From contig NZ_CP080519.1 of assembly GCF_019468465.1 (NCBI RefSeq), positions 1,937,001 through 2,001,000 of the forward strand: a stretch of 64,000 nt of DNA. Reading direction: 5' to 3'. The position numbers and the translations under genes were made by a program. Each line of letters begins with the position of its first letter. Position 1 is the first letter of the stretch. Source of the DNA: Amycolatopsis sp. DSM 110486. Lineage in GTDB: Bacteria; Actinomycetota; Actinomycetes; Mycobacteriales; Pseudonocardiaceae. This document shows, in pieces, positions 1 through 64,000 of the stretch. The notes under the pieces are model-generated. The model had not been told where the DNA came from and made no database searches. It was given only the letters and a program-made list of their open reading frames with translations.

Positions 1-499
1 TGTCGAGCGAGTTGACGAGCGGGAAGTCGAGCCCGTCGAGCCACATCATCGGGCCCTCGCCCTCGTGGTAGTGGTCGTGCCAGTGCCAGCCGGGCGTGAG
101 CAGGAGATCGCCGGGGTGCATGTGGACGCGTTCGCCCGACACGGTCGTGTAAGCGCCGGAGCCCTCGATGATGAAGCGGAACGCGTTGGCGGAGTGGCGG
201 TGCGCTTGCGCCTGCTCGCCGGGCAGGATGATCTGGATCCCGGCGTAGAGACCGGTGACCGTCGCGGATTCCTGCTGCAGCCCCGGGTTGATCAGCATCA
301 GCACGCGCCGCTGCGCTTCCTCAATGGACAGTGCGTCGGCGAAGTGCAGCATGTAGGGGCGCAGAGCGCGGTAGGCCCAGTGGAACGGCACTGCGCGCTT
401 GGTGGGTTCGGCCGGGAACAGGTCGCCGAGGTGGCGCCAGAGCGTGCCGACGCTCTGCGCGGCCAGCTGCTCGTAGGCCTCGTCGGTGGTCACGGTCAT
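1..499 (-). CDS. Gentisate 1,2-dioxygenase (partial, C-terminus outside window)
   Basis: N-terminal 166 residues of a cupin-fold ring-cleavage dioxygenase; the gene runs off the left edge. Family knowledge: gentisate dioxygenase uses Fe(II) to open gentisate to maleylpyruvate. The visible cupin motif AHRHSANAFRFIIEG (about residues 99-113, His100 and His102 as likely iron ligands) and the later GWHWHDHYHEG segment fit this family. The ATG overlaps the TGA of the upstream hydroxylase gene by 4 nt (ATGA), so the two are translationally coupled and together make 3-hydroxybenzoate to gentisate to maleylpyruvate. Usual family length is about 350-380 residues, so roughly half is missing. Confidence 0.88.
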   Translation of the reverse strand, partial: MTVTTDEAYEQLAAQSVGTLWRHLGDLFPAEPTKRAVPFHWAYRALRPYMLHFADALSIEEAQRRVLMLINPGLQQESATVTGLYAGIQIILPGEQAQAHRHSANAFRFIIEGSGAYTTVSGERVHMHPGDLLLTPGWHWHDHYHEGEGPMMWLDGLDFPLVNSLD

Positions 500-1713
500 G
501 AGGCCCTCCCTGGAGCCGCCGCGAGGGCTGGCTGGGTGCTGGTGGGGTCGAAGCCGTAGAGCCAGTCGACGATCTCGAAGTCGTCGGCGGCCCGGGGCTT
601 GAGCGCGTGCGCGCGCAGCAGTGCGCCCACGCCGTCGAGGTGCAGGAGGTCGCCCCAGGTGCGGGCGGTCGTCTGCACGCGAGCGGTGCGCGGGGCGCGG
701 ATGTGTTCGTAGGCAAGGAAAGCCGTCTCGACGTCGGCGTGCGCGGCGAGGCTGTCCGCGAGTGCGACGGAGTCCTCGATCGCCTGGCACGCGCCCTGCG
801 CGAGGTACTGCAGCATCGGGTGCGCGGCGTCGCCGACGAGCGTCACGCGGCCCTGGCTCCAGCCTGTCGCGGGCGGCCGGTCGAGCATGGCCCAGCGCCG
901 GGAGCGGTCGATCAGGGCGATGCCGCGTGCGACTTCGGGGCAGGTGCCGCGGAAGGCGTCGTCGAGCTGGCGGCTGAGATCGCCGTGCCGCGCGGGGTAG
1001 CGGCGGGTGTCGAAGGTGGCGACCTGGTTGCACAGCTTGCCGTTGCGCACGGGGTACTGCACGAGGTGCAGGCCGGGGCCGACCCAGATCACCATGCTGT
1101 CGGGCTCGGTCAGGCCCCCGGTGACCTCCTCGACGGGCACGGTGCCGCGGTGGGCGACGTAGCCGCAGTCCTCGGGTTCGCCGTCGCCGATGAGCAACGC
1201 GCGGGTCGGTGAGCGCAGGCCGTCGGCGCCGACGAGGGCGTCGGCTTCGAATCGGGTGCCGTCCGCGCACTCCACAGTGGCGTCGTGCCGGACGGTGACG
1301 ACTTGCTTGTCCGCCAGGAGCTCGACTTTTCCGGTGGCCAGGCAGGCGTCGAGGAGGGCCCGGTGCAGGTCCGCCCGGTGCGTCACGAAGTAGCGGTGGC
1401 GGAAGCGGCCTTCGAACGACGCTTCGGTTTCGAGCGACGTGATGCGCCCGCCGGTCATCGCGTCGCGGAGCACGAGGCTGCGGGGGAAGAACGCGTCGCG
1501 CGTCACTGCTTCGAGCACGCCCAACCGGTCGAGCACGCGGGACGCGTTGGGGCCGACCTGCAGGCCGGCGCCGATCTCGGCGAACTCGGGTGCCTGCTCC
1601 AGCACCCGCACCGCGTGGCCGTCGCGGGCCAGCGCGAGCGCGGCGGCCAGACCCCCGATGCCACCACCCAGCACCAGCGGCCCGCCGCGTCGCGAGGAAG
1701 TCTTCGTCAGCAT
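496..1713 (-). CDS. 3-hydroxybenzoate 6-hydroxylase (FAD-dependent monooxygenase)
   Basis: 405-residue flavoprotein monooxygenase of the UbiH/salicylate-hydroxylase class. The N-terminal Rossmann motif LGGGIGGLAAALA (about residues 15-27) binds the FAD ADP moiety. GADGLRSPTR is the middle DG motif, and GDAAHPMLQYLAQGACQAIED is the late FAD-binding GD motif. Coupling to gentisate dioxygenase makes 3-hydroxybenzoate to gentisate the likely reaction; salicylate hydroxylation is the alternative, since sequence alone does not fix ring position. It is the first gene of the leftward operon and diverges from the FAH-family gene across a 135-bp promoter region. Confidence 0.8.
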   Translation of the reverse strand: MLTKTSSRRGGPLVLGGGIGGLAAALALARDGHAVRVLEQAPEFAEIGAGLQVGPNASRVLDRLGVLEAVTRDAFFPRSLVLRDAMTGGRITSLETEASFEGRFRHRYFVTHRADLHRALLDACLATGKVELLADKQVVTVRHDATVECADGTRFEADALVGADGLRSPTRALLIGDGEPEDCGYVAHRGTVPVEEVTGGLTEPDSMVIWVGPGLHLVQYPVRNGKLCNQVATFDTRRYPARHGDLSRQLDDAFRGTCPEVARGIALIDRSRRWAMLDRPPATGWSQGRVTLVGDAAHPMLQYLAQGACQAIEDSVALADSLAAHADVETAFLAYEHIRAPRTARVQTTARTWGDLLHLDGVGALLRAHALKPRAADDFEIVDWLYGFDPTSTQPALAAAPGRAS

Positions 1714-1848
1714 ACTGATGAATGTCGCAGACGTCTTCTGAGCCTGTCAACGGCTTGACTCTTGCCTGGCCAGGTCATACCGTCCGTATACAGATGGAAT
1801 TCTCATCGGGCGGCTACTCGGTCGCCCCCGGGCACGGAACGGACACGC
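1714..1848. promoter_or_regulatory. Divergent promoter region of the gentisate cluster
   Basis: 135 bp between the hydroxylase (-) and FAH-family (+) genes. It contains a GTATAC core near 1790, of the kind found in many GntR/FadR-type sites, but no longer inverted repeat is visible. The role is inferred from position; no regulator gene adjoins it in the window. Confidence 0.4.
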
Positions 1849-2709
1849 ATGCGACTGGTGACCTACGACGGCGGACGGGTCGGCTACCTCGCCGACGACC
1901 GGGTGGTCGATCTCGGCGGTCTGGTGGGCGGTCATGGCGAGCCGGGCGCGATGCGCCGGCTGCTCGCGCGCTGGACCGAGGTTCGTGACTCGCTCCCCCC
2001 GCCGTCCGCGGCCAACAGTGTGCCGCTGGCGGACGTTTCTCTTGAGGCGCCGGTGCCCGACCCGTCGAAAATCGTGGCCGCGCCGGTGAACTACCGCGAC
2101 CACAAGTCCGAAATGGAGCTGAAGGTCGATATCAGCGACCTGGCGGTGTTCCTCAAGGCGCCGTCGTCGATCATCGCGCACGGCGGCGTCGTACGGCTGC
2201 CCTACGCCGACCGCCGCGTGGACCAGGAGGGCGAGCTCGCGGCGGTGATCGGCAAGCAGGCGCGGAACGTGAGCGAAGCCGAGGCGCTCGACCACGTCGT
2301 CGCGTACACCGGCCTGCTCGACATCACCATGCGCGGCGGCGAAGACCGGTCCACGCGCAAGTCGTTCGACACGTTCACCCCGCTCGGCCCGTGGCTCGTC
2401 ACCACCGACGAGGCGGACGCGGCCGACGCGATCGACCTCGACTGCACGGTCGGCGGCGAGCACCGGCAGTCGTCGAACACTCGCCACCTGATCTGGGGCG
2501 TCGCGAAGCTCGTGTCCTACATCTCGACGGTGATGACGCTGGAAGTCGGCGACGTGATCGCCACCGGCACGCCGTCGGGCGTCGGGCCGTTGACCGCCGG
2601 CGACAAGGTTTCCGTGACGCTGTCGAGCATCGGCACGCTCACTGTGACCGTGGCCGGTTCCGACGGCACGGTTTCGCCCACCGGTACCCGTCCGTCTGGA
2701 AAGGACTGA
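1849..2709 (+). CDS. Fumarylacetoacetate-hydrolase-family protein (probable fumarylpyruvate hydrolase)
   Basis: 286 residues starting MRLVTYDGGRVGYL; upstream codons in the same frame do not resemble the family, so the ATG at 1849 is preferred. FAH-family features include VAAPVNYRDHKSEM, a KAPSSIIAHGG segment, DQEGELAAVIG with metal-binding acidic residues, the DITMRGGEDRSTRKSFDTF region and the ending TGTPSGVGPLTAGD. Members hydrolyse fumarylpyruvate or fumarylacetoacetate, or hydrate or decarboxylate related acids. Opposite a gentisate dioxygenase, fumarylpyruvate hydrolysis (to fumarate and pyruvate) is the natural step; no maleylpyruvate isomerase is visible in the window. The next gene begins 1 nt after its stop. 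Confidence 0.8.
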   Translation: MRLVTYDGGRVGYLADDRVVDLGGLVGGHGEPGAMRRLLARWTEVRDSLPPPSAANSVPLADVSLEAPVPDPSKIVAAPVNYRDHKSEMELKVDISDLAVFLKAPSSIIAHGGVVRLPYADRRVDQEGELAAVIGKQARNVSEAEALDHVVAYTGLLDITMRGGEDRSTRKSFDTFTPLGPWLVTTDEADAADAIDLDCTVGGEHRQSSNTRHLIWGVAKLVSYISTVMTLEVGDVIATGTPSGVGPLTAGDKVSVTLSSIGTLTVTVAGSDGTVSPTGTRPSGKD

Positions 2710-2710
2710 A

Positions 2711-3790
2711 GTGCCCTCGATCACCGACGTCACCACGGCCTGGTCGCGCCTTCCGCTCGGCGCCGGCCGCGGCGGGTCCGGCGCGACCAAGGTCGACCTC
2801 CTGCTCGTCACCGTCACCGACGACGAGGGCGCGACCGGCACCGGCTTCACCTACGCGCTCACCGGCGGCGCCGACGGCGTGCACGCGGTGCTCACCGGCA
2901 CGGTCCGCGACCACGTCGTCGGCGCGGACCTCGACCACTGGCCGCGGGTGTGGCAACGCGTGCGCGACGACACGCACCGGCTCGGCCGCGGGCTCGCACT
3001 GCCTGCACTGTCCGCTGTGGACATCGCGGTGTGGGACCTGCGTGCACGCCGTGCCGGCTCGCCGCTGTTCCGCTTCCTCGGCGCGCACCACGACGACGTC
3101 GAGATCTACGGCAGCGGCCGGGCCACGCACGCGATGCCGGTGGAGCAACTGGTGGACGGCACGCGCGCGTACCTCGACGAGGGTTACCACGCCGTGAAGC
3201 TGCGGATCGGCGCTCGGCGGGCCGAGGAAGACGTGGCCCGCGTGCGCGCGGTGCGCGAGGCCGTGGGCGACGACGTGCGGATCATGGTCGACGCCAACGA
3301 ACGCCTCGACCTCCCGACCGCGCTGTGGACCGGTGCCCGCCTGGCGGACTTGGGCGTTTACTGGCTGGAGGAACCACTCTCGTCGGACGACGTCACCGGA
3401 CATGCGACGCTCGCCGCCGCCGTGCCGATGCCCGTCGCGGTCGGCGAGCACCTGCACGGACGTTTCGAGTTCGCCGCGTACCTGCACGCGCGGGCCGCTT
3501 CGGTGCTGCAGCCGGACGTGCCGCTGACGGGTGGCGTCACCGAATGGCTGCGGATCTCGGCCATCGCCGAGGCGTTCGGTGCGACGTTGAGCCCGCACTT
3601 CCTGCCGGAGCTGCACGTCCACTTGGCTGCGGCCGTGCCGAACTGCCCGTACGTGGAGCACTTCCCGCTGATCGACGATGTGCTGCAGGAGACTTTGACC
3701 GTCCACAACGGACGCGTAGCCCCTCCCGACCGGCCGGGTCACGGGATGTTGTGGGACCTGTCCGCTTTGGATGACCTGCGCGTCCGGTGA
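2711..3790 (+). CDS. Mandelate racemase / muconate lactonizing enzyme family protein
   Basis: 359 residues from a GTG start. Enolase-superfamily signatures are present in order: an N-terminal capping domain, AVKLRIG (the barrel strand that carries the catalytic Lys), then metal ligands Asp in RIMVDANERLD, Glu in YWLEEPLSS and Glu in AVGEHLHG. A late SPHFLPELHVHLAAA carries the His-containing strand. The superfamily abstracts a proton alpha to a carboxylate under Mg2+; the substrate (cycloisomerase or acid-sugar dehydratase) cannot be fixed from sequence. It is cotranscribed with the FAH-family gene, so it probably handles a related acid intermediate. Confidence 0.8.
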   Translation: MPSITDVTTAWSRLPLGAGRGGSGATKVDLLLVTVTDDEGATGTGFTYALTGGADGVHAVLTGTVRDHVVGADLDHWPRVWQRVRDDTHRLGRGLALPALSAVDIAVWDLRARRAGSPLFRFLGAHHDDVEIYGSGRATHAMPVEQLVDGTRAYLDEGYHAVKLRIGARRAEEDVARVRAVREAVGDDVRIMVDANERLDLPTALWTGARLADLGVYWLEEPLSSDDVTGHATLAAAVPMPVAVGEHLHGRFEFAAYLHARAASVLQPDVPLTGGVTEWLRISAIAEAFGATLSPHFLPELHVHLAAAVPNCPYVEHFPLIDDVLQETLTVHNGRVAPPDRPGHGMLWDLSALDDLRVR

Positions 3791-3797
3791 GGCGTGG

Positions 3798-4397
3798 TCA
3801 GAAGACGAGGACACCCTGGGTACTGGGCTGCAGTGTGCCGACCTTGACCGAGGTGACGTCGAACTCGGGGTAGCCGACCTTCTTGCCGTCCGTGCCGATC
3901 ACGTCGACGACCGTCGCGCTCGTGCTGTGGGGCGGCGTGAGCTTGAGGGTGGTCGCGACGAACGTGTCGGTGCTGCCCTTGTCGCCTGTCTCCCACTTGA
4001 CGCCGGCGAACGCGTTGGTGCCCGGGCGCAGCGTGATGGACGGGCCCGCGCCGGGGATGTCGACGTTCTGCGTCGGCACCTCCAGCGGTGAGTTGTCGGC
4101 GGCGAGGAACTGCAGCGCCGGCCAGCCCTGGATCGTCACGGGGTCCTTGCCGGTGTTCTCGAGGGCGAGCAGGCCGAGGCCCTGGTCCTGGATGGTGAGC
4201 TCGGCGTGGAAGGACTGCTGGACGTCCTTGTCTTGCTGGGTCTCTTGATGGACTGCCGGTTTTTCCGCGTTCACCGCCGACGACACGGGCGCGTTCTGGG
4301 CCGGCTGCGGCGCGCCGGCCGACGGTGGTGTGGTGCTCGAACAGGCCGTCAACGCGAACAGCACCGCGATACCCGGGACGATCGTCTTACCCCGCAT
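3798..4397 (-). CDS. DUF4232-like secreted lipoprotein
   Basis: 199 residues. The start MRGKTIVPG is chosen because a strong GGGGAGT Shine-Dalgarno precedes it and the signal peptide begins there. The lipobox FALTACSS places the lipidated Cys near residue 18, followed by a Pro/Ala-rich linker and a beta-sandwich-type domain with NTGKDPVTIQGWPALQF and an LRPGTNAFAGVKW segment typical of DUF4232. It is probably anchored on the outer face of the membrane. Function unknown. It converges on the enolase-superfamily gene with 7 nt between stops. Confidence 0.8.
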   Translation of the reverse strand: MRGKTIVPGIAVLFALTACSSTTPPSAGAPQPAQNAPVSSAVNAEKPAVHQETQQDKDVQQSFHAELTIQDQGLGLLALENTGKDPVTIQGWPALQFLAADNSPLEVPTQNVDIPGAGPSITLRPGTNAFAGVKWETGDKGSTDTFVATTLKLTPPHSTSATVVDVIGTDGKKVGYPEFDVTSVKVGTLQPSTQGVLVF

Positions 4398-4502
4398 GTT
4401 GCACTCCCCTTCGTGGGCGGCTCCCACGCCGCCTCCTCACTACCCAGGACGGCCGACCCCCGAAACAGGTTCCGGTGCTTCGAGGCATTTTCCGTGCCCT
4501 GT

Positions 4503-5063
4503 TCACTCCATAGAGGACACGAGCCGGGTCACCAAGGCCGTGAGGCTCTCCTCGTCAAGCGCCGCGAGCTCCGGCAGCGCACCCGACGTCCGCCCGATCA
4601 GCACCCCGACGAACGCCGCTGTCAGCAACTCCGCACGCGCCTGCGCCTGCTCGACCCCCTCAGAGGTCAGCCGACGCGCAAGCGGCGTCACGATCCGGCG
4701 ATGCAGCTCTTCCCGCGAAAACTCGTTGGCTTTCACATCGTCGTGCGGCTGGAGCGCAACCTGGTACAGCGGCCCCGGCCCCTGCCTGACCGCCCGCCCG
4801 ACCAGCCCGCGCAACCGCTCGGCGTCCCCCAGATCCGCGAGCTCCTCGTCCCCCGTCTCCTCCTGCAACACGGCGACGTACAGCTGCGCCTTCCCCCCGA
4901 AATACCGCGCGATCATCGCCGGATCGACACCCGCCCGCTCGCCGATGTCGCGAATCGTCGCCTGCGCATACCCGCGCTCCGCGAACAACTCCGCCGCGGC
5001 CGCCAGTAAAGCGGCCCGCGTCCGCCCGGCATCCCGACGGCGCGGTGTGGGTCGGTCCGTCAT
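4503..5063 (-). CDS. TetR-family transcriptional regulator
   Basis: 186 residues beginning MTDRPTPRRRDAGRTR. The first about 60 residues form the TetR helix-turn-helix (ATIRDIGERAGVDPAMIARYFG). The rest is a ligand-binding and dimerisation domain with the RRLTSEGVEQAQARAELL region. The ATG overlaps the stop of the upstream MFS transporter gene by 4 nt, so repressor and exporter form one operon. By the usual pattern it represses that operon and is released by a transporter substrate; the palindromes at 6878-6904 are the candidate operators. Confidence 0.9.
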   Translation of the reverse strand: MTDRPTPRRRDAGRTRAALLAAAAELFAERGYAQATIRDIGERAGVDPAMIARYFGGKAQLYVAVLQEETGDEELADLGDAERLRGLVGRAVRQGPGPLYQVALQPHDDVKANEFSREELHRRIVTPLARRLTSEGVEQAQARAELLTAAFVGVLIGRTSGALPELAALDEESLTALVTRLVSSME

Positions 5064-6658
5064 CCGCGCGCTCCTTCGGTCGTTTTTCCGGGCAGCAGCA
5101 TGCCGAACACGGCGGCCAGCACCCACACCGCCACCCCGGCGAAGGCGGCGACCGTGTAGCCGAGGGCGTTCGGGAAGTGTCGGCCGCCCGGCGTGTGCCC
5201 GACGAGGATCGCGGCGCTGAGCGCGCTGCCGGTGGAGTAGCCGACGTAGCGCAGCACCTGGTTGAAGCTCATCGCGCTGCCGGTCTCGTGCGCGGGCGTC
5301 CCGCGCGTGATCATGCCGGGCAGCACGGCGAAAACCGTGCCGACGGCGAGCCCCGTGGCCGCCATGACGACGATGAGCACCACGTAGTCGTGGCGCACGA
5401 AGCCGAACACGCCGACGCTCACCAGACCGACCAGCGAAGCCCCGGGGATCAGCACGCGCCCCCGCCCCCGCCGGATCACCGGCGGCGCGATGCGGCTGGC
5501 GAGCAGGCTCCCGATCGAGAACGGCAGCAACACCAGCCCGGCCACCACCACGGACCCGCCGAGCCCGCCGTCGGCCGGCGGCGTCTGGACGAACTGCACC
5601 ATCAACGACGTCAGCAGATACATCCCCGTGCCGGACAACAGCGCCGCGACGTCGGCCGCGAGCACCCCCGGCAGCCGCAACAACCGCAGCTCCACCAGCG
5701 GGTGGCTGCTGCGTCCCTCGTGCCACACCCACGCCACCAGCGCGCCCACCGCGATGATCACCGATCCGACCGACGCGCCCGAACCCCAGCCCCACTCCTC
5801 ACCCTTGCTGATCCACAGCAGCAACGCGCCCAGCCCCACCCCCAGCAGAACCGCCCCCGGCACGTCGAGCCGCTTCGCCTCGGCGTTCACGGCATGGGGC
5901 ACCACTTTGATGGCCGCCACCAGCGCAACCGCCGCCACGACAGCCCCGAACCAGTAAGCGGCCTGCAGCCCACCCAGCTCCGTGATCAGCCCGGTCACCG
6001 GATACCCGAGCCCGACCCCGGCGACCGTCGTGATCGACAAGATCGCCATCGTCGGCCGCGCCTTCGCGGGCACCAACGCTTCCCGGGCCGCCACGATCGT
6101 CAGCGGCGTCAGCCCCAGCCCCGCGCCCTGCAATCCGCGCCCCACCAGCAACGCCACGAACCCGAACGGCAACGCCGCCAGCACACACCCCAGCACCACC
6201 AGCCCCAGCCCGACCAGGATCACGCCCCGCCGCGCCGGCCCGTCGCCGAGCCGCCCCATCACCGGCGTGACCATCGCCCCGACCACCAACGTCACCGTCA
6301 ACGACCACTGCGCATCCCCCAGCGACACCCCGTGCACCACGGCCACCGCCGGAATCAGCGGCGCCCCCAGGCTGCTGATCACCGCCACGACGAGCCCGAG
6401 GAACACCAACGTGGGCACCAACCCACGCGCGGCTCGCTCAGCCGCGCGACTCTCGGCTACTTCCCTTGTGGCGCGCACGGACCTCGCGGCCGGCACGTCA
6501 AGAACGGGCCCGCCCAATCCCGACCTCGGACCGCGCACCTGCGAGGCAGCCTCGCCCGCGCCGCTCGCGGAGCACTGCGGTGCGTCGCCAGACCCGGGCG
6601 CAGGGCACTCGGGCATCTCGCCCGACGCGCGTACAGAACGCTCGTGCTGCCCGCTCAC
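5060..6658 (-). CDS. MFS drug-efflux-type transporter with long low-complexity N-terminus
   Basis: 532 residues if begun at the ATG at 6658. The first about 80 residues are Ala/Arg/Gly/Ser-rich and unlike a transporter. The membrane part starts at LVPTLVFLGLVVAVISS and runs through about 14 predicted helices. It contains the motif-A-like GRLGDGPARRG and a GRGLQGAGLGLTPL motif-C-like segment, which suggests a DHA2-type proton antiporter exporting a toxic compound. A start nearer the first helix is possible. The ATG at 6658 overlaps a 68-codon upstream frame that has its own good ribosome site (see 6655-6861). Confidence 0.8.
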   Translation of the reverse strand: MSGQHERSVRASGEMPECPAPGSGDAPQCSASGAGEAASQVRGPRSGLGGPVLDVPAARSVRATREVAESRAAERAARGLVPTLVFLGLVVAVISSLGAPLIPAVAVVHGVSLGDAQWSLTVTLVVGAMVTPVMGRLGDGPARRGVILVGLGLVVLGCVLAALPFGFVALLVGRGLQGAGLGLTPLTIVAAREALVPAKARPTMAILSITTVAGVGLGYPVTGLITELGGLQAAYWFGAVVAAVALVAAIKVVPHAVNAEAKRLDVPGAVLLGVGLGALLLWISKGEEWGWGSGASVGSVIIAVGALVAWVWHEGRSSHPLVELRLLRLPGVLAADVAALLSGTGMYLLTSLMVQFVQTPPADGGLGGSVVVAGLVLLPFSIGSLLASRIAPPVIRRGRGRVLIPGASLVGLVSVGVFGFVRHDYVVLIVVMAATGLAVGTVFAVLPGMITRGTPAHETGSAMSFNQVLRYVGYSTGSALSAAILVGHTPGGRHFPNALGYTVAAFAGVAVWVLAAVFGMLLPGKTTEGARG

Positions 6659-6861
6659 AAAAGCCCCGCAGCGCGCACACCGAACGCCCGACGGTCCGCC
6701 AATTCACCCGCAGGCAAGTCGCCGAGACCGCACCCGGATCGCCCAGGCGACCGCTGCCCGCCAGGCAAGAACCCGCGCGACGTCACCTCACACGCCCACC
6801 CGGACGGCTCCCAGTTCGGGAGCCGCCAGGGTGTCCCACGCAGTTCGCCCATCTCGGACAT
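6655..6861 (-). CDS. Possible 68-codon leader frame upstream of the MFS gene
   Basis: Starts MSEMGELRG with a GAGGTG ribosome site about 7 nt upstream, lies just downstream of the palindromic operators, and ends in a 4-nt ATGA overlap with the annotated MFS start. The product is low-complexity (Gly/Arg/Leu/Ala) with no recognisable domain. It could be a translated leader, or the displaced true start of the transporter separated from its first helix by low-complexity sequence. It could also be chance. Confidence 0.3.
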   Translation of the reverse strand: MSEMGELRGTPWRLPNWEPSGWACEVTSRGFLPGGQRSPGRSGCGLGDLPAGELADRRAFGVRAAGLL

Positions 6862-6877
6862 CGCGACACACCTCAGT

Positions 6878-6904
6878 CATCAGTTGATGTCATCAGCCGA
6901 TGAC
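6878..6904. promoter_or_regulatory. Overlapping palindromic operators upstream of MFS-TetR
   Basis: Two adjoining inverted repeats: CATCA-GT-TGATG at 6878-6889 and GTCATC-AGCC-GATGAC at 6889-6904. The octamer GTCATCAG also recurs as a direct repeat (6876-6883 and 6889-6896). The site lies at the head of the leftward MFS-TetR transcription unit, where a TetR autoregulator would bind. TetR binding is inferred. Confidence 0.6.
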
Positions 6905-6947
6905 TTACTCTACTCCCGAGCCTGCCGCGCGGCGGCTGTGATCCCTG

Positions 6948-7457
6948 TCAGCCGAAGTGGACCACCTCGCTCGAGGCCAGAGAGGCGCCCGCGGTGGCCA
7001 GTTCGGCGGTAACCGCCGCGGAGGTCTCCGCAGCGGGGACGGAGCCGTCGTAGGTCGCGTGGGCGTCGGTGACCAAGGTGACCGGGTGGCCGCGCCGGAG
7101 GGCTTCCAGCGTCGTCTCGCGCACGCAGAAGTCGCTCTGCATGCCGGCGACGACGAGGGGCGCGCCGGCGGGCACGAGGGTCGACAGAGGGGTGTCGGCG
7201 AAGGAGTCGGGTGTGGTCTTGTCCACCACGTGTTCGCCCGGAAAGACGTCGTGGATCAAGGTCCAGCCCGGCGTTCCGGGCACGTCGGGATCGTCGCCGG
7301 TGCCGTTGTTGCGCACGTGCACCACCGGCGCGCCGGCGGCACGCGCGCGGGAAAGCACCGCGGCGATCGCCGGGGCGACGGTGGCCGCGGAAGGCACCGG
7401 TTCGGGCGGGAGGAGCATGTTGTTCTGGACGTCGATCAACAGCAGTACGGGGACCAT
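6948..7457 (-). CDS. Isochorismatase-family cysteine hydrolase
   Basis: 169 residues; a compact member of the cysteine hydrolase superfamily (nicotinamidase / isochorismatase / N-carbamoylsarcosine amidase fold). The catalytic triad is visible as Asp9 (LLIDVQNN), Lys80 (VVDKTTPDSF) and Cys111 (QSDFCVRET), in the right order and spacing. Members hydrolyse amides, ureido compounds or vinyl ethers; the substrate is not assignable here. Short intergenic stretches on both sides suggest it is transcribed alone. Confidence 0.88.
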   Translation of the reverse strand: MVPVLLLIDVQNNMLLPPEPVPSAATVAPAIAAVLSRARAAGAPVVHVRNNGTGDDPDVPGTPGWTLIHDVFPGEHVVDKTTPDSFADTPLSTLVPAGAPLVVAGMQSDFCVRETTLEALRRGHPVTLVTDAHATYDGSVPAAETSAAVTAELATAGASLASSEVVHFG

Positions 7458-7503
7458 GCCGGAAGCATCGCACCCACCCCCGACAAAAACGCGTCAGTCA
7501 CGT

Positions 7504-7745
7504 CGGCGCACACTCGCGGTCGTTCTGCACGGCGAGGAAGCTGCGTGCCGCCGCAAACCGTGTAGTACAGCGGAAACCCGACCCACCCGGTGAGTGCGTC
7601 GAACGCCTCCCCGCGACCGGTCCGTTCGCGCTCGTACAGTGCCGGCGAGCGCGGGCACGCCGGTTTCCCACTGCACCAACAGGTCGTAGGCCCTCTTGTC
7701 GCGGTACAGCCCGGTGCCGTAGCCGGAATGCCGCAGACGATCAAC
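7504..7745 (-). pseudogene. Remnant of a CaiB/BaiF-type CoA-transferase
   Basis: Two overlapping minus-strand frames each carry a recognisable piece of a type III CoA-transferase. About 7730-7634 encodes SGYGTGLYRDKRAYDLLVQ, like the family's GxGxxGPYRDRxxYDLxxQ. About 7642-7528, in another frame, encodes LYERERTGRGEAFD followed by GWVGFPLYY, like the family's R-x-TGRGQ region. The segment that should lie between them, with the catalytic Asp, is missing. This is a frameshifted, internally deleted fossil. An intact relative is at 42574-43755. Confidence 0.65.
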
Positions 7746-7850
7746 CGCCGGCAACCGTCGCGCCAGGGTTACCTCAAGGAAGGCACATCAGCCGATCGGC
7801 CGGGTTTGTGACCCGATCGCCCGAGGCAGCCCACCTCCCGCGCCGCGATC

Positions 7851-9317
7851 ATGATCATCATGAAGAAGCTCGTCCCGTTGCTGGCGGTCGCCATCGCACT
7901 GCCTGCGGTCGTCGCGGCCACGCCCGCGCACGCGGCCCTCGCCTGGACCCCGTGCCGCACCCTGATCAAGGAGTGGGACCAGACCGACGCGCGCACCGAG
8001 TGCGCGAAGGTCTCCGTTCCGCTCGACTACGCCCACCCCGACGGCCGCCGCCTCGACCTGATGGTCAGCCGGCTGAAGGCGACGTCGCCGGAGAAGCGCC
8101 AGGGGGTGATCGTCGTGAACCCCGGCGGGCCGGGCAACTCCGGGCTCGACATGCCGCTCACCCTGAGCCACACGACCGTGGCGGGCATGGGCGTGGACCA
8201 CGACATCGTGGGCTTCGACCCGCGCGGTGTCGGGTTCAGCGGCGGCAAGGAGTGCGACGTCGCTCCGGAGGACGGCCCGAATCCCGACCCGAGCGCGCCG
8301 CCCGCCGAGCAGTACCGGCAGGGCTACGAGCAGACGGCCAAGCAGAACGCCCGCTGCACCGCGTACGACCCGGAGTTCATCGCGAGCCTGTCGACCGACG
8401 TCGTCGCTCGCGACCTCGACCAGATCCGGATCGCGCTGGGCGAGCAGAAGATCAGCTTCTACGGGGTGTCCTGGGGCACCGCTCTCGGCGCTGTGTATCG
8501 CAGCCGCTACGACCAGCACGTCGATCGCATGCTGCTCGACTCCGTGATGCCGCCCGACTTCAGCCTCCGCACGATGAACAACGGCCAGGTCGACGCCGCC
8601 GAAGCCAACTTCTCCCGCTTCGCCGCCTGGCTCGCCGCGCGCGACGGCCAGTACCACCTCGGCACCGACGCCGCGAAGATCCGCACCGACGTCACCGCCC
8701 TCGCCGCCGACCTCGACGCCCACCCGCGCCAGGTCACCGCCGACGGCAAACCGCTCACGTTCAGCGGCGGCAACCTCCGCACCGTGCTGACCTACCAGCA
8801 ATCCCACTGGCCCGACATGGCCGACACCCTCACCGCCCTGCGCGACGGCAAGAACCCGCCGCTCGTCGGGAACGAGCCGGAGTTCACCGGGCTCGGCCTC
8901 GAGGACAGCCACTTCGCCGGCTTGCTCATGCAGGTTTCCGTGCTGTGCAACGACCAGGGCGCCGACCCGAGCGAACCCGCCATGTGGCGCGAGGAGCAGC
9001 AGCGGCAGGCTTCGTCACCGCTGTTCCACGGCATGGCCGGCTACCAGCACTGGTGCGCGGGGTGGCCGTTGCCGAAGCAGCCGTGGCACCTGGTTCGCGG
9101 GACGAGCCCGCTGCAACTGGTGGCCCACCGCACGGAGACGACCACCCCGGCGTCTTGGGCGCAGGACATGCGCCGCCACCTCGGCGGTTCGCTCCTGACC
9201 GTCGACAACGGCGCGCACGGCTCCCTCGACCTCGTGGCGTGCGGGTCGAAGGCGGTGGAGTTCTTCAGCACCGGGCGGACTGCCACGGGCAGCTGCCCGG
9301 GCGAGCCGGCGATTTAG
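7851..9317 (+). CDS. Secreted alpha/beta hydrolase, tripeptidyl aminopeptidase-like (S33)
   Basis: 488 residues. A Sec signal peptide (MKKLVPLLAVAIALP...) ends at THE AHA-type site TPAHA near residue 29; the ATG at 7860 would give the same protein minus three residues. The fold is the S33/TAP type: oxyanion region VNPGGPGNSGLDMP, DIVGFDPRGVGFS, nucleophile elbow YGVSWGTALG, and a C-terminal TAP-like domain ending in the His-containing NGAHGSLDL. Streptomyces relatives cleave tripeptides or proline-containing peptides outside the cell. A strong terminator follows at once. Confidence 0.88.
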   Translation: MIIMKKLVPLLAVAIALPAVVAATPAHAALAWTPCRTLIKEWDQTDARTECAKVSVPLDYAHPDGRRLDLMVSRLKATSPEKRQGVIVVNPGGPGNSGLDMPLTLSHTTVAGMGVDHDIVGFDPRGVGFSGGKECDVAPEDGPNPDPSAPPAEQYRQGYEQTAKQNARCTAYDPEFIASLSTDVVARDLDQIRIALGEQKISFYGVSWGTALGAVYRSRYDQHVDRMLLDSVMPPDFSLRTMNNGQVDAAEANFSRFAAWLAARDGQYHLGTDAAKIRTDVTALAADLDAHPRQVTADGKPLTFSGGNLRTVLTYQQSHWPDMADTLTALRDGKNPPLVGNEPEFTGLGLEDSHFAGLLMQVSVLCNDQGADPSEPAMWREEQQRQASSPLFHGMAGYQHWCAGWPLPKQPWHLVRGTSPLQLVAHRTETTTPASWAQDMRRHLGGSLLTVDNGAHGSLDLVACGSKAVEFFSTGRTATGSCPGEPAI

Positions 9318-9336
9318 TCCACACAGGACTGTGGCA

Positions 9337-9366
9337 GGGCCGGGCCCCGCAGTCGGGGCCCGGCCC
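9337..9366 (+). terminator. Strong GC hairpin after the secreted hydrolase
   Basis: Perfect 13-bp inverted repeat (GGGCCGGGCCCCG, loop CAGT) starting 19 nt after the stop. There is no T-tract, which is usual for actinomycete terminators. Confidence 0.75.
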
Positions 9367-9726
9367 GCGCCCGCCGCCGCAGAGGTGGGGGGAGGGACCA
9401 CAGCGGCGGGCTATCCCTTACGTACCCGGCGGTAGCGCCCGTCAATCGTCCGGGTGACTGCGATCTCCGGAGCCTCGGGTCGCGACGGCTCTGATCTCGG
9501 CTGACCTCCATCACGACGCCGCCGAACACCGAGCGATTCCGATTCCTACCAAATCACGACGACCCTGATTCCGGCCGCCGTCAACCGCCGGAACTGCTCC
9601 GATCTCCGCGGCACCCGGACCAGCGCGGATCACCGAAGTGGCATGCAGCTCCACGGCCCCGCTCCGAAGCCGGGGTCGCCACGATCATCGTTCCGAAGTC
9701 AGATCTTCGTGGCTGGGAAACCGTCG
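9367..9726. other. Intergenic stretch without a recognised gene
   Basis: About 360 bp between the terminator and the convergent Pro/Arg-rich membrane protein gene. No ORF with actinomycete codon bias, operator or repeat stands out. Confidence 0.5.
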
Positions 9727-10284
9727 TCAATCGTCGGGGCGGTCGCGGTCGCGGTCGCGGCGGGGCGGCCAGGCGCGCGGTTCCCGGTCCCGTCCGGACG
9801 GATCGGGAGCCGCCGGGCGGGACCGGGAAACCGGGGGCCCCGGCCAGGCCGGGTCGGTGATGATCTTGCCGGGGCGGGTGCGCCGACGGGTCGGCGGGGT
9901 CGGGCGCGGGGGCGCGGCTGCGGGCCAGTTCCGCGAGTCGGTGCCGCGGTTGCGGGGCTGCGGGAGCGCGAACGGTTGCGTCAGCGTCGAGTCCGGGCCG
10001 CCGAGGCGCTGGGCGACGGCGTTGGGCACCGGGCGTTGCCGCGCCATGGGGTAGCGCGCCAGAGGGTCGACCTCACCGCGGGAGCGCGCGGCCGGCTCCA
10101 GGCGGTGGCGGGCCCCGCCGCGCGGCGCGACCGCAACAGGCGGTTCAGGCGACAGCAGCCGCCGGGCCGAAGGCGCCTCGGCCGGCTGCCTGGGGCCGCG
10201 CGGCAGGGCCGAGCGGCGGAGGTGCACCAGGGCGAGCGCCGCGAACACCGCGGCGACCGTCGCGAGGGGCCACCAGGCCTGCAT
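9727..10284 (-). CDS. Single-pass membrane protein with Pro/Arg-rich tail
   Basis: 185 residues. MQAWWPLATVAAVFAALALVH forms one N-terminal transmembrane segment. The remainder is Pro/Arg/Ala-rich and probably disordered, ending in charged Arg-Asp repeats encoded by a GCGGTC-like repeat near 9740-9760. The start has a GGGAGC ribosome site. No family is recognised. Topology would be a short exterior and a long basic cytoplasmic tail. Confidence 0.55.
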   Translation of the reverse strand: MQAWWPLATVAAVFAALALVHLRRSALPRGPRQPAEAPSARRLLSPEPPVAVAPRGGARHRLEPAARSRGEVDPLARYPMARQRPVPNAVAQRLGGPDSTLTQPFALPQPRNRGTDSRNWPAAAPPRPTPPTRRRTRPGKIITDPAWPGPPVSRSRPAAPDPSGRDREPRAWPPRRDRDRDRPDD

Positions 10285-10385
10285 ACGAGCTGCTCCCGTC
10301 GTGGAGGGTCCGCAGCAAGAGTGCCCGTTCCTCCCGGCGCCGAGCGGATGACCACACGCGTGGGTGTCACCCGGATCGGGGGCGC

Positions 10386-11327
10386 TTACTCATACACGAC
10401 GTACGCGGGTTTCGGCGTGAGCGCGAGTACCTCGGACGGGGTCATCAGCGCTGCGCCGTGACGCGTGTCCTCCTCGTAGAACAACTTGAAGCCGGCCAGC
10501 ACGTGCGCCGGTTTGGCCGCCATGAGCGTGCGCCAGGTCGCCTTCTTCGCCGCCGCGCTGCCGATGCCGTCGACGACCTTCACGATGGACACGCCCGGGT
10601 GCGGCCCCAACCCGGCCTCGTCGCGGACGATCGAAGCCGCGACCTGGTGGTAGGCCATGATCTTGTCGGGCAGCTGACGGTCCTGGGCGCGCTGTGCGAG
10701 GTAGGCCGCGACGCCGTCGAGCTCCGCGCCCGTCGTCCGCCCGAACTTCTCACCCGGCACCACCCCCGGCTCGACGGCCCACTCCGGGTCGAGCGCGACA
10801 CCGACGTCCGGCTCGGCCAGCCACCGCTCGTACGCCCGCACCTCGGGCAGGAAATCCGCGCGGCCGGGCTGGATGTTGAGCAGCAGCACACCCTTGAGCG
10901 CCCGCGCTTCGGCGAGGTAGCCGGCGATCGTGGCGTCGGACGCGCGGGTGCGGTACATGCCGTCGGGCCCGGGCGTGCGGTGGGCGGCCGTCGCGATGAG
11001 CTCGACGACGGGCGTCACCGCCTGCCGGTACGCCCCCGCCTGCCCGACAAGCCTGCGCCCGGCCGCCGCGAGATCACCGGTCATCTCGCCGAGGGCTTTC
11101 GCGTGCGGCGCACCGCAGTAGCCGACGAGCAGGCTCGTGGCCAGCGCGTTCGGCGGTGGAGGGGGTGGCGGCGGTGGCGACAGTGGTGGCAGTGGCGGCT
11201 GCGAAGAGGACGGCGGTGGCGCCCCCGCCGGCACCCGTCGCGACACCGCCCCGCACGCGCTCACAACCATCCCCGCGAACGCCGTCGTGAACACCGCTCG
11301 ACGGGTGAACCTCGGCTCGTGACGCAT
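10386..11327 (-). CDS. Secreted lipoprotein, probably Tat-exported, unknown function
   Basis: 313 residues starting MRHEPRFTRRAVF; the open frame continues upstream but this ATG sits before the signal sequence. The TRRAVF motif resembles a twin-arginine signal and VVSACG a lipobox. A proline-rich linker (nine prolines in a run) follows. The mature domain includes LLNIQPGRADFLPEV, VALDPEWAV and a KIMAYHQVA segment, suggestive of a TIM-barrel, glycoside-hydrolase-like fold (inference). The gene is divergent from the MarR-MFS operon. Confidence 0.7.
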   Translation of the reverse strand: MRHEPRFTRRAVFTTAFAGMVVSACGAVSRRVPAGAPPPSSSQPPLPPLSPPPPPPPPPNALATSLLVGYCGAPHAKALGEMTGDLAAAGRRLVGQAGAYRQAVTPVVELIATAAHRTPGPDGMYRTRASDATIAGYLAEARALKGVLLLNIQPGRADFLPEVRAYERWLAEPDVGVALDPEWAVEPGVVPGEKFGRTTGAELDGVAAYLAQRAQDRQLPDKIMAYHQVAASIVRDEAGLGPHPGVSIVKVVDGIGSAAAKKATWRTLMAAKPAHVLAGFKLFYEEDTRHGAALMTPSEVLALTPKPAYVVYE

Positions 11328-11492
11328 GCATCCTCCAAGCCGGCAGCGGTGGGGAATCCTTTGCCAGCGCCGGAAAAGTACCCGCGTGATCGACTTCCGA
11401 ACCGGCGTTGAAACACGAGATTTCCCTTGAACCACAACGAATCGGCCAATTTCCCAGCCAGCGGAACACCTTCGTCCGAACGGCCCAATTAC

Positions 11493-11516
11493 AACAGTAC
11501 TTATATAAGTCCTGTT
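11493..11516. promoter_or_regulatory. 24-bp near-perfect palindrome, MarR operator candidate
   Basis: AACAG-T-ACTTAT / ATAAGT-C-CTGTT: 11 of 12 position pairs are complementary, with a perfect 12-bp core ACTTATATAAGT at 11499-11510. The A/T-rich core stands out in GC-rich DNA and lies 12 bp before the MarR start codon, where MarR repressors typically bind. Binding is inferred. Confidence 0.8.
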
Positions 11517-11528
11517 ACACTCCCCCTC

Positions 11529-12023
11529 ATGCCCGAGTTCACCGATCCCACCGAGCAGAGCCTCTGGCGCCCCATGCGCCTGCTCCAGCACGCGATGGAC
11601 GACGACATCGGCCGCCTCTACACCGAGCGCGGCATCGAAGGTCTCAAACCGAGCTTCGTCATGGAGCTCCTGCGCCTGCACGCGCGCGGGCCGATGACGA
11701 TCACCGAGCTGGCGGCGTCGGTCGAGCGGACGCACTCGGCGTTGAGCCAGAAGGTGGCCGCCATGCGCAAAGCGGGCCTGGTCATCACCACCACGGGCGA
11801 CGACGCGCGCAGCAAGAAGGTGGTGCTCACGCCCAAGGCCGAGGAGATCGTCGGCCGGCTCGCGGCGGAGTGGCGCGCGACGGAGGCGGTGCTGGCCGAC
11901 CTCGAGGCCGAGATCCCGTACCCGTTGAGCAAGGTGGTCGTGGACGTCGAGAAAGCGTTGGCGCGCAAGAGCTTCCACGACCGCATCGCCGAGAAGCTCG
12001 AAAACGACGAGGCCTGGCGATGA
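11529..12023 (+). CDS. MarR-family transcriptional regulator
   Basis: 164 residues from the ATG at 11529; a longer in-frame reading upstream would run through the operator palindrome, so this start is preferred. The winged helix spans about residues 30-105, with MTITELAASVERTHSALSQK as the recognition helix-turn-helix and DDARSKKVVLT as the wing. Its TGA overlaps the start of the MFS transporter (ATGA). It probably represses itself and the transporter through the palindrome just upstream. Confidence 0.9.
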   Translation: MPEFTDPTEQSLWRPMRLLQHAMDDDIGRLYTERGIEGLKPSFVMELLRLHARGPMTITELAASVERTHSALSQKVAAMRKAGLVITTTGDDARSKKVVLTPKAEEIVGRLAAEWRATEAVLADLEAEIPYPLSKVVVDVEKALARKSFHDRIAEKLENDEAWR

Positions 12024-13240
12024 GAGCGCAGCTGCTCGACGTGACGCCGTTGCGCACGTCGCCGCAGTTCCGGCGGCTGTGGATTGGGCGCACGTGCTCG
12101 GTGCTCGGCGCGCAGCTGACGCTCGTGGCCGTGCTGTTCCAGGTGTGGGAACGCACGGGCAGCACCGTCTGGACGGGCGCCGTCGGTCTGGCGCAGGCGT
12201 TGCCGATCGTCGTGTTCGGGCTGTTCGCGGGCACCCTCGTGGATCGCGTCGACCGGCGGCGGTTCTATCTGGTGATGACCGTGGCGCAGGCCGCGTGCTC
12301 GGTGCTGCTGGTCGCGCAGAGTGCGGTGCCGGGGTTCCCCGTCGGCGGGGTGCTGGCGATCCTCGCGGTGCAGTCGTGTTTCGTCGCGGGCAGCGGGCCG
12401 GCGTCGCGCACGTTCATCCCCCGGCTGCTGCCGCGCGAACAGCTCGGCGCCGGGCTCGCGCTCAACCGGATTTCCTTCCAGGGCTGCATGTTGGTCGGCC
12501 CCGCGATCGGCGGCGTGCTCATCGGCTGGGTCGGCGTGACGGGCTGCTACGCCGTCGACGCCGTGACGTTCGGCTGCGCGTTCTACGGCGCCTTCGGCCT
12601 GCCGGCCATGCAGCCCGACGACTCCGCGCGCCCCGGCCTGCGCGGCATCGCCGACGGCCTCGCGTTCCTCGTCCGCACCCCCGCCGTCCGCGGCGCGCTC
12701 CTCACGGACCTCGCCGCGATGGTCCTGTCCATGCCGACGAGCCTCTTCCCGCTCGTCAACGCCGAACGCTTCGGCGGCAACCCGCGCACCCTCGGCCTGT
12801 TCCTCACCGCGATCGCCGTCGGCGGCGTGGCGGCGTCCGTGTTCTCCGGCGTCTTCACCCGCCTGCCACGGCCGGGGGTGGTGATGCTGGTGGGGTCGGC
12901 TGCTTGGGGTCTTGCGCTGACGCTGTTCGGGCTCACCACGGATCCGTTGCTGGGCCTGGGTTTCCTGGCACTGGCCGGCGCGGCGGACACGGTGTCGGTG
13001 GTTTCGCGGAGCACGGTCGTACAGCTGCACACGCCCGACGAGCTGCTCGGGCGGGTTGCCGCGGCGGAGCAGATCGTCGGACAGGCGGGGCCGGACCTCG
13101 GCAACCTGCGCGCGGGCTTGGTGGCGGCGCCGACGTCTGCGCTGGCGTCGCTCGTCAGCGGCGGGCTGTTGTGCGTGGCCGCGGTCGCCGCCGTCGCCGT
13201 GACGACGCCGAGCTTGCGGCGGTTCGCCGTTCGAGGCTAG
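12020..13240 (+). CDS. MFS transporter (MarR-controlled)
   Basis: 406 residues, about 12 helices, starting MRAQLLDVTPLRTSPQFRRL, a typical N-terminus of the MFS_3/enterobactin-exporter-like group. GTLVDRVDRRRFY is the motif-A loop between helices 2 and 3. The end of MarR and this start overlap by 4 nt. An export role for a toxic or signalling compound is inferred from the family and the MarR partner. Its stop overlaps the convergent GH3 gene's stop. Confidence 0.88.
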   Translation: MRAQLLDVTPLRTSPQFRRLWIGRTCSVLGAQLTLVAVLFQVWERTGSTVWTGAVGLAQALPIVVFGLFAGTLVDRVDRRRFYLVMTVAQAACSVLLVAQSAVPGFPVGGVLAILAVQSCFVAGSGPASRTFIPRLLPREQLGAGLALNRISFQGCMLVGPAIGGVLIGWVGVTGCYAVDAVTFGCAFYGAFGLPAMQPDDSARPGLRGIADGLAFLVRTPAVRGALLTDLAAMVLSMPTSLFPLVNAERFGGNPRTLGLFLTAIAVGGVAASVFSGVFTRLPRPGVVMLVGSAAWGLALTLFGLTTDPLLGLGFLALAGAADTVSVVSRSTVVQLHTPDELLGRVAAAEQIVGQAGPDLGNLRAGLVAAPTSALASLVSGGLLCVAAVAAVAVTTPSLRRFAVRG

Positions 13241-14307
13241 GACAACCCCTTGCGCAGAGCCGAAATGCGGTCCACCGACGCCGTGAAGTCCGGGATCGAG
13301 CCGAGGTTCTTGGCGAGCGCGTCGGCAGCCGCGTCGCCCTGGTTGACGTCGCGGCCGGAGGCGAGGATGAGGTCGACGCCCGCCTTCGCGGCGAGCACGG
13401 CGCGGTTGCCGGTGTCGCCGTAGTCCTGGAGGGCGCCGGCCTCGAGGGCGTCGGTGATGGTGACGCCGCGGAAGCCGTCGCGGCGGCGCAGTTCTTCCTG
13501 CACGACCGTCGGCGAGAGGCCCGCCGGGCGGCTCGCGTCGAGCGCCGGGTACACGGCCCACGACAGCATCACGAGATTCGCGGCCGTCCCCGCGTACGGC
13601 GCTTCGTCCTTCGTACGCAGCTCCGGAAGCGGCACGTTCAACGTCACCGGCGCGACGTCCGTGTTGCTCCCCGCCGGCGCCGCCCCCAGCCCGGGGAAGT
13701 GCTTCGCCGTCGACGCGACGCCCGCGGCCTGCTCCGCGGCGACGAAGTCCCGGCCCAGCGTGCCCGCCTTGGTGGCGTCGCTCGAGTACGAGCGGCCGTA
13801 TTCGTCGATGAAGTTCCCGGCCTGCCGGTAGACGTCGAGCACGGGCGAGAGGTTGACGTTCATCCCCACGCCCGCGAGATTCTTCCCGGCGCCCGTGCCG
13901 GCCGCTTTCGCCGCCGCCTCCGGGTTCGCCGACTGCCCCACCTGTTTCTCCGACAGCGTCGGCTCGCCCGGCAGCCGCCGGACCTGCCCGCCTTCCTGGT
14001 CGGTCATCAACAGCAACGGCCCGCGCACGGGACTCTGCGCCGCCGCGTCGCGAAGCTGCTTCACCACGCCCGCGATCTGGCTGCTCGACGAGATGTTCTC
14101 GCCGAAGAAGATCACCCCACCCGCTTCACCCGCGCGAATCCGCTGCAGCAGCTGCACCGGCGGCGTCAACCCGGCGTAGGAGTAAATGACCCGCTGCCCC
14201 GCCAGCTGCCTCGGCGTCAGCTCCCGGGCGCCGGCCGCCCCAGGCACCGCCCCCACCGTCACCACGGCCACCGCGACGGCGGCCACCACCTGCACGACAC
14301 GCTTCAT
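13237..14307 (-). CDS. Secreted GH3 beta-N-acetylhexosaminidase-like enzyme
   Basis: 356 residues starting MKRVVQVVAAVAVAVVTVG, a Sec signal ending near AAGA; a GGAGGGAGT ribosome site fixes the start. GH3/NagZ motifs are LLLMTDQEGGQVRRLPG, NVNLSPVLDV, the AKHFPGLG loop and the nucleophile-bearing TITDALEAGAL. The usual catalytic Asp-His dyad after KHFPGHG is altered (KHFPGLG...SNTD), so the acid/base may differ or activity may be low. Likely role: peptidoglycan- or chitin-derived sugar hydrolysis outside the membrane. Confidence 0.85.
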   Translation of the reverse strand: MKRVVQVVAAVAVAVVTVGAVPGAAGARELTPRQLAGQRVIYSYAGLTPPVQLLQRIRAGEAGGVIFFGENISSSSQIAGVVKQLRDAAAQSPVRGPLLLMTDQEGGQVRRLPGEPTLSEKQVGQSANPEAAAKAAGTGAGKNLAGVGMNVNLSPVLDVYRQAGNFIDEYGRSYSSDATKAGTLGRDFVAAEQAAGVASTAKHFPGLGAAPAGSNTDVAPVTLNVPLPELRTKDEAPYAGTAANLVMLSWAVYPALDASRPAGLSPTVVQEELRRRDGFRGVTITDALEAGALQDYGDTGNRAVLAAKAGVDLILASGRDVNQGDAAADALAKNLGSIPDFTASVDRISALRKGLS

Positions 14308-14597
14308 GGCACTCCCTCCAGTGGGCCCACGGTAACGCCTGCGCGTGACGGGCGAAAACTCTCCGACCGAAGGGTGCGCGATGTCCGAAATCTGCCAGTG
14401 CGGCGCCCTGGCCGAGTTGCCCCGATAAGCGCCCACCACCGACAATCGCGCCTGCACCGATCCGGCAACCCTGAATCGGCCGAATGGACTCACCGAAACC
14501 CCCGCCCTCCCGTCTTCGCCGCAAGGGTCGCCGGATCCGTCGCCGCAGGGGTTGCTGCCGCACCGCATGGGCCGGAACATCAGCAGATAGGGCTACC

Positions 14598-15959
14598 GTG
14601 CCGCACGTGAGCTACTTCCTGACCCGCGTCCTCACCATGCTCGACCAGGGTGGCGACACCGTCCTCTTCCACCACGAAGGGCGCGCCACGACCTACAGCG
14701 CGGCAGCCGACACGCTCCGCCGGATCCACACCGGCCTCAGCGGCACAACCGGCATCGTGGCGATCGACTCGCCCAACCGGCCCGAAGTGATCCTCGCGCA
14801 GGTCGCCGCCCAGTTGCGGGGGCTCGAAGTGCTGCTGGTGGCAACGTCAGCCAGCAAGCCGGCCAGGGAAGCGGCCCTCGAGCAGACCGGCGCCGCCCTC
14901 CTCGACCTCGACGAGCTCACCACTGGCAAACCGTCCACTCCGGACACCACCCCCGACCGGGTCACCGCGATCTTCCCCACCGGCGGCACCACCGGCACCC
15001 CCAAGCTCATCCGCCACACCGGCATCTACGACGGCATGGCCCACATCTTCACCCCCGACGGCACCCAAACCGTCCTCATCACCGCCCCGCTCACGCACAT
15101 GACCGGCAACGCCGCCGCGCTCGGAGCACTCCTGAGCGGCAACAAAGTCGTGCTCCGCACAAGCTTCGACGCCGAAGAGCTCCTCCGCGACATCGAAAAC
15201 CACCGCGTCACCAGCCTCTCCCTCACCCCACCACGCCTGGCAAAAGTCCTCGACAGCCCGGCGCTGGCCGGCACCGACGTCTCCAGCCTGAAATCCCTGT
15301 CCCTCGGCGCTGCCCCGCTTCCACCGAAAAGGCTCAGACAGGCGCTCGACACGTTCGGCGCAAAAGTCGGCCAGGGATACGGCCTCACCGAAGCACCGAT
15401 GATCGCCAGCATCTCCGCCGAAGAGCTCACCCGGGACCACCGGCTCGGCTCCGTGGGCCGCATCGTCCCCGGCATGGAGGCCCGCACGGAGAACGGCGAG
15501 ATCCTCGTCCGCGGACTGTCCATGATGGACGGCTACCACGGCGAACCCCCGATCGCCGACAGCTGGCTCCCCACCGGCGACCTGGGCCACTTCGACGACG
15601 AAGGCTACCTCTACCTCCACGACCGCATCGCCGACGTGATCATCACCGGCGAGCACGGCACCAAGGTCGCCTCCACCGCCATCGAGCACACCCTGCTCAC
15701 CCACCCCGCCGTCAAAGCCGCGGCCGTCTTCGCCGTCCCGGGAAAGAACGGCGAGGGGGAACTGATTCACGCCGTCGTCGTAGCCCGAACCACAGAAGCC
15801 GAACTCCGCCACCACGTTCGCGAAGAACTCGGCGGAGACCACTTCGTACCGTCCACCGTGGACTTCACCGACGAGCTGCCCCTCACCCCAGTGGGCAAAG
15901 TGGACAAACGAAAGCTGGCCGAACCCTTCTGGTCCGGCCACTCCCGCCATATAGCTTAA
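14598..15959 (+). CDS. AMP-dependent acyl-CoA synthetase/ligase
   Basis: 453 residues from GTG at 14598 (GTG at 14607 is also possible); upstream frame residues are Arg-rich and not family-like. ANL-superfamily motifs are present: FPTGGTTGTPKLIRH (P-loop A3), GQGYGLTEAP (A5), TGDLGHFDDEGYLYLHDR (A7) and PLTPVGKVDKRKL (A10, with the catalytic Lys). The A8 hinge reads ITGEHGTKVAS rather than the common GGENV form. Length is at the short end for acyl-CoA ligases. It adenylates an unknown carboxylic acid. A bidirectional terminator follows. Confidence 0.85.
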   Translation: MPHVSYFLTRVLTMLDQGGDTVLFHHEGRATTYSAAADTLRRIHTGLSGTTGIVAIDSPNRPEVILAQVAAQLRGLEVLLVATSASKPAREAALEQTGAALLDLDELTTGKPSTPDTTPDRVTAIFPTGGTTGTPKLIRHTGIYDGMAHIFTPDGTQTVLITAPLTHMTGNAAALGALLSGNKVVLRTSFDAEELLRDIENHRVTSLSLTPPRLAKVLDSPALAGTDVSSLKSLSLGAAPLPPKRLRQALDTFGAKVGQGYGLTEAPMIASISAEELTRDHRLGSVGRIVPGMEARTENGEILVRGLSMMDGYHGEPPIADSWLPTGDLGHFDDEGYLYLHDRIADVIITGEHGTKVASTAIEHTLLTHPAVKAAAVFAVPGKNGEGELIHAVVVARTTEAELRHHVREELGGDHFVPSTVDFTDELPLTPVGKVDKRKLAEPFWSGHSRHIA

Positions 15960-15976
15960 ACAGCGCCCATAAAAAG

Positions 15977-16021
15977 AAGAGCCGGTGTGTGCACCCCCCG
16001 TCGGTGCACACGCCGGCTCTT
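15977..16021. terminator. Bidirectional terminator between ligase and repeat lipoprotein
   Basis: 19-bp stem (15977-15995 with 16003-16021, one G-T pair) and a 7-nt loop. It is preceded on + by AAAAAG, which is a T-run for the opposite strand, so it can end both convergent genes. Confidence 0.85.
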
Positions 16022-16036
16022 CGGCTACGGGTTACT

Positions 16037-17479
16037 TCACTTGTCGCCGAAGCGGATCGAGGCGACCTGCTTGTCGAAACCGATCTTGCTCAGGTCGGGC
16101 ACGCTGGCCGTGATGACCATCGACTGACCGGTGCAGTTCGGGCCCTTCCAGAGCTTCACCGGGCCACCGCTGAGCTGGATCGAGGAAATCTGCGTCGGCT
16201 GCGGGTTGGCGACACAGCCCGGGCCCGCCACACCGAAGGAACCGTTGGGCTCGGAGAAGTTGATGCCGCTGTCGAGGATCGCGCTGCCGTTGCCGAGGGT
16301 CACGCCACCGGGAGGAGTCGTGGTGCTCGAGGACGGCGGCGTCGCGGTCGAGGAAGAGGACGCGGGCGGGGCGGCCTGGCCGCTGGAGGCGGGGGCGCCA
16401 CCCTTCGGCAGGACCTTGCCACCGGTCGGCGAGATGGCGAACCAGGTGCCGCCGACGCCTTCACCGTTGATGTCGCCGGCCTTCTTGTCGCCGGAGAAGC
16501 GGTAGAGCGCCCAGCCGCCGATGGTGACCTGGCGGGTGCCGTCGGCGCGGGTCAGGATGCCGATCTTGGCGGCGGGAACACCGTTGACGAAGATGCGCGA
16601 GCCCGGCTTCACCAGCACCGGCGGCCACTTCACAGCGCAGTCACCGTTGCAGTTGGACGTCGGCGGCTTCGGGCTGTCCTTGTCGAAGCGGTAGAGCGTC
16701 ATGCCGGCACCGTCGTGGACGATCGGGTTCAGGCCACCGGCCGAACCGCGGGTCAGCTGCACCCACTTCATCGCGGCGTCGTCGGTGCGCGGGCCCTTGT
16801 AGTCGTCGCCCTGGCTCAGGTCCGCGCCGTTTTCCTTGGCGGTACCGGTCTTGTAGTCGACGCCGGTCGTCGGGTCGGTGCCTTCCTGCGAGGCCTGGGC
16901 CTTGCCGCCCTCCGGCGTGACGCCGAACCACGTGCCGCCCACGCCCTGGCCCTTGGCCTGGCCCGGCTGCGAGTCGCCGCTGAACTTGTACACCGGCCAG
17001 TTGCCGATCGTGACCTGCAGCGTGCCGTCCTGGCGCTTGACGAAGCCGACGTCGTTCTTGTCGATACCGTTGAGGAACACCTTGCCGCCCGCCTTCACCG
17101 TCACCGCCGGCCAGGTCTTGGCGCAGTCACCGTTGCAGTTGGACGTCGGCGGCTTCGGGCTGTCCTTGTCGAAGCGGTAGAGCAGGAAGCCCTTTCCGTT
17201 CAGCACCACCGGGTTCAGGCCGGACGCGGACCCGGCGTCGAGCTCCACCCACTGCTCCGCGGCGTCGGTGTCGGACGGGTCGGCGAAGTCGCCGGTGTTC
17301 TGCGGCGCGCCGTTCTCCTGGGCCGTCCCGGTCAGGAAGTTGACCGACGACGCCGTGTCGGTGCCCCCGGCACCGGCCGGAGCGGCACTCGGCGTGCCGG
17401 CGGTGGAACCGCACGCCGTCAGCGCCGCCACACCCGTCGCCACCAGGGCGGCGAGCATCGCAACTCGAGTACGCAACAT
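16037..17479 (-). CDS. Secreted lipoprotein with two PF03640-type repeats and a beta/gamma-crystallin-like tail
   Basis: 480 residues. MLRTRVAMLAALV...ALTACG gives a lipobox with Cys23. Two tandem copies of the secreted repeat of unknown function (Lipoprotein_15/COG4315) follow, each with LYRFDKDSPKPPTSNCNGDC and a later GGTWF. A 63-bp stretch is identical between them (16635-16697 and 17121-17183). A Ser/Thr/Pro linker leads to a C-terminal domain whose VKLWKGPNCTGQ and VASIRFG segments resemble a beta/gamma-crystallin motif (inference). It is downstream of, and separated by a terminator from, the anti-sigma gene, and has its own ECF-type promoter. Confidence 0.85.
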   Translation of the reverse strand: MLRTRVAMLAALVATGVAALTACGSTAGTPSAAPAGAGGTDTASSVNFLTGTAQENGAPQNTGDFADPSDTDAAEQWVELDAGSASGLNPVVLNGKGFLLYRFDKDSPKPPTSNCNGDCAKTWPAVTVKAGGKVFLNGIDKNDVGFVKRQDGTLQVTIGNWPVYKFSGDSQPGQAKGQGVGGTWFGVTPEGGKAQASQEGTDPTTGVDYKTGTAKENGADLSQGDDYKGPRTDDAAMKWVQLTRGSAGGLNPIVHDGAGMTLYRFDKDSPKPPTSNCNGDCAVKWPPVLVKPGSRIFVNGVPAAKIGILTRADGTRQVTIGGWALYRFSGDKKAGDINGEGVGGTWFAISPTGGKVLPKGGAPASSGQAAPPASSSSTATPPSSSTTTPPGGVTLGNGSAILDSGINFSEPNGSFGVAGPGCVANPQPTQISSIQLSGGPVKLWKGPNCTGQSMVITASVPDLSKIGFDKQVASIRFGDK

Positions 17480-17536
17480 TTCGGGTTTCTCCCTGTCAGA
17501 GCCGGCTGCCGGAGATGGCGAGCCTTTGATGACCGG

Positions 17537-17565
17537 TACACGGGTGTGGTCCCCGTGAGGGTTCA
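17537..17565 (-). promoter_or_regulatory. ECF (SigL-like) promoter of the repeat lipoprotein gene
   Basis: On the minus strand TGAACC (17565-17560), a 17-nt spacer, then CGTGTA (17542-17537). This matches the known mycobacterial SigL consensus TGAACC-N16-18-CGTG. It lies about 58 nt before the lipoprotein start and past the anti-sigma terminator. Confidence 0.75.
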
Positions 17566-17624
17566 CCGAAGTTTCGTGACGGCGGTCACACGCAGCCAAA
17601 ACGCGAACTCCGTGCCAGGACAGC

Positions 17625-17674
17625 AAAAAAGCGCTGCCCGTTCATCCAGTCCACACTGGACGAACGGGCAGCGC
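17625..17674 (-). terminator. Rho-independent terminator after the anti-sigma gene
   Basis: 20-bp stem (17631-17650 with 17655-17674, one mismatch), 4-nt loop, followed on the minus strand by six Ts (17630-17625). It begins 13 nt after the anti-sigma stop. Confidence 0.92.
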
Positions 17675-17686
17675 CCTTCGAAGAAC

Positions 17687-18397
17687 CTACAGCGAGGCCG
17701 ACACGAACTGGTGCCCGTCGGTGTTCTCCACGAGCACCGACGCGACGTTCGCCGGGTCGACGAGCGCCGAACCGTCGAGGTTCACGCCGTCGCTCGCGGC
17801 CTTGTCCGACACCAGCCAGTTGCCGGCGATCTCACGGCTGCCGTCCTTGCCGACCACCACGAGCCGGCACTTCTGCCCCTCCGGGATGCCGGTGACGGAC
17901 GCGTTGAGCCGCACCCAGCCGACCGCCGGCGTGACGGCGACGTTCAGCCGCGCCCCGGAGGCGGACTCGCCCGCCGCGTTGCGGGTTCCTGGTGCCACAG
18001 TGGCCGGCGCGGACACCGTTGGCGCGGCGACGGCCGAACCTGGCCCACTGTCGCCCGACTTACCCACGAGCACGCCCGCGCCCAGCGCCGCCGCGGCGAC
18101 GACGACCGCCGCCGACGCGGCCAGGATCCGGCCCCGGCCGCGGGCACCCGCCGACTCCGACCTGATCTGCCGCAACGTGCGTTGCAGCAGCAGGTCCGCG
18201 TCGTCCGGCGGCCCGTCGAGCAGCGCCTCGGGCGGCAACGCGCCCAGGAACTCCTGCATCTCACGCAATGACTCCACCTCCTCCCGGCACTCCGCGCAGG
18301 TCGTCAGGTGCTGCTCGACGTCCTGCTGGTCGGTTGTGCCCGCCTCGCCGGCCACGTAGGCCTCGAGGTCGAACCGGTCGCTGTGCGAAGTGTTCAT
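17687..18397 (-). CDS. Zinc-finger anti-sigma factor (RslA-like)
   Basis: 236 residues. The N-terminal ZAS motif is H30-x3-C34-x2-C37 (EQHLTTCAEC); the usual ZAS domain holds the sigma factor and releases it on thiol oxidation. A single transmembrane helix (about 91-112) leads to an extracytoplasmic domain of about 120 residues containing VAVTPAVGWVRLNASVTG. The ATG overlaps the sigma-factor stop (ATGA). Architecture and promoter type point to the SigL/RslA pair of actinobacteria. A strong terminator follows. Confidence 0.88.
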   Translation of the reverse strand: MNTSHSDRFDLEAYVAGEAGTTDQQDVEQHLTTCAECREEVESLREMQEFLGALPPEALLDGPPDDADLLLQRTLRQIRSESAGARGRGRILAASAAVVVAAAALGAGVLVGKSGDSGPGSAVAAPTVSAPATVAPGTRNAAGESASGARLNVAVTPAVGWVRLNASVTGIPEGQKCRLVVVGKDGSREIAGNWLVSDKAASDGVNLDGSALVDPANVASVLVENTDGHQFVSASL

Positions 18398-18942
18398 CAG
18401 GCGGCCCCCACTCCCAGTCGCTGCGACCGGAACTGCTCACGCAAAGCGCGCAACCCGTAGTAGGAGCGCGATTTCACCGTGCCCGGTGGTATGCCCAGTT
18501 TCTCGGCGGTCTCGCCGACCGTCCGCCCGTGCAGGTACACGTGTTCCAGGACTTCGCGGTGCTCGGCGCTCAGGTCGTCCAGCGCCGCGAGCACCACCAT
18601 CGAGTCCACGACCTGGTCGGAGTGGTCGCGCGCCACCGGCACGGTGGTCGGCGACTCCGCCACCTCTGTGGGCCGCGCGGCCCGCGCCCGGATCTTGTCC
18701 GTGACCAGGTTCCGCACCACGGTCAGCAGCCAGCCCCGCACCGAGCCCTTGCCGTTGACCAGGCTGTCGGGGTGTCGCCAAGCGCGCACCAATGCCTCCT
18801 GCACGACGTCTTCCGCCGCCGCTCGATCACCGAGCAGCCTCGTGGCGTACGCCAGCATCGCCTTGCCGTGCTCCTCGAACAGCGAGCGCACGAGAGCCTC
18901 GTCGGCGACCTGCTGGCGATGACGGGTCCTCAACCCGGCCAT
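18397..18942 (-). CDS. ECF RNA polymerase sigma factor (SigL-like)
   Basis: 181 residues. Region 2 includes YATRLLGDRAAAEDVVQEAL and VRGWLLTVVRNLVTDKIR. Region 4 includes LSAEHREVLEHVYLHGRT and the helix-turn-helix ETAEKLGIPPGTVKSRSYYG. Gene order sigma, anti-sigma, secreted lipoprotein, together with matching promoters upstream of the sigma and lipoprotein genes, indicates an autoregulated envelope-stress unit. The start MAGLRTRHRQQV fits the family length. Confidence 0.92.
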   Translation of the reverse strand: MAGLRTRHRQQVADEALVRSLFEEHGKAMLAYATRLLGDRAAAEDVVQEALVRAWRHPDSLVNGKGSVRGWLLTVVRNLVTDKIRARAARPTEVAESPTTVPVARDHSDQVVDSMVVLAALDDLSAEHREVLEHVYLHGRTVGETAEKLGIPPGTVKSRSYYGLRALREQFRSQRLGVGAA

Positions 18943-18999
18943 CCGCTACCACCCTCCCGAGTCCCGCAAGGTGCGGGATCTCCTCACCTCCACGAGGGG

Positions 19000-19028
19000 C
19001 ACACGGATGGCGAGCGGGGTTCAGTTCA
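19000..19028 (-). promoter_or_regulatory. ECF (SigL-like) autoregulatory promoter of the sigma operon
   Basis: On the minus strand TGAACT (19028-19023), a 17-nt spacer, then CGTGTG (19005-19000). The layout is identical to that of the lipoprotein promoter at 17537-17565. It lies about 58 nt before the sigma-factor start. Confidence 0.72.
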
Positions 19029-19072
19029 GCGGATACCGAACCGTGACCAACGCCACTGTCCGGCCTCGGGCG

Positions 19073-20071
19073 TCAGGCAGAGCAGTGCTTGCCGGAGTTC
19101 ACGCAGTCGACGACCGTCGCCATCAGGGCGTCCGGCATCACGTCGATGAAGTCGGCGTGGTCGGAGACGGGGTTGTTCAGCTCCTCCGGGAACGAGTCGA
19201 TCGCGTACTCCGCGCCGGCCGGCACGGTGTAGGAGATCTCCAGGTGCAGGCGCGGAACGGCGAACGTGCCGGCCTGGCACGCGCCGTTCGGGGCCGGGAA
19301 GACCAGGTGCGACTTGTGGTTGGCGCTGTCGGTGGTGCGGCCGTTCCAGCAGCTCGGGAAGTCGAAGAGCCGCACGACCTGCTGGCCGGCCGGGCAGCGC
19401 GGGTACTGGCGCCCGACGTGGTCGCGGCTGCCAGAGCACGTCCACTGCACGTGGTCGGTGCCGACGCCGCCCTGGGTGTACCCGTGCGGGTTGCCGGTGT
19501 TGGCGCGCAGGAAGCGGGGCATCTGCACGACGTTGGTGACCGGGCTGCCCTGGTACTCGATCAGCACCGAGTCCGGCACGAGGATCCGCCCGAACACGGT
19601 CTGGCGCGCGTCGCCGTGGGGCAGGCGCAGCACGGGCCAGTAGTAGGTCGACTTGTCGCCGGCCTGGCAGGTGGTGCCGGCGGCGGCGAGGGAAGCGTCG
19701 GTGGAGAACGCCGTGGTGGAGTCGTTGCCGACGTAGTCGTGCAGGTGGTGCGCCCCGCCGGCGACGCCGGGGCTGATCACGACGTTGTCGGAGTTGTGGC
19801 GCCCCTCCTCGTCACGGCCGCAGCCGATGCGCCAGGTGCCGCTCGACCCGCCCGGCTGCACGGCGGGCGCCGGCGGCGCGACGGGCAGCGCCGAGACGTC
19901 GGCGAAGTAAGCGGGGGAGACGGTGTGCTCCTCCTCGTGCGCGCCGGCCGTGAGCGTGTTGTAGCCGAACACGCTCGCCGGCACGGCGATCAGCACCAGG
20001 ACGATGGTGAACACGATCCACCCGGGCGACCAGCGCCGCCGCGATTGCGAACCCACGTGGATCATTTTCAC
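19073..20071 (-). CDS. DUF1996 domain protein, membrane-anchored and secreted
   Basis: 332 residues from GTG at 20071 (ATG at 20065 is an alternative). One N-terminal membrane segment WIVFTIVLVLIAVPASVFGY leaves a large exterior domain. DUF1996 hallmarks are AGGAHHLHDYVGN, TYYWPVL near the centre, PRFLRANTGNPHG, FDFPSCWNGR, SHLVFP and LHLEISY, with conserved His and paired Cys residues. DUF1996 proteins are found in fungi and actinomycetes; biochemical role unknown. It is probably transcribed alone; the next gene upstream ends 30 nt away on the same strand. Confidence 0.88.
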   Translation of the reverse strand: MKMIHVGSQSRRRWSPGWIVFTIVLVLIAVPASVFGYNTLTAGAHEEEHTVSPAYFADVSALPVAPPAPAVQPGGSSGTWRIGCGRDEEGRHNSDNVVISPGVAGGAHHLHDYVGNDSTTAFSTDASLAAAGTTCQAGDKSTYYWPVLRLPHGDARQTVFGRILVPDSVLIEYQGSPVTNVVQMPRFLRANTGNPHGYTQGGVGTDHVQWTCSGSRDHVGRQYPRCPAGQQVVRLFDFPSCWNGRTTDSANHKSHLVFPAPNGACQAGTFAVPRLHLEISYTVPAGAEYAIDSFPEELNNPVSDHADFIDVMPDALMATVVDCVNSGKHCSA

Positions 20072-20101
20072 ACTGTCAAGATCGCGACGTGCGCGGGGCT
20101 G

Positions 20102-21697
20102 TCAGTCCGGGACCACGACCCGCATCGGCAGCACGCGCTCGCGATGGTGCTCCTCGTGCAGGTCACGTCTGCGCGCGTGCAGCAGCTGCGCGAGCGTGAC
20201 GACGCCGAGCACCTTTTCCGGGTCTTCGCGGTCCACCACCCTGGCGCGGGTGACGTGGCCGAGCGCGAGCTTGTTGGCAACCTCGCGCAGCGTCTCGTCG
20301 GGGAACGCGGTGACGCGCGCGGGCGCGGCCGGCCCCGGCGTCATCACCTCGTGCACGAAGAACGTCTCCAACGGGTCGGTCGTGTACTCGCGCGTGAGGT
20401 GCAGGCGCCGCCGCGCGATCTTCTCCGTGAGCACGGAACGCTTGAGCAGCAACACGGACAACGCGTACGCCGACACCGAGGCGACCACGAGCGGCAGCAG
20501 GTAGCTCCACGCGTGGGTGAGCTCGAGCGTGAAGACGATGCCGGTCAGCGGCGAGCGCATCACGCCACCGACCACGGCGGCCAGACCGCACGTCGCCCAG
20601 AACCCGGCTGCGACGTGCGGCAGCAGCGCCCCCTCGGCCGCACCCAGCGCGGCGCCGATCATGAACACCGGCGCCAGCACGCCGCCGGACGTGCCGGAGC
20701 CCAGTGACAGGGCCCAGATCAGCGTCTTGACCACGAGGATGCCCACGATCAGCTGCGTGGTGGCCTGGCCGGTGAGCAGCTGGTCGATCACGTCGTACCC
20801 CACGCCCAGCGCGTGCGGCTCGACCAGCCCACCCGCGCCGATGATCAGGCCACCGATCGCGGGCCACCACATCCAGTGCACGGGCACGCGCGCGAACAGG
20901 TCCTCGGCGAAGTAGACGAGCGCCGTCGCCCCGATGGCCAGCAGGCCGCCGGTGATGCCGGGGATCAGCGCCAGCCCGTCGGCCAGCGGCCCGGTGCTCT
21001 GCGGCGCCTGCACCCCGAACACCGGCCCGGTGCCGAGGAGGTAGCCCCTCAGTACGGTGCTCACCGCGACGGCCCCCGCGACCGGCACGAGGCTGCGCGG
21101 GCGCCACTCGAACAGCAGCAGCTCCACCGCCAGCAGGATCGAGGCGAGCGGCGCGTTGAACGTCGCCGCCATGCCACCCGCTGACCCGGCAACGAGCAAC
21201 GTTTTGCGCTCGTCCGCACTGAGTTTCAGCAGCTGCGCGAGGATCGATCCGACGGCGCCGCCGGTCATGATGATCGGCCCCTCGGCCCCGAACGGTCCCC
21301 CCGTCCCGATGCTCACCGCCGCCGACACGGGCTTGAGCAACGCCACCCGCGGCGCCACGCGGCTCTCGCCCGTGAGGATGGCCTCGATCGCCTCGGGCAT
21401 GCCGTGGCCACGGATTTTTTCCGAGCCGTACCGCGCCATCACGCCGATCACGAGCCCGCCGACGACCGGCGCGGCCAACACGAGCCACCACGGGTGGTGC
21501 ACCGCACCCGGCGCCACCAGGTCCGTGGCGACGCGCTGGTAGAAGACGAGATTGGTGATCAACCCGATCAGCTTCAGCAACGCGAACGCCGCCACCGCGC
21601 TCGCCGCCCCCACGAACAGCGCGAACGCCGTGATCAGCAACATCCGCGGCCGCACACTGAAGTCCCCCAGGTGCGCCGCCCGCCCCGGCGCGCTCAC
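20102..21697 (-). CDS. ClC-family chloride channel/antiporter with C-terminal CBS region
   Basis: 531 residues. Selectivity-filter motifs are GTGGPFGAEGPIIM (with the gating glutamate in GAEGP) and GSGTSGGVLAPVF, among about 10-12 helices. The last about 110 residues hold a CBS-like region (VHEVMTPGPAAPARVTAFPD and VVTLAQLL). ClC proteins move Cl- alone or in exchange for H+; the gating Glu is kept, so both are possible. The start overlaps the MarR stop by 4 nt, making a MarR-ClC operon. Confidence 0.9.
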   Translation of the reverse strand: MSAPGRAAHLGDFSVRPRMLLITAFALFVGAASAVAAFALLKLIGLITNLVFYQRVATDLVAPGAVHHPWWLVLAAPVVGGLVIGVMARYGSEKIRGHGMPEAIEAILTGESRVAPRVALLKPVSAAVSIGTGGPFGAEGPIIMTGGAVGSILAQLLKLSADERKTLLVAGSAGGMAATFNAPLASILLAVELLLFEWRPRSLVPVAGAVAVSTVLRGYLLGTGPVFGVQAPQSTGPLADGLALIPGITGGLLAIGATALVYFAEDLFARVPVHWMWWPAIGGLIIGAGGLVEPHALGVGYDVIDQLLTGQATTQLIVGILVVKTLIWALSLGSGTSGGVLAPVFMIGAALGAAEGALLPHVAAGFWATCGLAAVVGGVMRSPLTGIVFTLELTHAWSYLLPLVVASVSAYALSVLLLKRSVLTEKIARRRLHLTREYTTDPLETFFVHEVMTPGPAAPARVTAFPDETLREVANKLALGHVTRARVVDREDPEKVLGVVTLAQLLHARRRDLHEEHHRERVLPMRVVVPD

Positions 21698-22152
21698 AGC
21701 CGCCCCGGCCCGGCCGACGGCACCAGCGGCGCCTTCTCCGCTGCCGCCAGCAAGTCCTCGACGCTTGCCGCTGCTTGCTGACGTTGCTTCGGATCGAGCT
21801 GCCCCAACAACTCCCCGAGCGCCTCGTGCCTGCGCGCGAGCACGTCATCCACCACAGCCTGCCCCGCCTTCGTGACCTCAACCGTGACGACGGTGCGCCG
21901 GTGCTCGTCCTCCCCGCGCCGCACATAGCCGTGCGCCTCGAGCTTGTCCGCCAACCGCGTCACCGACGACGCGTTCACGCCCATCGCCGCCGCCAACCGC
22001 GAACACGGCACCCGCCCCACACTTGCCAACACGACCAGCAACCTCACCTGCGGAAACGTCACCCCCCGCGGCGCGGCGTGCGCACTGTCCCACGCCACCG
22101 CCACGAGCACCCGCGTCAGCCGCTCCAGGCGATCGAGATCGGAATCTTGCAT
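21694..22152 (-). CDS. MarR-family transcriptional regulator of the ClC operon
   Basis: 152 residues. The winged helix includes VPCSRLAAAMGVNASSVTRLADKL and the wing RRGEDEHRRTVVTVEVT. It is the first gene of the operon with the ClC transporter (ATGA overlap). A 15-bp inverted repeat CTTGC-N5-GCAAG lies 10 nt upstream of its start (22162-22176), the expected place for autorepression. Confidence 0.9.
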   Translation of the reverse strand: MQDSDLDRLERLTRVLVAVAWDSAHAAPRGVTFPQVRLLVVLASVGRVPCSRLAAAMGVNASSVTRLADKLEAHGYVRRGEDEHRRTVVTVEVTKAGQAVVDDVLARRHEALGELLGQLDPKQRQQAAASVEDLLAAAEKAPLVPSAGPGRL

Positions 22153-22161
22153 AGGGCAAAA

Positions 22162-22176
22162 CTTGCTATAGGCAAG
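22162..22176. promoter_or_regulatory. Inverted repeat upstream of MarR-ClC, probable operator
   Basis: CTTGC-TATAG-GCAAG, with a further AAACTTGC/GGCAAAA-like half-site overlapping on the left. It is positioned immediately 5' of the MarR start. Binding is inferred. Confidence 0.55.
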
Positions 22177-22211
22177 GTCTTGAGGTCAAGAGAGTCCGCG
22201 CGTGGCCCGTG

Positions 22212-22721
22212 TCACCCACCGGAACACACCAGGTGAACGACCTGCCCGACCCCGAAGATCTCGTGCCGCCGCCCGCTGGCCCTGAACCCCACACGCCGAT
22301 ACAACGCGAGCGCCCGCTCATTGGCGACACCGGTCCACAACTGCAGCCGGCTCTGTCCCCTACCCGCAGCGCACGCTTTCAGCACACCCAGCAACGCCGC
22401 GCCCACTCCCGCACCCCAGCGCTCCGGCCGCACGAACACCATCGAGACGTGACACAGCCCCGGCTCCACCGGCCCCCGCCCGTCTTCCGCCCGCCCCGCC
22501 TCGGCCAACACCATCCCGACGACGCACCCGCCCTCCACCGCCACGAGCACCAGCGCTTCAGGATCCGCCAACTTCTCCCGCACCCGCTCCACCCGCTCCG
22601 TCCCAGGCACCTTGCCGCGCGCAACATTGGCCGCACGCCAACACTCCCGCGCCTCTTCAAGCTCAGCGACAGTCACTGCGACCCGAACTTCGACCATGGC
22701 CTCATCGACTCCACGTCCCAT
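22212..22721 (-). CDS. GNAT-family N-acetyltransferase
   Basis: 169 residues from the ATG at 22721, preferred because GGGAGG lies 7 nt upstream; the ATG at 22697 is an alternative. The acetyl-CoA-binding motif appears as CHVSMVFVRPERWGAGVGAAL, followed by ANERALALYRRVGFRASG. Substrate unknown. Its mRNA leader is extremely G-rich (see 22828-22860). It diverges from the reverse transcriptase gene across about 400 bp. Confidence 0.85.
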   Translation of the reverse strand: MGRGVDEAMVEVRVAVTVAELEEARECWRAANVARGKVPGTERVERVREKLADPEALVLVAVEGGCVVGMVLAEAGRAEDGRGPVEPGLCHVSMVFVRPERWGAGVGAALLGVLKACAAGRGQSRLQLWTGVANERALALYRRVGFRASGRRHEIFGVGQVVHLVCSGG

Positions 22722-22827
22722 CAGCACCTCCCACCGCAACCCGACCACACCCCACCGCTGCCCATCACACAACGCCGGCCGGCGCCGCCCTTGCCACCCC
22801 TCAACCCCCACCCGGCAACACAACTCA

Positions 22828-22860
22828 CCCCCCACCCACCCCTCCCCGCACCCTTCCCCC
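22828..22860 (-). other. G-quadruplex-prone tract in the GNAT leader
   Basis: Read on the minus strand, this stretch has runs of 5, 4, 4, 4, 3 and 6 guanines separated by 1-3 nt, well beyond a minimal four-run G4 motif. The whole 22735-22880 stretch is strongly purine/pyrimidine-biased between strands. Folding is inferred. Confidence 0.5.
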
Positions 22861-22941
22861 GGCCGGCCCCCGATGTCTTTCCAAAACGCGGTCTGACAAT
22901 CAAAAATCGGGGTGCCCACCACCCACCAATCGGGCGCAATG

Positions 22942-23111
22942 GTGTGCGCAGCACGCCGAGCCGCCACCCGCTTCCCCCAAAGCCCCTAAACTCGACCACC
23001 GGCGACGCGGGAGGTGAGCCCGGTGGAGAACCACCCCTTCCGGGGCAACCCCGGAACGCACCACATCACCCGATCACAGCGCCCCACGCGAGGGCGGCAC
23101 GCTGCGCGTAC
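22942..23111 (+). ncRNA. Candidate structured RNA upstream of the reverse transcriptase (retron msr-msd-like)
   Basis: 22942-22952 can pair with 23101-23111 (11 bp, two G-U pairs). After a 2x2 internal loop, 22955-22958 pairs with 23095-23098. This long end stem encloses about 136 nt with two more hairpins: CCACCGG/CCGGTGG (22996-23002 with 23020-23026) and the perfect TTCCGGGG-CAA-CCCCGGAA (23038-23056). A closing a1/a2 stem just upstream of the RT is the layout of retron ncRNA, but the pairing was found by eye in GC-rich DNA and no branching guanosine was identified with confidence. Confidence 0.35.
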
Positions 23112-23123
23112 AAGACCGCGCGG

Positions 23124-24233
23124 ATGAACGGAGAAAGAGTCACCCCCGCGTCGCCGACCAACCCAGCCAACCCAGCCGAGCACACAAAGCCGTTCGGCCC
23201 CCAAGAACCATCCCTCCTAGACCCCCTCCCCCCGATCTGGCGCTGGCAAGTCCCCCACTGGCCCACCTTCGAATCCTGCGCCGCAGCCCTGGACCTCACC
23301 CCAGGCGAACTCTCCTGGTTCTCCGACCCCCGCCACTGGAACGACCGCGCCAACCACACTCTCCGCCACTACCACCACCGCTGGATCCCCACCTCCACCG
23401 GCGGCCTCCGCCTCATCGAACGCCCCAAACCGCGCCTGGCGGAACTCCAACGGCGCATCCGCCGGCACGTCCTCACCGCCCTGCCGGTCCACGACGCCGC
23501 CCACGGCTTCCACCCCGGCCGCTCCATCCTCACGTGCGCGCAACCCCACGCGGGCCAGGACAAAGTCATCCGCATGGACCTCGAGCACTTCTTCCCCACC
23601 GTCTCCGCCCGCCGGATCCGCTCACTGCTCGAACTGGCCGGCTACCCACCCGCCGTCGCCCAGGCCCTGGCCGGAATCCTCACCACGACCACGCCACCGG
23701 TCGTCCTCAAAAACGCACCCAGAAAAGTCCGCGACCAACTCAAAAAACCGCACCTTCCGCAAGGTGCACCCTCATCCCCAGCCGTCGCGAACGCCGTCAC
23801 CAACCGCCTCGACCGAAGGCTCTCGGGCCTGGCACAAAAACTCGGCGCGAACTACACCCGCTACGCCGACGACCTCGCCTTCTCCGGCGAAGCCACCCTC
23901 CCCCTCCACCGCCTGTTCCCCGGCGTCCGCCGAATCGTCGAAGACGAAGGCTTCCGCCTGCGCGACGACAAAACCTCCGTCGCAGCCAAGCACCAGCGCC
24001 AGCGCGTGGCCGGCCTCGTCGTCAACACCAAACCCGCGGCCCAGCGCACCTACTACGACGACCTCCGCGCCACTCTCCACAACTGCGCGACAACCGGCCC
24101 CCAGGCGCAGAACCACGCCGGCCACCCCGATTTCCAGGCCCACCTGCGAGGCCGCATCGCCTGGATCTCCGCGACGAGCGCGCCCCGAGGTGTCAAGCTG
24201 AAAGAGCTCTTCGACCGAATCGATTGGAGCTGA
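23124..24233 (+). CDS. Retron-like reverse transcriptase
   Basis: 369 residues. RT motifs in order: the X-region-like CAQPH (residues 138-142; retrons have NAxxH), catalytic RMDLEHFFPTV (150-160), LPQGAPSSPAVAN (211-223), YTRYADDLAFSG with YADD at 247-250, and VAGLVVN (295-301) in place of the retron VTG region. All three catalytic Asps are present. The start at 23124 is inferred; the ribosome site is weak and the first about 30 residues are Pro-rich. There is no maturase or integrase domain, so it is not a group II intron protein. A cupin gene starts 2 nt after the stop. Retron RTs make branched multicopy ssDNA for phage defence; that role here is inference. Confidence 0.85.
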   Translation: MNGERVTPASPTNPANPAEHTKPFGPQEPSLLDPLPPIWRWQVPHWPTFESCAAALDLTPGELSWFSDPRHWNDRANHTLRHYHHRWIPTSTGGLRLIERPKPRLAELQRRIRRHVLTALPVHDAAHGFHPGRSILTCAQPHAGQDKVIRMDLEHFFPTVSARRIRSLLELAGYPPAVAQALAGILTTTTPPVVLKNAPRKVRDQLKKPHLPQGAPSSPAVANAVTNRLDRRLSGLAQKLGANYTRYADDLAFSGEATLPLHRLFPGVRRIVEDEGFRLRDDKTSVAAKHQRQRVAGLVVNTKPAAQRTYYDDLRATLHNCATTGPQAQNHAGHPDFQAHLRGRIAWISATSAPRGVKLKELFDRIDWS

Positions 24234-24235
24234 CC

Positions 24236-24652
24236 GTGGAAAACGACAACGTGTTCGACGTCCTCGCCGCCCTGGACCGGCTACCCGACACGGCCGACAC
24301 GATGCTGGTCGACGAGTACTTCGTGGACAAACCCACGGCCAGCGCGCGGATCTTCCGCATCTACCGCGAGCTGCCGCTGCACTACCACACGGAATGCGAC
24401 GAGCACCTCTACGTGCTCAGCGGCCGCGGCACGTTCCACCTCGACGGCGAAGAGTTCGAAGCCCGCCCGGGCCTGCTGCTGCACTTCGAGAAGACCAAGG
24501 TCCACGGCTTCCCGCGGATCGGCGAGCACCCACTCGTGGTGCTGTCGGTGGACGTGCCGAGGCGGCGCCCGGACGACGTGGTCTTCGTGGACCCGTCGCA
24601 GGGCGACGCCGGCACGTTCATGGCGCGCAACGCGCCGGAACCACCGCGCTAG
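24236..24652 (+). CDS. Small cupin-domain protein coupled to the reverse transcriptase
   Basis: 138 residues from GTG at 24236, only 2 nt after the RT stop. Single cupin barrel: PLHYHTECDEHLYVLSGRG (first cupin motif with His-x-His and Glu) and a second motif GLLLHFEKTKVHGFP. The metal-binding His/Glu set is intact, so it may be a small metal-dependent enzyme or sensor. The tight spacing argues for cotranslation with the RT. Cupins are not a known retron effector to my knowledge. Confidence 0.8.
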   Translation: MENDNVFDVLAALDRLPDTADTMLVDEYFVDKPTASARIFRIYRELPLHYHTECDEHLYVLSGRGTFHLDGEEFEARPGLLLHFEKTKVHGFPRIGEHPLVVLSVDVPRRRPDDVVFVDPSQGDAGTFMARNAPEPPR

Positions 24653-24659
24653 GCAGGCG

Positions 24660-25151
24660 TCACGCCAGCAGCGGGCAGAGGGTCCGCTCGAGCTCGGCCC
24701 ACGAACCGACCGGCGCCGCGCCGGGGTCGACGTCACGCGCCTGGATGTCGCCGGCGCGCTGCGCCAGGTCGAAGCGGTTCTCGCGCCACGCGTAGGCCAG
24801 CAGGTCGTCGTACTGCGTGCGGGGCAGCCAGCCCTGCTCGCGCCCGACCTCGAGGCGCATCAGGTGGAACACGAGCTCGACGCTGCCCGGGTCCAGACCA
24901 CGCAATCGTCGCGCGAACCCCTGCGCCGCGTCGAGGTTTCCCTCTTGGAACGCCGTGTAGGCCAGGAAAAGCGCCGTCGCGGCCATCACGTCGGAACGGT
25001 GCAGGCCACCTTCGGCTGCGAGGTGCTCGGCGATCCGGAAGCTGCGGCCGCCCTCACCGAAACCCCCGTCGGACTCCACCGCCTCGGCCAGCGCACGCTG
25101 CTGGCGCGTGAGGTAGTCGTCCGCTAAATCCACCCTGCTTGCATTCATCAT
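24660..25151 (-). CDS. Conserved hypothetical protein, unrecognised
   Basis: 163 residues starting MMNASRVDLADDYL behind a strong GGGGAGGGG ribosome site. The helical sequence has ATALFLAYTAFQEGNLDAAQGFARRLRGLD, which looks like a tetratricopeptide-type helix pair. Acidic overall, no signal peptide or membrane segment. It is convergent with the cupin gene, with 7 nt between the stops. Confidence 0.65.
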   Translation of the reverse strand: MMNASRVDLADDYLTRQQRALAEAVESDGGFGEGGRSFRIAEHLAAEGGLHRSDVMAATALFLAYTAFQEGNLDAAQGFARRLRGLDPGSVELVFHLMRLEVGREQGWLPRTQYDDLLAYAWRENRFDLAQRAGDIQARDVDPGAAPVGSWAELERTLCPLLA

Positions 25152-25514
25152 CGAAACCCCTCCCCTCAGCCGAGCTTTCACCCGACTGCTCCTCTGCACA
25201 AGATGTTACGGCGGAGTGGCAGATACATCGAATGCCCCAACGCCTTCCTCCGTTAGAAGGTTGGGGAGTCACGAAGTGTGCTCAGAGGCCCGTGATTTGG
25301 CCCCTCCGGCCGACCGGATGGGGTAACTTCGGGCAAGATCAAAGCGAGCGAGGGCACCATCCCGGACGAAACGTTCACTTCCGCCGAAGTGGTCATCTCG
25401 CTGGTCGGTTGCAAGATCGGTCCTCTTCGGAACGCACAGATGGTTCGCAGGGGCAACGAAAATTCCCCATCCGACCCGGAGTCCTCCGTGGACTCGCCCG
25501 GCTACCGTGCAGTA
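25152..25514. other. Intergenic region with one hairpin
   Basis: 363 bp between two divergent genes. The only structure seen is CCCCAA-CG-CCTTC paired with GAAGG-TTGGGG (25235-25266). It may hold promoters for both genes. The extended frames through here do not look coding. Confidence 0.45.
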
Positions 25515-27164
25515 ATGACGACCACGGTGTTCCGCAGCGGCCGCGTCTTCACCGCCGACGCCGCGGGCACGATCTGCTCGGCCGTCGCCGTGTCCGGCGG
25601 CCGGATCGTCGCCGTCGGCGGCGACCGCACGGTGGAGCCGTTCCTGCGCGAAGCCGACGACGTCGTCGACCTCGCCGGAGGACTCCTGCTGCCGGGTTTC
25701 GGCGACGCCCATGTGCACCCCGTGCTGGGCGGGCTCGAACGGATCCGCTGCGACCTTTCGGGCGCCGCGACCGCCGACGCGTACGCACGCATCATCGGCG
25801 AATACGCCCGCGCCCACCCCGACCGGGAATGGGTCCTCGGCGGCGGCTGGGCCATGGAAGCGTTCCCCGGCGGCCGCCCGCACCGCGCCGCGCTCGACGC
25901 CGTCGTCGGCGATCGCCCGGTGCTGCTCCCCAACCGCGACCACCACTCCAGCTGGGTCAGCACGGCCGCCCTCACCCGAGCCGGGATCGACCGCGACACC
26001 CCCGACCCGGTCGACGGCCGCATCGAACGCGACGCCGACAGCGAACCCACCGGGCTCCTCCACGAAGGCGCCGCCGACCTCGTCGCCCGCGTCGCACCGG
26101 CCGACACGCAGGAAGACCTCGACGCCGCCCTCGCCGAAGCCCAGCGCTACCTGCACTCCTGCGGTGTCACGAACTGGCAGGACGCCTGGGTGGCCGTGCC
26201 GGGCGAAGGGCCGAACGTCCACGAGTCCTACCTGCGCGCCGACGCCGCCGGCACGCTGACCGCGAAGGTCACCGGCGCGCTGTGGTGGGACCGCTCGTGC
26301 CCGCCGGAAGCCGTCGCGGACCAGGTCGCACGCCTCGCCGAGATCCGCGCTGCCACGGCGGCGCGGTGCCGCAACTACCGCACGCCGTCGGTGAAGGTGA
26401 TGCAGGACGGCGTGGTCGAGACGTTCACCGCCGCCATGCTCGAGCCCTACCTCGACGCCCACGGCCACCCGACCGGCGACCGCGGCCTCGGTTTCCTCGA
26501 CCCCGCCCTGCTCCGCGCCGTCACCACCGCCCTCGACGCCGCCGGCTTCCAGGTCCACTTCCACGCGATCGGCGACCGCGCGGTCCGCGACGTCCTCGAC
26601 GCGCTCGAAGCGGCTATCGCCGACAACGGCACGTCCGACCGCCGCCACCACCTCGCCCACCTGCAGGTGGTGCACCCGTCCGACGTCGCGCGCTTCCACC
26701 GCCTCGGCGCCACGGCCAACCTGCAGGCGCTGTGGGCCGCGCACGAACCGCAGATGGACGAGCTCACGCTGCCCTTCCTCGGCTATCCCCGCGCCGCCTG
26801 GCAGTACCCGTTCGGCGATCTCTTGCGCACCGGCGCCGCGCTCGCGATGGGCAGCGACTGGCCGGTCAGCAGCCCCGACCCGCTGGCCGCGATCCACGTC
26901 GCCGTGAACCGCGTCCTGCCGGGCGCGACCACTCCGCCCTTGGGTCCGGAACAAGCGTTACCGCTCGCGACCGCGTTGCGCGCCTACACCGCGGGCAGCG
27001 CCGCGGTGAACCACCTCGACGACATCACGGGCGCGCTCACCGTCGGAAAGGCCGCCGACCTGGTGGTTCTCGACCGCGACCCGTTCGACGGACCGCGCCA
27101 GGAAATCGGCGCGACGCGGGTGGTCCGGACGTACGTGGCCGGAACCGAGGTCTATCGGGCCTAG
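25515..27164 (+). CDS. YtcJ-like metal-dependent amidohydrolase
   Basis: 549 residues from ATG at 25515; the frame extends upstream but family similarity begins at VFRSGRVFTADA. Amidohydrolase metal-site motifs are GFGDAHVHPVLGG (HxH), HFHAIGDRAV, HLAHLQVV and MGSDWPVSSPDP (the catalytic Asp). The C-terminal VGKAADLVVLDRDPF rebuilds the small beta-sandwich. YtcJ-type members hydrolyse N-substituted formamides or similar amides; substrate unknown. It appears monocistronic. Confidence 0.88.
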   Translation: MTTTVFRSGRVFTADAAGTICSAVAVSGGRIVAVGGDRTVEPFLREADDVVDLAGGLLLPGFGDAHVHPVLGGLERIRCDLSGAATADAYARIIGEYARAHPDREWVLGGGWAMEAFPGGRPHRAALDAVVGDRPVLLPNRDHHSSWVSTAALTRAGIDRDTPDPVDGRIERDADSEPTGLLHEGAADLVARVAPADTQEDLDAALAEAQRYLHSCGVTNWQDAWVAVPGEGPNVHESYLRADAAGTLTAKVTGALWWDRSCPPEAVADQVARLAEIRAATAARCRNYRTPSVKVMQDGVVETFTAAMLEPYLDAHGHPTGDRGLGFLDPALLRAVTTALDAAGFQVHFHAIGDRAVRDVLDALEAAIADNGTSDRRHHLAHLQVVHPSDVARFHRLGATANLQALWAAHEPQMDELTLPFLGYPRAAWQYPFGDLLRTGAALAMGSDWPVSSPDPLAAIHVAVNRVLPGATTPPLGPEQALPLATALRAYTAGSAAVNHLDDITGALTVGKAADLVVLDRDPFDGPRQEIGATRVVRTYVAGTEVYRA

Positions 27165-27299
27165 ACTGCGCAGCCGGAGCTGTCGTTCTACCCAGGGTGA
27201 ACCTGTTGCACCGAACGGGTGACAACCGCCGCTGCCGCGTCTGAGCTGCGGCCAAACGGGTTAGCCCGACGCCACCCGACTCCGCCAGAGGAGAGCCCG

Positions 27300-27497
27300 A
27301 TGCCGATCCGCGTGCTGATCAGCCACGAGAGCACCGCGATTCCCTGCGAGAAGTGTGGTTACCCCACGTTGCACGTCGCCCACCTCGTGACCCCCGAAGG
27401 CCAGTGCATCGGCCAAAAGCTCGTGTGCACGCTGTGCCGAGACCGGGAAAGCCAGGAGCGGGAGACGCCCGAGAAGCAGCAGCTCTCCGCCGGCTGA
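27300..27497 (+). CDS. Small zinc-ribbon-like protein
   Basis: 65 residues behind a GAGGAGAGCCC ribosome site. Two CxxC pairs, CEKC (residues 19-22 area) and CTLC about 27 residues later, suggest a single structural zinc site. Hydrophilic, no membrane segment. Similar small proteins are frequent in actinomycetes. Function unknown. Confidence 0.65.
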   Translation: MPIRVLISHESTAIPCEKCGYPTLHVAHLVTPEGQCIGQKLVCTLCRDRESQERETPEKQQLSAG

Positions 27498-27499
27498 GG

Positions 27500-27694
27500 T
27501 CAGGCCACTTCTCCGCGCCGGCTGTCCGCCGTGTGCAGCCCCAGCATGTCCAGCAGCAGCGCGCAGTCGTCGCCGTTGCGCGAGTTCGACGCCACGGCGA
27601 GAGTCGCCTTGCGGCGCACTTTTTCCTGGTGCGCCAGGTTTTCCTCGGTCATGAGGTCCGCGGCCGGGTGCAGCCCGGCGCTGATGTCACGCAT
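27500..27694 (-). CDS. Small conserved hypothetical protein
   Basis: 64 residues starting MRDISAGLHPAADLMTEENL with a GGGGAGAA ribosome site. The core NSRNGDDCALLLDMLGL and the helix EENLAHQEKVRRKATLAV look like a conserved actinobacterial short protein. No domain is named. It is convergent with the zinc-ribbon gene (2 nt between stops). Confidence 0.55.
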   Translation of the reverse strand: MRDISAGLHPAADLMTEENLAHQEKVRRKATLAVASNSRNGDDCALLLDMLGLHTADSRRGEVA

Positions 27695-27765
27695 GCCTGT
27701 TCTCCCCGAAGTGCAAAATCCCTTCCGTTGCAGATCTACCCGGGTGCGCGCGGGGTGAAACGCGA

Positions 27766-28737
27766 TCAGAGCCAGTCGCGGCGCTTGAACGACGCGTAGA
27801 GGCCTACCGAGAGCAGCACAATGGCCACTGTGGACACCCAGAACCCGGACGTGGCCTGGAATCCCGGGTACGGCACGTTCTGCCCGTAGAAGCCGGTGAC
27901 CGCCGTGGGCACCGCGATGATCGCCGCCCAGCTCGTGACCTTCTTCATGATGGTGTTGAGCCGGTTGCCCTGCAGGTTCAGCTGCGTCTCGCGCACGGTC
28001 GCCACCAGGTCGCGCAACGACTCCGTCCACTCCGACGCGCGCAGCACGTGGTCGTAGACGTCCTGGAAGTACGGCATCATCACGCTGTCGACCAGGTGCT
28101 GGTCGCGGCGCATCACCGTGTTCACGACCTCGCGCATCGGCAGCACCACACGGCGCAGCGCCGTGAGGCTCTTGCGCAGCCGGAACGAGCGCCGTTGCAG
28201 CTCACGCTGGTCGGGCCGCTCGTCGAAGACCAGGTCCTCCAGCGCTTCGATCTGGTCGTCGAGCGCCTGGACGCTGTCGAAGTGCCCGTCGACGATGTAG
28301 TCGAGCAGGCCATGCAGCAGGAACGCGACGCCGGACTTCGCGAGATCGGCCGAGGAGTCCCACCGCTGCGCCACGGCTTCGATGTCGAACCCGTCGTCCT
28401 TGCGCACGGTCACGAGCGCCTGCTTCGTGACGAACGCGGCGAGCTCCGATTTCGCGACCATGCCGGTGTCGACATCGAAGTGCGCCGAGTACGCGATGAG
28501 GAAGGAATGCGTGTCGTAGCGGTCGAACTTGGGCCGCTGGTGTTCCTCGGCCGCGTCCTCGACGGCCAGCGCATGGAGGCCGAGCTCTTCGGAGATCGAG
28601 GCGAGGTCGCCTTCGGTCGGCTCGCAGAAGTCGAGCCAGACGGTGGTGGCCGGGTCCTGCAGGTAGTCGGAGACCTGCTCGACCGGGAAGTTCTCTTCGA
28701 CCAGCACGCCGTCGCGGTAGACCCGCGTGTGCGCCAC
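27766..28737 (-). CDS. CorA-family divalent metal ion transporter
   Basis: 323 residues: a large cytoplasmic alpha/beta domain and long helix, then two C-terminal membrane helices (MKKVTSWAAIIAVPTAVTGFYG and FWVSTVAIVLLSVGLYASF). The signature loop between them reads YGQNVPYPG instead of canonical YGMN, so Mg2+ selectivity may differ. CorA proteins form pentameric Mg2+/Co2+ channels, or Zn2+ exporters in the ZntB group. Confidence 0.88.
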   Translation of the reverse strand: MAHTRVYRDGVLVEENFPVEQVSDYLQDPATTVWLDFCEPTEGDLASISEELGLHALAVEDAAEEHQRPKFDRYDTHSFLIAYSAHFDVDTGMVAKSELAAFVTKQALVTVRKDDGFDIEAVAQRWDSSADLAKSGVAFLLHGLLDYIVDGHFDSVQALDDQIEALEDLVFDERPDQRELQRRSFRLRKSLTALRRVVLPMREVVNTVMRRDQHLVDSVMMPYFQDVYDHVLRASEWTESLRDLVATVRETQLNLQGNRLNTIMKKVTSWAAIIAVPTAVTGFYGQNVPYPGFQATSGFWVSTVAIVLLSVGLYASFKRRDWL

Positions 28738-28873
28738 GCCGTGCCACCTTCCGCCGGGGGTTGAACGTTTCGCCGAAAAGTACCCGCCGGCGACCTCCGC
28801 CGAACCCGCCCGGCTTCCACCGAAGGTGTTGTGTGGCTGGCGTCACCACGCCGGCTGCGGCACTGTTCACGCC

Positions 28874-29863
28874 GTGCGATCAGCCCGAGATCCCCGCCAC
28901 CCCGTCCGCACCGCGCTGGTGGGGCTCACGGTGCTGGTGCTCGGCATCGTCACCGCGCTCAACGCCCGGAACCTGCCCGTGCTCGGCGACGGCACCACGT
29001 ACGTCGCCGAGTTCACCGAAGCCGCCGGGCTGCAGAACGGCAACGACGTGCGCATCGCCGGCGTGGCGGTCGGGCGCGTGTCCGCCGTGACGCTCGACGG
29101 CGCTCGCGTGCGGGTGTCGTTCAAGGTCAAGGACGCGTGGCTCGGCAACAGCACCACTGCCGCCATCAAGCTGAAAACGGTGCTGGGCCAGAAATATCTC
29201 GCGCTCGACCCGGTGGGTGCCGGCTCGCTCGACCCGGACGTGCCGATCTCGAGCTCACGCACCACCGTGCCCTACGACGCGCTCGACGCGTTCCGCGATC
29301 TCTCGGCCACCGTCGACCACATCGACACGACGCGGCTCGCGCACAGCTTCGACACGCTCGCCACGACGTTCGCCGACACTCCCGCCGACGTCCGGACCGC
29401 GGTCGGCGGACTCTCCCGCCTGTCGGACACCATCGCCTCCCGCGACGCGCAGCTGACCGCGCTGCTGGCCAACACCCGCACCGTGTCCTCGACGCTCGTC
29501 GACCGCGACGCGCAAGTGCGGCGCCTGCTCGCCGACGGCAACCTCCTGCTCGACGAGGTGGCCCGCCGCGAGTCCGCCATCTCCACCCTGCTCGACGGCT
29601 CGCGGCGCCTCGCCACCCAGCTGTCCGGCCTCGTCGCCGACAACGACCACACCCTCGCGCCGACACTCGCCGGCCTCGACCAGCTCACGTCCTTGTTGCA
29701 GCGCAACCAGGATTCCCTCGCCCACGGTGTGAAAGCGCTTGCCCCGCTCCTGCGCCTCGGCACCAACCTCGCGGGCAACGGCCACTGGATCGACGGGTAC
29801 CTGTGCGGTCTGGTCCTGCCGTCGATCGGGCCGCTGAACGAGCAGGGCTGCCACCCGCGTTAG
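28874..29863 (+). CDS. Stand-alone MCE/MlaD-family protein
   Basis: 329 residues from a GTG at 28874. One N-terminal membrane segment (TALVGLTVLVLGIVTAL) is followed by an MlaD/MCE beta-barrel domain (about residues 35-115: TYVAEFTEAAGLQNGNDVRIAGVAVGRVSAVTL), then a helical tail of about 180 residues. MCE proteins form hexameric lipid-transfer rings; actinobacterial ones normally sit in mce operons with YrbE permeases. Here it is alone, which suggests a recruited partner of another MCE system or a solitary paralogue. Confidence 0.85.
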   Translation: MRSARDPRHPVRTALVGLTVLVLGIVTALNARNLPVLGDGTTYVAEFTEAAGLQNGNDVRIAGVAVGRVSAVTLDGARVRVSFKVKDAWLGNSTTAAIKLKTVLGQKYLALDPVGAGSLDPDVPISSSRTTVPYDALDAFRDLSATVDHIDTTRLAHSFDTLATTFADTPADVRTAVGGLSRLSDTIASRDAQLTALLANTRTVSSTLVDRDAQVRRLLADGNLLLDEVARRESAISTLLDGSRRLATQLSGLVADNDHTLAPTLAGLDQLTSLLQRNQDSLAHGVKALAPLLRLGTNLAGNGHWIDGYLCGLVLPSIGPLNEQGCHPR

Positions 29864-29919
29864 GGCGTGATCTTCCGCAAGCCTTTCGATCCTGTCCGAA
29901 AAGGTCGACGGGAAAGGGA

Positions 29920-29961
29920 AAACGCCGGACCCGCCCTCGAGAACAGGCGAATCCGGCGTTT
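29920..29961. terminator. Hairpin between convergent MCE and methyltransferase genes
   Basis: AAACGCCGGA (29920-29929) pairs perfectly with TCCGGCGTTT (29952-29961), ending in Ts on both strands. Probably bidirectional. Confidence 0.7.
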
Positions 29962-29974
29962 CTCGCGGCAAGCG

Positions 29975-30856
29975 TCAGGCTTGGTCCGCGGACACCTCGT
30001 CGTGTGAGGGAGCCTCGTACCCCGGCACGTGCGTGATCCGCACCGTCACCTGGTTGTCGTTGTACGTATAGGCCTCGTACGTGAACTCGATGCCCGTCTT
30101 CTCGATGTGTTCCATCCACGCGCGGTACTCGTGGCGCTTCCAGCCGGGAAAGTTGAAGAACTCGTCGAAGTGCACGATGCTGCCCGGGCGCAGGCGCGGG
30201 CCGACGTTGTCGAGCACGGTTTTCGCGGAGCTGTAGAGGTCGCCGTCCACGTGGAGGAAATCGACGTGACCCGGGTGCTTCTCCAGGAATCCGGGGAGGC
30301 TGTCGTTGAAGAGGCCGACGACGAGTTCCGCACCGGGGACGTCCGGCAGGTCCTCGCGGGCGAAGGCGCCGGCGGGCATGCCGTTGAGCCACGCCTCGGG
30401 CAGGCCTTCGAAGGAGTCGAAGCCGTAGACCTCGACGCCGCCGCGCGCAGCGGCGATGGTGCGCAGTGTGTTGCCTGACGCGACGCCGAACTCGAGCGCC
30501 ATCCCACCCTTCGGGGCCAGGGACAACGCGAACTTCAGCGTCTCGGGCGGGCTGCCGAAGTGGCGGGCGCCGATGAGGTTCTCGCGGGCGAAGACGTTGC
30601 TCTCGAGCGCCGCGTCCTGGTCGCCGGCGTACACGATGTCGCGGCGGCTGCGGATTTCGAACTCCACCACCCGGTCGAGCAACCGGTCACCCTGGCGGAC
30701 GATCTCCTCGCGGAGCTCGTCGCGGATCTGGTTCAACTGTTCGGTGTACGGGTCATGCAGGCGGGTGGCCACCCGGCGCAGCACCAGGCCGGCTTTCCGC
30801 CGCAGCGCCCCGCCCAAAGTCTTTGCCGTGAAACGATCTTGGTGCGGCTGGTTCAT
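29975..30856 (-). CDS. TylF/MycF-like SAM-dependent O-methyltransferase
   Basis: 293 residues from MNQPHQDRFTAK; upstream frame residues are not family-like. Class I motif I is MALEFGVASGNTLRTIA, the acidic strand-2 end is VYGFDSFEGLP, and the metal/active-site HVDGDLYSSAKTVLDNV and IVHFDEFFNFPGW match macrocin-type O-methyltransferases. These are Mg2+-dependent enzymes methylating sugar hydroxyls in antibiotics or cell-surface glycans. No biosynthetic cluster surrounds it, so a glycolipid or polysaccharide substrate is as likely (inference). Confidence 0.82.
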   Translation of the reverse strand: MNQPHQDRFTAKTLGGALRRKAGLVLRRVATRLHDPYTEQLNQIRDELREEIVRQGDRLLDRVVEFEIRSRRDIVYAGDQDAALESNVFARENLIGARHFGSPPETLKFALSLAPKGGMALEFGVASGNTLRTIAAARGGVEVYGFDSFEGLPEAWLNGMPAGAFAREDLPDVPGAELVVGLFNDSLPGFLEKHPGHVDFLHVDGDLYSSAKTVLDNVGPRLRPGSIVHFDEFFNFPGWKRHEYRAWMEHIEKTGIEFTYEAYTYNDNQVTVRITHVPGYEAPSHDEVSADQA

Positions 30857-31042
30857 CCCGGGACGATATACAACAACCGGGCACTCTATCGAGGCGGCCG
30901 GTTTACCAGCCGGTAACGGCAAGCGTCCACTGTGTACCGATCAGCGGGCGAGGTGGCTGCCCGTGGCCCGAACGTCACCCGCCGCACCCCTACGGGCAGC
31001 TTGCCCGAAACCCCCAGGGCCGATCATGGGATGGTGGCGACC

Positions 31043-31129
31043 ATGACGACACGAATGTGGTGGGCCTGGCAGACGGTCCGCTCGGCCGCGATCGCGTATC
31101 GCACCGGGCGCAGACGGGCCCGCGACTGA
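31043..31129 (+). CDS. Possible 28-residue microprotein
   Basis: MTTRMWWAWQTVRSAAIAY followed by a basic tail; it would form a short amphipathic or membrane helix with a positively charged end. The ribosome site is poor and nothing else supports it. The surrounding 30857-31160 stretch shows no other feature. Confidence 0.2.
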   Translation: MTTRMWWAWQTVRSAAIAYRTGRRRARD

Positions 31130-31160
31130 GACCGACGCCAGCGGGGCACCCGCCGGCGCG

Positions 31161-32081
31161 TCAGCGTTCCGGTGAGTCCCCGCCCTGCTCGGCCAGGAAG
31201 CGTTCGAACTGCGAACCGAGCTCCTCGGCCGTCGGCATGTGCTCCTGCGACTCGGCCAGCAGGCTGTCGCGGCCCGAGGCTTCGACGAACGTGTCGTACT
31301 GGCGCTCCAGCGCGCGCACGACGTCGGCGACCTCGTCGGACTCGGCGACCTGGCGGTCGATCTCGGCGGTGGCAACCTGCGCGGCCACGCGCAGCTCACC
31401 GTCGGGCAGGTGCAGGCCGGTTGCGCGCTCGACGGACTCCAGCACCAGCAGCGCTGCCGACGGGTAGGCCGACTGCGCGAGGTAGTGGGGCACGTGGGCG
31501 GCGAAGCCCATCGCGTCGTGACCCCACTCGCCGAGGCGGTACTCCAGCAGCGCGGAAACGCTCCCGGGCACCTGCATGCGGTTGGGCAGCGGCTGGTGGT
31601 CGCCGCCGATGAGGCTCTCGCGCGTGGCGTGGGCCGTGACGCCGAGCGGACGGGTGTGCGGGGCGCCCATCGGGATGCCGTGGAAACCGACGGTCAGGCG
31701 CACGCCCCAGCGCTCCACCAGGCTTTTCACGGCGGTGGCGAAGCGCTCCCACTCGTGGTCGGGCTCGGGGCCGGACAGCAGCAGGAACGGCACGCCGTCG
31801 GTGTCGTGCAGGAGGCGAACGGCCAGCTCAGGGGCCTCGTAGTCCTCCCAGTGGTCCACCGCGTAGGTCATCGGCGGGCGCCGGGAGCGGTAGTCGATGA
31901 GGCGGTCGACGTCGAAGCGCGCGATCACGCGGTTCTCGACCTCGTTCGTCAGGTGGTCGGTGACGAGCCTGCCGGTGGAGCCCGCGTCCATGAAACCGTC
32001 GAAGAAGTGCAGGAGCACGGCTCCGTCCAGGTCGGGGACGTCCGAGTCCACCTCGTACAGTTCCTCGGGATCGAATCCCAC
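31161..32081 (-). CDS. PAC2-family protein
   Basis: 306 residues from GTG at 32081, supported by AGGAGG 7 nt upstream. PAC2 (proteasome-assembly-chaperone-like) features include HFFDGFMDAGSTG, FLLLSGPEPDHEWERFA, GFHGIPMGAPHTRPLGVTAH and VPGSVSALLEYRLGEWG. Actinobacterial PAC2 proteins are conserved cytoplasmic proteins, and the eukaryotic relatives act in proteasome assembly; bacterial role unsettled. A divergent promoter region with long inverted repeats lies upstream. Confidence 0.85.
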   Translation of the reverse strand: MGFDPEELYEVDSDVPDLDGAVLLHFFDGFMDAGSTGRLVTDHLTNEVENRVIARFDVDRLIDYRSRRPPMTYAVDHWEDYEAPELAVRLLHDTDGVPFLLLSGPEPDHEWERFATAVKSLVERWGVRLTVGFHGIPMGAPHTRPLGVTAHATRESLIGGDHQPLPNRMQVPGSVSALLEYRLGEWGHDAMGFAAHVPHYLAQSAYPSAALLVLESVERATGLHLPDGELRVAAQVATAEIDRQVAESDEVADVVRALERQYDTFVEASGRDSLLAESQEHMPTAEELGSQFERFLAEQGGDSPER

Positions 32082-32133
32082 CGGAATCCTCCTGCTGCTC
32101 GCTGTCGTGCACAGACGTACTGTGTTGTTCGTT

Positions 32134-32219
32134 GGCGATCCGACCACAGTCACGGCCGAAACCGCCCGCACGCCCGGTGACGTCACCTTGGGCATCCGCC
32201 TACTTTTGGTCGGATCGCC
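32134..32219. repeat. Spaced inverted repeat around a 12-bp palindrome
   Basis: Perfect 13-nt arms GGCGATCCGACCA (32134-32146) and TGGTCGGATCGCC (32207-32219) are separated by 60 nt and extend to 16 nt with one mismatch. Between them is the perfect palindrome GGTGACGTCACC (32176-32187). It sits in the PAC2/PH-domain divergent promoter region and could be a looped operator, a cruciform or an RNA stem. Confidence 0.7.
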
Positions 32220-32361
32220 GACGGGTTTCAACGCGACATCACCGCGAATCCATCCCGCCCGCGGCGGAAATAGTAACGCCACGCACTCACCGGGGCCCCG
32301 GATCGGGGCACAGTGACACTTGTCGTGGCCACGGTCACCGCGGTTCAGGCACGCTGAGCAG

Positions 32362-32865
32362 GTGACCGCACAAGAACTGAGCCTCAGCCTTCGGCCACCC
32401 GAGCATCGGGTGAGCCGCAAGGCGATCGGCCACTGGACGGCGTCGGCCGCGATCGCCTGGCTCGTCGTGATCGGCGTGCAGGCGGTGGTGGTGGCCACGA
32501 GCGACGACCCGCCGTCGTGGCTCTCGGTGACGCTCGTGCTCTGCTGCGTGCTCGGGCCGCTGCACCTGCTCGTGATGCCGCAGTGGCGCTACCGCGTGCA
32601 CCGGTGGGAGGTCACCTCCGACGCCGTGTACACGCAGTCGGGCTGGCTCAAGCAGGAGTGGCGGATCGCGCCGATTTCGAGGATCCAGACCGTGGACATC
32701 GAGCGCGGCCCGCTGGAACAGCTGTTCGGGCTGGCCCGGATCACGGTGACCACGGCGTCGGCCGCGGGGCCGCTGCGGATCTCCGGCCTCGACCACGACC
32801 GCGCCGTGGCGCTGGCCGACGAACTGACGCGCACCACGCAGGCCGTGCGCGGGGACGCCACGTGA
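32362..32865 (+). CDS. YdbS-like membrane protein with bacterial PH domain
   Basis: 167 residues from GTG at 32362. Two membrane segments (about residues 24-46 and 52-70) precede a bPH_2/DUF304 domain: VTSDAVYTQSGWLKQEWRIAPISRIQTVDI. Its TGA overlaps the GTG of the next gene (GTGA), which encodes a larger protein of the same family. YdbS/YdbT pairs are known in Bacillus, where they are linked to resistance to amoebal or LCI-type peptides. Confidence 0.85.
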   Translation: MTAQELSLSLRPPEHRVSRKAIGHWTASAAIAWLVVIGVQAVVVATSDDPPSWLSVTLVLCCVLGPLHLLVMPQWRYRVHRWEVTSDAVYTQSGWLKQEWRIAPISRIQTVDIERGPLEQLFGLARITVTTASAAGPLRISGLDHDRAVALADELTRTTQAVRGDAT

Positions 32866-34394
32866 GCGCGGCGTTGCCGGCGACCACGCAGGCGTACGAA
32901 GGCACAGCGGAAGCACCTTGGCACCGGCTCGACCTGCGAATGCTGCTGATCCGGCCGGTGCTCGACCTCGTGCGGTCGCTGCCGGTGCTCGTCGGCGCGC
33001 TCGTGCTGGGCTCCGGCAACAGCTGGCAGTGGATCGGGCTCGCGTTCACGGCGTTGACGATCGCCACCGGCATCTCGCACTGCCTCACCTCGCGCTACCG
33101 CGTCACCGCGACGCAGGTGGAATGGCGCACCGGGCTGCTGCTGCGCAAGCAGCGGGCGGTGCCGCGCGACCGGATCCGCACCGTCGACGTGGTGTCGGAG
33201 CCGAAGCACCGCCTGTTCTCCCTGGCCGCGGTGCGGATCGGCACCGGGCGGCATTCGCACGGGAAGGGCCCGGGCAAGGACGAACTGGTGCTCGACGCCG
33301 TCACGCGCGAGGAGGCGCAACGGCTGCGGACCCTGCTACTGCACCGGAAAACGGTGCCGGCCGACGTCGTGGCGCCACCGGAGCAGCTGGTGGCGGCCGT
33401 CGACCGGAAGTGGCTGCGGTACGCGCCGTTCACGCTGTCCGGGATCGCCGTGGTGGGGGCGATGCTCGGCACCGTCTACCACTTCGCGCACGAGCTGAAC
33501 CTCGACCCGGTGCGCTACGGGCCACTGCGCGAGCTGGCCGATCGCGTGACGCAGGAACCCCTGTGGCTCACCGTGGTCACGGCGGCGATCGGCCTGCTGC
33601 TGCTCGTGTCGGTGCTTTCGGTGGGCGGCTACGTGCTGTCGTTCTGGAATTTCCGCCTCACGCGCGAGCCTGGCGGCACGCTGCACATCCGGCGGGGGCT
33701 CATCACCACGCGGTCGGTGTCGATCGAGGAGGACCGGCTGCGCGGCGTCGAGCTGAAGGAACCGTTGCCGCTGCGGATCGCGGGCGGCGCGAAGTGCGTG
33801 GCGGTGGCCGCGGGCCTGCGCGAAGGCAAGGGCGCCGACAAGGGCGGCGGGCTGCTGCTGCCGCCCGCGCCGCTGGGACGCGCGCAGGAGGTGGCGGGCG
33901 AGGTGCTGGGCGAGGACGTGGCTCGCGCGGCGCTCGTGCGGCACCCGCGGCAGGCGTTGAACCGGCGGATCACGCGGGCGTTGACGAGCGTGCTGATGCC
34001 GGCGGCGGCGCTGTTCGGGCTGGCGTGGGCCGGCGCGTTGCCGGACTGGCCGTGGCAGCTCGCGCTGGTGCTGGCGCCGTTCGCGGTGCTGGTGGGCTGG
34101 GACCGTTACCGCACGCTGGGCCACGCGCTGGCCGGCCGCTACCTCGTCACGCGCTCGGGTTCGCTGGCTCGCACGACGGTCGCGGTGCGGCGCGACGGGC
34201 TGACCGGGATCGTCGTCGAACGCTCGTGGTTCCAGCGGCGCGCCGGGCTCGTCACGGTGGTCGCGCCGATCGCGGCGGGACGCGGCCGCTACCACGTGGT
34301 GGACGTCGGAGAAAGCGCCGGACTGGCACTGGCCGACGCGACGGTGCCGGGGTTGCTCACGCCGTTCCTGGTCACCGGGAAACGGGCCGAATAG
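32862..34394 (+). CDS. YdbT-like membrane protein with repeated bacterial PH domains
   Basis: 510 residues from GTG at 32862. Pairs of membrane helices alternate with PH-like units: first RYRVTATQVEWRTGLLLRKQ, a second around LHIRRGLITTRSVSIEED, and a third near RYLVTRSGSLARTTVAVRRD. This three-unit layout is that of YdbT. The partner gene is translationally coupled, so the two probably form one membrane complex. Exact role unknown. Confidence 0.85.
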   Translation: MSAALPATTQAYEGTAEAPWHRLDLRMLLIRPVLDLVRSLPVLVGALVLGSGNSWQWIGLAFTALTIATGISHCLTSRYRVTATQVEWRTGLLLRKQRAVPRDRIRTVDVVSEPKHRLFSLAAVRIGTGRHSHGKGPGKDELVLDAVTREEAQRLRTLLLHRKTVPADVVAPPEQLVAAVDRKWLRYAPFTLSGIAVVGAMLGTVYHFAHELNLDPVRYGPLRELADRVTQEPLWLTVVTAAIGLLLLVSVLSVGGYVLSFWNFRLTREPGGTLHIRRGLITTRSVSIEEDRLRGVELKEPLPLRIAGGAKCVAVAAGLREGKGADKGGGLLLPPAPLGRAQEVAGEVLGEDVARAALVRHPRQALNRRITRALTSVLMPAAALFGLAWAGALPDWPWQLALVLAPFAVLVGWDRYRTLGHALAGRYLVTRSGSLARTTVAVRRDGLTGIVVERSWFQRRAGLVTVVAPIAAGRGRYHVVDVGESAGLALADATVPGLLTPFLVTGKRAE

Positions 34395-34505
34395 CCGACC
34401 GTGATCATTCCGGTGAATTCGCCGCGCGCGATTGTTCCGGCCATGTGGTAATTTACTGACCTGTCGTGTTCGCGAGTCGGGTCGCAGACCACGAAGAGGA
34501 TTCGA

Positions 34506-35276
34506 ATGCCGCCTTCCGAAGAAAGCTCCGCGGGCCCGCGCCGAACGGCAGGCACAAGCAGTTCGCGCAAGGTTCTGCAGGTGCTGCTCGCGTTCTCCGA
34601 GCACCGGTGGGAAGCGAGCGTCGCGGAGCTGGCCGAGGTGATCGGCAGCCCGGTCGCCACGACTTATCGCTACGTGCAGTTACTGAAGGAACTTCAGCTG
34701 CTCGAAGAGGCCCGCTCGGGCCGCTACCACGTGACCAGCCAGGTGATGCCGCTCGCGCGCGCCGCGCGGCTGGCCAACGACGTCGCCCGGATCGCCCGCC
34801 CGACCATGGAGGAAGCGTCGCGCGAGCTCGGCGAGACGATCTTGCTGTTCCAGCACTTCGGTGACCTGGCCGTATGCACCGATCGGGTCGAATGCGACCG
34901 CGCCATGCGGTTCACGTTCCAGCCCGGGCACTCGATCCCGCTCGGCGCGGGCGCGACCGGCAAGATGCTGCTCGCGCTGCTGCCCGACGGCGAACGCGAG
35001 CAGCGCGTCGCGGAGATCGCGCGCGAACACGGGATCGAGGTGCGCGAGGAGCTGAAGCTCGCCCTGGCGAACCGCTACGCGCAGAGCTGGGGCGAGATCG
35101 AAGACGGTGTGTGGGCGTGTTCGGTGCCGGTGGAAACGGGGCGGACGCGGCCGAGCGTGCTTTCGCTCGTCGGGCCCGCCGCGCGCATCAGCGACGCCGC
35201 CCGGGCCGAGGCGATCAGCGCGTTGCAGGTGTATGCCGAGCGCATCAAGAAAGCAGTTTCGTCGTATTCGGTGTAG
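34506..35276 (+). CDS. IclR-family transcriptional regulator
   Basis: 256 residues. N-terminal winged helix (SSRKVLQVLLAFSEHRWEASVAELAEVIGSPVATTYRYV) and C-terminal IclR effector domain (FQPGHSIPLGAGATGKMLLA; RYAQSWGEIEDGVWACSVPV). IclR regulators sense small carboxylates and control catabolic genes. No obvious target operon adjoins it; the nearest candidates are its own gene or distant loci. It is separated from the PH-domain operon by about 110 bp. Confidence 0.9.
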   Translation: MPPSEESSAGPRRTAGTSSSRKVLQVLLAFSEHRWEASVAELAEVIGSPVATTYRYVQLLKELQLLEEARSGRYHVTSQVMPLARAARLANDVARIARPTMEEASRELGETILLFQHFGDLAVCTDRVECDRAMRFTFQPGHSIPLGAGATGKMLLALLPDGEREQRVAEIAREHGIEVREELKLALANRYAQSWGEIEDGVWACSVPVETGRTRPSVLSLVGPAARISDAARAEAISALQVYAERIKKAVSSYSV

Positions 35277-35292
35277 CGGGTAGGAATGGGGG

Positions 35293-35787
35293 ATGATCCG
35301 GCTCGCCACTGCTGTTGACCTGCCGCTGCTGGGTGAGCTCGAACGCGCGGCCGGGGAGCCGTTCCGCGACCTGGGGATGGCGGCCGTCGCGGATGACGAA
35401 CCGTTTTCGGTGGCAGAACTGGAGCCGTACCAGGTCGACAGGCGGTGCTGGGTGGTGGATGTCTCGGGTGTCGTGGCGGGGTATCTGGTGGCGGACGTCG
35501 TGGACGGCAATGGTCACGTCGAGCAGGTGTCGGTGCTGCCGTCTTTCGCGCGCCGGGGGCTGGGACGGCAGCTGATCGAGACGGCCGCCGCTTGGGCTGG
35601 TGCCCGTGGTCTGCCGGCACTGACTTTGACGACTTTTCGTTACGTGCCGTGGAACGCTCCGTACTACGCGCGGCTGGGCTTCCGGGAGCTTCTCGAGTCA
35701 TCGTGGGGACCCTCGCTGCGCACCATCCGCGAGCACGAGGCCGCGCTCGGGCTGGACCACTGGCCGCGTCTCGCGATGATTCGCTGA
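35293..35787 (+). CDS. GNAT-family N-acetyltransferase
   Basis: 164 residues, 16 nt after the IclR stop, so probably cotranscribed with it. Acetyl-CoA motif A is VEQVSVLPSFARRGLGRQLIE, and the late NAPYYARLGFREL is motif B. Substrate unknown. The end EHEAALGLDHWPRLAMIR is typical of a common actinobacterial GNAT subgroup. Confidence 0.88.
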   Translation: MIRLATAVDLPLLGELERAAGEPFRDLGMAAVADDEPFSVAELEPYQVDRRCWVVDVSGVVAGYLVADVVDGNGHVEQVSVLPSFARRGLGRQLIETAAAWAGARGLPALTLTTFRYVPWNAPYYARLGFRELLESSWGPSLRTIREHEAALGLDHWPRLAMIR

Positions 35788-35854
35788 CCAGCGGTGTTAC
35801 CCCTCCGGGGGACATACGTCGCCCACGAGGGGGACCCGATTTGCGAGCGCCTTC

Positions 35855-35866
35855 GAACACGTGTTC
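35855..35866 (+). promoter_or_regulatory. LexA-type SOS box
   Basis: GAAC-ACGT-GTTC, a perfect 12-bp palindrome in the context TCGAACACGTGTTCTA. It matches the actinobacterial LexA consensus (TCGAAC-N4-GTTCGA) at 14 of 16 positions. TTGCGA at 35841 could be a -35 element with the box in the spacer. It precedes the small gene at 35940. Confidence 0.65.
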
Positions 35867-35876
35867 TACTGGTCGG

Positions 35877-35910
35877 GCCGGCCCCGGAGGGGGAAGCTCC
35901 GCGGGCCGGC
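35877..35910 (+). other. Strong leader hairpin between the SOS box and the small gene
   Basis: GCCGGCCCC-GGAG pairs with CTCC-GC-GGGCCGGC (one bulged base), 7-nt loop. T-rich sequence follows about 10 nt later, so it may act as an attenuator of the SOS-box transcript or terminate read-through from the GNAT gene. Confidence 0.5.
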
Positions 35911-35939
35911 ACTCTCGGTTTTCAGCGTTTGGAGGCAGC

Positions 35940-36137
35940 GTGGCAGTCAAGATCACCCACCTCACCAACGGCCAGCAGGTGCGCTTCGCGAACGCCGACG
36001 GCGCCCGCCGCTACGCCGAAATCATGGGCGGCGGCGTGGACAAGTGGGCGTTCACCGACGTGCCGGGCGAGTCCGAGCTGCCGAAAATGTCGGGGTCGGT
36101 CGTTAATGTCCCGGTATGGCGTATGACTTCCAGGTGA
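35940..36137 (+). CDS. Small protein behind an SOS box, unrecognised
   Basis: 65 residues from GTG at 35940 with a TTGGAGGCAGC ribosome site. It begins MAVKITHLTNGQQVRFANAD and contains ARRYAEIMGGGVDKWAF. Predicted small alpha/beta fold, no signal or membrane segment. It overlaps the start of the VOC gene by 22 nt. The LexA-type box 74 nt upstream suggests DNA-damage induction (inference). Confidence 0.65.
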   Translation: MAVKITHLTNGQQVRFANADGARRYAEIMGGGVDKWAFTDVPGESELPKMSGSVVNVPVWRMTSR

Positions 36138-36541
36138 CCGTGGACTCCGCGGAACCACACACCCAGGCCGACTGGTGGGCCGAGACGCTCGGCTGGGCTG
36201 TCGAACCCAGCGACGAGGCCTTCATCCGCGAGATGATCGCCAAGGGCTACGCGTCGGAGGACGAGACCACGGTGCACCGCGGCGCCCTGGTCTGGCGCTC
36301 GGGCGCCGCGATCTCACACCCGGAGACGTCGCGGCGGGTCTTGTTCCAGGAGGTGCCGGAGGGCAAGACGGTGAAAAACCGCCTCCACTTCGACGTCCGC
36401 GTCGGCGGCTCGGAGAACATGGAGGAGGAGTTCGCCAAACTGCAGGCCAGGGGTGCGACGTTCCTGCACCGGGGGTCCCAGGGGCCGAACCGCTGGATCA
36501 CACTGGCGGACCCGGAAGGCAACGAATTCTGCATCGGCTGA
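36116..36541 (+). CDS. VOC (glyoxalase/bleomycin-resistance-like) family protein
   Basis: 141 residues. Two beta-alpha-beta-beta-beta units: FQVTVDSAEPHTQADWWAETLGW at the start and RLHFDVRVGG ... WITLADPEGNEFCIG at the end, the usual VOC signature. A general role in metal-dependent enzymology or in binding small toxins is family knowledge; the ligand is unknown. It overlaps the preceding small gene and so is probably coexpressed with it. Confidence 0.85.
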   Translation: MAYDFQVTVDSAEPHTQADWWAETLGWAVEPSDEAFIREMIAKGYASEDETTVHRGALVWRSGAAISHPETSRRVLFQEVPEGKTVKNRLHFDVRVGGSENMEEEFAKLQARGATFLHRGSQGPNRWITLADPEGNEFCIG

Positions 36542-37027
36542 CGGTCTGGCCGGCTTCTTTCGGGAACATGCCGGCCACCTTGGCCCTACCCACCTCTGGC
36601 CTCGGCTCGGCTCGGCTGGCGCGGGGCAGCCGAGCCTTCGCGGTAACCGCGCCCTTGCCACGCGGACCGCCCTTGCCACTCCGCGCGGAACTTGCCACTC
36701 CACACCGGTCCACACCACCGCGCGGCGCCATGCCTTCTGGCGCGCGCCATGCCATCTCGCGCAGCGCCTCGCCAACCTGCACAGCACCTCGCCACTCGGA
36801 CCGCCCAAGCCATCCCGCGCGGGCACATGCCGCTCCACGCCGGCCCATGCCACTCCACACTGCACCTCGCCACCTCACGCCGCACATCGCCACAGCGACG
36901 GCACATGCCAAGCGCACTGCACTTGCCACCGCCTCCCTGCCGACCACCCGATCGGGACGTTTGAGGACGCATGCTGCGGCCATCCAGCATGCGATCAACA
37001 ATTTTCGAATAGACGCTATTTCGGAAA
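36542..37027. repeat. Degenerate tandem array A, period close to 20 bp
   Basis: From 36655 to 36930 a hexamer (T/A/C)(T/C)GCCA recurs at 36655, 36673, 36692, 36730, 36749, 36769, 36789, 36807, 36827, 36847, 36867, 36887, 36905 and 36923. The spacings are 18-20 bp, with one double interval. The last units match array B at 39697-39758 almost base for base. Stops are absent on both strands because the unit lacks them, but the 20-bp period breaks reading frame, so it is probably non-coding. It lies between the VOC gene and the secretion module. Confidence 0.85.
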
Positions 37028-37549
37028 TCAGGACTTAGCTTCAGGTGTCCCGTGAGGCCACACGCAGGGAGAACTGACTCCAATACTCAGGCGACCGAGG
37101 ACGTTTCCAGTCGTCGTGGCGGTAAGGCTCATAAGGTAGCCTTCTTTACTGCTCGCGTTGACGAAATGCTTATTTAGCCAGGTATCGGCGCGGACCGACC
37201 AACCATTGTCGGACCACCATTTCACAAGCTTCCCATAGTAGTCGTTGTTGTGCGCACGATCCGGCCCGTCAACCCAGTAGGTTATTCCGACGCTGACCTG
37301 ACCGGTCTCATGATCGAAATTGTCCGTGCATGGCATCGGCTGGAGTGGCAGCTCAGTTAGCTTATATCCCGCAGGGAAGGAAGCCGCCGCTGCAGCATGC
37401 ACGAAATTCAGCACGCTTTGCTGAGCTTGCTCGGCCGACTGGGTGGTTTGCATGGGCGCGCCTCCACAGGAAATCGAGGTGAACAGCAACACTCCAAAGA
37501 CGGCGAGCAAGAGCAGTCGTGGAGATTTTCGTACGGTCTTGTTCATCAT
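37028..37549 (-). CDS. Lipoprotein of the secretion-type module
   Basis: 173 residues. Signal and lipobox RLLLLAVFGVLLFTSISCGG give the lipidated Cys near residue 28. The mature part holds PCTDNFDHETGQVSVGITYWVDG and WWSDNGWSVRADTW, with a Cys pair. Its ATG overlaps the stop of the DUF1023 hydrolase gene. Base composition is clearly less GC-rich than the rest of the window, suggesting a horizontally acquired or fast-evolving gene. Function unknown; small lipoproteins of this layout often accompany DUF1023 genes in actinomycetes. Confidence 0.8.
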   Translation of the reverse strand: MMNKTVRKSPRLLLLAVFGVLLFTSISCGGAPMQTTQSAEQAQQSVLNFVHAAAAASFPAGYKLTELPLQPMPCTDNFDHETGQVSVGITYWVDGPDRAHNNDYYGKLVKWWSDNGWSVRADTWLNKHFVNASSKEGYLMSLTATTTGNVLGRLSIGVSSPCVWPHGTPEAKS

Positions 37550-39201
37550 GGCTTGTTCCCGGCGATGATCTTGCCCATGGCGGCGAGTGAGTCTGAATCC
37601 CTGTTCCAGTAGTCACTGTGAGAGGTGAGAGGGTTGCCGGGGTTGGAATCGAATCGTTGCCCGCCGAACCATCCGGTGGTGGGGTCGGGGCCGAGGGGGT
37701 CGATTCCGTCGGCCATGGGGTTGTCGAAGTTGGTGGCGATGGGGATGGGGTCGGTGGGCGCTTTGGTGGAGTAGATGTGCTGGCCGACTTGGTCTTGTGG
37801 CATGCCGTCGAGGTGGAGTTGGCTGGCATGTTCAACGCCGACGCCGGGGCTGGCGACCATGACGACGTTGTTGGCGGGCAGGCCGAGGTCACGGGCGGTT
37901 TGCCCGACGACGGTCGTGCCGTAGCTGTGGCCGATGACGGTGGTGTTCATCGGCCCCTGGTGCGCAGCTCCGAGCCCGTCTTGGAAGTGCCGGAGCGAGG
38001 GTTCGGCCTTGTCTGCGAAACTGGTGCTGGCCGCGTCCGGGATGATGCTCTGCGGCGCGTCATACCCCACCCAGGTGATCACGGATGTAGACGGCGACCC
38101 CATTTGGGTCGCCGTGTGCATCATCGAATCCGATCGGTAAATATCCGTAGACATGCCGTCGTTGAGTCCGGCGGTGGTGCCGCGGACGTAAGTAGCGACG
38201 TTGACCGCATGGTCGGGGTTGCCGATGGCGACGATGGCCTGCCCGGAATTGGCAGGGTTGATGCCGAGCAAATAGGCGGGCGGCTGCCCGGGCAGGGAGT
38301 GGTCCAGGCGGCTTGTGATCTGGTCCATGCCGGTGAGTTTGCCGTTCAGCGTGTCGAGCTGTTTTTCCAGATCTTCGTACTCTTCCTGCTGCTGCGGGTC
38401 GCTGCGTTTCATTCCGTCCAACCGATGGCGGATGTCGTCCCGCTGATGTTGCAGGTCCGCATAGTCCCGGTCGAGCACGACCCGGTTCGCCCGGTCGCGA
38501 TCGGTGGCGGGCAGTCCGTCCATCGCGCCGATCGCGCCGGGGCGGTCCCGGATCAGAATGTCCCGGCCGGCGTTGGAGAGGGTGGCCCACCAGGCGGCGT
38601 TCTGTGCGGGGGTCGCGTTCGGTGGCGGCTCGGGCAAGGTCAGACCGGGGTCTTTCACCCCGTCGGCGGCGGCGGCGACGGTGGATTCATCGCCGGTGCC
38701 GAATTGGCCCGCCGCTGCCCGGTCCAGCACCGACGCCAAATCGGCGTCGATATCGTTCGCGGTGCGCAGGACCTGCGCCAGGTCGATCGTCAGTTGCGAA
38801 TGGACACGGTCCCGGTCTGCCGGGTGCAGGTCGGGTGGCACCTGCTTGCCGGCGAAGGTGTCGACGACGCCACCGGCGTCGGTGATCTGATACCCGTACT
38901 TGCCGGCCAGTTCCTCGGCGTCCGCCAACGCGTGCTGAACACCCGTAATCGCATCGGATGCCTGCCCGAGCGTCTTTCCCAGGATGGACACGCCACCGGC
39001 GATCGTGTCCAGGCCACGCATCAGCGCGCGATGCTGAGCCGCCGCATTATCGGCAGCCGGTCCGCTCCACCCCTCAACCGGCAGTGTCTTCCCATAGTCG
39101 TCCCCGGAATGGACCAGCATTTGGGCCCGGACCTGCAGGACCGAGAAAATCTCCCCCAACGCGCCGGGGTTCCATCGCCTGATATCGGCCAGCGACACCA
39201 T
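37546..39201 (-). CDS. DUF1023 alpha/beta hydrolase with WXG100-like N-terminus
   Basis: 551 residues. The N-terminus has a WSGPAAD element and helical WXG100-like hairpin (about 20-120). A charged coiled-coil region follows (HQRDDIRHRLDGMKRSD...), then a DUF1023 alpha/beta hydrolase domain with nucleophile TTVIGHSYGTTVVG (Ser near residue 425) and late SHSDYW. Such proteins are candidate type VII secretion substrates or lipase/esterase effectors. The upstream WXG-like gene is coupled by a TGATG junction and the downstream lipoprotein by ATGA. Confidence 0.85.
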   Translation of the reverse strand: MVSLADIRRWNPGALGEIFSVLQVRAQMLVHSGDDYGKTLPVEGWSGPAADNAAAQHRALMRGLDTIAGGVSILGKTLGQASDAITGVQHALADAEELAGKYGYQITDAGGVVDTFAGKQVPPDLHPADRDRVHSQLTIDLAQVLRTANDIDADLASVLDRAAAGQFGTGDESTVAAAADGVKDPGLTLPEPPPNATPAQNAAWWATLSNAGRDILIRDRPGAIGAMDGLPATDRDRANRVVLDRDYADLQHQRDDIRHRLDGMKRSDPQQQEEYEDLEKQLDTLNGKLTGMDQITSRLDHSLPGQPPAYLLGINPANSGQAIVAIGNPDHAVNVATYVRGTTAGLNDGMSTDIYRSDSMMHTATQMGSPSTSVITWVGYDAPQSIIPDAASTSFADKAEPSLRHFQDGLGAAHQGPMNTTVIGHSYGTTVVGQTARDLGLPANNVVMVASPGVGVEHASQLHLDGMPQDQVGQHIYSTKAPTDPIPIATNFDNPMADGIDPLGPDPTTGWFGGQRFDSNPGNPLTSHSDYWNRDSDSLAAMGKIIAGNKP

Positions 39202-39512
39202 CAGCGAGGCCCGCGCATCGGCGGCGCTGCGGCCGGGAACACCCCGGCCGCAGCATGGTCACCCTGTTGGTACCGATCAGCAGCGGTGATCAGACCGTCG
39301 GCGAATCGCTGAGCCTCGGTGCACCACTCGGTGAACGTCACGGCCCAGGCCTCGCGGAACCGACCCGCAGCAGCCGCCGCTTGCCCTCCCGGCACAGCCC
39401 CGGCCACCTGCCCCACCGGTTCTGCGCAGTCCGCGCCCCGCAGGCCGACCACCTTCTCACCAGCGGATCTGCCCGCCGTCCTCAGCGTGTCCGCCACCGC
39501 CGTGAAGCTCAC
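39201..39512 (-). CDS. ESX/WXG100-like small protein
   Basis: 103 residues from GTG at 39512 with a GGAGGGG ribosome site. Starts MSFTAVADTLRTAGRSAG. All-helical with an aromatic/charged centre (REAWAVTFTEWCTEAQRFADGL) and a flexible Pro-rich tail, as in type VII secretion partner proteins. It heads the three-gene operon. WXG100 assignment is by length, helical pattern and context; the exact WxG tripeptide is absent. Confidence 0.65.
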   Translation of the reverse strand: MSFTAVADTLRTAGRSAGEKVVGLRGADCAEPVGQVAGAVPGGQAAAAAGRFREAWAVTFTEWCTEAQRFADGLITAADRYQQGDHAAAGVFPAAAPPMRGPR

Positions 39513-40104
39513 TTGCGACCCCTCCCCGTGATCATTCCGTCACAGGCTACGGGACCAAGGCCAGCGGATTCCACCAAAAGCATCCCCACCGCGCACGTGC
39601 CACTCAACGTTGGTCCATGCCATTCAGCACGGAAACATGCCACTCCGCGCTGGCCCATTCCATTCCGCGAGGCGCCTCGCCAATCAGCACGGCACCTCGC
39701 CACCGCAAGCCGCACATCGCCACAGCAACGGCACATGCCAAGCGAACAACACTTGCCATCCACCTCAGCGCCACGCCACCGGCGCGACCTCTTGCCACTT
39801 GACGCGGCACCCTGCCAATCCGCGCGGAACCTCGCCGCTGCCCGCCGCGTCTTGCCACGACAAAGGCAGTGGCGGTGGCTGTGGCTGTGGCACACCTCGA
39901 TGTCATGCCACATCCATGGCGCCTTGCCAATCGGTGCGGAACCTTGCCACCGGATGTCGCACGTTGCCGAGGCAATGGCAGGGCAAGAGGCGCGAGGCTT
40001 GCCATCTCGCCTTCAGGCTTGCCACAAGTCCGGCACCTTGCCATCAGGTGCGGCAACTCGCCCATCGGACCCACAACTTGCCGCCCACCGTGGCAAGTTG
40101 TGGG
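39513..40104. repeat. Degenerate tandem array B, 20-bp period, closed by a hairpin
   Basis: About 23 recognisable units between 39597 and 40097. Starts fall at 39597, 39617, 39637, 39657, 39677, 39697, 39717, then 39735, 39753, 39773, 39792, 39812, 39832, 39852; then 39905, 39924, 39944, 39964; then 39999, 40019, 40038, 40058, 40078. By-eye consensus: TTGCCAATCNGCGCGGAACC. The block 39697-39758 repeats array A 36867-36928 with few changes. The array ends in the 13-bp inverted repeat at 40070-40104. No ORF here shows family similarity. Confidence 0.88.
40070..40104. terminator. 13-bp perfect hairpin ending array B
   Basis: CCCACAACTTGCC, 9-nt loop, GGCAAGTTGTGGG. One arm is itself an array unit and the other is its inverted copy. 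It is not adjacent to the end of any gene, so if it terminates transcription, the transcript would be of the array. Confidence 0.5.
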
Positions 40105-40222
40105 CGGTGTGGCTGAGGATCTTGCGGTCAGACCCGCTTGTGTGGGGTGATGCGTGTCGTCCGTAGGCCGGAGACAATGACGACCGGCCCGAAGCGTCCA
40201 GTGGCAGGAGGCCCGCACACCC

Positions 40223-41305
40223 ATGACGTCCCGGCGAGAGACCCAGCTGCTTTCCCGAGCCGCCGCGTACAGCGCGGCCGCCCTGCGCAACATCAGGAAA
40301 GAGTTCCCCAACGACATCCGCAGCACGATGCGGTTCCCAGGGGACTTCCCGAACCGTCCGCGCGACCTGTACCCAGCCTTCTACGGCTGCTACGACTGGC
40401 ATTCCTGCGTCGAGATGCACTGGCTCCTGGTTCGGCTGCTCCGCACAACCCCAGACGCAGTACCCACCGACGACATCCGGACCGCACTCAACGAGCACCT
40501 CACCGCCGACGCCCTCGAAGGCGAAGCCGAGACGTTCCGGACCAAGGGATCACGGGCCCGCCCCTACGGCTGGGGCTGGGCCCTCATGCTCCACCACGAA
40601 ATCGCCACCTGCGACGACCCCGACGCCCAAACCTGGTCGGCCAACCTCGCACCCCTGTCGGCCGCAGTCACCGACGCCTTCCTGCAATGGCTCCCCAAAC
40701 AGACCTACCCCATCCGCACCGGCGCGCACAACAACAGCGCCTTCGGTCTTTCCCGTGCCCTCCCCTACGCCAGAAGCCAAGCCGCAGCCGGCGACGGAGC
40801 CCTCCTCACCGCCATCCAAGACGCCGCCACCCACTGGTTCAGCACCGACGCCGACTACCCCGCCAACTGGGAACCCTCCGGCGCCGATTTCCTGTCGCCC
40901 GCCCTCACCGAAGCGGAGCTGCAGGCCGGCCTCCTGCCACCAAAAGACTTCGCAGCCTGGTTCGACCGGTTCCTCCCCCAGCTCCCGGCCGCGCTCCTCA
41001 CCCCGGCCACGGTGTCCGACGACAGCGACGGCCAGATCGCCCACCTCCGCGGCCTCAACCTCAGCCGCGCCTGGTGCTGGCTCCGCCTGGCCGACAGCCT
41101 CCCCGCCGCCGACCCGCGCCAACCCCTCCTGGCCTCCGCCGCCGAAGCCCACGCGGACCCGGAGCTCGACCACGTCAGCGGCAGCGACTACATGGTCGAA
41201 CACTGGCTGGCCTGTTACGCCGTCCTCTACCTGACCGCCGGCGAACGCGACCACGCAGGAAAGGGCGCCCCAACGCGGAACGCCCCGCAACGAGCGGAAA
41301 CCTAA
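40223..41305 (+). CDS. DUF2891 family protein
   Basis: 360 residues. DUF2891 hallmarks: LYPAFYGCYDWHSCVEMHW, YGWGWALML, YPIRTGAHNNSAFGL, NWEPSGADFLSP, RGLNLSRAWCW and VEHWLACYAVLYLT. The pattern is an alpha/alpha toroid-like helical fold. Enzymatic role unknown. Its stop overlaps the stop of the convergent aminotransferase by 4 nt. Confidence 0.88.
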   Translation: MTSRRETQLLSRAAAYSAAALRNIRKEFPNDIRSTMRFPGDFPNRPRDLYPAFYGCYDWHSCVEMHWLLVRLLRTTPDAVPTDDIRTALNEHLTADALEGEAETFRTKGSRARPYGWGWALMLHHEIATCDDPDAQTWSANLAPLSAAVTDAFLQWLPKQTYPIRTGAHNNSAFGLSRALPYARSQAAAGDGALLTAIQDAATHWFSTDADYPANWEPSGADFLSPALTEAELQAGLLPPKDFAAWFDRFLPQLPAALLTPATVSDDSDGQIAHLRGLNLSRAWCWLRLADSLPAADPRQPLLASAAEAHADPELDHVSGSDYMVEHWLACYAVLYLTAGERDHAGKGAPTRNAPQRAET

Positions 41306-42558
41306 GCCTGCAGCCGAGAAAGTGCCGCAGGAATGGCCGCCGCCAGCAAATCCAGCTCCTCGTCCCCCGCCACCAGCGGCGGCGACATCGCAATCCCCTT
41401 CCCCAACGGCCGCACCAAAACCCCCTCGTCCCGCACCAGCCGCTGCAACTTCCCCGGCGCCCCGGGGTCCGCCGCCAGTACCTCCGCCGACAGCTCCACC
41501 GCGGCCAAGAACCCCAGCCCAGCCCGAACCTCCGCGACCAACGGATGCTCAGCCGCCCCGGCCAGCGCGTCCGCCAACGGCTTCTCCAGATCCCTCCCCC
41601 GCGGAATCAACCCGTCCTTCTCATAAATGTCCAACGTCGCCAACGCAGCAGCACAACCCACCGGGTGCCCCGCATAAGTAGCCCCATGGCGCAAAACAGG
41701 AGCCCCGGCAGAACCCGTGAAGAACGGCGCCGCCACCTCCGGCGAAACCAGCAACGCGGCCAACGGAATGGTCCCACCGGTGAGACCCTTGGCAGTCGTC
41801 ACCATATCCGGCCGAACCGCCCACCGATCAATCCCGAACCACGTCCCCAACCGCCCGAACGCGGCAATCACGCAATCCGCCACGAAAAGCACGCCGTAAC
41901 GGTGACAAACCTCCACCGCGGCCTCGAGATACCCCTCCGGCGGCAACAACACGCCCCCGGCACCGATCACCGGCTCACAGAAGAACGCGGCAACCCGATC
42001 CGCCCCCACCCGCAGGATCTCGGCCTCCAACGCCGGAACACTGTCATACGCCACATGCGAAAACCCCGAAGGCATCGGCCCGAACCCCTCGGCATTCACC
42101 GGGATCCCGCCCACGGCCGTACCGAACCCGTGCGTCCCGTGGTACCCCTGCGTCCGCCCGATGATGTGGGTCTTCTCCGGCCGTCCAGTGTGGACGAAGT
42201 GCGCCCGAGCGATCTTCACCGCCGTGTCGACGACATCACCACCGCCGGAGCCGAGGAACACCTTCGAACCCGGCACCGGAGCAAGCGAAGAGAGCCGCGA
42301 AGCCAATTCCAACGCCGGCTCGTTCGCGTAATACCCGAACAGGTTGTACGAATCCAGCTTCTCCAGCTGCGCCGTCACGGCCTGGGTGATCTCAGGCCGC
42401 CCGTGGCCGAAGTTCGCGTACCAGAGCGAAGCCGTGGCGTCGAAGTAGCGGCGGCCGGCGTCGTCCCACACGTACGAGCCCGAGCCGCGCGTGATCACGA
42501 AGCGGTCGCCGTCCACGGCGCCCATGTCCGCGAACGGGTGCCACAGCGGGTTCTCCAT
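41302..42558 (-). CDS. Class III PLP-dependent aminotransferase
   Basis: 418 residues. Conserved elements are SLWYANFGHGRPEI, GSGGGDVVDTAVKIAR, the GYHGTHGFG substrate loop, VADCVIAAFGRLG (the Asp that contacts the PLP nitrogen; the usual DEV reads DCV) and TTAKGLTGG with the Schiff-base Lys. Omega-amino-acid:pyruvate or beta-alanine-type aminotransferases are the closest group. It lies 15 nt downstream of a CoA-transferase gene, so amino-acid deamination and CoA activation may be linked. Confidence 0.88.
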   Translation of the reverse strand: MENPLWHPFADMGAVDGDRFVITRGSGSYVWDDAGRRYFDATASLWYANFGHGRPEITQAVTAQLEKLDSYNLFGYYANEPALELASRLSSLAPVPGSKVFLGSGGGDVVDTAVKIARAHFVHTGRPEKTHIIGRTQGYHGTHGFGTAVGGIPVNAEGFGPMPSGFSHVAYDSVPALEAEILRVGADRVAAFFCEPVIGAGGVLLPPEGYLEAAVEVCHRYGVLFVADCVIAAFGRLGTWFGIDRWAVRPDMVTTAKGLTGGTIPLAALLVSPEVAAPFFTGSAGAPVLRHGATYAGHPVGCAAALATLDIYEKDGLIPRGRDLEKPLADALAGAAEHPLVAEVRAGLGFLAAVELSAEVLAADPGAPGKLQRLVRDEGVLVRPLGKGIAMSPPLVAGDEELDLLAAAIPAALSRLQA

Positions 42559-42573
42559 GTAATCCTCCTTGTG

Positions 42574-43755
42574 TCACAACGAAAGGAACTCGGCGATCTC
42601 CGACTCCGAGTACCCGATTTCCGCGAGCACCTCCGCCGTGTGCTGGCCCAGCACCGGTGGCGCCGACGTCGGCCGCGGCTGCGTGTCCGAGGCCTTCACC
42701 GGGAAACCCGTGCCGAGGTAGGTGCCGACGGTTGGGTGCGGCAGCCGCACGACCTGGTCGCGCGCGGCGGTCCACGGGTCGGCGTACACGTCGTCGATGT
42801 CGTTGATCGGCGCGGCCGGGATGCTCGCCGCGTCGAGGGCCTTCGTCCAGTCGTCGACGGTGCGCGTGACCAGCACTTCTTCCAGCAACGCGTTGAGCTC
42901 GTCGCGGTGCGCGGCCCGCGCCGCGTTGGTCGAGAACTGCGGGTCCTCCGCGATGTCCAGGCCGAGAACCCCGCAGAACGCGCGCCACAGCTTCTCGCTG
43001 CCGACGGCGATGACGAGCCAGCCGTCGGACACGTGGTACGCCTGGTACGGGACGATGCTCGGGTGCGCCGAGCCCATCCGGCGCGGCCGCGGGGTGTCGT
43101 AGAAGTGCGCACCGGCGGCGTAGATGTGCCAGGCGAGCTGCGCGTCGAGCAGGGAGACGTCGAGGTACTGGCCGCGCCCGGTGGTGTGGCGAGCCTGCAG
43201 CGCCATCAGCACGCCGATGATCGCCCACGTGCCCGCGTTGAGGTCGGCCACGGGCAGGCCCACCTTGGCGGGCGCGCCGTCAGGCTCGCCGGTCAGCCCC
43301 ATCACGCCGCCGAGCGCCTGCGCGACGAGGTCGTAGCCCGGCCGGTCGCGGTACGGCCCCGTCTGGCCGAAGCCCGTGATCGACACGTGGATCAGCCGCG
43401 GGTTCAGCTCGGACAGCGAGGCGTACGACAGGCCCCACCGCTCCAGCGTGCCCGGGCGGAAGTTCTCGACGAGCACGTCCGCGTCGGCCACGAGCCGGCG
43501 CACGGCTTCGCGGCCGCGTTCGGACTTGAGGTCGAGCACGATCCCGCGCTTGTTGCGGTTGGCGGCAAGGAAGTACACGGCTTCGTCGCCGACGAACGGC
43601 GGGCCCCACAGGCGCGTGTCGTCGCCGTGGCCGGGCGGCTCGACCTTGACGACGTCGGCACCCATCTCGCCGAGGTACTGCGTGCAGTACGGCCCAGCCA
43701 GGATCCGGGAGAGGTCGACGACCTTGAGACCGTCGAGCGGGCGGACCTCGGGCAT
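42574..43755 (-). CDS. CaiB/BaiF family (type III) CoA-transferase
   Basis: 393 residues. N-terminal LDGLKVVDLSRILAGPYCTQYLGEMGADVVKVEPP, then NKRGIVLDLK, GFGQTGPYRDRPGYD, the catalytic Asp in GLPVADLNAG, and TTGRGQYLDVSLLD. Transfers CoA between an acyl-CoA donor and a carboxylic acid. First gene of an operon with the aminotransferase. Substrate unknown. Confidence 0.9.
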   Translation of the reverse strand: MPEVRPLDGLKVVDLSRILAGPYCTQYLGEMGADVVKVEPPGHGDDTRLWGPPFVGDEAVYFLAANRNKRGIVLDLKSERGREAVRRLVADADVLVENFRPGTLERWGLSYASLSELNPRLIHVSITGFGQTGPYRDRPGYDLVAQALGGVMGLTGEPDGAPAKVGLPVADLNAGTWAIIGVLMALQARHTTGRGQYLDVSLLDAQLAWHIYAAGAHFYDTPRPRRMGSAHPSIVPYQAYHVSDGWLVIAVGSEKLWRAFCGVLGLDIAEDPQFSTNAARAAHRDELNALLEEVLVTRTVDDWTKALDAASIPAAPINDIDDVYADPWTAARDQVVRLPHPTVGTYLGTGFPVKASDTQPRPTSAPPVLGQHTAEVLAEIGYSESEIAEFLSL

Positions 43756-43920
43756 GGGGCGGCTCCTCGGGGCGTCGTCGCGGACCTACGCCTCCTTTCT
43801 ACCTCCCGGCCAACGGATTACCTACCAACGGCCCATTGACGTGAACCGTTCACTCCTGTTGATTCTTGAGGAAGTATGTGCCGCTTTGAGTAGTTGAGTT
43901 GTGCACTCCGGGAGGAATTC
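43756..43920. promoter_or_regulatory. Divergent promoter region with palindrome GTGAAC-C-GTTCAC
   Basis: The perfect 13-bp palindrome at 43841-43853 lies about 70 bp before the alpha-galactosidase start. TTGACG (43836-43841) and TTGATT (17 nt later) could be -35/-10 elements with the palindrome in the spacer, an arrangement suited to repression. Confidence 0.5.
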
Positions 43921-45894
43921 ATGCGTCGTCTTGTGGGCCTGCTGGCGGTCGCCTGCCTGACCACCGGCCTGGCCACCACCCTCACCCCGGCGAGCGCGGA
44001 AGCGGCCCCCGCCGCCCCGCACGCCGTCCAGCAGGAAACCGGCGCGCTGCCGCCGATGGGCTGGAACAGCTGGAACAAGTTCGGCTGCAACATCAACGAG
44101 ACCCTCATCCGCGAGACCGCCGACGCGATCGTCAGCAGCGGCCTGCGCGACGCCGGCTACCAGTACGTGAACATCGACGACTGCTGGGCCGAGCAGAACC
44201 GCAACGCCGAGGGCAAGTTCGAGCCCAACCACGAACGCTTCCCGAGCGGTATCAAGGCGCTGGCCGACTACGTGCACGCCAAGGGCCTCAAGCTCGGCAT
44301 CTACACCAGCGCCGGCACGCAGACCTGCGCGAAGACCATGCCCGGCGCCCTCGACCACGAGGACGTCGACGCGCAGACCTTCGCCGACTGGGGCGTCGAC
44401 TACCTCAAGTACGACAACTGCAACAACGAGGGCCGCCCGGCCATCGAGCGCTACACGAAGATGGGCGACGCGATCAAGAAGACCGGCCGCTCGATGATCT
44501 ACGCGCTGTGCGAGTGGGGCGAGAACCAGCCGTGGCTGTGGGGCAAGACCTCCGGCGCGCAGCTGTGGCGCACCACCGGTGACATCAGCGACAACTGGAC
44601 CAGCATGACCGGCATCCTCGACCAGCAGGTGGGGCTCGAGAAGTACTCCGGCCCCGGCGGCTGGAACGACCCCGACATGCTCGAGGTCGGCAACGGCGGC
44701 ATGACCGACGCCGAGTACCGCTCGCACTTCGCACTCTGGTCGCTGATGAACGCGCCGCTGCTCGCGGGCAACGACGTCCGCTCCATGCCGGCCGCGACGA
44801 AGGCGATCCTGGCGAACAAGGACGTCGTCGCCCTCGACCAGGACTGGGCGGGCGTGCAGGGCCACAAGGTCCGCGACGACGGCGACACCGAGGTGTGGAC
44901 CAAGCCGATGTCCGACGGTTCGGCCGCGGTGGTGCTGTTCAACCGCGGGATTTCCGCCGCGACGATGTCGAGCAACGCGTCGGAGATCGGTCTGTCCGGG
45001 CGCGATTTCCGGGTGCGTGACCTGTGGACGGGTGCGGAGACGGAGAGCGCCGGGACGCTGCGGGCGACCGTGCCGAGCCACGGGGCGGCGGTGTTCCGGG
45101 TGTGGCCGGCCAAGTTCCCGGCTGCCGCACCGGCGGCGACGTTGTCTCTTGACGCGGGATCGTACTTCCCTGCTGGGAAGCCGTTCACGGCTCACGTCCG
45201 ACTGACCAACGACGGCAGCACGCCGCTCGCCGCGGCTCGGGTGACGGTGTCGGCGCCGTCCGGCTGGCAGCTCGACGGGCGTGGTGACGTGCTCGTGCCC
45301 GCAGTTGCGCCGGGTAAGTCGTGGGAACGGTCGGTGACGGTGAAGCCCGTGAAGCCGGGCGCACAGGTCGCGATGTCGGCGAAAGCCACCTACTTCACGG
45401 GCTGGGGGCGGCGTTCGTTGTCGGCTGACGCGAGTGGACCGGTCGTGACACCGTTCGCTGCCGGAGTGACGCCGATGTCGAAGGCGCCGTTCTTGCTGAC
45501 TGAGAACGGCTGGGGCCCGGTCGAGCGGGGCACCAGCAACGGCGAGAACCAGGCCGGCGACGGGAACCCGATCACGATCAACGGCCAGGTGTATTCGGAT
45601 GGCCTTGGGGCGCACGCGCCTTCGCTGGTCCGGGTGTATCTGGGTGGGGGTTGTCAGACGTTCCATTCGGTCGTCGGACTCGATGACGAGTTCGCCACGG
45701 GGAGCGTGACGTTCGAGGTCCGCGGGGATGGGAAGACGCTGGCTTCGACGGACGTGTTCCGCCATGGCTCGGCGGCGCAGGCGCTCGACGTGCCGTTGGG
45801 TGGGGTGCAGGTGCTGGACCTGGTCGTGACGGATGGCGGGGACGGGAACAACACCGATCACGCAGACTGGGCTGACGCGGCGGTGAGCTGCTGA
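43921..45894 (+). CDS. Secreted GH27 alpha-galactosidase with NEW3 and NPCBM domains
   Basis: 657 residues from ATG at 43921 (GGGAGG ribosome site). Signal peptide ends near ASAEAAP (residue about 29). The GH27 barrel has PPMGWNSWNKFGCNINE, nucleophile Asp165 in YLKYDNCN and probable acid/base Asp221 in WRTTGDISDNW. A C-terminal Greek-key domain follows, then an alpha-galactosidase NEW3 segment (about 400-500) and an NPCBM-type carbohydrate-binding module ending DHADWADAAVSC. Hydrolyses alpha-1,6- or alpha-1,4-galactosides in plant polymers outside the cell. Confidence 0.93.
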   Translation: MRRLVGLLAVACLTTGLATTLTPASAEAAPAAPHAVQQETGALPPMGWNSWNKFGCNINETLIRETADAIVSSGLRDAGYQYVNIDDCWAEQNRNAEGKFEPNHERFPSGIKALADYVHAKGLKLGIYTSAGTQTCAKTMPGALDHEDVDAQTFADWGVDYLKYDNCNNEGRPAIERYTKMGDAIKKTGRSMIYALCEWGENQPWLWGKTSGAQLWRTTGDISDNWTSMTGILDQQVGLEKYSGPGGWNDPDMLEVGNGGMTDAEYRSHFALWSLMNAPLLAGNDVRSMPAATKAILANKDVVALDQDWAGVQGHKVRDDGDTEVWTKPMSDGSAAVVLFNRGISAATMSSNASEIGLSGRDFRVRDLWTGAETESAGTLRATVPSHGAAVFRVWPAKFPAAAPAATLSLDAGSYFPAGKPFTAHVRLTNDGSTPLAAARVTVSAPSGWQLDGRGDVLVPAVAPGKSWERSVTVKPVKPGAQVAMSAKATYFTGWGRRSLSADASGPVVTPFAAGVTPMSKAPFLLTENGWGPVERGTSNGENQAGDGNPITINGQVYSDGLGAHAPSLVRVYLGGGCQTFHSVVGLDDEFATGSVTFEVRGDGKTLASTDVFRHGSAAQALDVPLGGVQVLDLVVTDGGDGNNTDHADWADAAVSC

Positions 45895-45943
45895 ATCGGT
45901 CCGAACCATTCACACACGCCAGGCCGCGGCGGGAGAATGCGGC

Positions 45944-46435
45944 ATGGCGTCGACGGAGGCCCTGCCGGCTGAGCACTGGATGATCACTGGAACCCGCAAC
46001 GGGAAACCGCTGCCGGAAGTGGTCGTGCGGCGGTGGGCGTGGTTCTGCGACCACGCCCGCCGCAGCCGCATCCACTACGTGACCACGGAGTTCGTCGGCG
46101 TCGCCTGCGCGGCGGCGGTGCCGGTGTTCGCGGCGTTGCGGTGGGACGTGGCGTTCAGCGCGATCGCCGGAGCGCTGGTGTTGATCGCGACGACGATCCG
46201 GACGGTGCTGGGGTTCCATGACGACTGGATCGAGTACGTGCGGCTGCGGTTTTCTTTGGAAAGGGATGCGACGGCGTATTTGTACGGGATCGCGCCGTAT
46301 GACGTTTCCGATGAGGAGGCGGTGAGGGTGCTGGTCACCCGGCATGAGGAGCTCGGTGCCGAGTTGAGGGATGGGTGGTTTGCGAGGAGGAAGAAGTTGG
46401 GGAATGGGGGGCACGCGATCAAACCGCCGGCGTAG
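45944..46435 (+). CDS. DUF4231-type two-helix membrane protein
   Basis: 163 residues. A cytoplasmic start with VVVRRWAWFCDHARRSRIHYVTTE leads into two membrane helices (about 50-65 and 70-88), then FHDDWIEYVRLRFSLERDATAYLYGIAPY, the DUF4231 pattern. This fold is akin to SLATT membrane proteins proposed as pore-forming effectors in bacterial conflict; no partner sensor gene adjoins it, so the role is open. Confidence 0.75.
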   Translation: MASTEALPAEHWMITGTRNGKPLPEVVVRRWAWFCDHARRSRIHYVTTEFVGVACAAAVPVFAALRWDVAFSAIAGALVLIATTIRTVLGFHDDWIEYVRLRFSLERDATAYLYGIAPYDVSDEEAVRVLVTRHEELGAELRDGWFARRKKLGNGGHAIKPPA

Positions 46436-46616
46436 GGGTGTTGGGGTTGGGTGTGCACCCCGAAGCTGGATTGCGTTGACGGTCGGCCACGTACATCGAC
46501 CGATTCGGACCAGAGCTGATCACGCTTCACGACAAATGCGAGCCGACCGCAGAACTCGCTCGCCTGAGGTGAGCGCTATCGCCGAAGGTTGGTGACCGAT
46601 TGGCGCGCCGGGCGGC

Positions 46617-47186
46617 TTAGCTGTCTGTGCACGAGGGCCATGTGTCTACCGCCCACTCCGGCCAGCTCGGCCAGCCCGCCGGTGGGGCGGGAATCTTGCG
46701 CCCGTCGAGTTCGGCGGCGTCAGGCACCTGGAACTGCTCCCGCCACGCATCCAGATCGGCCTCGCTCATCGGGAACGTCTGATGCGGTGTTGTTTCCTGG
46801 CGGCGCGCGATGCGGGCGAGCTGGACGTCCTTGTCCACGGGCAGGTAGACCACCTGGCATGCTGCCCCGACCGACCGGGCAAGCCAGCGCAGTGCCGACC
46901 GTTCGTCGCGGCTCCAGAGCCCGAAGTCGAGTACGACGCTGGTCCCCAGCCGCAGCGCCTGTAGGGCGACCGAGATGAGCCGCCCTTCGAGCACCCAGCG
47001 CTTTCCGTCGGCCATCGAATCGCCGAACAGCGGGATCATCCAGTGATCCGGGGTCAGCCGCAGTGCCCGGTGGGTTGCGGCAAGCTCTTGGGCGCGGGTG
47101 GTTTTCCCGGCCCCCGGGAGCCCGACCATCAGGAGCAGGGTGGCGGCACGCGGGTGTTGTGAATCGAAACGCTGCGACTGAGACAT
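46617..47186 (-). CDS. P-loop kinase / AAA_33-type ATPase
   Basis: 189 residues from MSQSQRFDSQHPR. Walker A is LLMVGLPGAGKTTRA; SVVLDFGLWSRDERSALR is the Walker B-like lid region, and VVYLPVDKDVQLARIARRQ follows. The group includes zeta-toxin-like and polynucleotide-kinase-like enzymes; target unknown. Upstream non-coding DNA carries three successive hairpins. Confidence 0.82.
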   Translation of the reverse strand: MSQSQRFDSQHPRAATLLLMVGLPGAGKTTRAQELAATHRALRLTPDHWMIPLFGDSMADGKRWVLEGRLISVALQALRLGTSVVLDFGLWSRDERSALRWLARSVGAACQVVYLPVDKDVQLARIARRQETTPHQTFPMSEADLDAWREQFQVPDAAELDGRKIPAPPAGWPSWPEWAVDTWPSCTDS

Positions 47187-47589
47187 GACTTCCCTGATCA
47201 GGCGGGACGACCCGGCGTCACAGGAATATGAGTGACTGCCGGCAGGACACTGATCCGGCGGTACGTCCTGGCACTGCCCCACGTGGGGCAGGCAATGACC
47301 GCGGTTACGGGAACCGCGATACCGCCGCTAAGCGGCGGTTGTAGTCATGGATGCGCAGCAGCACATGCCTTGATCGTAGCGGACCGTCGATACCTGTGGG
47401 GACGGATATCTGTCCTGCGCTTGAACGTCAGCACTGGAGCCAGCGCTGTCCTGTTCAGCGGCCACTACGGCGCCCCGCAACGCGGCGATGGTTTGCGAGA
47501 CGTCTTCACGGCGACCTCGGAGCACGACGGGGGAACAGCAACGCGCGCGCCGAGGACGGGCACAACCAACGCCGCGTTGGGGCCGGCGG
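47187..47589. other. 400-bp gene-free region with three close hairpins
   Basis: 47274-47291 is a perfect 18-bp palindrome centred on CACGTG. 47300-47318 is CGCGGTT-ACGGG-AACCGCG. 47321-47339 is ACCGCCGCT-A-AGCGGCGGT. No frame in the region resembles a known protein. It may be a regulatory leader of the kinase gene, a small RNA or terminators. Confidence 0.6.
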
Positions 47590-48375
47590 TCAGCGGACGC
47601 CGAGGTCGAAGTCCAGGCTGTAGCGGTTCGAGGGCATCGCGCCGGCGGACTTCGCGCCGTCGATGGGGAGGACGGCGCCGTTGATGAAGCGGGATTCGTC
47701 GGTGGCCAGGAAGAGGATGGCCTTGGCGACTTCTGTGGCCTCGCCGACGCGGGCTGCGGGTGTGCTGGCCACGAGCTGGTGCTGCTTGGTCTCGAAGTCG
47801 TCGGGGGAGGCCAACGTCGAGCGGAGCATGTCGGTGTCGATGGCGCCCGGGTTGACGGTGTTGGCGCGGATGCCCTGGTGAGCGTGGGCGACGGCGAGGG
47901 ACTTCGTGAGGCCGACCAAGGCGTGCTTCGTCGCGTTGTAGACCGGGTCGCTCGGACGGCCCATCACGCCGCCGTTGGACGACGTCGTGATGATGCTGCC
48001 GGAGCGTTGCGCGAGCATGTGGGGCAGCACGGCGCGCGTGCCGAGGAAGGCGGTGCGGACGTTGAGCGCGAAGATGGTGTCGAAGTCCTCGAGCGTGGTC
48101 TCCGTGAGGGGTTTGGCGAGGTGGACGCCGACGTTGTTCACCAGCACGTCGACGCGGCCCGTGTCCTCGATGACGCCCGCGACGAAGTCGTTGACCGCGG
48201 TCTCGTCGGTGGCGTCCACGAGTGAGTGGCGGTAGCCGTCCAGCTGAGCAGCCGGCTCGCGGATGTCGCTCGCGAAAACCACGGCGCCCTCGGCCAGGAA
48301 CTCCTTCACGGTGGCGAGGCCGATGCCCCGCGCGCCCCCGAAGATCACCGCGACCTTGCCGGCCAACCGAGCCAT
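47590..48375 (-). CDS. Short-chain dehydrogenase/reductase
   Basis: 261 residues. NAD(P)-binding FGGARGIGLATVK, NNVGVH, catalytic Ser in TTSSNGG, Tyr-Lys in VYNATK, and the late NPGAIDTDM. A classical SDR of about 250 residues. Last gene of the ThDP enzyme-hyuA'-'hyuB operon; the hyuB remnant stops 3 nt before it, so it is probably still translated from that mRNA. Substrate unknown. Confidence 0.9.
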   Translation of the reverse strand: MARLAGKVAVIFGGARGIGLATVKEFLAEGAVVFASDIREPAAQLDGYRHSLVDATDETAVNDFVAGVIEDTGRVDVLVNNVGVHLAKPLTETTLEDFDTIFALNVRTAFLGTRAVLPHMLAQRSGSIITTSSNGGVMGRPSDPVYNATKHALVGLTKSLAVAHAHQGIRANTVNPGAIDTDMLRSTLASPDDFETKQHQLVASTPAARVGEATEVAKAILFLATDESRFINGAVLPIDGAKSAGAMPSNRYSLDFDLGVR

Positions 48376-48378
48376 CGT

Positions 48379-48812
48379 TCAGTCCCTCCCTCGAAGTTCG
48401 GCCACCTCGTAGTCCTCCGGCAGCCTGACCAGCGCGTCCGGCGCGCCGGTGTACCGCACCACTACGCCGTAGACGGACTCCGCCGCCTCCGCGGAAACGT
48501 ACCCCGCCACCACGTCGGCCAGCACGTCTGCCACGGCGCGCCGCCGCGGGTCGCCGTAGCCGCCGCCACCGGGCAGGACGACGTCGACCTCGGCGTCCGG
48601 AGCCAAGGCGATGCGGCTCTTGACGGGCAGATCAGCTCCGGAAACCAGCCCGAACCGGCCGAGGGCGCCGGGAGAACCACCGTCCACACCGGACGCAGCG
48701 GCCCGCACCCGGTCGACGTTCCCGTTGACACTCCAGGGAAAATCGCCCCGCGGACCCATGGTGGTCCGCTGCCCCAGCCCGCCGCGGAACTGCCCGGCGC
48801 CACCCGAGTCTC
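48379..48812 (-). pseudogene. hyuB remnant (C-terminal part of hydantoinase B / N-methylhydantoinase subunit B)
   Basis: Carries the HyuB C-terminal sequence RDSGGAGQFRGGLGQ, then LVSGADLP, VDVVLPGGGGYGDPRRR and VSAEAAESVYGVVV. HyuB is normally about 520-580 residues; only about 145 remain and there is no start of its own before the join with hyuA. The frame is one base off the hyuA frame. Inactive as an enzyme by any reading. Confidence 0.82.
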
Positions 48813-49834
48813 GAGCCGCCGCCGACGCCGATCTCGATCATGTCGGTCACCGGCACCTTCACCGGCAGCCCCGAGCCGGGCAGCAGCCGGTATTCGCGGC
48901 CGACCTCGAACTCGTGCGTCACCAGAGGCGCGCCGTCGGCGACCAGGCAGAGTTTCGCCGTCGTGCCGCCCATGTCGAACGCCAGCAGCTCGCGTTCCCC
49001 GGCCCCGACGCCGAACGCGGACGCGGCGAGCGCTCCGCCCGACGGACCGGATTCGAGGATGCGGATCGGGTACCGGCCCGCGGTCTCGACGGTCGCGATC
49101 CCGCCGTGGGACAACATGATGTGCGGCGCGGGCCGCACCCCCAGCTCGTGCAGCCGGCGCGCCAGATCCGCCAGGTACCGCTCGGCGAGGTCCTGCACAT
49201 AGACGTTGGCGACCGTGGTCGACGTCCGCTCGAACTCGCGGATCTCCGGCACCACTTCGGACGAAAGCGCCACCCGCAGCCGCGGCGCAACGCGTGCGAG
49301 CACCTCGGCCGCGCGCCGCTCGTGCGCGGGATTGGTGAAGGAATGCAGGAAACACACGGCGACTGCGTCGATGCCCCGCGCGTCGAGCTCGCGGCCCAGC
49401 CGCGCGACGTACTCCTCGTCCAGTCCCGTGTGGACGGTCCCGTCGGCCAGGATCCGCTCCGGCACGTCGAAGCGCAGGTACCGGGGCACCAGCGGTTCGG
49501 GCAGTTCGAGGCTCAGGTCGTAGAGCTCGTAACGGTGCTCGCGGCGCATCTCGAGCACGTCGCGGAACCCCGCCGTGGCGAGCAACGCCGTGCGCGCGCC
49601 CTTGCGTTCGATCAGCGCGTTCGTGACCAGCGTGGTGCCGTGCACGAGCTGCTCTACGTCGCCGAAGTCCAGCCCGGTGCGCGCGAACACCCCGGCCAGG
49701 CCTTCGGCGACCGCGAGAGCCGGCTCACGGTGGGTGGTGAGCACCTTCCCGACCGCGACGACCCCGGATTCGCCGAGCACACACAGGTCCGTGAACGTGC
49801 CGCCGATGTCGACGCCGACCCGCAGGCCCGCCAT
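48812..49834 (-). pseudogene. hyuA remnant (N-terminal half of hydantoinase A / oxoprolinase subunit A)
   Basis: Starts MAGLRVGVDIGGTFTDLCV (actin-like ATP-binding motif) and runs through the Hydant_A_N domain and LLAFDMGGTTAKLCL to IEIGVGGGS at residue 341. There it should continue as IA... but instead joins HyuB sequence out of frame. HyuA is usually about 690 residues. The start overlaps the stop of the ThDP enzyme gene (TGATG). An N-terminal fragment with about 60 random residues could still be made. Original role: ATP-dependent opening of hydantoin or 5-oxoproline rings with HyuB. Confidence 0.85.
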
Positions 49835-51483
49835 CAGCGCGGCTTCCGCGGCCACCGTGGGGACGTGTTCACCGGAGGCTTCAGCTTCGCCCGCACCACC
49901 AGCACGTTGGGCTCGTCCGACTCGATGAACTCGCTCAGCAGCCGCCGGAACGCCCGTCCGAACCCGGACACGCGGTCGGCGTGCACTCCGAACGACCGCG
50001 CCAGGCCGACGAAATCCGGGCTGTCCCAGTCGACGCCGCGGTGCGGCAGGCCTTCCTGGTCCTGGTCGTAGCGCAGCATGCCGTAGCCGCCGTCGTCGAC
50101 GACCACGACCGTCACCGGCAGCTGCTCCTCCGCGAGCGTCGCGAGGTCGCCCACCGCGTAGAGGAAACCGCCGTCGCCGGTTACACACACGACGCGCCCG
50201 GTTCCGGTGGCGGCGGCGCCGAGCGACGCGGGGAAGCCGTAGCCGAGCGTGCCCCAGCCCATCGGGTAGGCCAGCCGGCGCGGCGCGCGCACGCGGTGGA
50301 AACCCCCGATCCAGTACCCGGCCACGCACATGTCGGTGACCAGCATGGCAGGTTCCGGGAGCACTTCCTCCAAAGTGGACAGGAAGTCGGCCGCCTGCGG
50401 CTCCTCGGTGCGGATGCGCTGGCGCACGCGGCGGCCGATGGACGCCAGCCGCACGGTCAGCTCGTCGAGGCCCGGCCGGCTGGCCGGGCGCAACGACTCG
50501 ACGACGCGGCGGGCGTCACCTACCAACGTGATGTCCGGTTTGTAGTTTTTCCCCGCGTCGAACGCGTCCACGTTCACCGCGATGAGCTTGGGCGGCGCGG
50601 GCATCAGCCAGTTCTGCGTCATCAGGCCGTCGAAGTCGGTGCCGATCGCGAGCACCACATCGGCCTCGTCCCACAGCTCGCCGACCTCCGGGGCGTGCAC
50701 CGGATTCGGGGCCAGGCAAGGGTGATCGAGCGGCAGCAGCCCGCGCGCGGCGAACGTGGTGATCACCGGAGCGGCCAGGCGTTCGGCGAGTTTGCCGATG
50801 GCCTCGCCCGCCTCCGAACGCAAGGCGCCGCCGCCGGCCCAGATCAACGGACGCCGGGCGCCGGAGAGGAGCTCGGCGGCGCGGGCCAGATCCGGCAGGT
50901 CGAGCACCCGCTCAGCCAGCGGCTTCGGCGGTCCGCTCGGCTCCGAGATCTCACGCAGGTAGTCCGTCGGGATGCCGAGGTACACCGGGCCGGTCTGCGG
51001 CATCAGCGCCAGCCGCGACGCGCGGTGCACGGTGGTGCCGATCTGGTCGGCGCGGTGGACGGTGAACCCGGCCTTGGTCACCGGCGCGAACATCGCCTGC
51101 TGGTCGGACGTTTCGTGGAGCACGCCGCGCACCACGCCGGGGCGCTTGAGTGTGGACGGGATGTCGGTCGCGACCACGAGCACCGGCGCGGCCGAGGCCA
51201 TCGCCTCGCCCACGGCGCCGAGCGTGTTGGCCGCGCCGGGCCCGGTCGTCACGAGCGCGACACCGAGTTTTCCCGTGGCGCGGGCATAACCGTCGGCCGC
51301 GAACCCGGCGGTCTGTTCGTGCCGGACACCGACGATCCGGATTCCCGCTTCCGCCAACGCCTCCCACAGCGGCAGGTTGTGCACTCCCGGGAGCCCGAAC
51401 ACGACTTCGGTCCCGAGTGCCTTCAGCGCGTCGCCCAGATGCTGAGCACCAGTCCGTCCTGCCACAGCTGCCACTGTATCCAC
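49834..51483 (-). CDS. Thiamine-diphosphate-dependent enzyme (acetolactate synthase large-subunit-like)
   Basis: 549 residues. PYR domain with VFGLPGVHNLPLWEAL and the cofactor-activating Glu in VRHEQTAGFAADGYARATG; central domain PLIWAGGGALRSEAGEA; PP domain with GDGGFLYAVGDLATLAEE for ThDP/Mg2+ binding. Residue context is closer to decarboxylase/ligase-type paralogues than to biosynthetic IlvB. First gene of a catabolic operon now containing the broken hyuA-hyuB, so it may act on an alpha-keto acid. Confidence 0.88.
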   Translation of the reverse strand: MDTVAAVAGRTGAQHLGDALKALGTEVVFGLPGVHNLPLWEALAEAGIRIVGVRHEQTAGFAADGYARATGKLGVALVTTGPGAANTLGAVGEAMASAAPVLVVATDIPSTLKRPGVVRGVLHETSDQQAMFAPVTKAGFTVHRADQIGTTVHRASRLALMPQTGPVYLGIPTDYLREISEPSGPPKPLAERVLDLPDLARAAELLSGARRPLIWAGGGALRSEAGEAIGKLAERLAAPVITTFAARGLLPLDHPCLAPNPVHAPEVGELWDEADVVLAIGTDFDGLMTQNWLMPAPPKLIAVNVDAFDAGKNYKPDITLVGDARRVVESLRPASRPGLDELTVRLASIGRRVRQRIRTEEPQAADFLSTLEEVLPEPAMLVTDMCVAGYWIGGFHRVRAPRRLAYPMGWGTLGYGFPASLGAAATGTGRVVCVTGDGGFLYAVGDLATLAEEQLPVTVVVVDDGGYGMLRYDQDQEGLPHRGVDWDSPDFVGLARSFGVHADRVSGFGRAFRRLLSEFIESDEPNVLVVRAKLKPPVNTSPRWPRKPR

Positions 51484-51627
51484 CGTGCGGAAAGCACCGC
51501 ACGGTCGTCACCGGACACCGTTTGCCACCAGCAATTATGTGGTACTGGCCAGACAACGCCGCATCGTGCGTAGACTCGGGCTCCGGGGAGCGCCGATGCC
51601 CCCTGCGTGGCGGAAGGTGGTCGGAAA

Positions 51628-52998
51628 ATGCCGTTGATGCCCGTGACCGACTCGATGTTCCTGATGGTCGAGACCCGCGAACACCCCATGCACGTCGGCG
51701 GCCTGCAGCTGTTCCGCAAACCGGAGAACGCGGGCGAGAACTACCTCAGTGATCTCCGCCAGAAGATGCTCGCCACCGACAACATGCGCAGCGTCTTCCG
51801 GCGCCGCCCCAGCCGGCCCGTGAACACCGCCGGGTACGTGCGCTGGGCCGCCGACGCGGAGCTCGAGCTCGACTACCACTTCCGCCACTCCGCGTTGCCG
51901 CAGCCGGGCCGCATCCGCGAACTGCTGGAGGTCACCTCCCGCTGGCACAGCACGCTGCTCGACCGGCACCGGCCGTTGTGGGAGATCCACCTCATCGAGG
52001 GCCTGCAGGACGGCCGGTTCGCGATGTACTCCAAGATCCACCACTCGCTGATGGACGGCGTCTCCGCGCTGCGCCACCTGCAGGGCACGCTGTCCGACGA
52101 CCCGAACGATCTCGACTGCCCGCCGCCGTGGGGCAGCCGGCAGAACGGGACCAACGGCAACGGCCACGCGCAACCGTCGCTGTTCAGCCTCGCGGGCAAG
52201 ACGTTCGACCAGGTCGCGGGCATCGCGCCGGCCGCGGCGAAGGTGGCGCGTGAGGCGTTCCGCGAGCACACGCTCACGCTGCCGATGCAGGCGCCGAAGA
52301 CGATGCTGAACGTGCCGATCGGCGGCGCGCGCCGGTTCGCCGCGCAGTCGTGGTCGCTCGACCGCGTGCGCGCGGCGGCGACCGCCGCCGGCGTCTCCCG
52401 CAACGACGTGGTGCTCGCCATGTGCTCCGGCGCGCTGCGCGACTATCTCATCGAGCAGAGCGCCCTGCCGGACGCGCCGCTGATCGCGATGGTGCCGGTG
52501 TCGCTGCGCCGCAAGGCCGACGCCGGCGAGGCCAGCGGCAACAACATCGGCGCGCTGCTGTGCAACCTCGGCACCGACCTGTCCGACCCGGCGCTGCGGC
52601 TTTCGGCGATCCACACCTCGATGACCAACGGCAAGAAGCTCTTCTCGGAGCTCACGCCGTTGCAGACGCTGCTGCTCTCGGGCGTCAACGTGGCGCAGCT
52701 GGGCGCGTCGCCGATCCCGGGCGTCGTGAACAACACGCGGCCGCCGTTCAACCTGGTGATCTCCAACGTACCGGGCCCGCGCAAGCAGATGTACTGGAAC
52801 GGGGCCGCGCTCGACGGCATCTACCCCGCGTCGGTGCTGCTCGACGGCCAGGCGCTGAACATCACGCTGACCAGCAACGGCGACAACCTCGACTTCGGCA
52901 TCACAGGTTGCCGGCGCAGCGTGCCGCACCTGCAGCGGATCCTCACGCACCTGGACACGGCGCTGGCGGAGCTGGAAGGCGCGACGGGCGTCAAGTAG
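51628..52998 (+). CDS. WS/DGAT-type wax ester synthase / diacylglycerol acyltransferase
   Basis: 456 residues from the ATG at 51628. Acyltransferase motif KIHHSLMDGVSALR (HHxxxDG) near residue 140, then PLWEIHLIEG, ISNVPGPRKQMYWNGA and the DUF1298 C-terminal domain with DNLDFGITGCRR. The family makes triacylglycerols or wax esters from acyl-CoA, typical of lipid-storing actinomycetes. It diverges from the ThDP-enzyme gene. Confidence 0.9.
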   Translation: MPLMPVTDSMFLMVETREHPMHVGGLQLFRKPENAGENYLSDLRQKMLATDNMRSVFRRRPSRPVNTAGYVRWAADAELELDYHFRHSALPQPGRIRELLEVTSRWHSTLLDRHRPLWEIHLIEGLQDGRFAMYSKIHHSLMDGVSALRHLQGTLSDDPNDLDCPPPWGSRQNGTNGNGHAQPSLFSLAGKTFDQVAGIAPAAAKVAREAFREHTLTLPMQAPKTMLNVPIGGARRFAAQSWSLDRVRAAATAAGVSRNDVVLAMCSGALRDYLIEQSALPDAPLIAMVPVSLRRKADAGEASGNNIGALLCNLGTDLSDPALRLSAIHTSMTNGKKLFSELTPLQTLLLSGVNVAQLGASPIPGVVNNTRPPFNLVISNVPGPRKQMYWNGAALDGIYPASVLLDGQALNITLTSNGDNLDFGITGCRRSVPHLQRILTHLDTALAELEGATGVK

Positions 52999-53001
52999 GG
53001 C

Positions 53002-53976
53002 TTACGCGATGCCTTCCGGGCTGGCGCCGCCGACCTGGATGGCGCCGGCGGTGATGCGCTCGATCTCGGCGAGGTCTTCGGGCGTCAGGTCGAGGTCGGC
53101 GGCGGCCGTGCTGGCCTCGATGTTGCGCGGCTTGCGGGCTCCGACGATGGCGACGTGGACGCCGGGCTGGGCGAGCGTCCAGGCGATCGCGAGCCGGCTG
53201 ACCGACGCGCCCCGCTCGGCGGCGAACTTGGCGAGCTCGTCGACGATCTCCAGGTTGTGCCTCAGGTTTTCACCTTGGAACGCCGAGGATTTCGAGCGCC
53301 AGTCGGACTCGTCGAAGACCGAATCGGCTGTGAAGGTGCCGGTGAGCAGGCCGCTGCCGAGCGGGCTGTAGGCGAGCACACCGATGTCGTGCTCACGAGC
53401 GTAGGGCAGCGGATCGGTCTCGATGCCGCGGCGGAACAGGTGGTACGGCGGCTGCAGCGTCTCCACCGGGCGCGTCTCGTCGAAGGCGGCGAGCTCGGCA
53501 GCGGTGTAGTTCGAGACCCCGATGTGGCGCACCTTGCCCGCGTCGACGAACTCCTGCAGCGTCGCCGCGACCTCCGCCGCCGGCGTCTCGGGGTCGGGCC
53601 AGTGGATCTGGTAGAGGTCGAGGTGGTCGACGCCGAGCAGGCGCAGACTGTTGTCCACACCCTGGGTGAGCCACTCGCGGCGGGAGTCGCGGGCCCGTTC
53701 GGCGCGCGGTTTCGTGCCGCCCTTGGTCGCGATGACGACGCTGTCGCGGTCGTGCTCGAGTTCGCTGCGCAGCGCCTTGCCGAGGAGCTGCTCGGCCGCG
53801 CCGGCACCGTAGGCCTGCGCGGTGTCGAAGAGGGTCACGCCGAGCTCACGCGCGTGCCGGATCGCCGCGATCGCCGTGTCCTCGTCGAAGGAACCCCACT
53901 GCCCGCCGAGCTGCCACGTGCCGAAGGCAATCCTCGATACTTCGAGGCCGCTCCTGCCCAGAATCGTCGTACGCAT
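53002..53976 (-). CDS. Aldo/keto reductase
   Basis: 324 residues from MRTTILGRSGLEVS. Catalytic tetrad regions are TLFDTAQAYGAGAAEQLLGKAL (Asp, Tyr), VIATKGG (Lys) and LYQIHWPDP (His). The end AIVGARKPRNIEAS binds NADPH. A single-domain TIM barrel; substrate unknown. It is convergent with the WS/DGAT gene (3 nt between stops) and divergent from the MFS gene. Confidence 0.92.
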   Translation of the reverse strand: MRTTILGRSGLEVSRIAFGTWQLGGQWGSFDEDTAIAAIRHARELGVTLFDTAQAYGAGAAEQLLGKALRSELEHDRDSVVIATKGGTKPRAERARDSRREWLTQGVDNSLRLLGVDHLDLYQIHWPDPETPAAEVAATLQEFVDAGKVRHIGVSNYTAAELAAFDETRPVETLQPPYHLFRRGIETDPLPYAREHDIGVLAYSPLGSGLLTGTFTADSVFDESDWRSKSSAFQGENLRHNLEIVDELAKFAAERGASVSRLAIAWTLAQPGVHVAIVGARKPRNIEASTAAADLDLTPEDLAEIERITAGAIQVGGASPEGIA

Positions 53977-54067
53977 GATCCTTAGGAGAGCACACGGGCC
54001 ACGGCCCCGCACCACACCTGTGGCGTGGGTCCCGGCCAGCGGATATCGAGTTGTGCCGGATGTGCCG

Positions 54068-55321
54068 ATGATCGGATACTCGCTCGCCGTGAGCCTCCTC
54101 GAGCCCCTGCGCGGCCGCAGTTTCCGCGCGCTCGCCACCGGACGGACACTCGCCACCTTCGCCAACGCCGTCGCCCCCGTGGCGCTCGCGTTCGCCGTGC
54201 TCGACCTCACCGGTTCGGCCGTCGACCTCGGGCTCGTGGTGGGCGTGCGCTCGGTCGCGAACGTCGCGCTGGTGCTGTTCGGCGGCGTGCTGGCCGACCG
54301 CCTGCCCCGCTCGGTGATCATGCAGGGCACCGAGGCGGCCGCGGCGATCACGCAGGGCGCGCTCGCCGTGAGCGTCCTTTGTGGATTCGCGTCGATCCCA
54401 TTCCTCGTCGGGCTCAGCGCGGTGAACGGCGCGGTCGCGGCGATCTCCCTGCCTGCCGCGGCGGCCATCACGCCCCAGACCGTTTCGCGGGGCCGGCTGA
54501 GCCAGGCCAACGCCCTGCTCCGCCTGCTCACCAACACCGGCCGCGTCGCGGGCGCCGGCGTCGCCGGGATCGTGGTCGCCGTCGCCGGCTCGGGCTGGGC
54601 GGTCGCGGTGAACGCGCTGCTGTTCCTCGCCGCCGCCGTCGCCTACCGCGGCATCCGCCTCCCGCGCGGCGCCCGCGTCGAGGCGAGCCACCCGATCGCC
54701 GACCTCATCGCGGGCTGGCACGAGTTCCGCTCGCGCGCGTGGGTGTGGATCGTGGTGGTGCAGTTCGCCTTCGTCAACGCCGCCGGCCTCGGCACGCTCG
54801 TCGTGATCGGCCCGGTCGTCGCCGACGAGACGTTCGGCCGCACGGGCTGGGGCCTCGCCCTCGCGATCGAGACGGTCGGCTCCATCTTCGGCGGCCTCAT
54901 CGCCGCGCGCTGGCAACCCCGGCGCGCGATGTTCGTCGGCGTGCTGCTGGTGATGACGGAGGCCCTGCCGATGTTCAGCCTGGGCCTGTGGCCCGCGCTG
55001 GTGCCGCTCCTGCTGACGATGGCCCTGGCCGGCTTGACGATGGAGCAGTTCAGCGTCATCTGGGACGTGTCCCTCCAGGAGAACATCCCCGAGGACCGCC
55101 TCGCCCGCGTGTACTCCTACGACGTGCTGGGTTCCCTCGCGGCCATGCCCATCGGCCAGATCGCGGCGGGACCGCTGGTCGAGCACCTGGGCCGCGAGCC
55201 CGTGCTGCTGGGCTGCGGTGTGCTGATCGTGATGGCGACTTTGCTCGCGCTGTCGAGCCGGCAGGTACGCGGGTTGGTGCGCCGGCGCCCGGTCGCCGCG
55301 GACACGGCGCCGGCCACCTGA
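54068..55321 (+). CDS. MFS transporter
   Basis: 417 residues, about 12 helices, from ATG at 54068; nearby GTG codons are alternatives. The start SLLEPLRGRSFRALATGRTLA and FGGVLADRLPRSVIM (motif A) place it in the MFS_3 / enterobactin-exporter-like group. Transported compound unknown. Preceded by a short divergent promoter region shared with the aldo/keto reductase. Confidence 0.88.
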   Translation: MIGYSLAVSLLEPLRGRSFRALATGRTLATFANAVAPVALAFAVLDLTGSAVDLGLVVGVRSVANVALVLFGGVLADRLPRSVIMQGTEAAAAITQGALAVSVLCGFASIPFLVGLSAVNGAVAAISLPAAAAITPQTVSRGRLSQANALLRLLTNTGRVAGAGVAGIVVAVAGSGWAVAVNALLFLAAAVAYRGIRLPRGARVEASHPIADLIAGWHEFRSRAWVWIVVVQFAFVNAAGLGTLVVIGPVVADETFGRTGWGLALAIETVGSIFGGLIAARWQPRRAMFVGVLLVMTEALPMFSLGLWPALVPLLLTMALAGLTMEQFSVIWDVSLQENIPEDRLARVYSYDVLGSLAAMPIGQIAAGPLVEHLGREPVLLGCGVLIVMATLLALSSRQVRGLVRRRPVAADTAPAT

Positions 55322-55337
55322 AGCCGCCGCGAAACGG

Positions 55338-55808
55338 CTATTTCGGGCGTACCGCCATGAAGTTGATGGCGTGGGCGGTCATCACGACCTCGTCGTCGGC
55401 GTTGAAGAGCTCGATGTGCGTGCGGAGCAGGCCGCGGTCCGGCTTGGACTTCGAGAGGCGCGCCTCCTCGATGGTGGCGCGCACGTGGAGCTTGTCCCCG
55501 GGGCGGACGGGGCGGGGCCAGCGCAGGTCGTCCATGCCGGGGCTGCCGAGGCTGGACACCGAGGACAGGAAGTGGTCCACGAACATCCGCATCATCACGC
55601 CGGCCGTGTGCCAGCCGCTGGCGACGAGGCCGCCGAAGGGGCCGTGCTCGGCTGCGGCCGCGTCGGTGTGGAAGCTCTGCGGGTCGAAGCGCCGCGCGTA
55701 CTCGACGATCTCTTCCGCGGTCACCACGGCTTCGCCGAACTCGTACACCGCGCCTTGCGGGTAGTCCTCGAACCAGCGGTCGTCGATCGGCGTCGTGAAC
55801 TCGGTCAT
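55338..55808 (-). CDS. MaoC-family hot-dog-fold dehydratase
   Basis: 156 residues. Motifs are RWFEDYPQGAVYEFGE, AEEIVEYARRFDPQSFHTD (catalytic Asp-His) and GLVASGWHTAGVMMR, then RWPRPVRPGDKLHVRATIEE. MaoC-like proteins hydrate enoyl-CoA thioesters. Substrate unknown. It ends 16 nt from the convergent MFS stop. Confidence 0.9.
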   Translation of the reverse strand: MTEFTTPIDDRWFEDYPQGAVYEFGEAVVTAEEIVEYARRFDPQSFHTDAAAAEHGPFGGLVASGWHTAGVMMRMFVDHFLSSVSSLGSPGMDDLRWPRPVRPGDKLHVRATIEEARLSKSKPDRGLLRTHIELFNADDEVVMTAHAINFMAVRPK

Positions 55809-55873
55809 GGCTCGCAGCTAACCACAACAACAATTCGCTCCGCAGCGAACTGTCAGCGGGCTAGTCTCGGCCG

Positions 55874-56548
55874 ATGACGGCCGGACCGGACATCGCGACC
55901 GTCGCGCAGGCGATCGGCGAACCGGCGCGCGCGGCAATGCTGCTGCAGCTTATGGATGGTGACGCCCACACCGCGCGCGTCCTCGCGACGGTCGCGGGTA
56001 TCGCCCCGTCCACGGCGAGCGCGCACCTGCGCAGGCTGTGTGACGCGGGCCTGGTACGAGTGACGGAGTCCGGCCGGCGGCGGCTGCACCAGCTCGCCGG
56101 GCCGGAGGTCGCCCAGCTCGTGGAGGCCCTCGCCGCGCTCGCACCTCCCCGGCTGCCCGCGAACCTGCAGCCGGACCCGCCGACGGACGAACTGATCGAG
56201 GCCCGCGCTTGTTACGGCCATCTCGGCGGCCGACTCGGCGTCACGATCGCGGCACGGCTTCAGGAAGACGGTGTCGTCGGCGCGCTCCGCCCGGGCGACA
56301 CCGACGCCGTACGCACCTTCGACCACCCGTTGCTCACCGCACTCGGGATCACCGGAGTCACCGCGGCTCCACCTGTCCGCGCCTGCCTCGACTGGTCACA
56401 GGGCAGGGTCCATCTCGCCGGCGCGCTCGGTGCCGCACTGCTGAGCGGCCTCCTCGACGCGGGCTGGGTGCGCCGCCGCCCGGCCGGGCGAGCCCTGCGG
56501 ATCACGCCGATCGGCCGGGACCACTTGGCGCGGCTCGGTTTCCGGTAG
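55874..56548 (+). CDS. ArsR-type winged-helix regulator
   Basis: 224 residues. The N-terminal winged helix (MLLQLMDGDAHTARVLATVAGIAPSTASAHLRRLCDAGL) is ArsR/SmtB-like. No metal-binding Cys pair is seen in helix alpha-3, so it is probably not a classical metal sensor. The C-terminal about 120 residues repeat a helical dimerisation unit with RLGVTIAARLQEDGVVGAL. Divergent from MaoC. Its stop lies inside the first unit of a short tandem repeat. Confidence 0.85.
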   Translation: MTAGPDIATVAQAIGEPARAAMLLQLMDGDAHTARVLATVAGIAPSTASAHLRRLCDAGLVRVTESGRRRLHQLAGPEVAQLVEALAALAPPRLPANLQPDPPTDELIEARACYGHLGGRLGVTIAARLQEDGVVGALRPGDTDAVRTFDHPLLTALGITGVTAAPPVRACLDWSQGRVHLAGALGAALLSGLLDAGWVRRRPAGRALRITPIGRDHLARLGFR

Positions 56549-56620
56549 TCAGGGTTCCCGGTAGCGAGTGTTTCCGGTAGTCAGGGTCTCCGATAGTCAG
56601 GGTCTCCGGAAGTCAGCGCC
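56541..56620. repeat. Five tandem 16-17-bp repeats spanning the ArsR stop codon
   Basis: Units resembling TCCGGTAGTCAGGGT start at about 56541, 56556, 56572, 56589 and 56605. The first contains the ArsR TAG stop; the second and fifth are the most diverged. Probably slippage-generated; it could vary between strains and shift the end of the gene. Confidence 0.75.
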
Positions 56621-56873
56621 CGGGAGAACGCGGCTCCGGCGCGACGTCACGGTGCCCGTCGAGCTTCCACCAGCTCTCGAGGGTCTGGCGCAGCGCCTTG
56701 AGCAGCTCGCCGCCCGTTTCGAGCGGCACCAGCGCCGTCGGGCCGTCTTCGATGCGGAGGGCGGCCGAGAGACGGTCGTCGTGTTCGATGAGGCCCACGA
56801 TCACGCGGGTGGGTTGACCGGTCATGTCGACAGTGGCGATCGCCTGCTCGTACCGCCAGCCCGTGGAATGCAC
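56613..56873 (-). CDS. Small conserved hypothetical protein
   Basis: 86 residues from GTG at 56873. Contains TVDMTGQPTRVIVGLIEHDDRLSAALRIEDGPTALVPL, a small beta-rich domain, then LKALRQTLESWWKLDG. Hydrophilic, no signal. Ribosome site weak; coding character fits high-GC codon use. Function unknown. Confidence 0.55.
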   Translation of the reverse strand: MHSTGWRYEQAIATVDMTGQPTRVIVGLIEHDDRLSAALRIEDGPTALVPLETGGELLKALRQTLESWWKLDGHRDVAPEPRSPGR

Positions 56874-56935
56874 GCGCCAGACCCTGACACAGTCTCCGGC
56901 GCTCGCGGCCGGTTTTCACCCCAACGTGCGTCGGG

Positions 56936-58318
56936 TCAGCGCACCACCCAGGGCCGCACCTCTTCGAGCAGCTTCGCGACGGCCAGCACGAGGTCGTCGG
57001 AGTGCCGCGGGCCCACGATCTGCAGCCCCACCGGCAATCCGGCCGACGTCCGCCCCGCCGGGACGCTGATCGCCGGCTGCTGCGTCATGTTGAACGGGTA
57101 GGTGAACGGCGTCCACTCCGGCCACTCGCTCAGCCCGCTGCCCGGCGGCACGTCGTGCCCGGCCTCGAACGGCGGGATCGGGATGGTCGGGGTGATCAAC
57201 ACGTCGTAGCGCGTGTGGAACTCGCCCATCAGGATGCCGAGCGCCGCGCGCGCCGCGGTGGCGTCGAGGTAGTCGCTCGCGCTGTAGGTCTTGCCCTGCT
57301 CCCACACACGGCGCAGGCCCGGGTCGACGCGGTCCTCGCTGCCCGGTGGGAACGAGTCCAGCAGCTTCGCCGCGCCGGTGGACCACAGAATGTCGAACGA
57401 CGGCTTCGGGTCCTCGAATCCCGGGTCCGCCTCCTCGATCTGCAGCCCCGCGTCGTCGAGCGCCTTCACGGCCGCCGCGACGATCGCCGCCACTTCCGGG
57501 TCGACGTCCACGTAGCCGAGCGTCGGCGAGAACGCCGCGATCAGCCCGCGCACGTCGCGCCGCACGGCCTCGCGGAAGGTGGAAACGGGCGGCGCCAGCG
57601 CGGCCGGGTCACGCGGGTCGGGGGTGGCGATCACGTCGAGCAGCAGCGCCGTGTCGTCGACGCTGCGCGCCATCGGGCCGGCGTGCGAAAGCGGGCCGAA
57701 CGGGCTCGCCGGGAACAGCGGGATCCGGCCGTGGGTCGGCTTCATCCCGACGATCCCGCAGAACGACGCCGGGATCCGCACCGAACCACCGCCGTCGGTG
57801 CCCACGGAGATCGCGCCCATGTCCGCCGCGACGGCTGCCGCGCTGCCGCCGCTCGACCCGCCCGCGGTCATCGCCGGGTTCACCGGGTTGCGGGTGATCC
57901 CGGCGAGCGCGCTGTCGGTCACGCCCTTCCACGCGATCTCGGGCGTGGTCGTCTTGCCCAGCACCACCAGGCCGGCCTCGCGCATCCGCGCCATCACGGG
58001 GCTGTCGACGTCCCACGACCCCTCGGCCGGGATGCTCGTCGAGCCGCGCCGCGTGGGCCAGCCGGCGGTGAGGAACATGTCCTTGATCGACGAGGGCACG
58101 CCGTCGAGCCAGCCGATCGGATTGCCGTCGCGCCAGCGGATCTCGGCGCCCTTCGCCTGCTCCAGCGCGCGGTCGGCGTCGACGAGGCAGTAGGCGTTGA
58201 GTTCGCCGTCACGTTCCTCGATGGCCTGCAGCGCGTCCTCGGTCGCTTCCACCGGCGAAAGCTCCCCGGTGGCGTAGGCGGCGACCAGTTCGCTGGCGGT
58301 CAGTTCCCGGTGGCTCAT
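56936..58318 (-). CDS. Amidase-signature-family enzyme
   Basis: 460 residues. The Ser-cisSer-Lys triad is visible: Lys in GVPSSIKDMF, and the Gly/Ser-rich TAGGSSGGSAAAVAADM followed by VGTDGGGSVRIPASFCG with the nucleophile Ser. Cleaves carboxamides; substrate not fixed. The start overlaps the stop of the 2-hydroxyacid dehydrogenase gene by 4 nt. Divergent partners are maleate-isomerase-fold enzymes, so an amide of a dicarboxylic acid is a reasonable guess (inference). Confidence 0.92.
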   Translation of the reverse strand: MSHRELTASELVAAYATGELSPVEATEDALQAIEERDGELNAYCLVDADRALEQAKGAEIRWRDGNPIGWLDGVPSSIKDMFLTAGWPTRRGSTSIPAEGSWDVDSPVMARMREAGLVVLGKTTTPEIAWKGVTDSALAGITRNPVNPAMTAGGSSGGSAAAVAADMGAISVGTDGGGSVRIPASFCGIVGMKPTHGRIPLFPASPFGPLSHAGPMARSVDDTALLLDVIATPDPRDPAALAPPVSTFREAVRRDVRGLIAAFSPTLGYVDVDPEVAAIVAAAVKALDDAGLQIEEADPGFEDPKPSFDILWSTGAAKLLDSFPPGSEDRVDPGLRRVWEQGKTYSASDYLDATAARAALGILMGEFHTRYDVLITPTIPIPPFEAGHDVPPGSGLSEWPEWTPFTYPFNMTQQPAISVPAGRTSAGLPVGLQIVGPRHSDDLVLAVAKLLEEVRPWVVR

Positions 58319-59307
58319 CCGGCTGCTCCCTGCGATTCCGACGGCACGTATCCGAGCCGTTTGTCCACGACGTTGTGCAACGGCTCCCCGGCCACCCAGC
58401 GGCGGAAGTTCGCCGCGAACACCTCTACCAGGGTGGTTCGCCAGCCGAGGAAGTCCCCCGACATGTGCGGCGACAGCAGCACGTCCGGCATGGTCCAGAG
58501 TGGACTGTCGCCCGGCAGCGGCTCGGTGTCGAACACGTCGAGGGCCGCGCCCGCGATCTGCCCGCCGCGCAACGCCGCCACCAGGTCGGACGTGACCACC
58601 AGCTCACCGCGCCCGACGTTCACGAACCGCGCCGACGGCTTCATCGCCCCGAACGCCGCCGCGTCGAACATGCCCTTCGTCTGCTCGGTCAGCGGCGCGA
58701 CGGCCACGACGTAGTCGAAGGCGGGCAAGTGTTCCGTGAGCTGCGCGGAGTCGTGCACCGTGCCGAAGTCGGGGTCGCCCGTGCGCGGGCGCCGCCCGGC
58801 CCCGGACACGCGCAGCCCGGCCGCGCGCAGCAGCCGCGCGATCGAGCGGCCGATGGGCCCGGTGCCGACCACGAGCACCTCGCGCCCGGCGACGCGTTCG
58901 GTCTCGCGGTGCTGCCACGTGCCGGCACGCTGCAGGTCGAGCGAACGCGCGAAGTCCTTGGCGAAGGCCAGAACCACGCCCAGCACGTACTCGGCGATGG
59001 CGTCGTCGAAGACGCCCCGCGAGTTCGTGAGCACGACGTCGCTCTCAACCAGGCCGGGGAACAGCACCGGGTCGACGCCCGCGCTCGCGATGTGCAGCCA
59101 GCGCAGGTCGCCGGCCGCGTGCCATGCTCCGGGCACGGCCGTGGAGAGGAAATCGTAGACGAACAGCCCCTGGGCTCCGGTAAGCGCTTCGGTCAGTCCT
59201 CGCGCGTCGGTGTAACGAACTACCGCCACGTTTTCGATAGCGGCCATGTCCGGTGGTGGAGCCGACCCGCACAGCACCGCCAGCACGGGAAATTCCGAGG
59301 CGATCAC
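58315..59307 (-). CDS. D-isomer-specific 2-hydroxyacid dehydrogenase
   Basis: 330 residues from GTG at 59307. NAD(P)-binding VLVVGTGPIGRSIARLL; catalytic Arg in NVGRGELVV, Glu in DVFDTEPLP and His in LLSPHMSGD. It reduces a 2-oxoacid or oxidises a D-2-hydroxyacid. First gene of the leftward operon with the amidase. Its start codon adjoins the -35 hexamer of the opposite-strand promoter. Confidence 0.9.
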   Translation of the reverse strand: MIASEFPVLAVLCGSAPPPDMAAIENVAVVRYTDARGLTEALTGAQGLFVYDFLSTAVPGAWHAAGDLRWLHIASAGVDPVLFPGLVESDVVLTNSRGVFDDAIAEYVLGVVLAFAKDFARSLDLQRAGTWQHRETERVAGREVLVVGTGPIGRSIARLLRAAGLRVSGAGRRPRTGDPDFGTVHDSAQLTEHLPAFDYVVAVAPLTEQTKGMFDAAAFGAMKPSARFVNVGRGELVVTSDLVAALRGGQIAGAALDVFDTEPLPGDSPLWTMPDVLLSPHMSGDFLGWRTTLVEVFAANFRRWVAGEPLHNVVDKRLGYVPSESQGAAG

Positions 59308-59308
59308 A

Positions 59309-59336
59309 TTGACACCGTAAAAGTGGCTCGTATGAT
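59309..59336 (+). promoter_or_regulatory. Housekeeping-type promoter of the racemase-GntR operon
   Basis: TTGACA (59309-59314), 16-nt spacer, TATGAT (59331-59336): close to the sigma-70/HrdB consensus. The -10 overlaps the GntR operator at 59334-59347, so repression would block polymerase directly. Confidence 0.75.
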
Positions 59337-59347
59337 TGTCAACAATC
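59334..59347. promoter_or_regulatory. GntR operator 1
   Basis: GATTGTC-AACAATC: inverted repeat with the ATTGT-NN-ACAAT core typical of FadR/GntR (FCD) regulators. It is a near copy of the operator at 60163-60178. Covers the -10 and probable start of transcription. Confidence 0.75.
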
Positions 59348-59409
59348 CGAGGACGACCCCCGGAGCACCGGACGTGTCATCTGCACAGGCGTATTCCGGA
59401 GGCTGAGCC

Positions 59410-60150
59410 TTGGATCTGGACATCCTCGCGTTCGAGGGCCCGCTAGCCCAGCGCGGCATCGGCGTGATCGCACCGTTCGACCTCGCCCTCGAACGCGAAC
59501 TCTGGCGGTGGGTACCGATGGAGGTCTCCCTCCACCTCGCCCGCACGCCGTACGAGCCCGTGCCCGTGAGCATGGAGATGGCGCAGCTCGTGAGCGACAG
59601 CCGGCACCTCGCGGCCGCGACCCGCGACGTGCTGCACGTCGAGCCCGAGGTCGTCGCCTACCTCTGCACGTCGGGCAGCTTCGTGAACGGCATCGACTAC
59701 GAACGCTCCCTCACCAAGGCGATCTGCGACGCGGGCGCACCCGACGCCGTGACGACCTCGGGGGCGCTGGCCGAGGTGCTGCAGCAGCTCGACCTGCACC
59801 GGATCTCGGTGCTCACCCCCTACGACGCCGACCTCACCGGCAAGCTCCACGACTTCCTCGCCGAGCTCGGCGTGACCACGGTGTCCAGCGACCACCTTGG
59901 TCTGGGCGGCGGCATCTGGAAGGTCAGCTACCGCACCATCGCCGAGCGCATCCTCGCCGCCGATCACAGCGACGCCGAAGCGATCTTCGTCAGCTGCACC
60001 AACCTCCCCACGTTCGACTTGATCGAGCCCCTCGAGAAAGCCCTGGGCAAGCCCGTGCTGACGGCCAACCAGCTGACCATGTGGGCCTGCCTGCGCCGCA
60101 TGTACCTGCCGATCGTCGGCCCCGGCAAGTGGCTGCGGGAGGTCTCTTGA
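59410..60150 (+). CDS. Asp/Glu racemase / maleate isomerase-fold enzyme (two-cysteine)
   Basis: 246 residues from a TTG start with GGAGG 9 nt upstream and an in-frame stop just before. The family has two pseudo-symmetric halves, each supplying a Cys. Here VAYLCTSGSFVNG and FVSCTNLPTFD hold both, so racemase or cis-trans isomerase chemistry is possible. Maleate isomerase and arylmalonate decarboxylase are close relatives. First gene of the rightward operon under GntR operator 1. Confidence 0.85.
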   Translation: MDLDILAFEGPLAQRGIGVIAPFDLALERELWRWVPMEVSLHLARTPYEPVPVSMEMAQLVSDSRHLAAATRDVLHVEPEVVAYLCTSGSFVNGIDYERSLTKAICDAGAPDAVTTSGALAEVLQQLDLHRISVLTPYDADLTGKLHDFLAELGVTTVSSDHLGLGGGIWKVSYRTIAERILAADHSDAEAIFVSCTNLPTFDLIEPLEKALGKPVLTANQLTMWACLRRMYLPIVGPGKWLREVS

Positions 60151-60162
60151 CCCACCTGTCTA

Positions 60163-60178
60163 AGATTGTCGACAATCT
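60163..60178. promoter_or_regulatory. GntR operator 2 (perfect 16-bp palindrome)
   Basis: AGATTGTCGACAATCT, between the two racemase-fold genes and 19 bp before the second gene's GTG start. The core is the same as operator 1. It suggests an internal promoter or roadblock under the same regulator. Confidence 0.8.
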
Positions 60179-60196
60179 GCGTATCCCGGAGGTTTT

Positions 60197-60931
60197 GTGA
60201 CCACGATCGGCTTCATCTACCCCGACCACGCGGCCGAGGACGACTACCCGCTCGCCGAGCAGCTGCTCGGCGGGTCGGACGCCGACGAAGGCGACATCCG
60301 GCTGCCGGTCGAGCACATCTACGGCACCGACCTGCACGCCGTGCCGGAGCTGCTCGACCTCGGCAGCGAGGCCCGCCTCGCCGACGGCGCCGCCCAGCTC
60401 GCCAAGCACGAGCCCGACGCCGTGATCTGGGCCTGCACCTCCGGCAGCTTCGTGTACGGCTGGGACGGCGCGCGCGACCAGGCCGACCGCCTCTCCGCGG
60501 TGGCAGGGGTCCCGGCATCGAGCACGTCGTTCGCCTTTGTGCACGCGGCGCAGGCCCTCGGCGTGAAGCGCGTCGCGGTGGCCGCGAGCTACCCCGACGA
60601 CGTCGCGCGCCTGTTCGTGGACTTTCTCGCCGCCGGCGGCGTCGAGGTGCTCACGATGGCGAGCGCGGGCATCGACACCGCCGCCGAGGTCGGCCGGCTC
60701 GAGCCCCAGGCCGTGGTGCGCCTGGCCGTGGCGAACAACCACCCCGAGGCCGACGCCGTGCTCGTGCCGGACACCGCGATGCGCACGCTCGGCGAGATCA
60801 ACACCATCGAGACCGCGCTGGACAAGCCCGTGCTCACGGCGAACCAGGTGACGATCTGGGAAGGCCTGCGGCTCACCGGCACCACGCGCCTGGTGCGTTC
60901 GCTGGGCGCGTTGTTCCGGGTGAGGAGCTGA
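60197..60931 (+). CDS. Asp/Glu racemase / maleate isomerase-fold enzyme (one-cysteine)
   Basis: 244 residues from GTG at 60197 (CGGAGG ribosome site). A paralogue of the preceding gene: VIWACTSGSFVYG keeps the first Cys, but the second position reads AVLVPDTAMRTLGEI, with Asp where Cys is expected. A single catalytic Cys is the state seen in some decarboxylase-type relatives, so the two paralogues probably catalyse different steps. The end PVLTANQVTIWEGLRLTG matches the neighbour. Confidence 0.85.
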   Translation: MTTIGFIYPDHAAEDDYPLAEQLLGGSDADEGDIRLPVEHIYGTDLHAVPELLDLGSEARLADGAAQLAKHEPDAVIWACTSGSFVYGWDGARDQADRLSAVAGVPASSTSFAFVHAAQALGVKRVAVAASYPDDVARLFVDFLAAGGVEVLTMASAGIDTAAEVGRLEPQAVVRLAVANNHPEADAVLVPDTAMRTLGEINTIETALDKPVLTANQVTIWEGLRLTGTTRLVRSLGALFRVRS

Positions 60932-60934
60932 ACC

Positions 60935-61630
60935 GTGGTCGTCCTGCCCGACATCGAACCGGTCAGCCGGGAGTCGACCGCCGCCGTGATCGCGCGCCAG
61001 CTGCGCGACGCGATCATGACCGGCGCGCTGCCTCCCGGCACACAGCTCGGCGAGACCGACCTCGCCTCCCGGTTCCAGGTCTCGCGCGGCCCGCTGCGCG
61101 AGGCGATGCAGCACCTCGTCTCCGAAGGACTGCTCCGCAGCGAGCGCCACCGCGGCCTGTTCGTGATCGACCTCGAGCCGAGCGACGTGTTCGACATCTA
61201 CCTCGCCCGCTCGGCCGTCGAGCGCGCCGCCCTGCTGTGCGCCCTGCGCGGCGACCGCGAGCTCATCGCGGCCTCGCTGGAGCAGTCCGTGGCCGACATG
61301 GCCGCCGCCGCGAACGACGACGACCCCACCGCGCTCTCCGCCGCCGACCTCGCCTTCCACGAGGCCCTCATCAACGCCTCCGGCAGCAAACGCCTCGTAC
61401 GCATGGCCCGCACCCTCCTCATCGAGACGCGCATGTGCCTGACGCTGCTGCAGAGCACCGAGCAGGGCGTGGAAGACCGCGTGGACGAACACACGCGCAT
61501 CATCGACGCACTGCGCACCGGCGACGCGGACGCGGCCCTGCACCTGCTGGACGCGCACATGGAGGACGCGATCGGCCGACTCGTGCCGGGGACGAGCCTG
61601 AAGGAAGGCGGAGCGCCGGCTCCCGCGTGA
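60935..61630 (+). CDS. GntR-family regulator with FCD domain
   Basis: 231 residues from GTG at 60935, 3 nt after the preceding stop. N-terminal winged helix (IMTGALPPGTQLGETDLASRFQVSRGPLREAMQHL) and a C-terminal all-helical FCD domain that binds a carboxylate ligand through a metal (Asp/His pattern with FHEALINASGS and LLDAHMEDAI). Probably represses the divergent operons through operators 1 and 2; an intermediate of the pathway would be the inducer. Confidence 0.92.
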   Translation: MVVLPDIEPVSRESTAAVIARQLRDAIMTGALPPGTQLGETDLASRFQVSRGPLREAMQHLVSEGLLRSERHRGLFVIDLEPSDVFDIYLARSAVERAALLCALRGDRELIAASLEQSVADMAAAANDDDPTALSAADLAFHEALINASGSKRLVRMARTLLIETRMCLTLLQSTEQGVEDRVDEHTRIIDALRTGDADAALHLLDAHMEDAIGRLVPGTSLKEGGAPAPA

Positions 61631-61700
61631 CCGTGACCACGAGCCGCGACCGCAACCGCGCAGGCGTGACAACGCCGGCCGAAGACCGCGCCACACCCGT

Positions 61701-62180
61701 TCAGTCATCGGACCGCGTCCCCAGCACCGGCTGGCCGCCGAGGCCGTCGCGGTAGGACGGGGACCACGGGAAGCGGCCGGCTTCGTCGGCGTGGACGAGT
61801 TGCAGGGCGCGGATGTCGTGGCCGTACAGGGAAACCGCGACCGACAGGTGCGCCGACGGTGACGTGAGGGCGACGACCTCGACGGAAGGCAAGCCCCGCA
61901 AGGAAAAGATCTCGCCGGGCTGCGGTGGACCGGAGTTGAAGGAGCGTTCGGCGGCGGCGCCCAGCAGCAGGATGGACGGGTGCGGCGGCAGACCGGTGAC
62001 CACGAGCTCCGGCAGGCCGTGGGCCGTCAGGCCGACGGTGTAGGCCCAGGGCGGCCGGGGACCTGTGCCCAGCACGCCCTGGACGCACCAGCCGTACTCC
62101 TGGATCCGCTCGAGGACCTCCGCCAGGTAACGCTCCCCGGGTCTGGCCGTGTTTTCGCGGTCCTCACACTGCTCGCACAT
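61701..62180 (-). CDS. DUF4262 protein
   Basis: 159 residues starting MCEQCEDRENTARPG with a GGGGGAGC ribosome site. DUF4262 pattern: ERIQEYGWCVQGVLG, PPWAYTVGLTAHGLPELVVTG, and VSLYGHDIRALQLVHADEAGRFPW. The N-terminal CxxC may bind metal. Function unknown; common in actinomycetes. Confidence 0.85.
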   Translation of the reverse strand: MCEQCEDRENTARPGERYLAEVLERIQEYGWCVQGVLGTGPRPPWAYTVGLTAHGLPELVVTGLPPHPSILLLGAAAERSFNSGPPQPGEIFSLRGLPSVEVVALTSPSAHLSVAVSLYGHDIRALQLVHADEAGRFPWSPSYRDGLGGQPVLGTRSDD

Positions 62181-62264
62181 CGGTGCTCCCCCTCGTTCGA
62201 CGAAACCGGTCCGGCGGGAGCCGGTCGGTCGAGGAGAAGTGAAGCGGGGAGCACCGACGAAAAA

Positions 62265-63323
62265 TCAGCGGAGCGCTTCGGCCACCGCCGTGCCGAGGCG
62301 AGTTGTGGTAGCGGTGCCGCCGAGGTCGGGGGTGAGCTCGGCGCCGGCCGTGAGCACCTCGTCGACGGACGTGCGGATCGCCTGCGCGGCAACGGTTTCG
62401 CCCAGGTGTTCGAGCAGCATCGCGCCCGCCAGGATCTGGGCCACCGGGTTGGCGATGCCCTGGCCGGCGATGTCCGGAGCGCTCCCGTGGACCGCTTCGA
62501 ACATCGACGGAAACTCACCCGATGGGTTGATGTTTCCGGACGGCGCCATGCCCAGTCCGCCCGTGACGGCGGCCGCCAGGTCACTCAGGATGTCGCCGAA
62601 GAGGTTCGACCCGACGACCACGTCGAGCCGGTCCGGCGCCTGAACCATGCGCGCGGCCAACGCATCCACGTGCATCTGTCCACTTTCGACGTCCGGGTAC
62701 TTCGCCGCGACCTCGGCGAAGATCTCGTCCCAGAACGGCATCGAGTGGATCAGCCCGTTGGACTTCGTCGCCGACGTCACGCGAGAAGAACGCGTACGCG
62801 CCAGCTCGAACGCGTACCGGATGATCCGTTCCACCCCGACCCGCGTGAACACGGATTCCTGCAGCACGAACTCGTCCGGCCGCCCGGAGTTGTGCCGTCC
62901 GCCGATCGCCGAGTACTCGCCCTCGGAGTTTTCGCGGACGATCACCATCTCCAGCTCGTCGGCCGTCCGCCCCGAAAGCACCGACGTGGTGCCCGGCAGC
63001 AGCCGTACCGGCCGCAGGTTCACGTATTGCTGGAACGCGCGCCGCAGCGGGATCAGCAAGCCCCACAACGAAATGTGGTCCGGCACGCCGGGGAACCCGA
63101 CGGCACCCAGCAGGATGCCGTCGAACGCCGCCAGCTGCGCCACGCCGTCGTCCGGCATCATCGAGCCGGTCTGGGTGTAGCGCTCGCAGCTCCAGTCGAA
63201 CTCGGTCCACTGCAAGGAAAAGCCATGCCGAGCAGCGGCCGCGTCCAGGACCTTGCGCGCCTCGACCGTGACGTCGACGCCGATCCCGTCACCCGGGATG
63301 CTCGCGATGCGGTACTCGCTCAC
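62265..63323 (-). CDS. Tartrate/D-malate dehydrogenase-type isocitrate/isopropylmalate dehydrogenase family
   Basis: 352 residues. IASIPGDGIGVDVT at the start, then PVRLLPGTTS, VIVRENSEGEYSAIGG, the Lys and Asp of the ATKSNGLIHSMPFWDE region, and VGSNLFGDILSDLAAAVTGGLG with metal-binding Asps, ending EAVHGSAPDIAGQGIANP. NAD-dependent oxidative decarboxylation of a D-2-hydroxy dicarboxylate (tartrate, malate or similar). Coupled (ATGA) to the dehydrogenase upstream; with it, may feed a C4 acid into central metabolism. Confidence 0.88.
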   Translation of the reverse strand: MSEYRIASIPGDGIGVDVTVEARKVLDAAAARHGFSLQWTEFDWSCERYTQTGSMMPDDGVAQLAAFDGILLGAVGFPGVPDHISLWGLLIPLRRAFQQYVNLRPVRLLPGTTSVLSGRTADELEMVIVRENSEGEYSAIGGRHNSGRPDEFVLQESVFTRVGVERIIRYAFELARTRSSRVTSATKSNGLIHSMPFWDEIFAEVAAKYPDVESGQMHVDALAARMVQAPDRLDVVVGSNLFGDILSDLAAAVTGGLGMAPSGNINPSGEFPSMFEAVHGSAPDIAGQGIANPVAQILAGAMLLEHLGETVAAQAIRTSVDEVLTAGAELTPDLGGTATTTRLGTAVAEALR

Positions 63324-64000
63324 AGGCTCACCGCGATGTACTTGGTCTCGAGGAACTCCTCGATGCCGACCGTGCCACCCTCACGCCCGAGCCCCGACTG
63401 CTTGATGCCGCCGAACGGCGCCGCCGGGTTCGACACGATGCCCTGGTTCAGCCCGATCATCCCGGCCTCGAGCCGCTCCGACACGCGCAGCGCCCGCTTC
63501 ACGTCGCTGGTGAACAGGTACGAAACCAGGCCGTACTCCGTGTCGTTGGCCTTCGCGATCGCCTCGTCCTCGGTGTCGAACTGGGTGATCGGCGCGACCG
63601 GCCCGAAGATCTCCTCCGACGCCATCCGCGCGTCGACCGGCACGTCCGTGAGCACCGTGGCCTGGTAGAAGTGGCCGGGCCCGTCCACGGTCGCGCCGCC
63701 GGTGAGCACCCGCGCGCCGCGGTCGGTGGCGTCCTTGACCAGCGCGGTCACCTTCTTCACGGCGGCTTCGTCGATCAGCGGACCGACGACCACGCCCTCC
63801 TCCGTGCCCCGCCCCATCGCCAGCGCCTGCATGCGCTCGGTCAGCCGCCGCGAGAACTCGTCGGCAACGCCGCGCTGCACGTAGAAGCGGTTCGCCGCGG
63901 TGCACGCCTCGCCGATATTGCGCATCTTCGCCTGCATCGCGCCTTCGACGGCGGCGTCGAGGTCCGCGTCGTCGAAAACCAGGAACGGCGCGTTGCCACC
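63320..64000 (-). CDS. Succinate-semialdehyde dehydrogenase-type aldehyde dehydrogenase (partial)
   Basis: C-terminal about 225 residues; the N-terminus is outside the window. The catalytic Cys lies in IGEACTAANRFYVQ, followed by MGRGTEEGVVVGPLID, SEEIFGPVAPITQFDTEDEAI, APFGGIKQSGLGREGG and EEFLETKYIAV. Closest to NAD(P)+-dependent succinate-semialdehyde dehydrogenases (GabD group). In an operon with the tartrate/malate-type dehydrogenase. Confidence 0.88.
   Translation of the reverse strand, partial: GGNAPFLVFDDADLDAAVEGAMQAKMRNIGEACTAANRFYVQRGVADEFSRRLTERMQALAMGRGTEEGVVVGPLIDEAAVKKVTALVKDATDRGARVLTGGATVDGPGHFYQATVLTDVPVDARMASEEIFGPVAPITQFDTEDEAIAKANDTEYGLVSYLFTSDVKRALRVSERLEAGMIGLNQGIVSNPAAPFGGIKQSGLGREGGTVGIEEFLETKYIAVSL

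Follow-up and report, generated by a model that had tools for sequence, protein, structure and literature searches.

A candidate two-part retron in Amycolatopsis: a covarying msr-msd RNA and a retron-class reverse transcriptase with no effector found at the locus

The locus and its reverse transcriptase

The window analysed here is a 64,000-nt stretch of the Amycolatopsis sp. DSM 110486 genome. On its forward strand lies a reverse transcriptase (RT) gene at 23124-24233, which encodes a 369-aa protein within a frame open from 22209 to 24233. Its ATG falls inside a structured leader RNA, directly 5' of which stands a -10-like box, TAAACT (22987-22992, forward strand), a putative promoter element.

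The RT is matched best by the PADLOC profile RT_other (541.8 bits), followed by RT_outgroup (511.4 bits) and RT_XIII (332.2 bits), and the RT_other match starts at profile position 138 of 481. Pfam recognizes RVT_1 alone (66.4 bits), a second Pfam domain being absent. Models of other RT classes stay below their cut-offs: 49.7 bits where the NCBI group II maturase model requires 300, 27.6 where the curated Drt2 model requires 390, and 20.5 where Drt3a requires 200. A preliminary description had reported an RT with YADD, CAQPH, and VAGLVVN elements and no maturase domain; these elements are encoded at this place, and the group II score and Pfam content agree with the lack of a maturase domain. 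A PHROGs search with the RT matched a phage 'polymerase' family at 172.3 bits, and a search of genome contigs returned four distant relatives.

In an RT tree of 28 rows, which contains few references and some long branches, the window RT falls in a clade of 14 (support 99/99) within a set of 25 rows, from which three group II RTs split at 100/100. Profile search and phylogenetic placement thus group it with retron RTs and apart from group II RTs. The predicted structure has a mean pLDDT of 88.7, and its top 18 Foldseek matches are all retron RT chains, with RTs of other kinds ranking below these. Ec86 comes first (7v9x_A, E 2.6e-20, TM 0.61 by query).

The YADD motif is present in 70/70 family RTs with a called gene. 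Across 54 relatives, region X (NAXXH; CAQPH in the window) keeps A and H in every sequence and N in none, and region Y (VTG; VAG in the window) keeps G in all 54 and T in 8. Among the published retron RTs treated in section 13 of one survey, N occurs in 62%, A in 87%, H in 100%, and VTG in 47% (PMC4244168). Judged by profile, tree, and predicted fold, the window RT is a retron RT.

Structure of the msr-msd RNA

In an alignment of 30 loci from the genus, a sharply delimited conserved block spans about 22999-23155 and is bounded by an inverted repeat, GGCGACGCGGGAGGTGA (23001-23017) and TCACCCCCGCGTCGCC (23140-23155), that the preliminary description missed. On this comparative evidence, the msr-msd RNA is the segment of about 23001-23155, closed by the pairing of its 5' arm a1 (23001-23017) with its 3' arm a2 (23140-23155), the latter inside the RT reading frame. 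The redrawn forward-strand RNA has two msr hairpins, at 23022-23035 (23022-23026 with 23031-23035) and 23038-23056 (23038-23045 with 23049-23056), and one msd hairpin at 23084-23123, with an outer stem of 23084-23091 and 23116-23123 and an inner stem of 23097-23102 and 23106-23111.

Over 43 sequences sampled throughout the family, 91.8% of cells are paired, 25 of the 43 pairs are changed on both sides, and there are 93 doubly changed cells, values that none of 500 shuffles reach. The closing stem is paired in 94.9% of cells, with 9 of 16 pairs doubly changed; the corresponding values are 80.9% and 4/5 for msr hairpin 1, 100% and 3/8 for msr hairpin 2, 86.6% and 6/8 for the msd outer stem, and 89.1% and 3/6 for the msd inner stem. 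Sliding the partners by 1 to 3 columns lowers pairing to at most 55.2%, a comparison that favours the redrawn structure somewhat because it was written after the sequences were seen. The double changes are the stronger evidence for the proposed fold. RNAalifold, with double changes at 10 of its 31 pairs, recovers msr hairpin 2 as well as the closing stem, omits msr hairpin 1, and pairs the msd region another way. The msd, where an A-C mismatch interrupts the stem in 24 of the 43 sequences, is the part of the structure of which we are least sure.

These 43 sequences form alignment A1, chosen from 69 extracted leaders; the 26 omitted are near-copies and weak matches, including all nine g5 loci. 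A1 retains three rows truncated at the 5' end, the gapped L035, and L051, which appears misaligned at its 5' end. Covariance model R1, built from A1 with the window among its sequences, matches the window at 22989-23167 (forward strand) with 135.2 bits and an E-value of 1.2e-23. The A1-built model then detects all nine g5 loci, three of them over part of the model (E 2.3e-11 to 8.5e-5). L035 (G319) has an RNA at 7942-8092 that has lost length in both msr hairpin 2 and the linker; the RT frame next to it is open. No Rfam family reaches its gathering score anywhere in the 64,000-nt window.

Two sequence features at the 5' end suggest how the RNA may be made and used. A GAGC follows a1 at about 23017-23020 in the alignment; one report on myxobacterial retrons gives GAGC as the priming context of Retron-Mxa2 (PMC6868368), and by this analogy G23018 is the predicted priming, or branching, base. 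Of 69 loci, 53 have the pattern TANNNT within the 25 nt that precede a1, compared with 11 of 1380 random 25-nt segments taken 60-1500 nt further upstream, most of which will be in genes.

The preliminary description had also placed a structured leader directly 5' of the RT, which stands, and had closed it by pairing 22942-22952 with 23101-23111, which does not. That stem is complete (11 of 11 pairs, counting G-U) in the window and its sister G010, and it forms 0 to 6 of 11 pairs in the remaining 28 of the 30 aligned loci. Its 5' arm lies upstream of both the conserved RNA and the -10-like box, and its 3' arm lies within the redrawn msd hairpin; with no support in relatives, it was rejected as the closing stem. 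The compensatory changes sought in relatives are instead found in the redrawn structure, whose closing stem extends into the beginning of the RT reading frame. When 22930-23130, which excludes the true 3' arm, is folded from the window sequence alone, the result is weakly above chance (z -1.89; 8 of 200 shuffles equally good). It is the comparison of relatives, rather than single-sequence folding, that decides the leader structure.

Start codon and protein forms

The ATG at 23124 is the sole ATG, GTG, or TTG in frame between the start of the conserved block and the RT core, and the RT is most likely translated from it, inside the RNA. Across the family, two forms of the gene can be told apart. 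In 34 of the 37 short forms, an ATG occurs at one shared position within the RNA, 32 nt short of its end; the remaining three (L106-L108) have a GTG or TTG after the RNA. At that position none of 27 long forms has an ATG; in L052 an in-frame ATG is displaced by two bases, and other long forms have in-frame codons nearby. The frame from RNA to RT core spans mostly 70 to 160 codons in long forms, compared with 30 in the window. Less than 200 nt separates RNA and core at 43 loci. The short forms, from the window's genus and g26, account for 37 of these; of the other six, five belong to g27 and retain N-terminal sequence, and the sixth, L054 (g19), is a short form distinct from the 37.

The additional N-terminal part of the long forms is predicted to be structured. 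In P0037, residues 3-74 are modelled as four helices, and the match of this protein to RT_other is nearly full-length and takes in the N-terminal part. Pfam, run on 10 long-form proteins, returned RVT_1 and chance-level matches, with no family for the N-terminal part, and a fold search with a whole long-form model gave RTs only among the 50 matches listed. The window's lineage is without this part, and residues 1-74 of P0037 may possibly represent a built-in partner that this lineage has lost.

Distribution of the RNA and RT

RT matches at E 0.001 or better occur in 40 of 80 genomes of the genus. Thirty-eight of these are strong (E 5.8e-132 or better); the other two are RT fragments in G009 and a different RT in G037. 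The covariance model finds full-length RNA in the same 38 genomes, 23 of which are represented in A1 and 15 of which lie outside it. As 42 of the 80 genomes are without the retron, it is dispensable. A partial RNA match of 41.8 bits occurs in G063. Weak partial RNA matches also occur away from the RT at G046:C40:160429-160487 (41.4 bits) and G022:C1:3204983-3205112 (32.9 bits), in genomes that also hold a full retron, and are relics or chance matches.

In the wider family, the RNA is found upstream of the RT at all 72 loci with at least 44% identity; the three others of the 75 loci considered (the window and L035-L108), namely L068, L069, and L070 at 28-33% identity, are without such an RNA and lie outside this count. 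Spacing varies, with the RNA more than 1 kb upstream in L063 and some 0.75 kb upstream in L067 and L072. As assembled, the RT gene is in two pieces at G135:C17:46757-47832, with a frame break, and at G088:C10:297320-298969, with an insertion of some 0.6 kb.

The RNA model also gives a match of 87.9 bits next to an RT relative on a Dietzia plasmid and one of 41.8 bits (E 9.7e-6) next to another on a Burkholderia replicon, indicating that transfer also happens. The latter relative, on a Burkholderia cenocepacia replicon (L130, 5543-7077), is a long form whose RNA match ends at 5730 and whose RT frame begins at 5731; genes around it resemble those for histidine use and transport, as read from their frames.

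Genomic site, descent, and loss

Where it can be recognized, the old site of the retron lies downstream of genes that we take to be imuA', imuB, and dnaE2; these names, like folD, UspA, and pentapeptide-repeat, were assigned by reading the sequences. The window's clade carries the retron at a second site. The old-site row of genes is present without a retron in 12 of the 13 retron-less genomes of the genus read there, and in the thirteenth, G054, dnaE2 is outside the stretch read. The window's own genome has the same row without a retron near 4.63 Mb (L109, G000:C1:4628000-4642000). There, 1.1 kb separates dnaE2 (ending at 7118) from the pentapeptide gene (starting at 8255), a gap in which the covariance model finds no RNA and which measures less than 0.1 kb in the sister G010. 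A tree of 43 RTs, with SH-aLRT as its sole support measure, includes 25 from the old site, 14 from the window's site, and 4 from other places. Those 14 group together (95), consistent with a single move.

RT and dnaE2 distances correlate with r 0.96 and a slope of 1.14 (33 loci, 7 genera; 0 of 2000 permutations as high), and with r 0.72 between genera alone (302 pairs). Given this correlation and the stable place, the retron appears to be inherited mainly by descent, a pattern that one report describes for myxobacterial retrons (PMC6868368). The RT has a dN/dS of 0.175 to its sister and a median of 0.24 over 621 genus pairs with dS of 0.05 to 1; by these sequence measures, the retron is under purifying selection.

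Losses can be seen in close relatives. At the window's site in G056 (L142), the GNAT and cupin genes are both retained, and between them are the final 25 RT codons (60% identity, E 2e-4). The covariance model finds no RNA in G056 at that site, so a worn RNA piece seen there by eye was discounted. This relic is a loss by deletion. The RNA piece in G063 lies at the old site, and the retron has been lost more than once.

Neighbouring genes

No neighbour gene that tracks the retron was found at the 70 loci or in the 80 genus genomes compared, with genes taken from a home-made codon-score caller that leaves out 5 of the 75 loci for want of a called RT. The most frequent neighbours belong to the old site. 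At 34 of the 70 loci, in 7 genera, a dnaE2-type gene precedes the retron by no more than a few genes, with imuB at 26 loci of this set and imuA' at 22. A pentapeptide-repeat gene is found at 30 loci in 5 genera, as the next gene in 28 and otherwise the next but one, and it overlaps in some loci. Its product was at first thought a likely effector. This candidate was rejected: the gene is present in 79 of the 80 genus genomes and the retron in 38, making it a neighbour by place.

A UspA-like gene, also considered as an effector, is the next gene in only 8 loci of 3 genera. The cupin and GNAT genes beside the window RT occur in 10 and 7 of the 80 genomes at the cut-offs used, and both persist in G056 beside the retron relic. 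On the reverse strand of the window, 24660-25199 encodes a 179-aa protein without a Pfam, NCBIfam, or PADLOC match; it adjoins or lies near the retron in 6 of the 70 loci.

Neighbour tracking found no effector at the locus, and Pfam found none fused to the RT. As judged from gene content, then, no effector gene belonging to the retron unit was found at this locus or at the family loci. The proposal of an actinobacterial retron with no recognised effector thus holds up, given the RT class, the covarying redrawn leader, and the lack of a tracking neighbour.

Interpretation

The reading we prefer, to which we give about an even chance, is that 23001-24233 is a two-part retron, consisting of a covarying msr-msd RNA and a retron-class RT, apparently passed on chiefly by descent and with no effector found. 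The transcript likely starts near a1, since the -10-like box lies directly before it. The RT would bind the msr and prime on G23018, and the msd would be copied from about 23139 back to about 23076, giving a branched msDNA of a predicted length of roughly 60 nt. Because the RT start at 23124 lies inside the RNA, a ribosome would have to open the closing stem, and RT translation and msDNA synthesis would compete on one molecule. As translation from 23124 and the closing stem would be mutually exclusive, the level of RT may be limited in a self-limiting loop.

For such a unit, the likeliest role would be as a sensor or sink, in the form of a resident particle of msDNA and protein whose effect is exerted by way of a host protein with its gene elsewhere. 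With no recognised killer gene beside the retron, textbook phage-triggered suicide is probably not its function. A more specific proposal is a domesticated retron of RNA and RT, in which the mutual exclusion of translation and msDNA synthesis keeps msDNA at a steady level for housekeeping rather than for infection suicide; we advance this tentatively, as a rather unlikely refinement.

A possible but doubtful alternative is that this is an ordinary anti-phage retron, tripartite but split, with the gene for its toxic effector elsewhere in the genome. Retrons are described in one recent paper as comprising an RT, an RNA, and a toxic effector (PMC12548924), and PADLOC, a defence database, lists this RT family as a retron. 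However, the adjoining genes do not track the retron, and no further gene accompanies it after the move to the second site or in the G056 relic.

That the retron is decaying and silent, kept solely by recent descent, is improbable. Relics do exist, as the last 25 RT codons in G056, the RNA piece in G063, and the RT fragments in G009, and the shortened RNA of L035 and the split RTs of G135 and G088 would also be in keeping with decay. The dN/dS values given above, the retention of YADD in every family RT with a called gene, and the compensatory changes in the RNA argue against it.

More improbable still is a retron that works with the neighbouring imuA'-imuB-dnaE2 mutasome, its msDNA serving in damage-induced mutagenesis or repair. 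The proximity of dnaE2 at 34 loci in 7 genera would favour such a link, but dnaE2 stands without the retron in nearly all retron-less genomes read, the two are apart in the window's clade, and the retron has its own -10-like box. In addition, neither of two SOS-like box patterns occurs within 300 nt upstream of the RNA at the loci scanned. The window's genome has no MutS_III match (control 11/14), which makes MutS titration unlikely here.

Finally, assignment of the RT to a group II, DRT, DGR, or Abi class is extremely improbable, since the replacement of NAXXH and VTG by CAQPH and VAG is set against profiles, tree, fold, and leader covariation, and both motifs vary among the retrons of the published survey (PMC4244168 section 13).

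Significance and comparison with known systems

Research on retrons has concentrated on systems with an accompanying toxin. In the present family the RNA and RT are defined, no effector was found at the locus, positions are for the most part stable, and close relatives have lost the retron naturally, so toxin-free retron function becomes directly testable in an ordinary soil actinomycete. The RNA may also serve as a high-GC msDNA scaffold for Actinomycetota. Retrons have been predicted in Actinobacteria before (PMC6868368), and the RT family is already catalogued in PADLOC as 'RT_other'. A literature search, limited mostly to titles and the openings of abstracts, found no work on this RNA or RT family or on a retron in connection with Amycolatopsis or pseudonocardia. 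As far as we can see, the new elements are the covarying RNA, the lack of an effector found across the family, the stable chromosomal site with one move, and the start codon in the RNA.

The window RT has its best profile fits with RT_other (PDLC02949; 541.8 bits) and RT_outgroup (PDLC03740; 511.4 bits). It differs from RT_other in being without the N-terminal part, and PADLOC lists neither an RNA nor an effector for that family. The third-best profile, Retron type XIII RT (PDLC02956), scores 332.2 bits, about 210 below RT_other. Retron-Eco1 (Ec86) is the best solved relative by both sequence (E 2.3e-28) and fold (E 2.6e-20), with 24-25% identity in the fold match; Ec86 was solved with an effector, whereas none was found here. 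Retron-Bth1 is reported as having no obvious effector and an unclassified RT (PMC12548924). Myxobacterial retrons such as Retron-Mxa1 (Mx162) and Retron-Mxa2 (Mx65) are described in PMC6868368 as vertically inherited, as the present retron mainly appears to be, and the priming of Mxa2 within GAGC resembles the priming predicted here at G23018.
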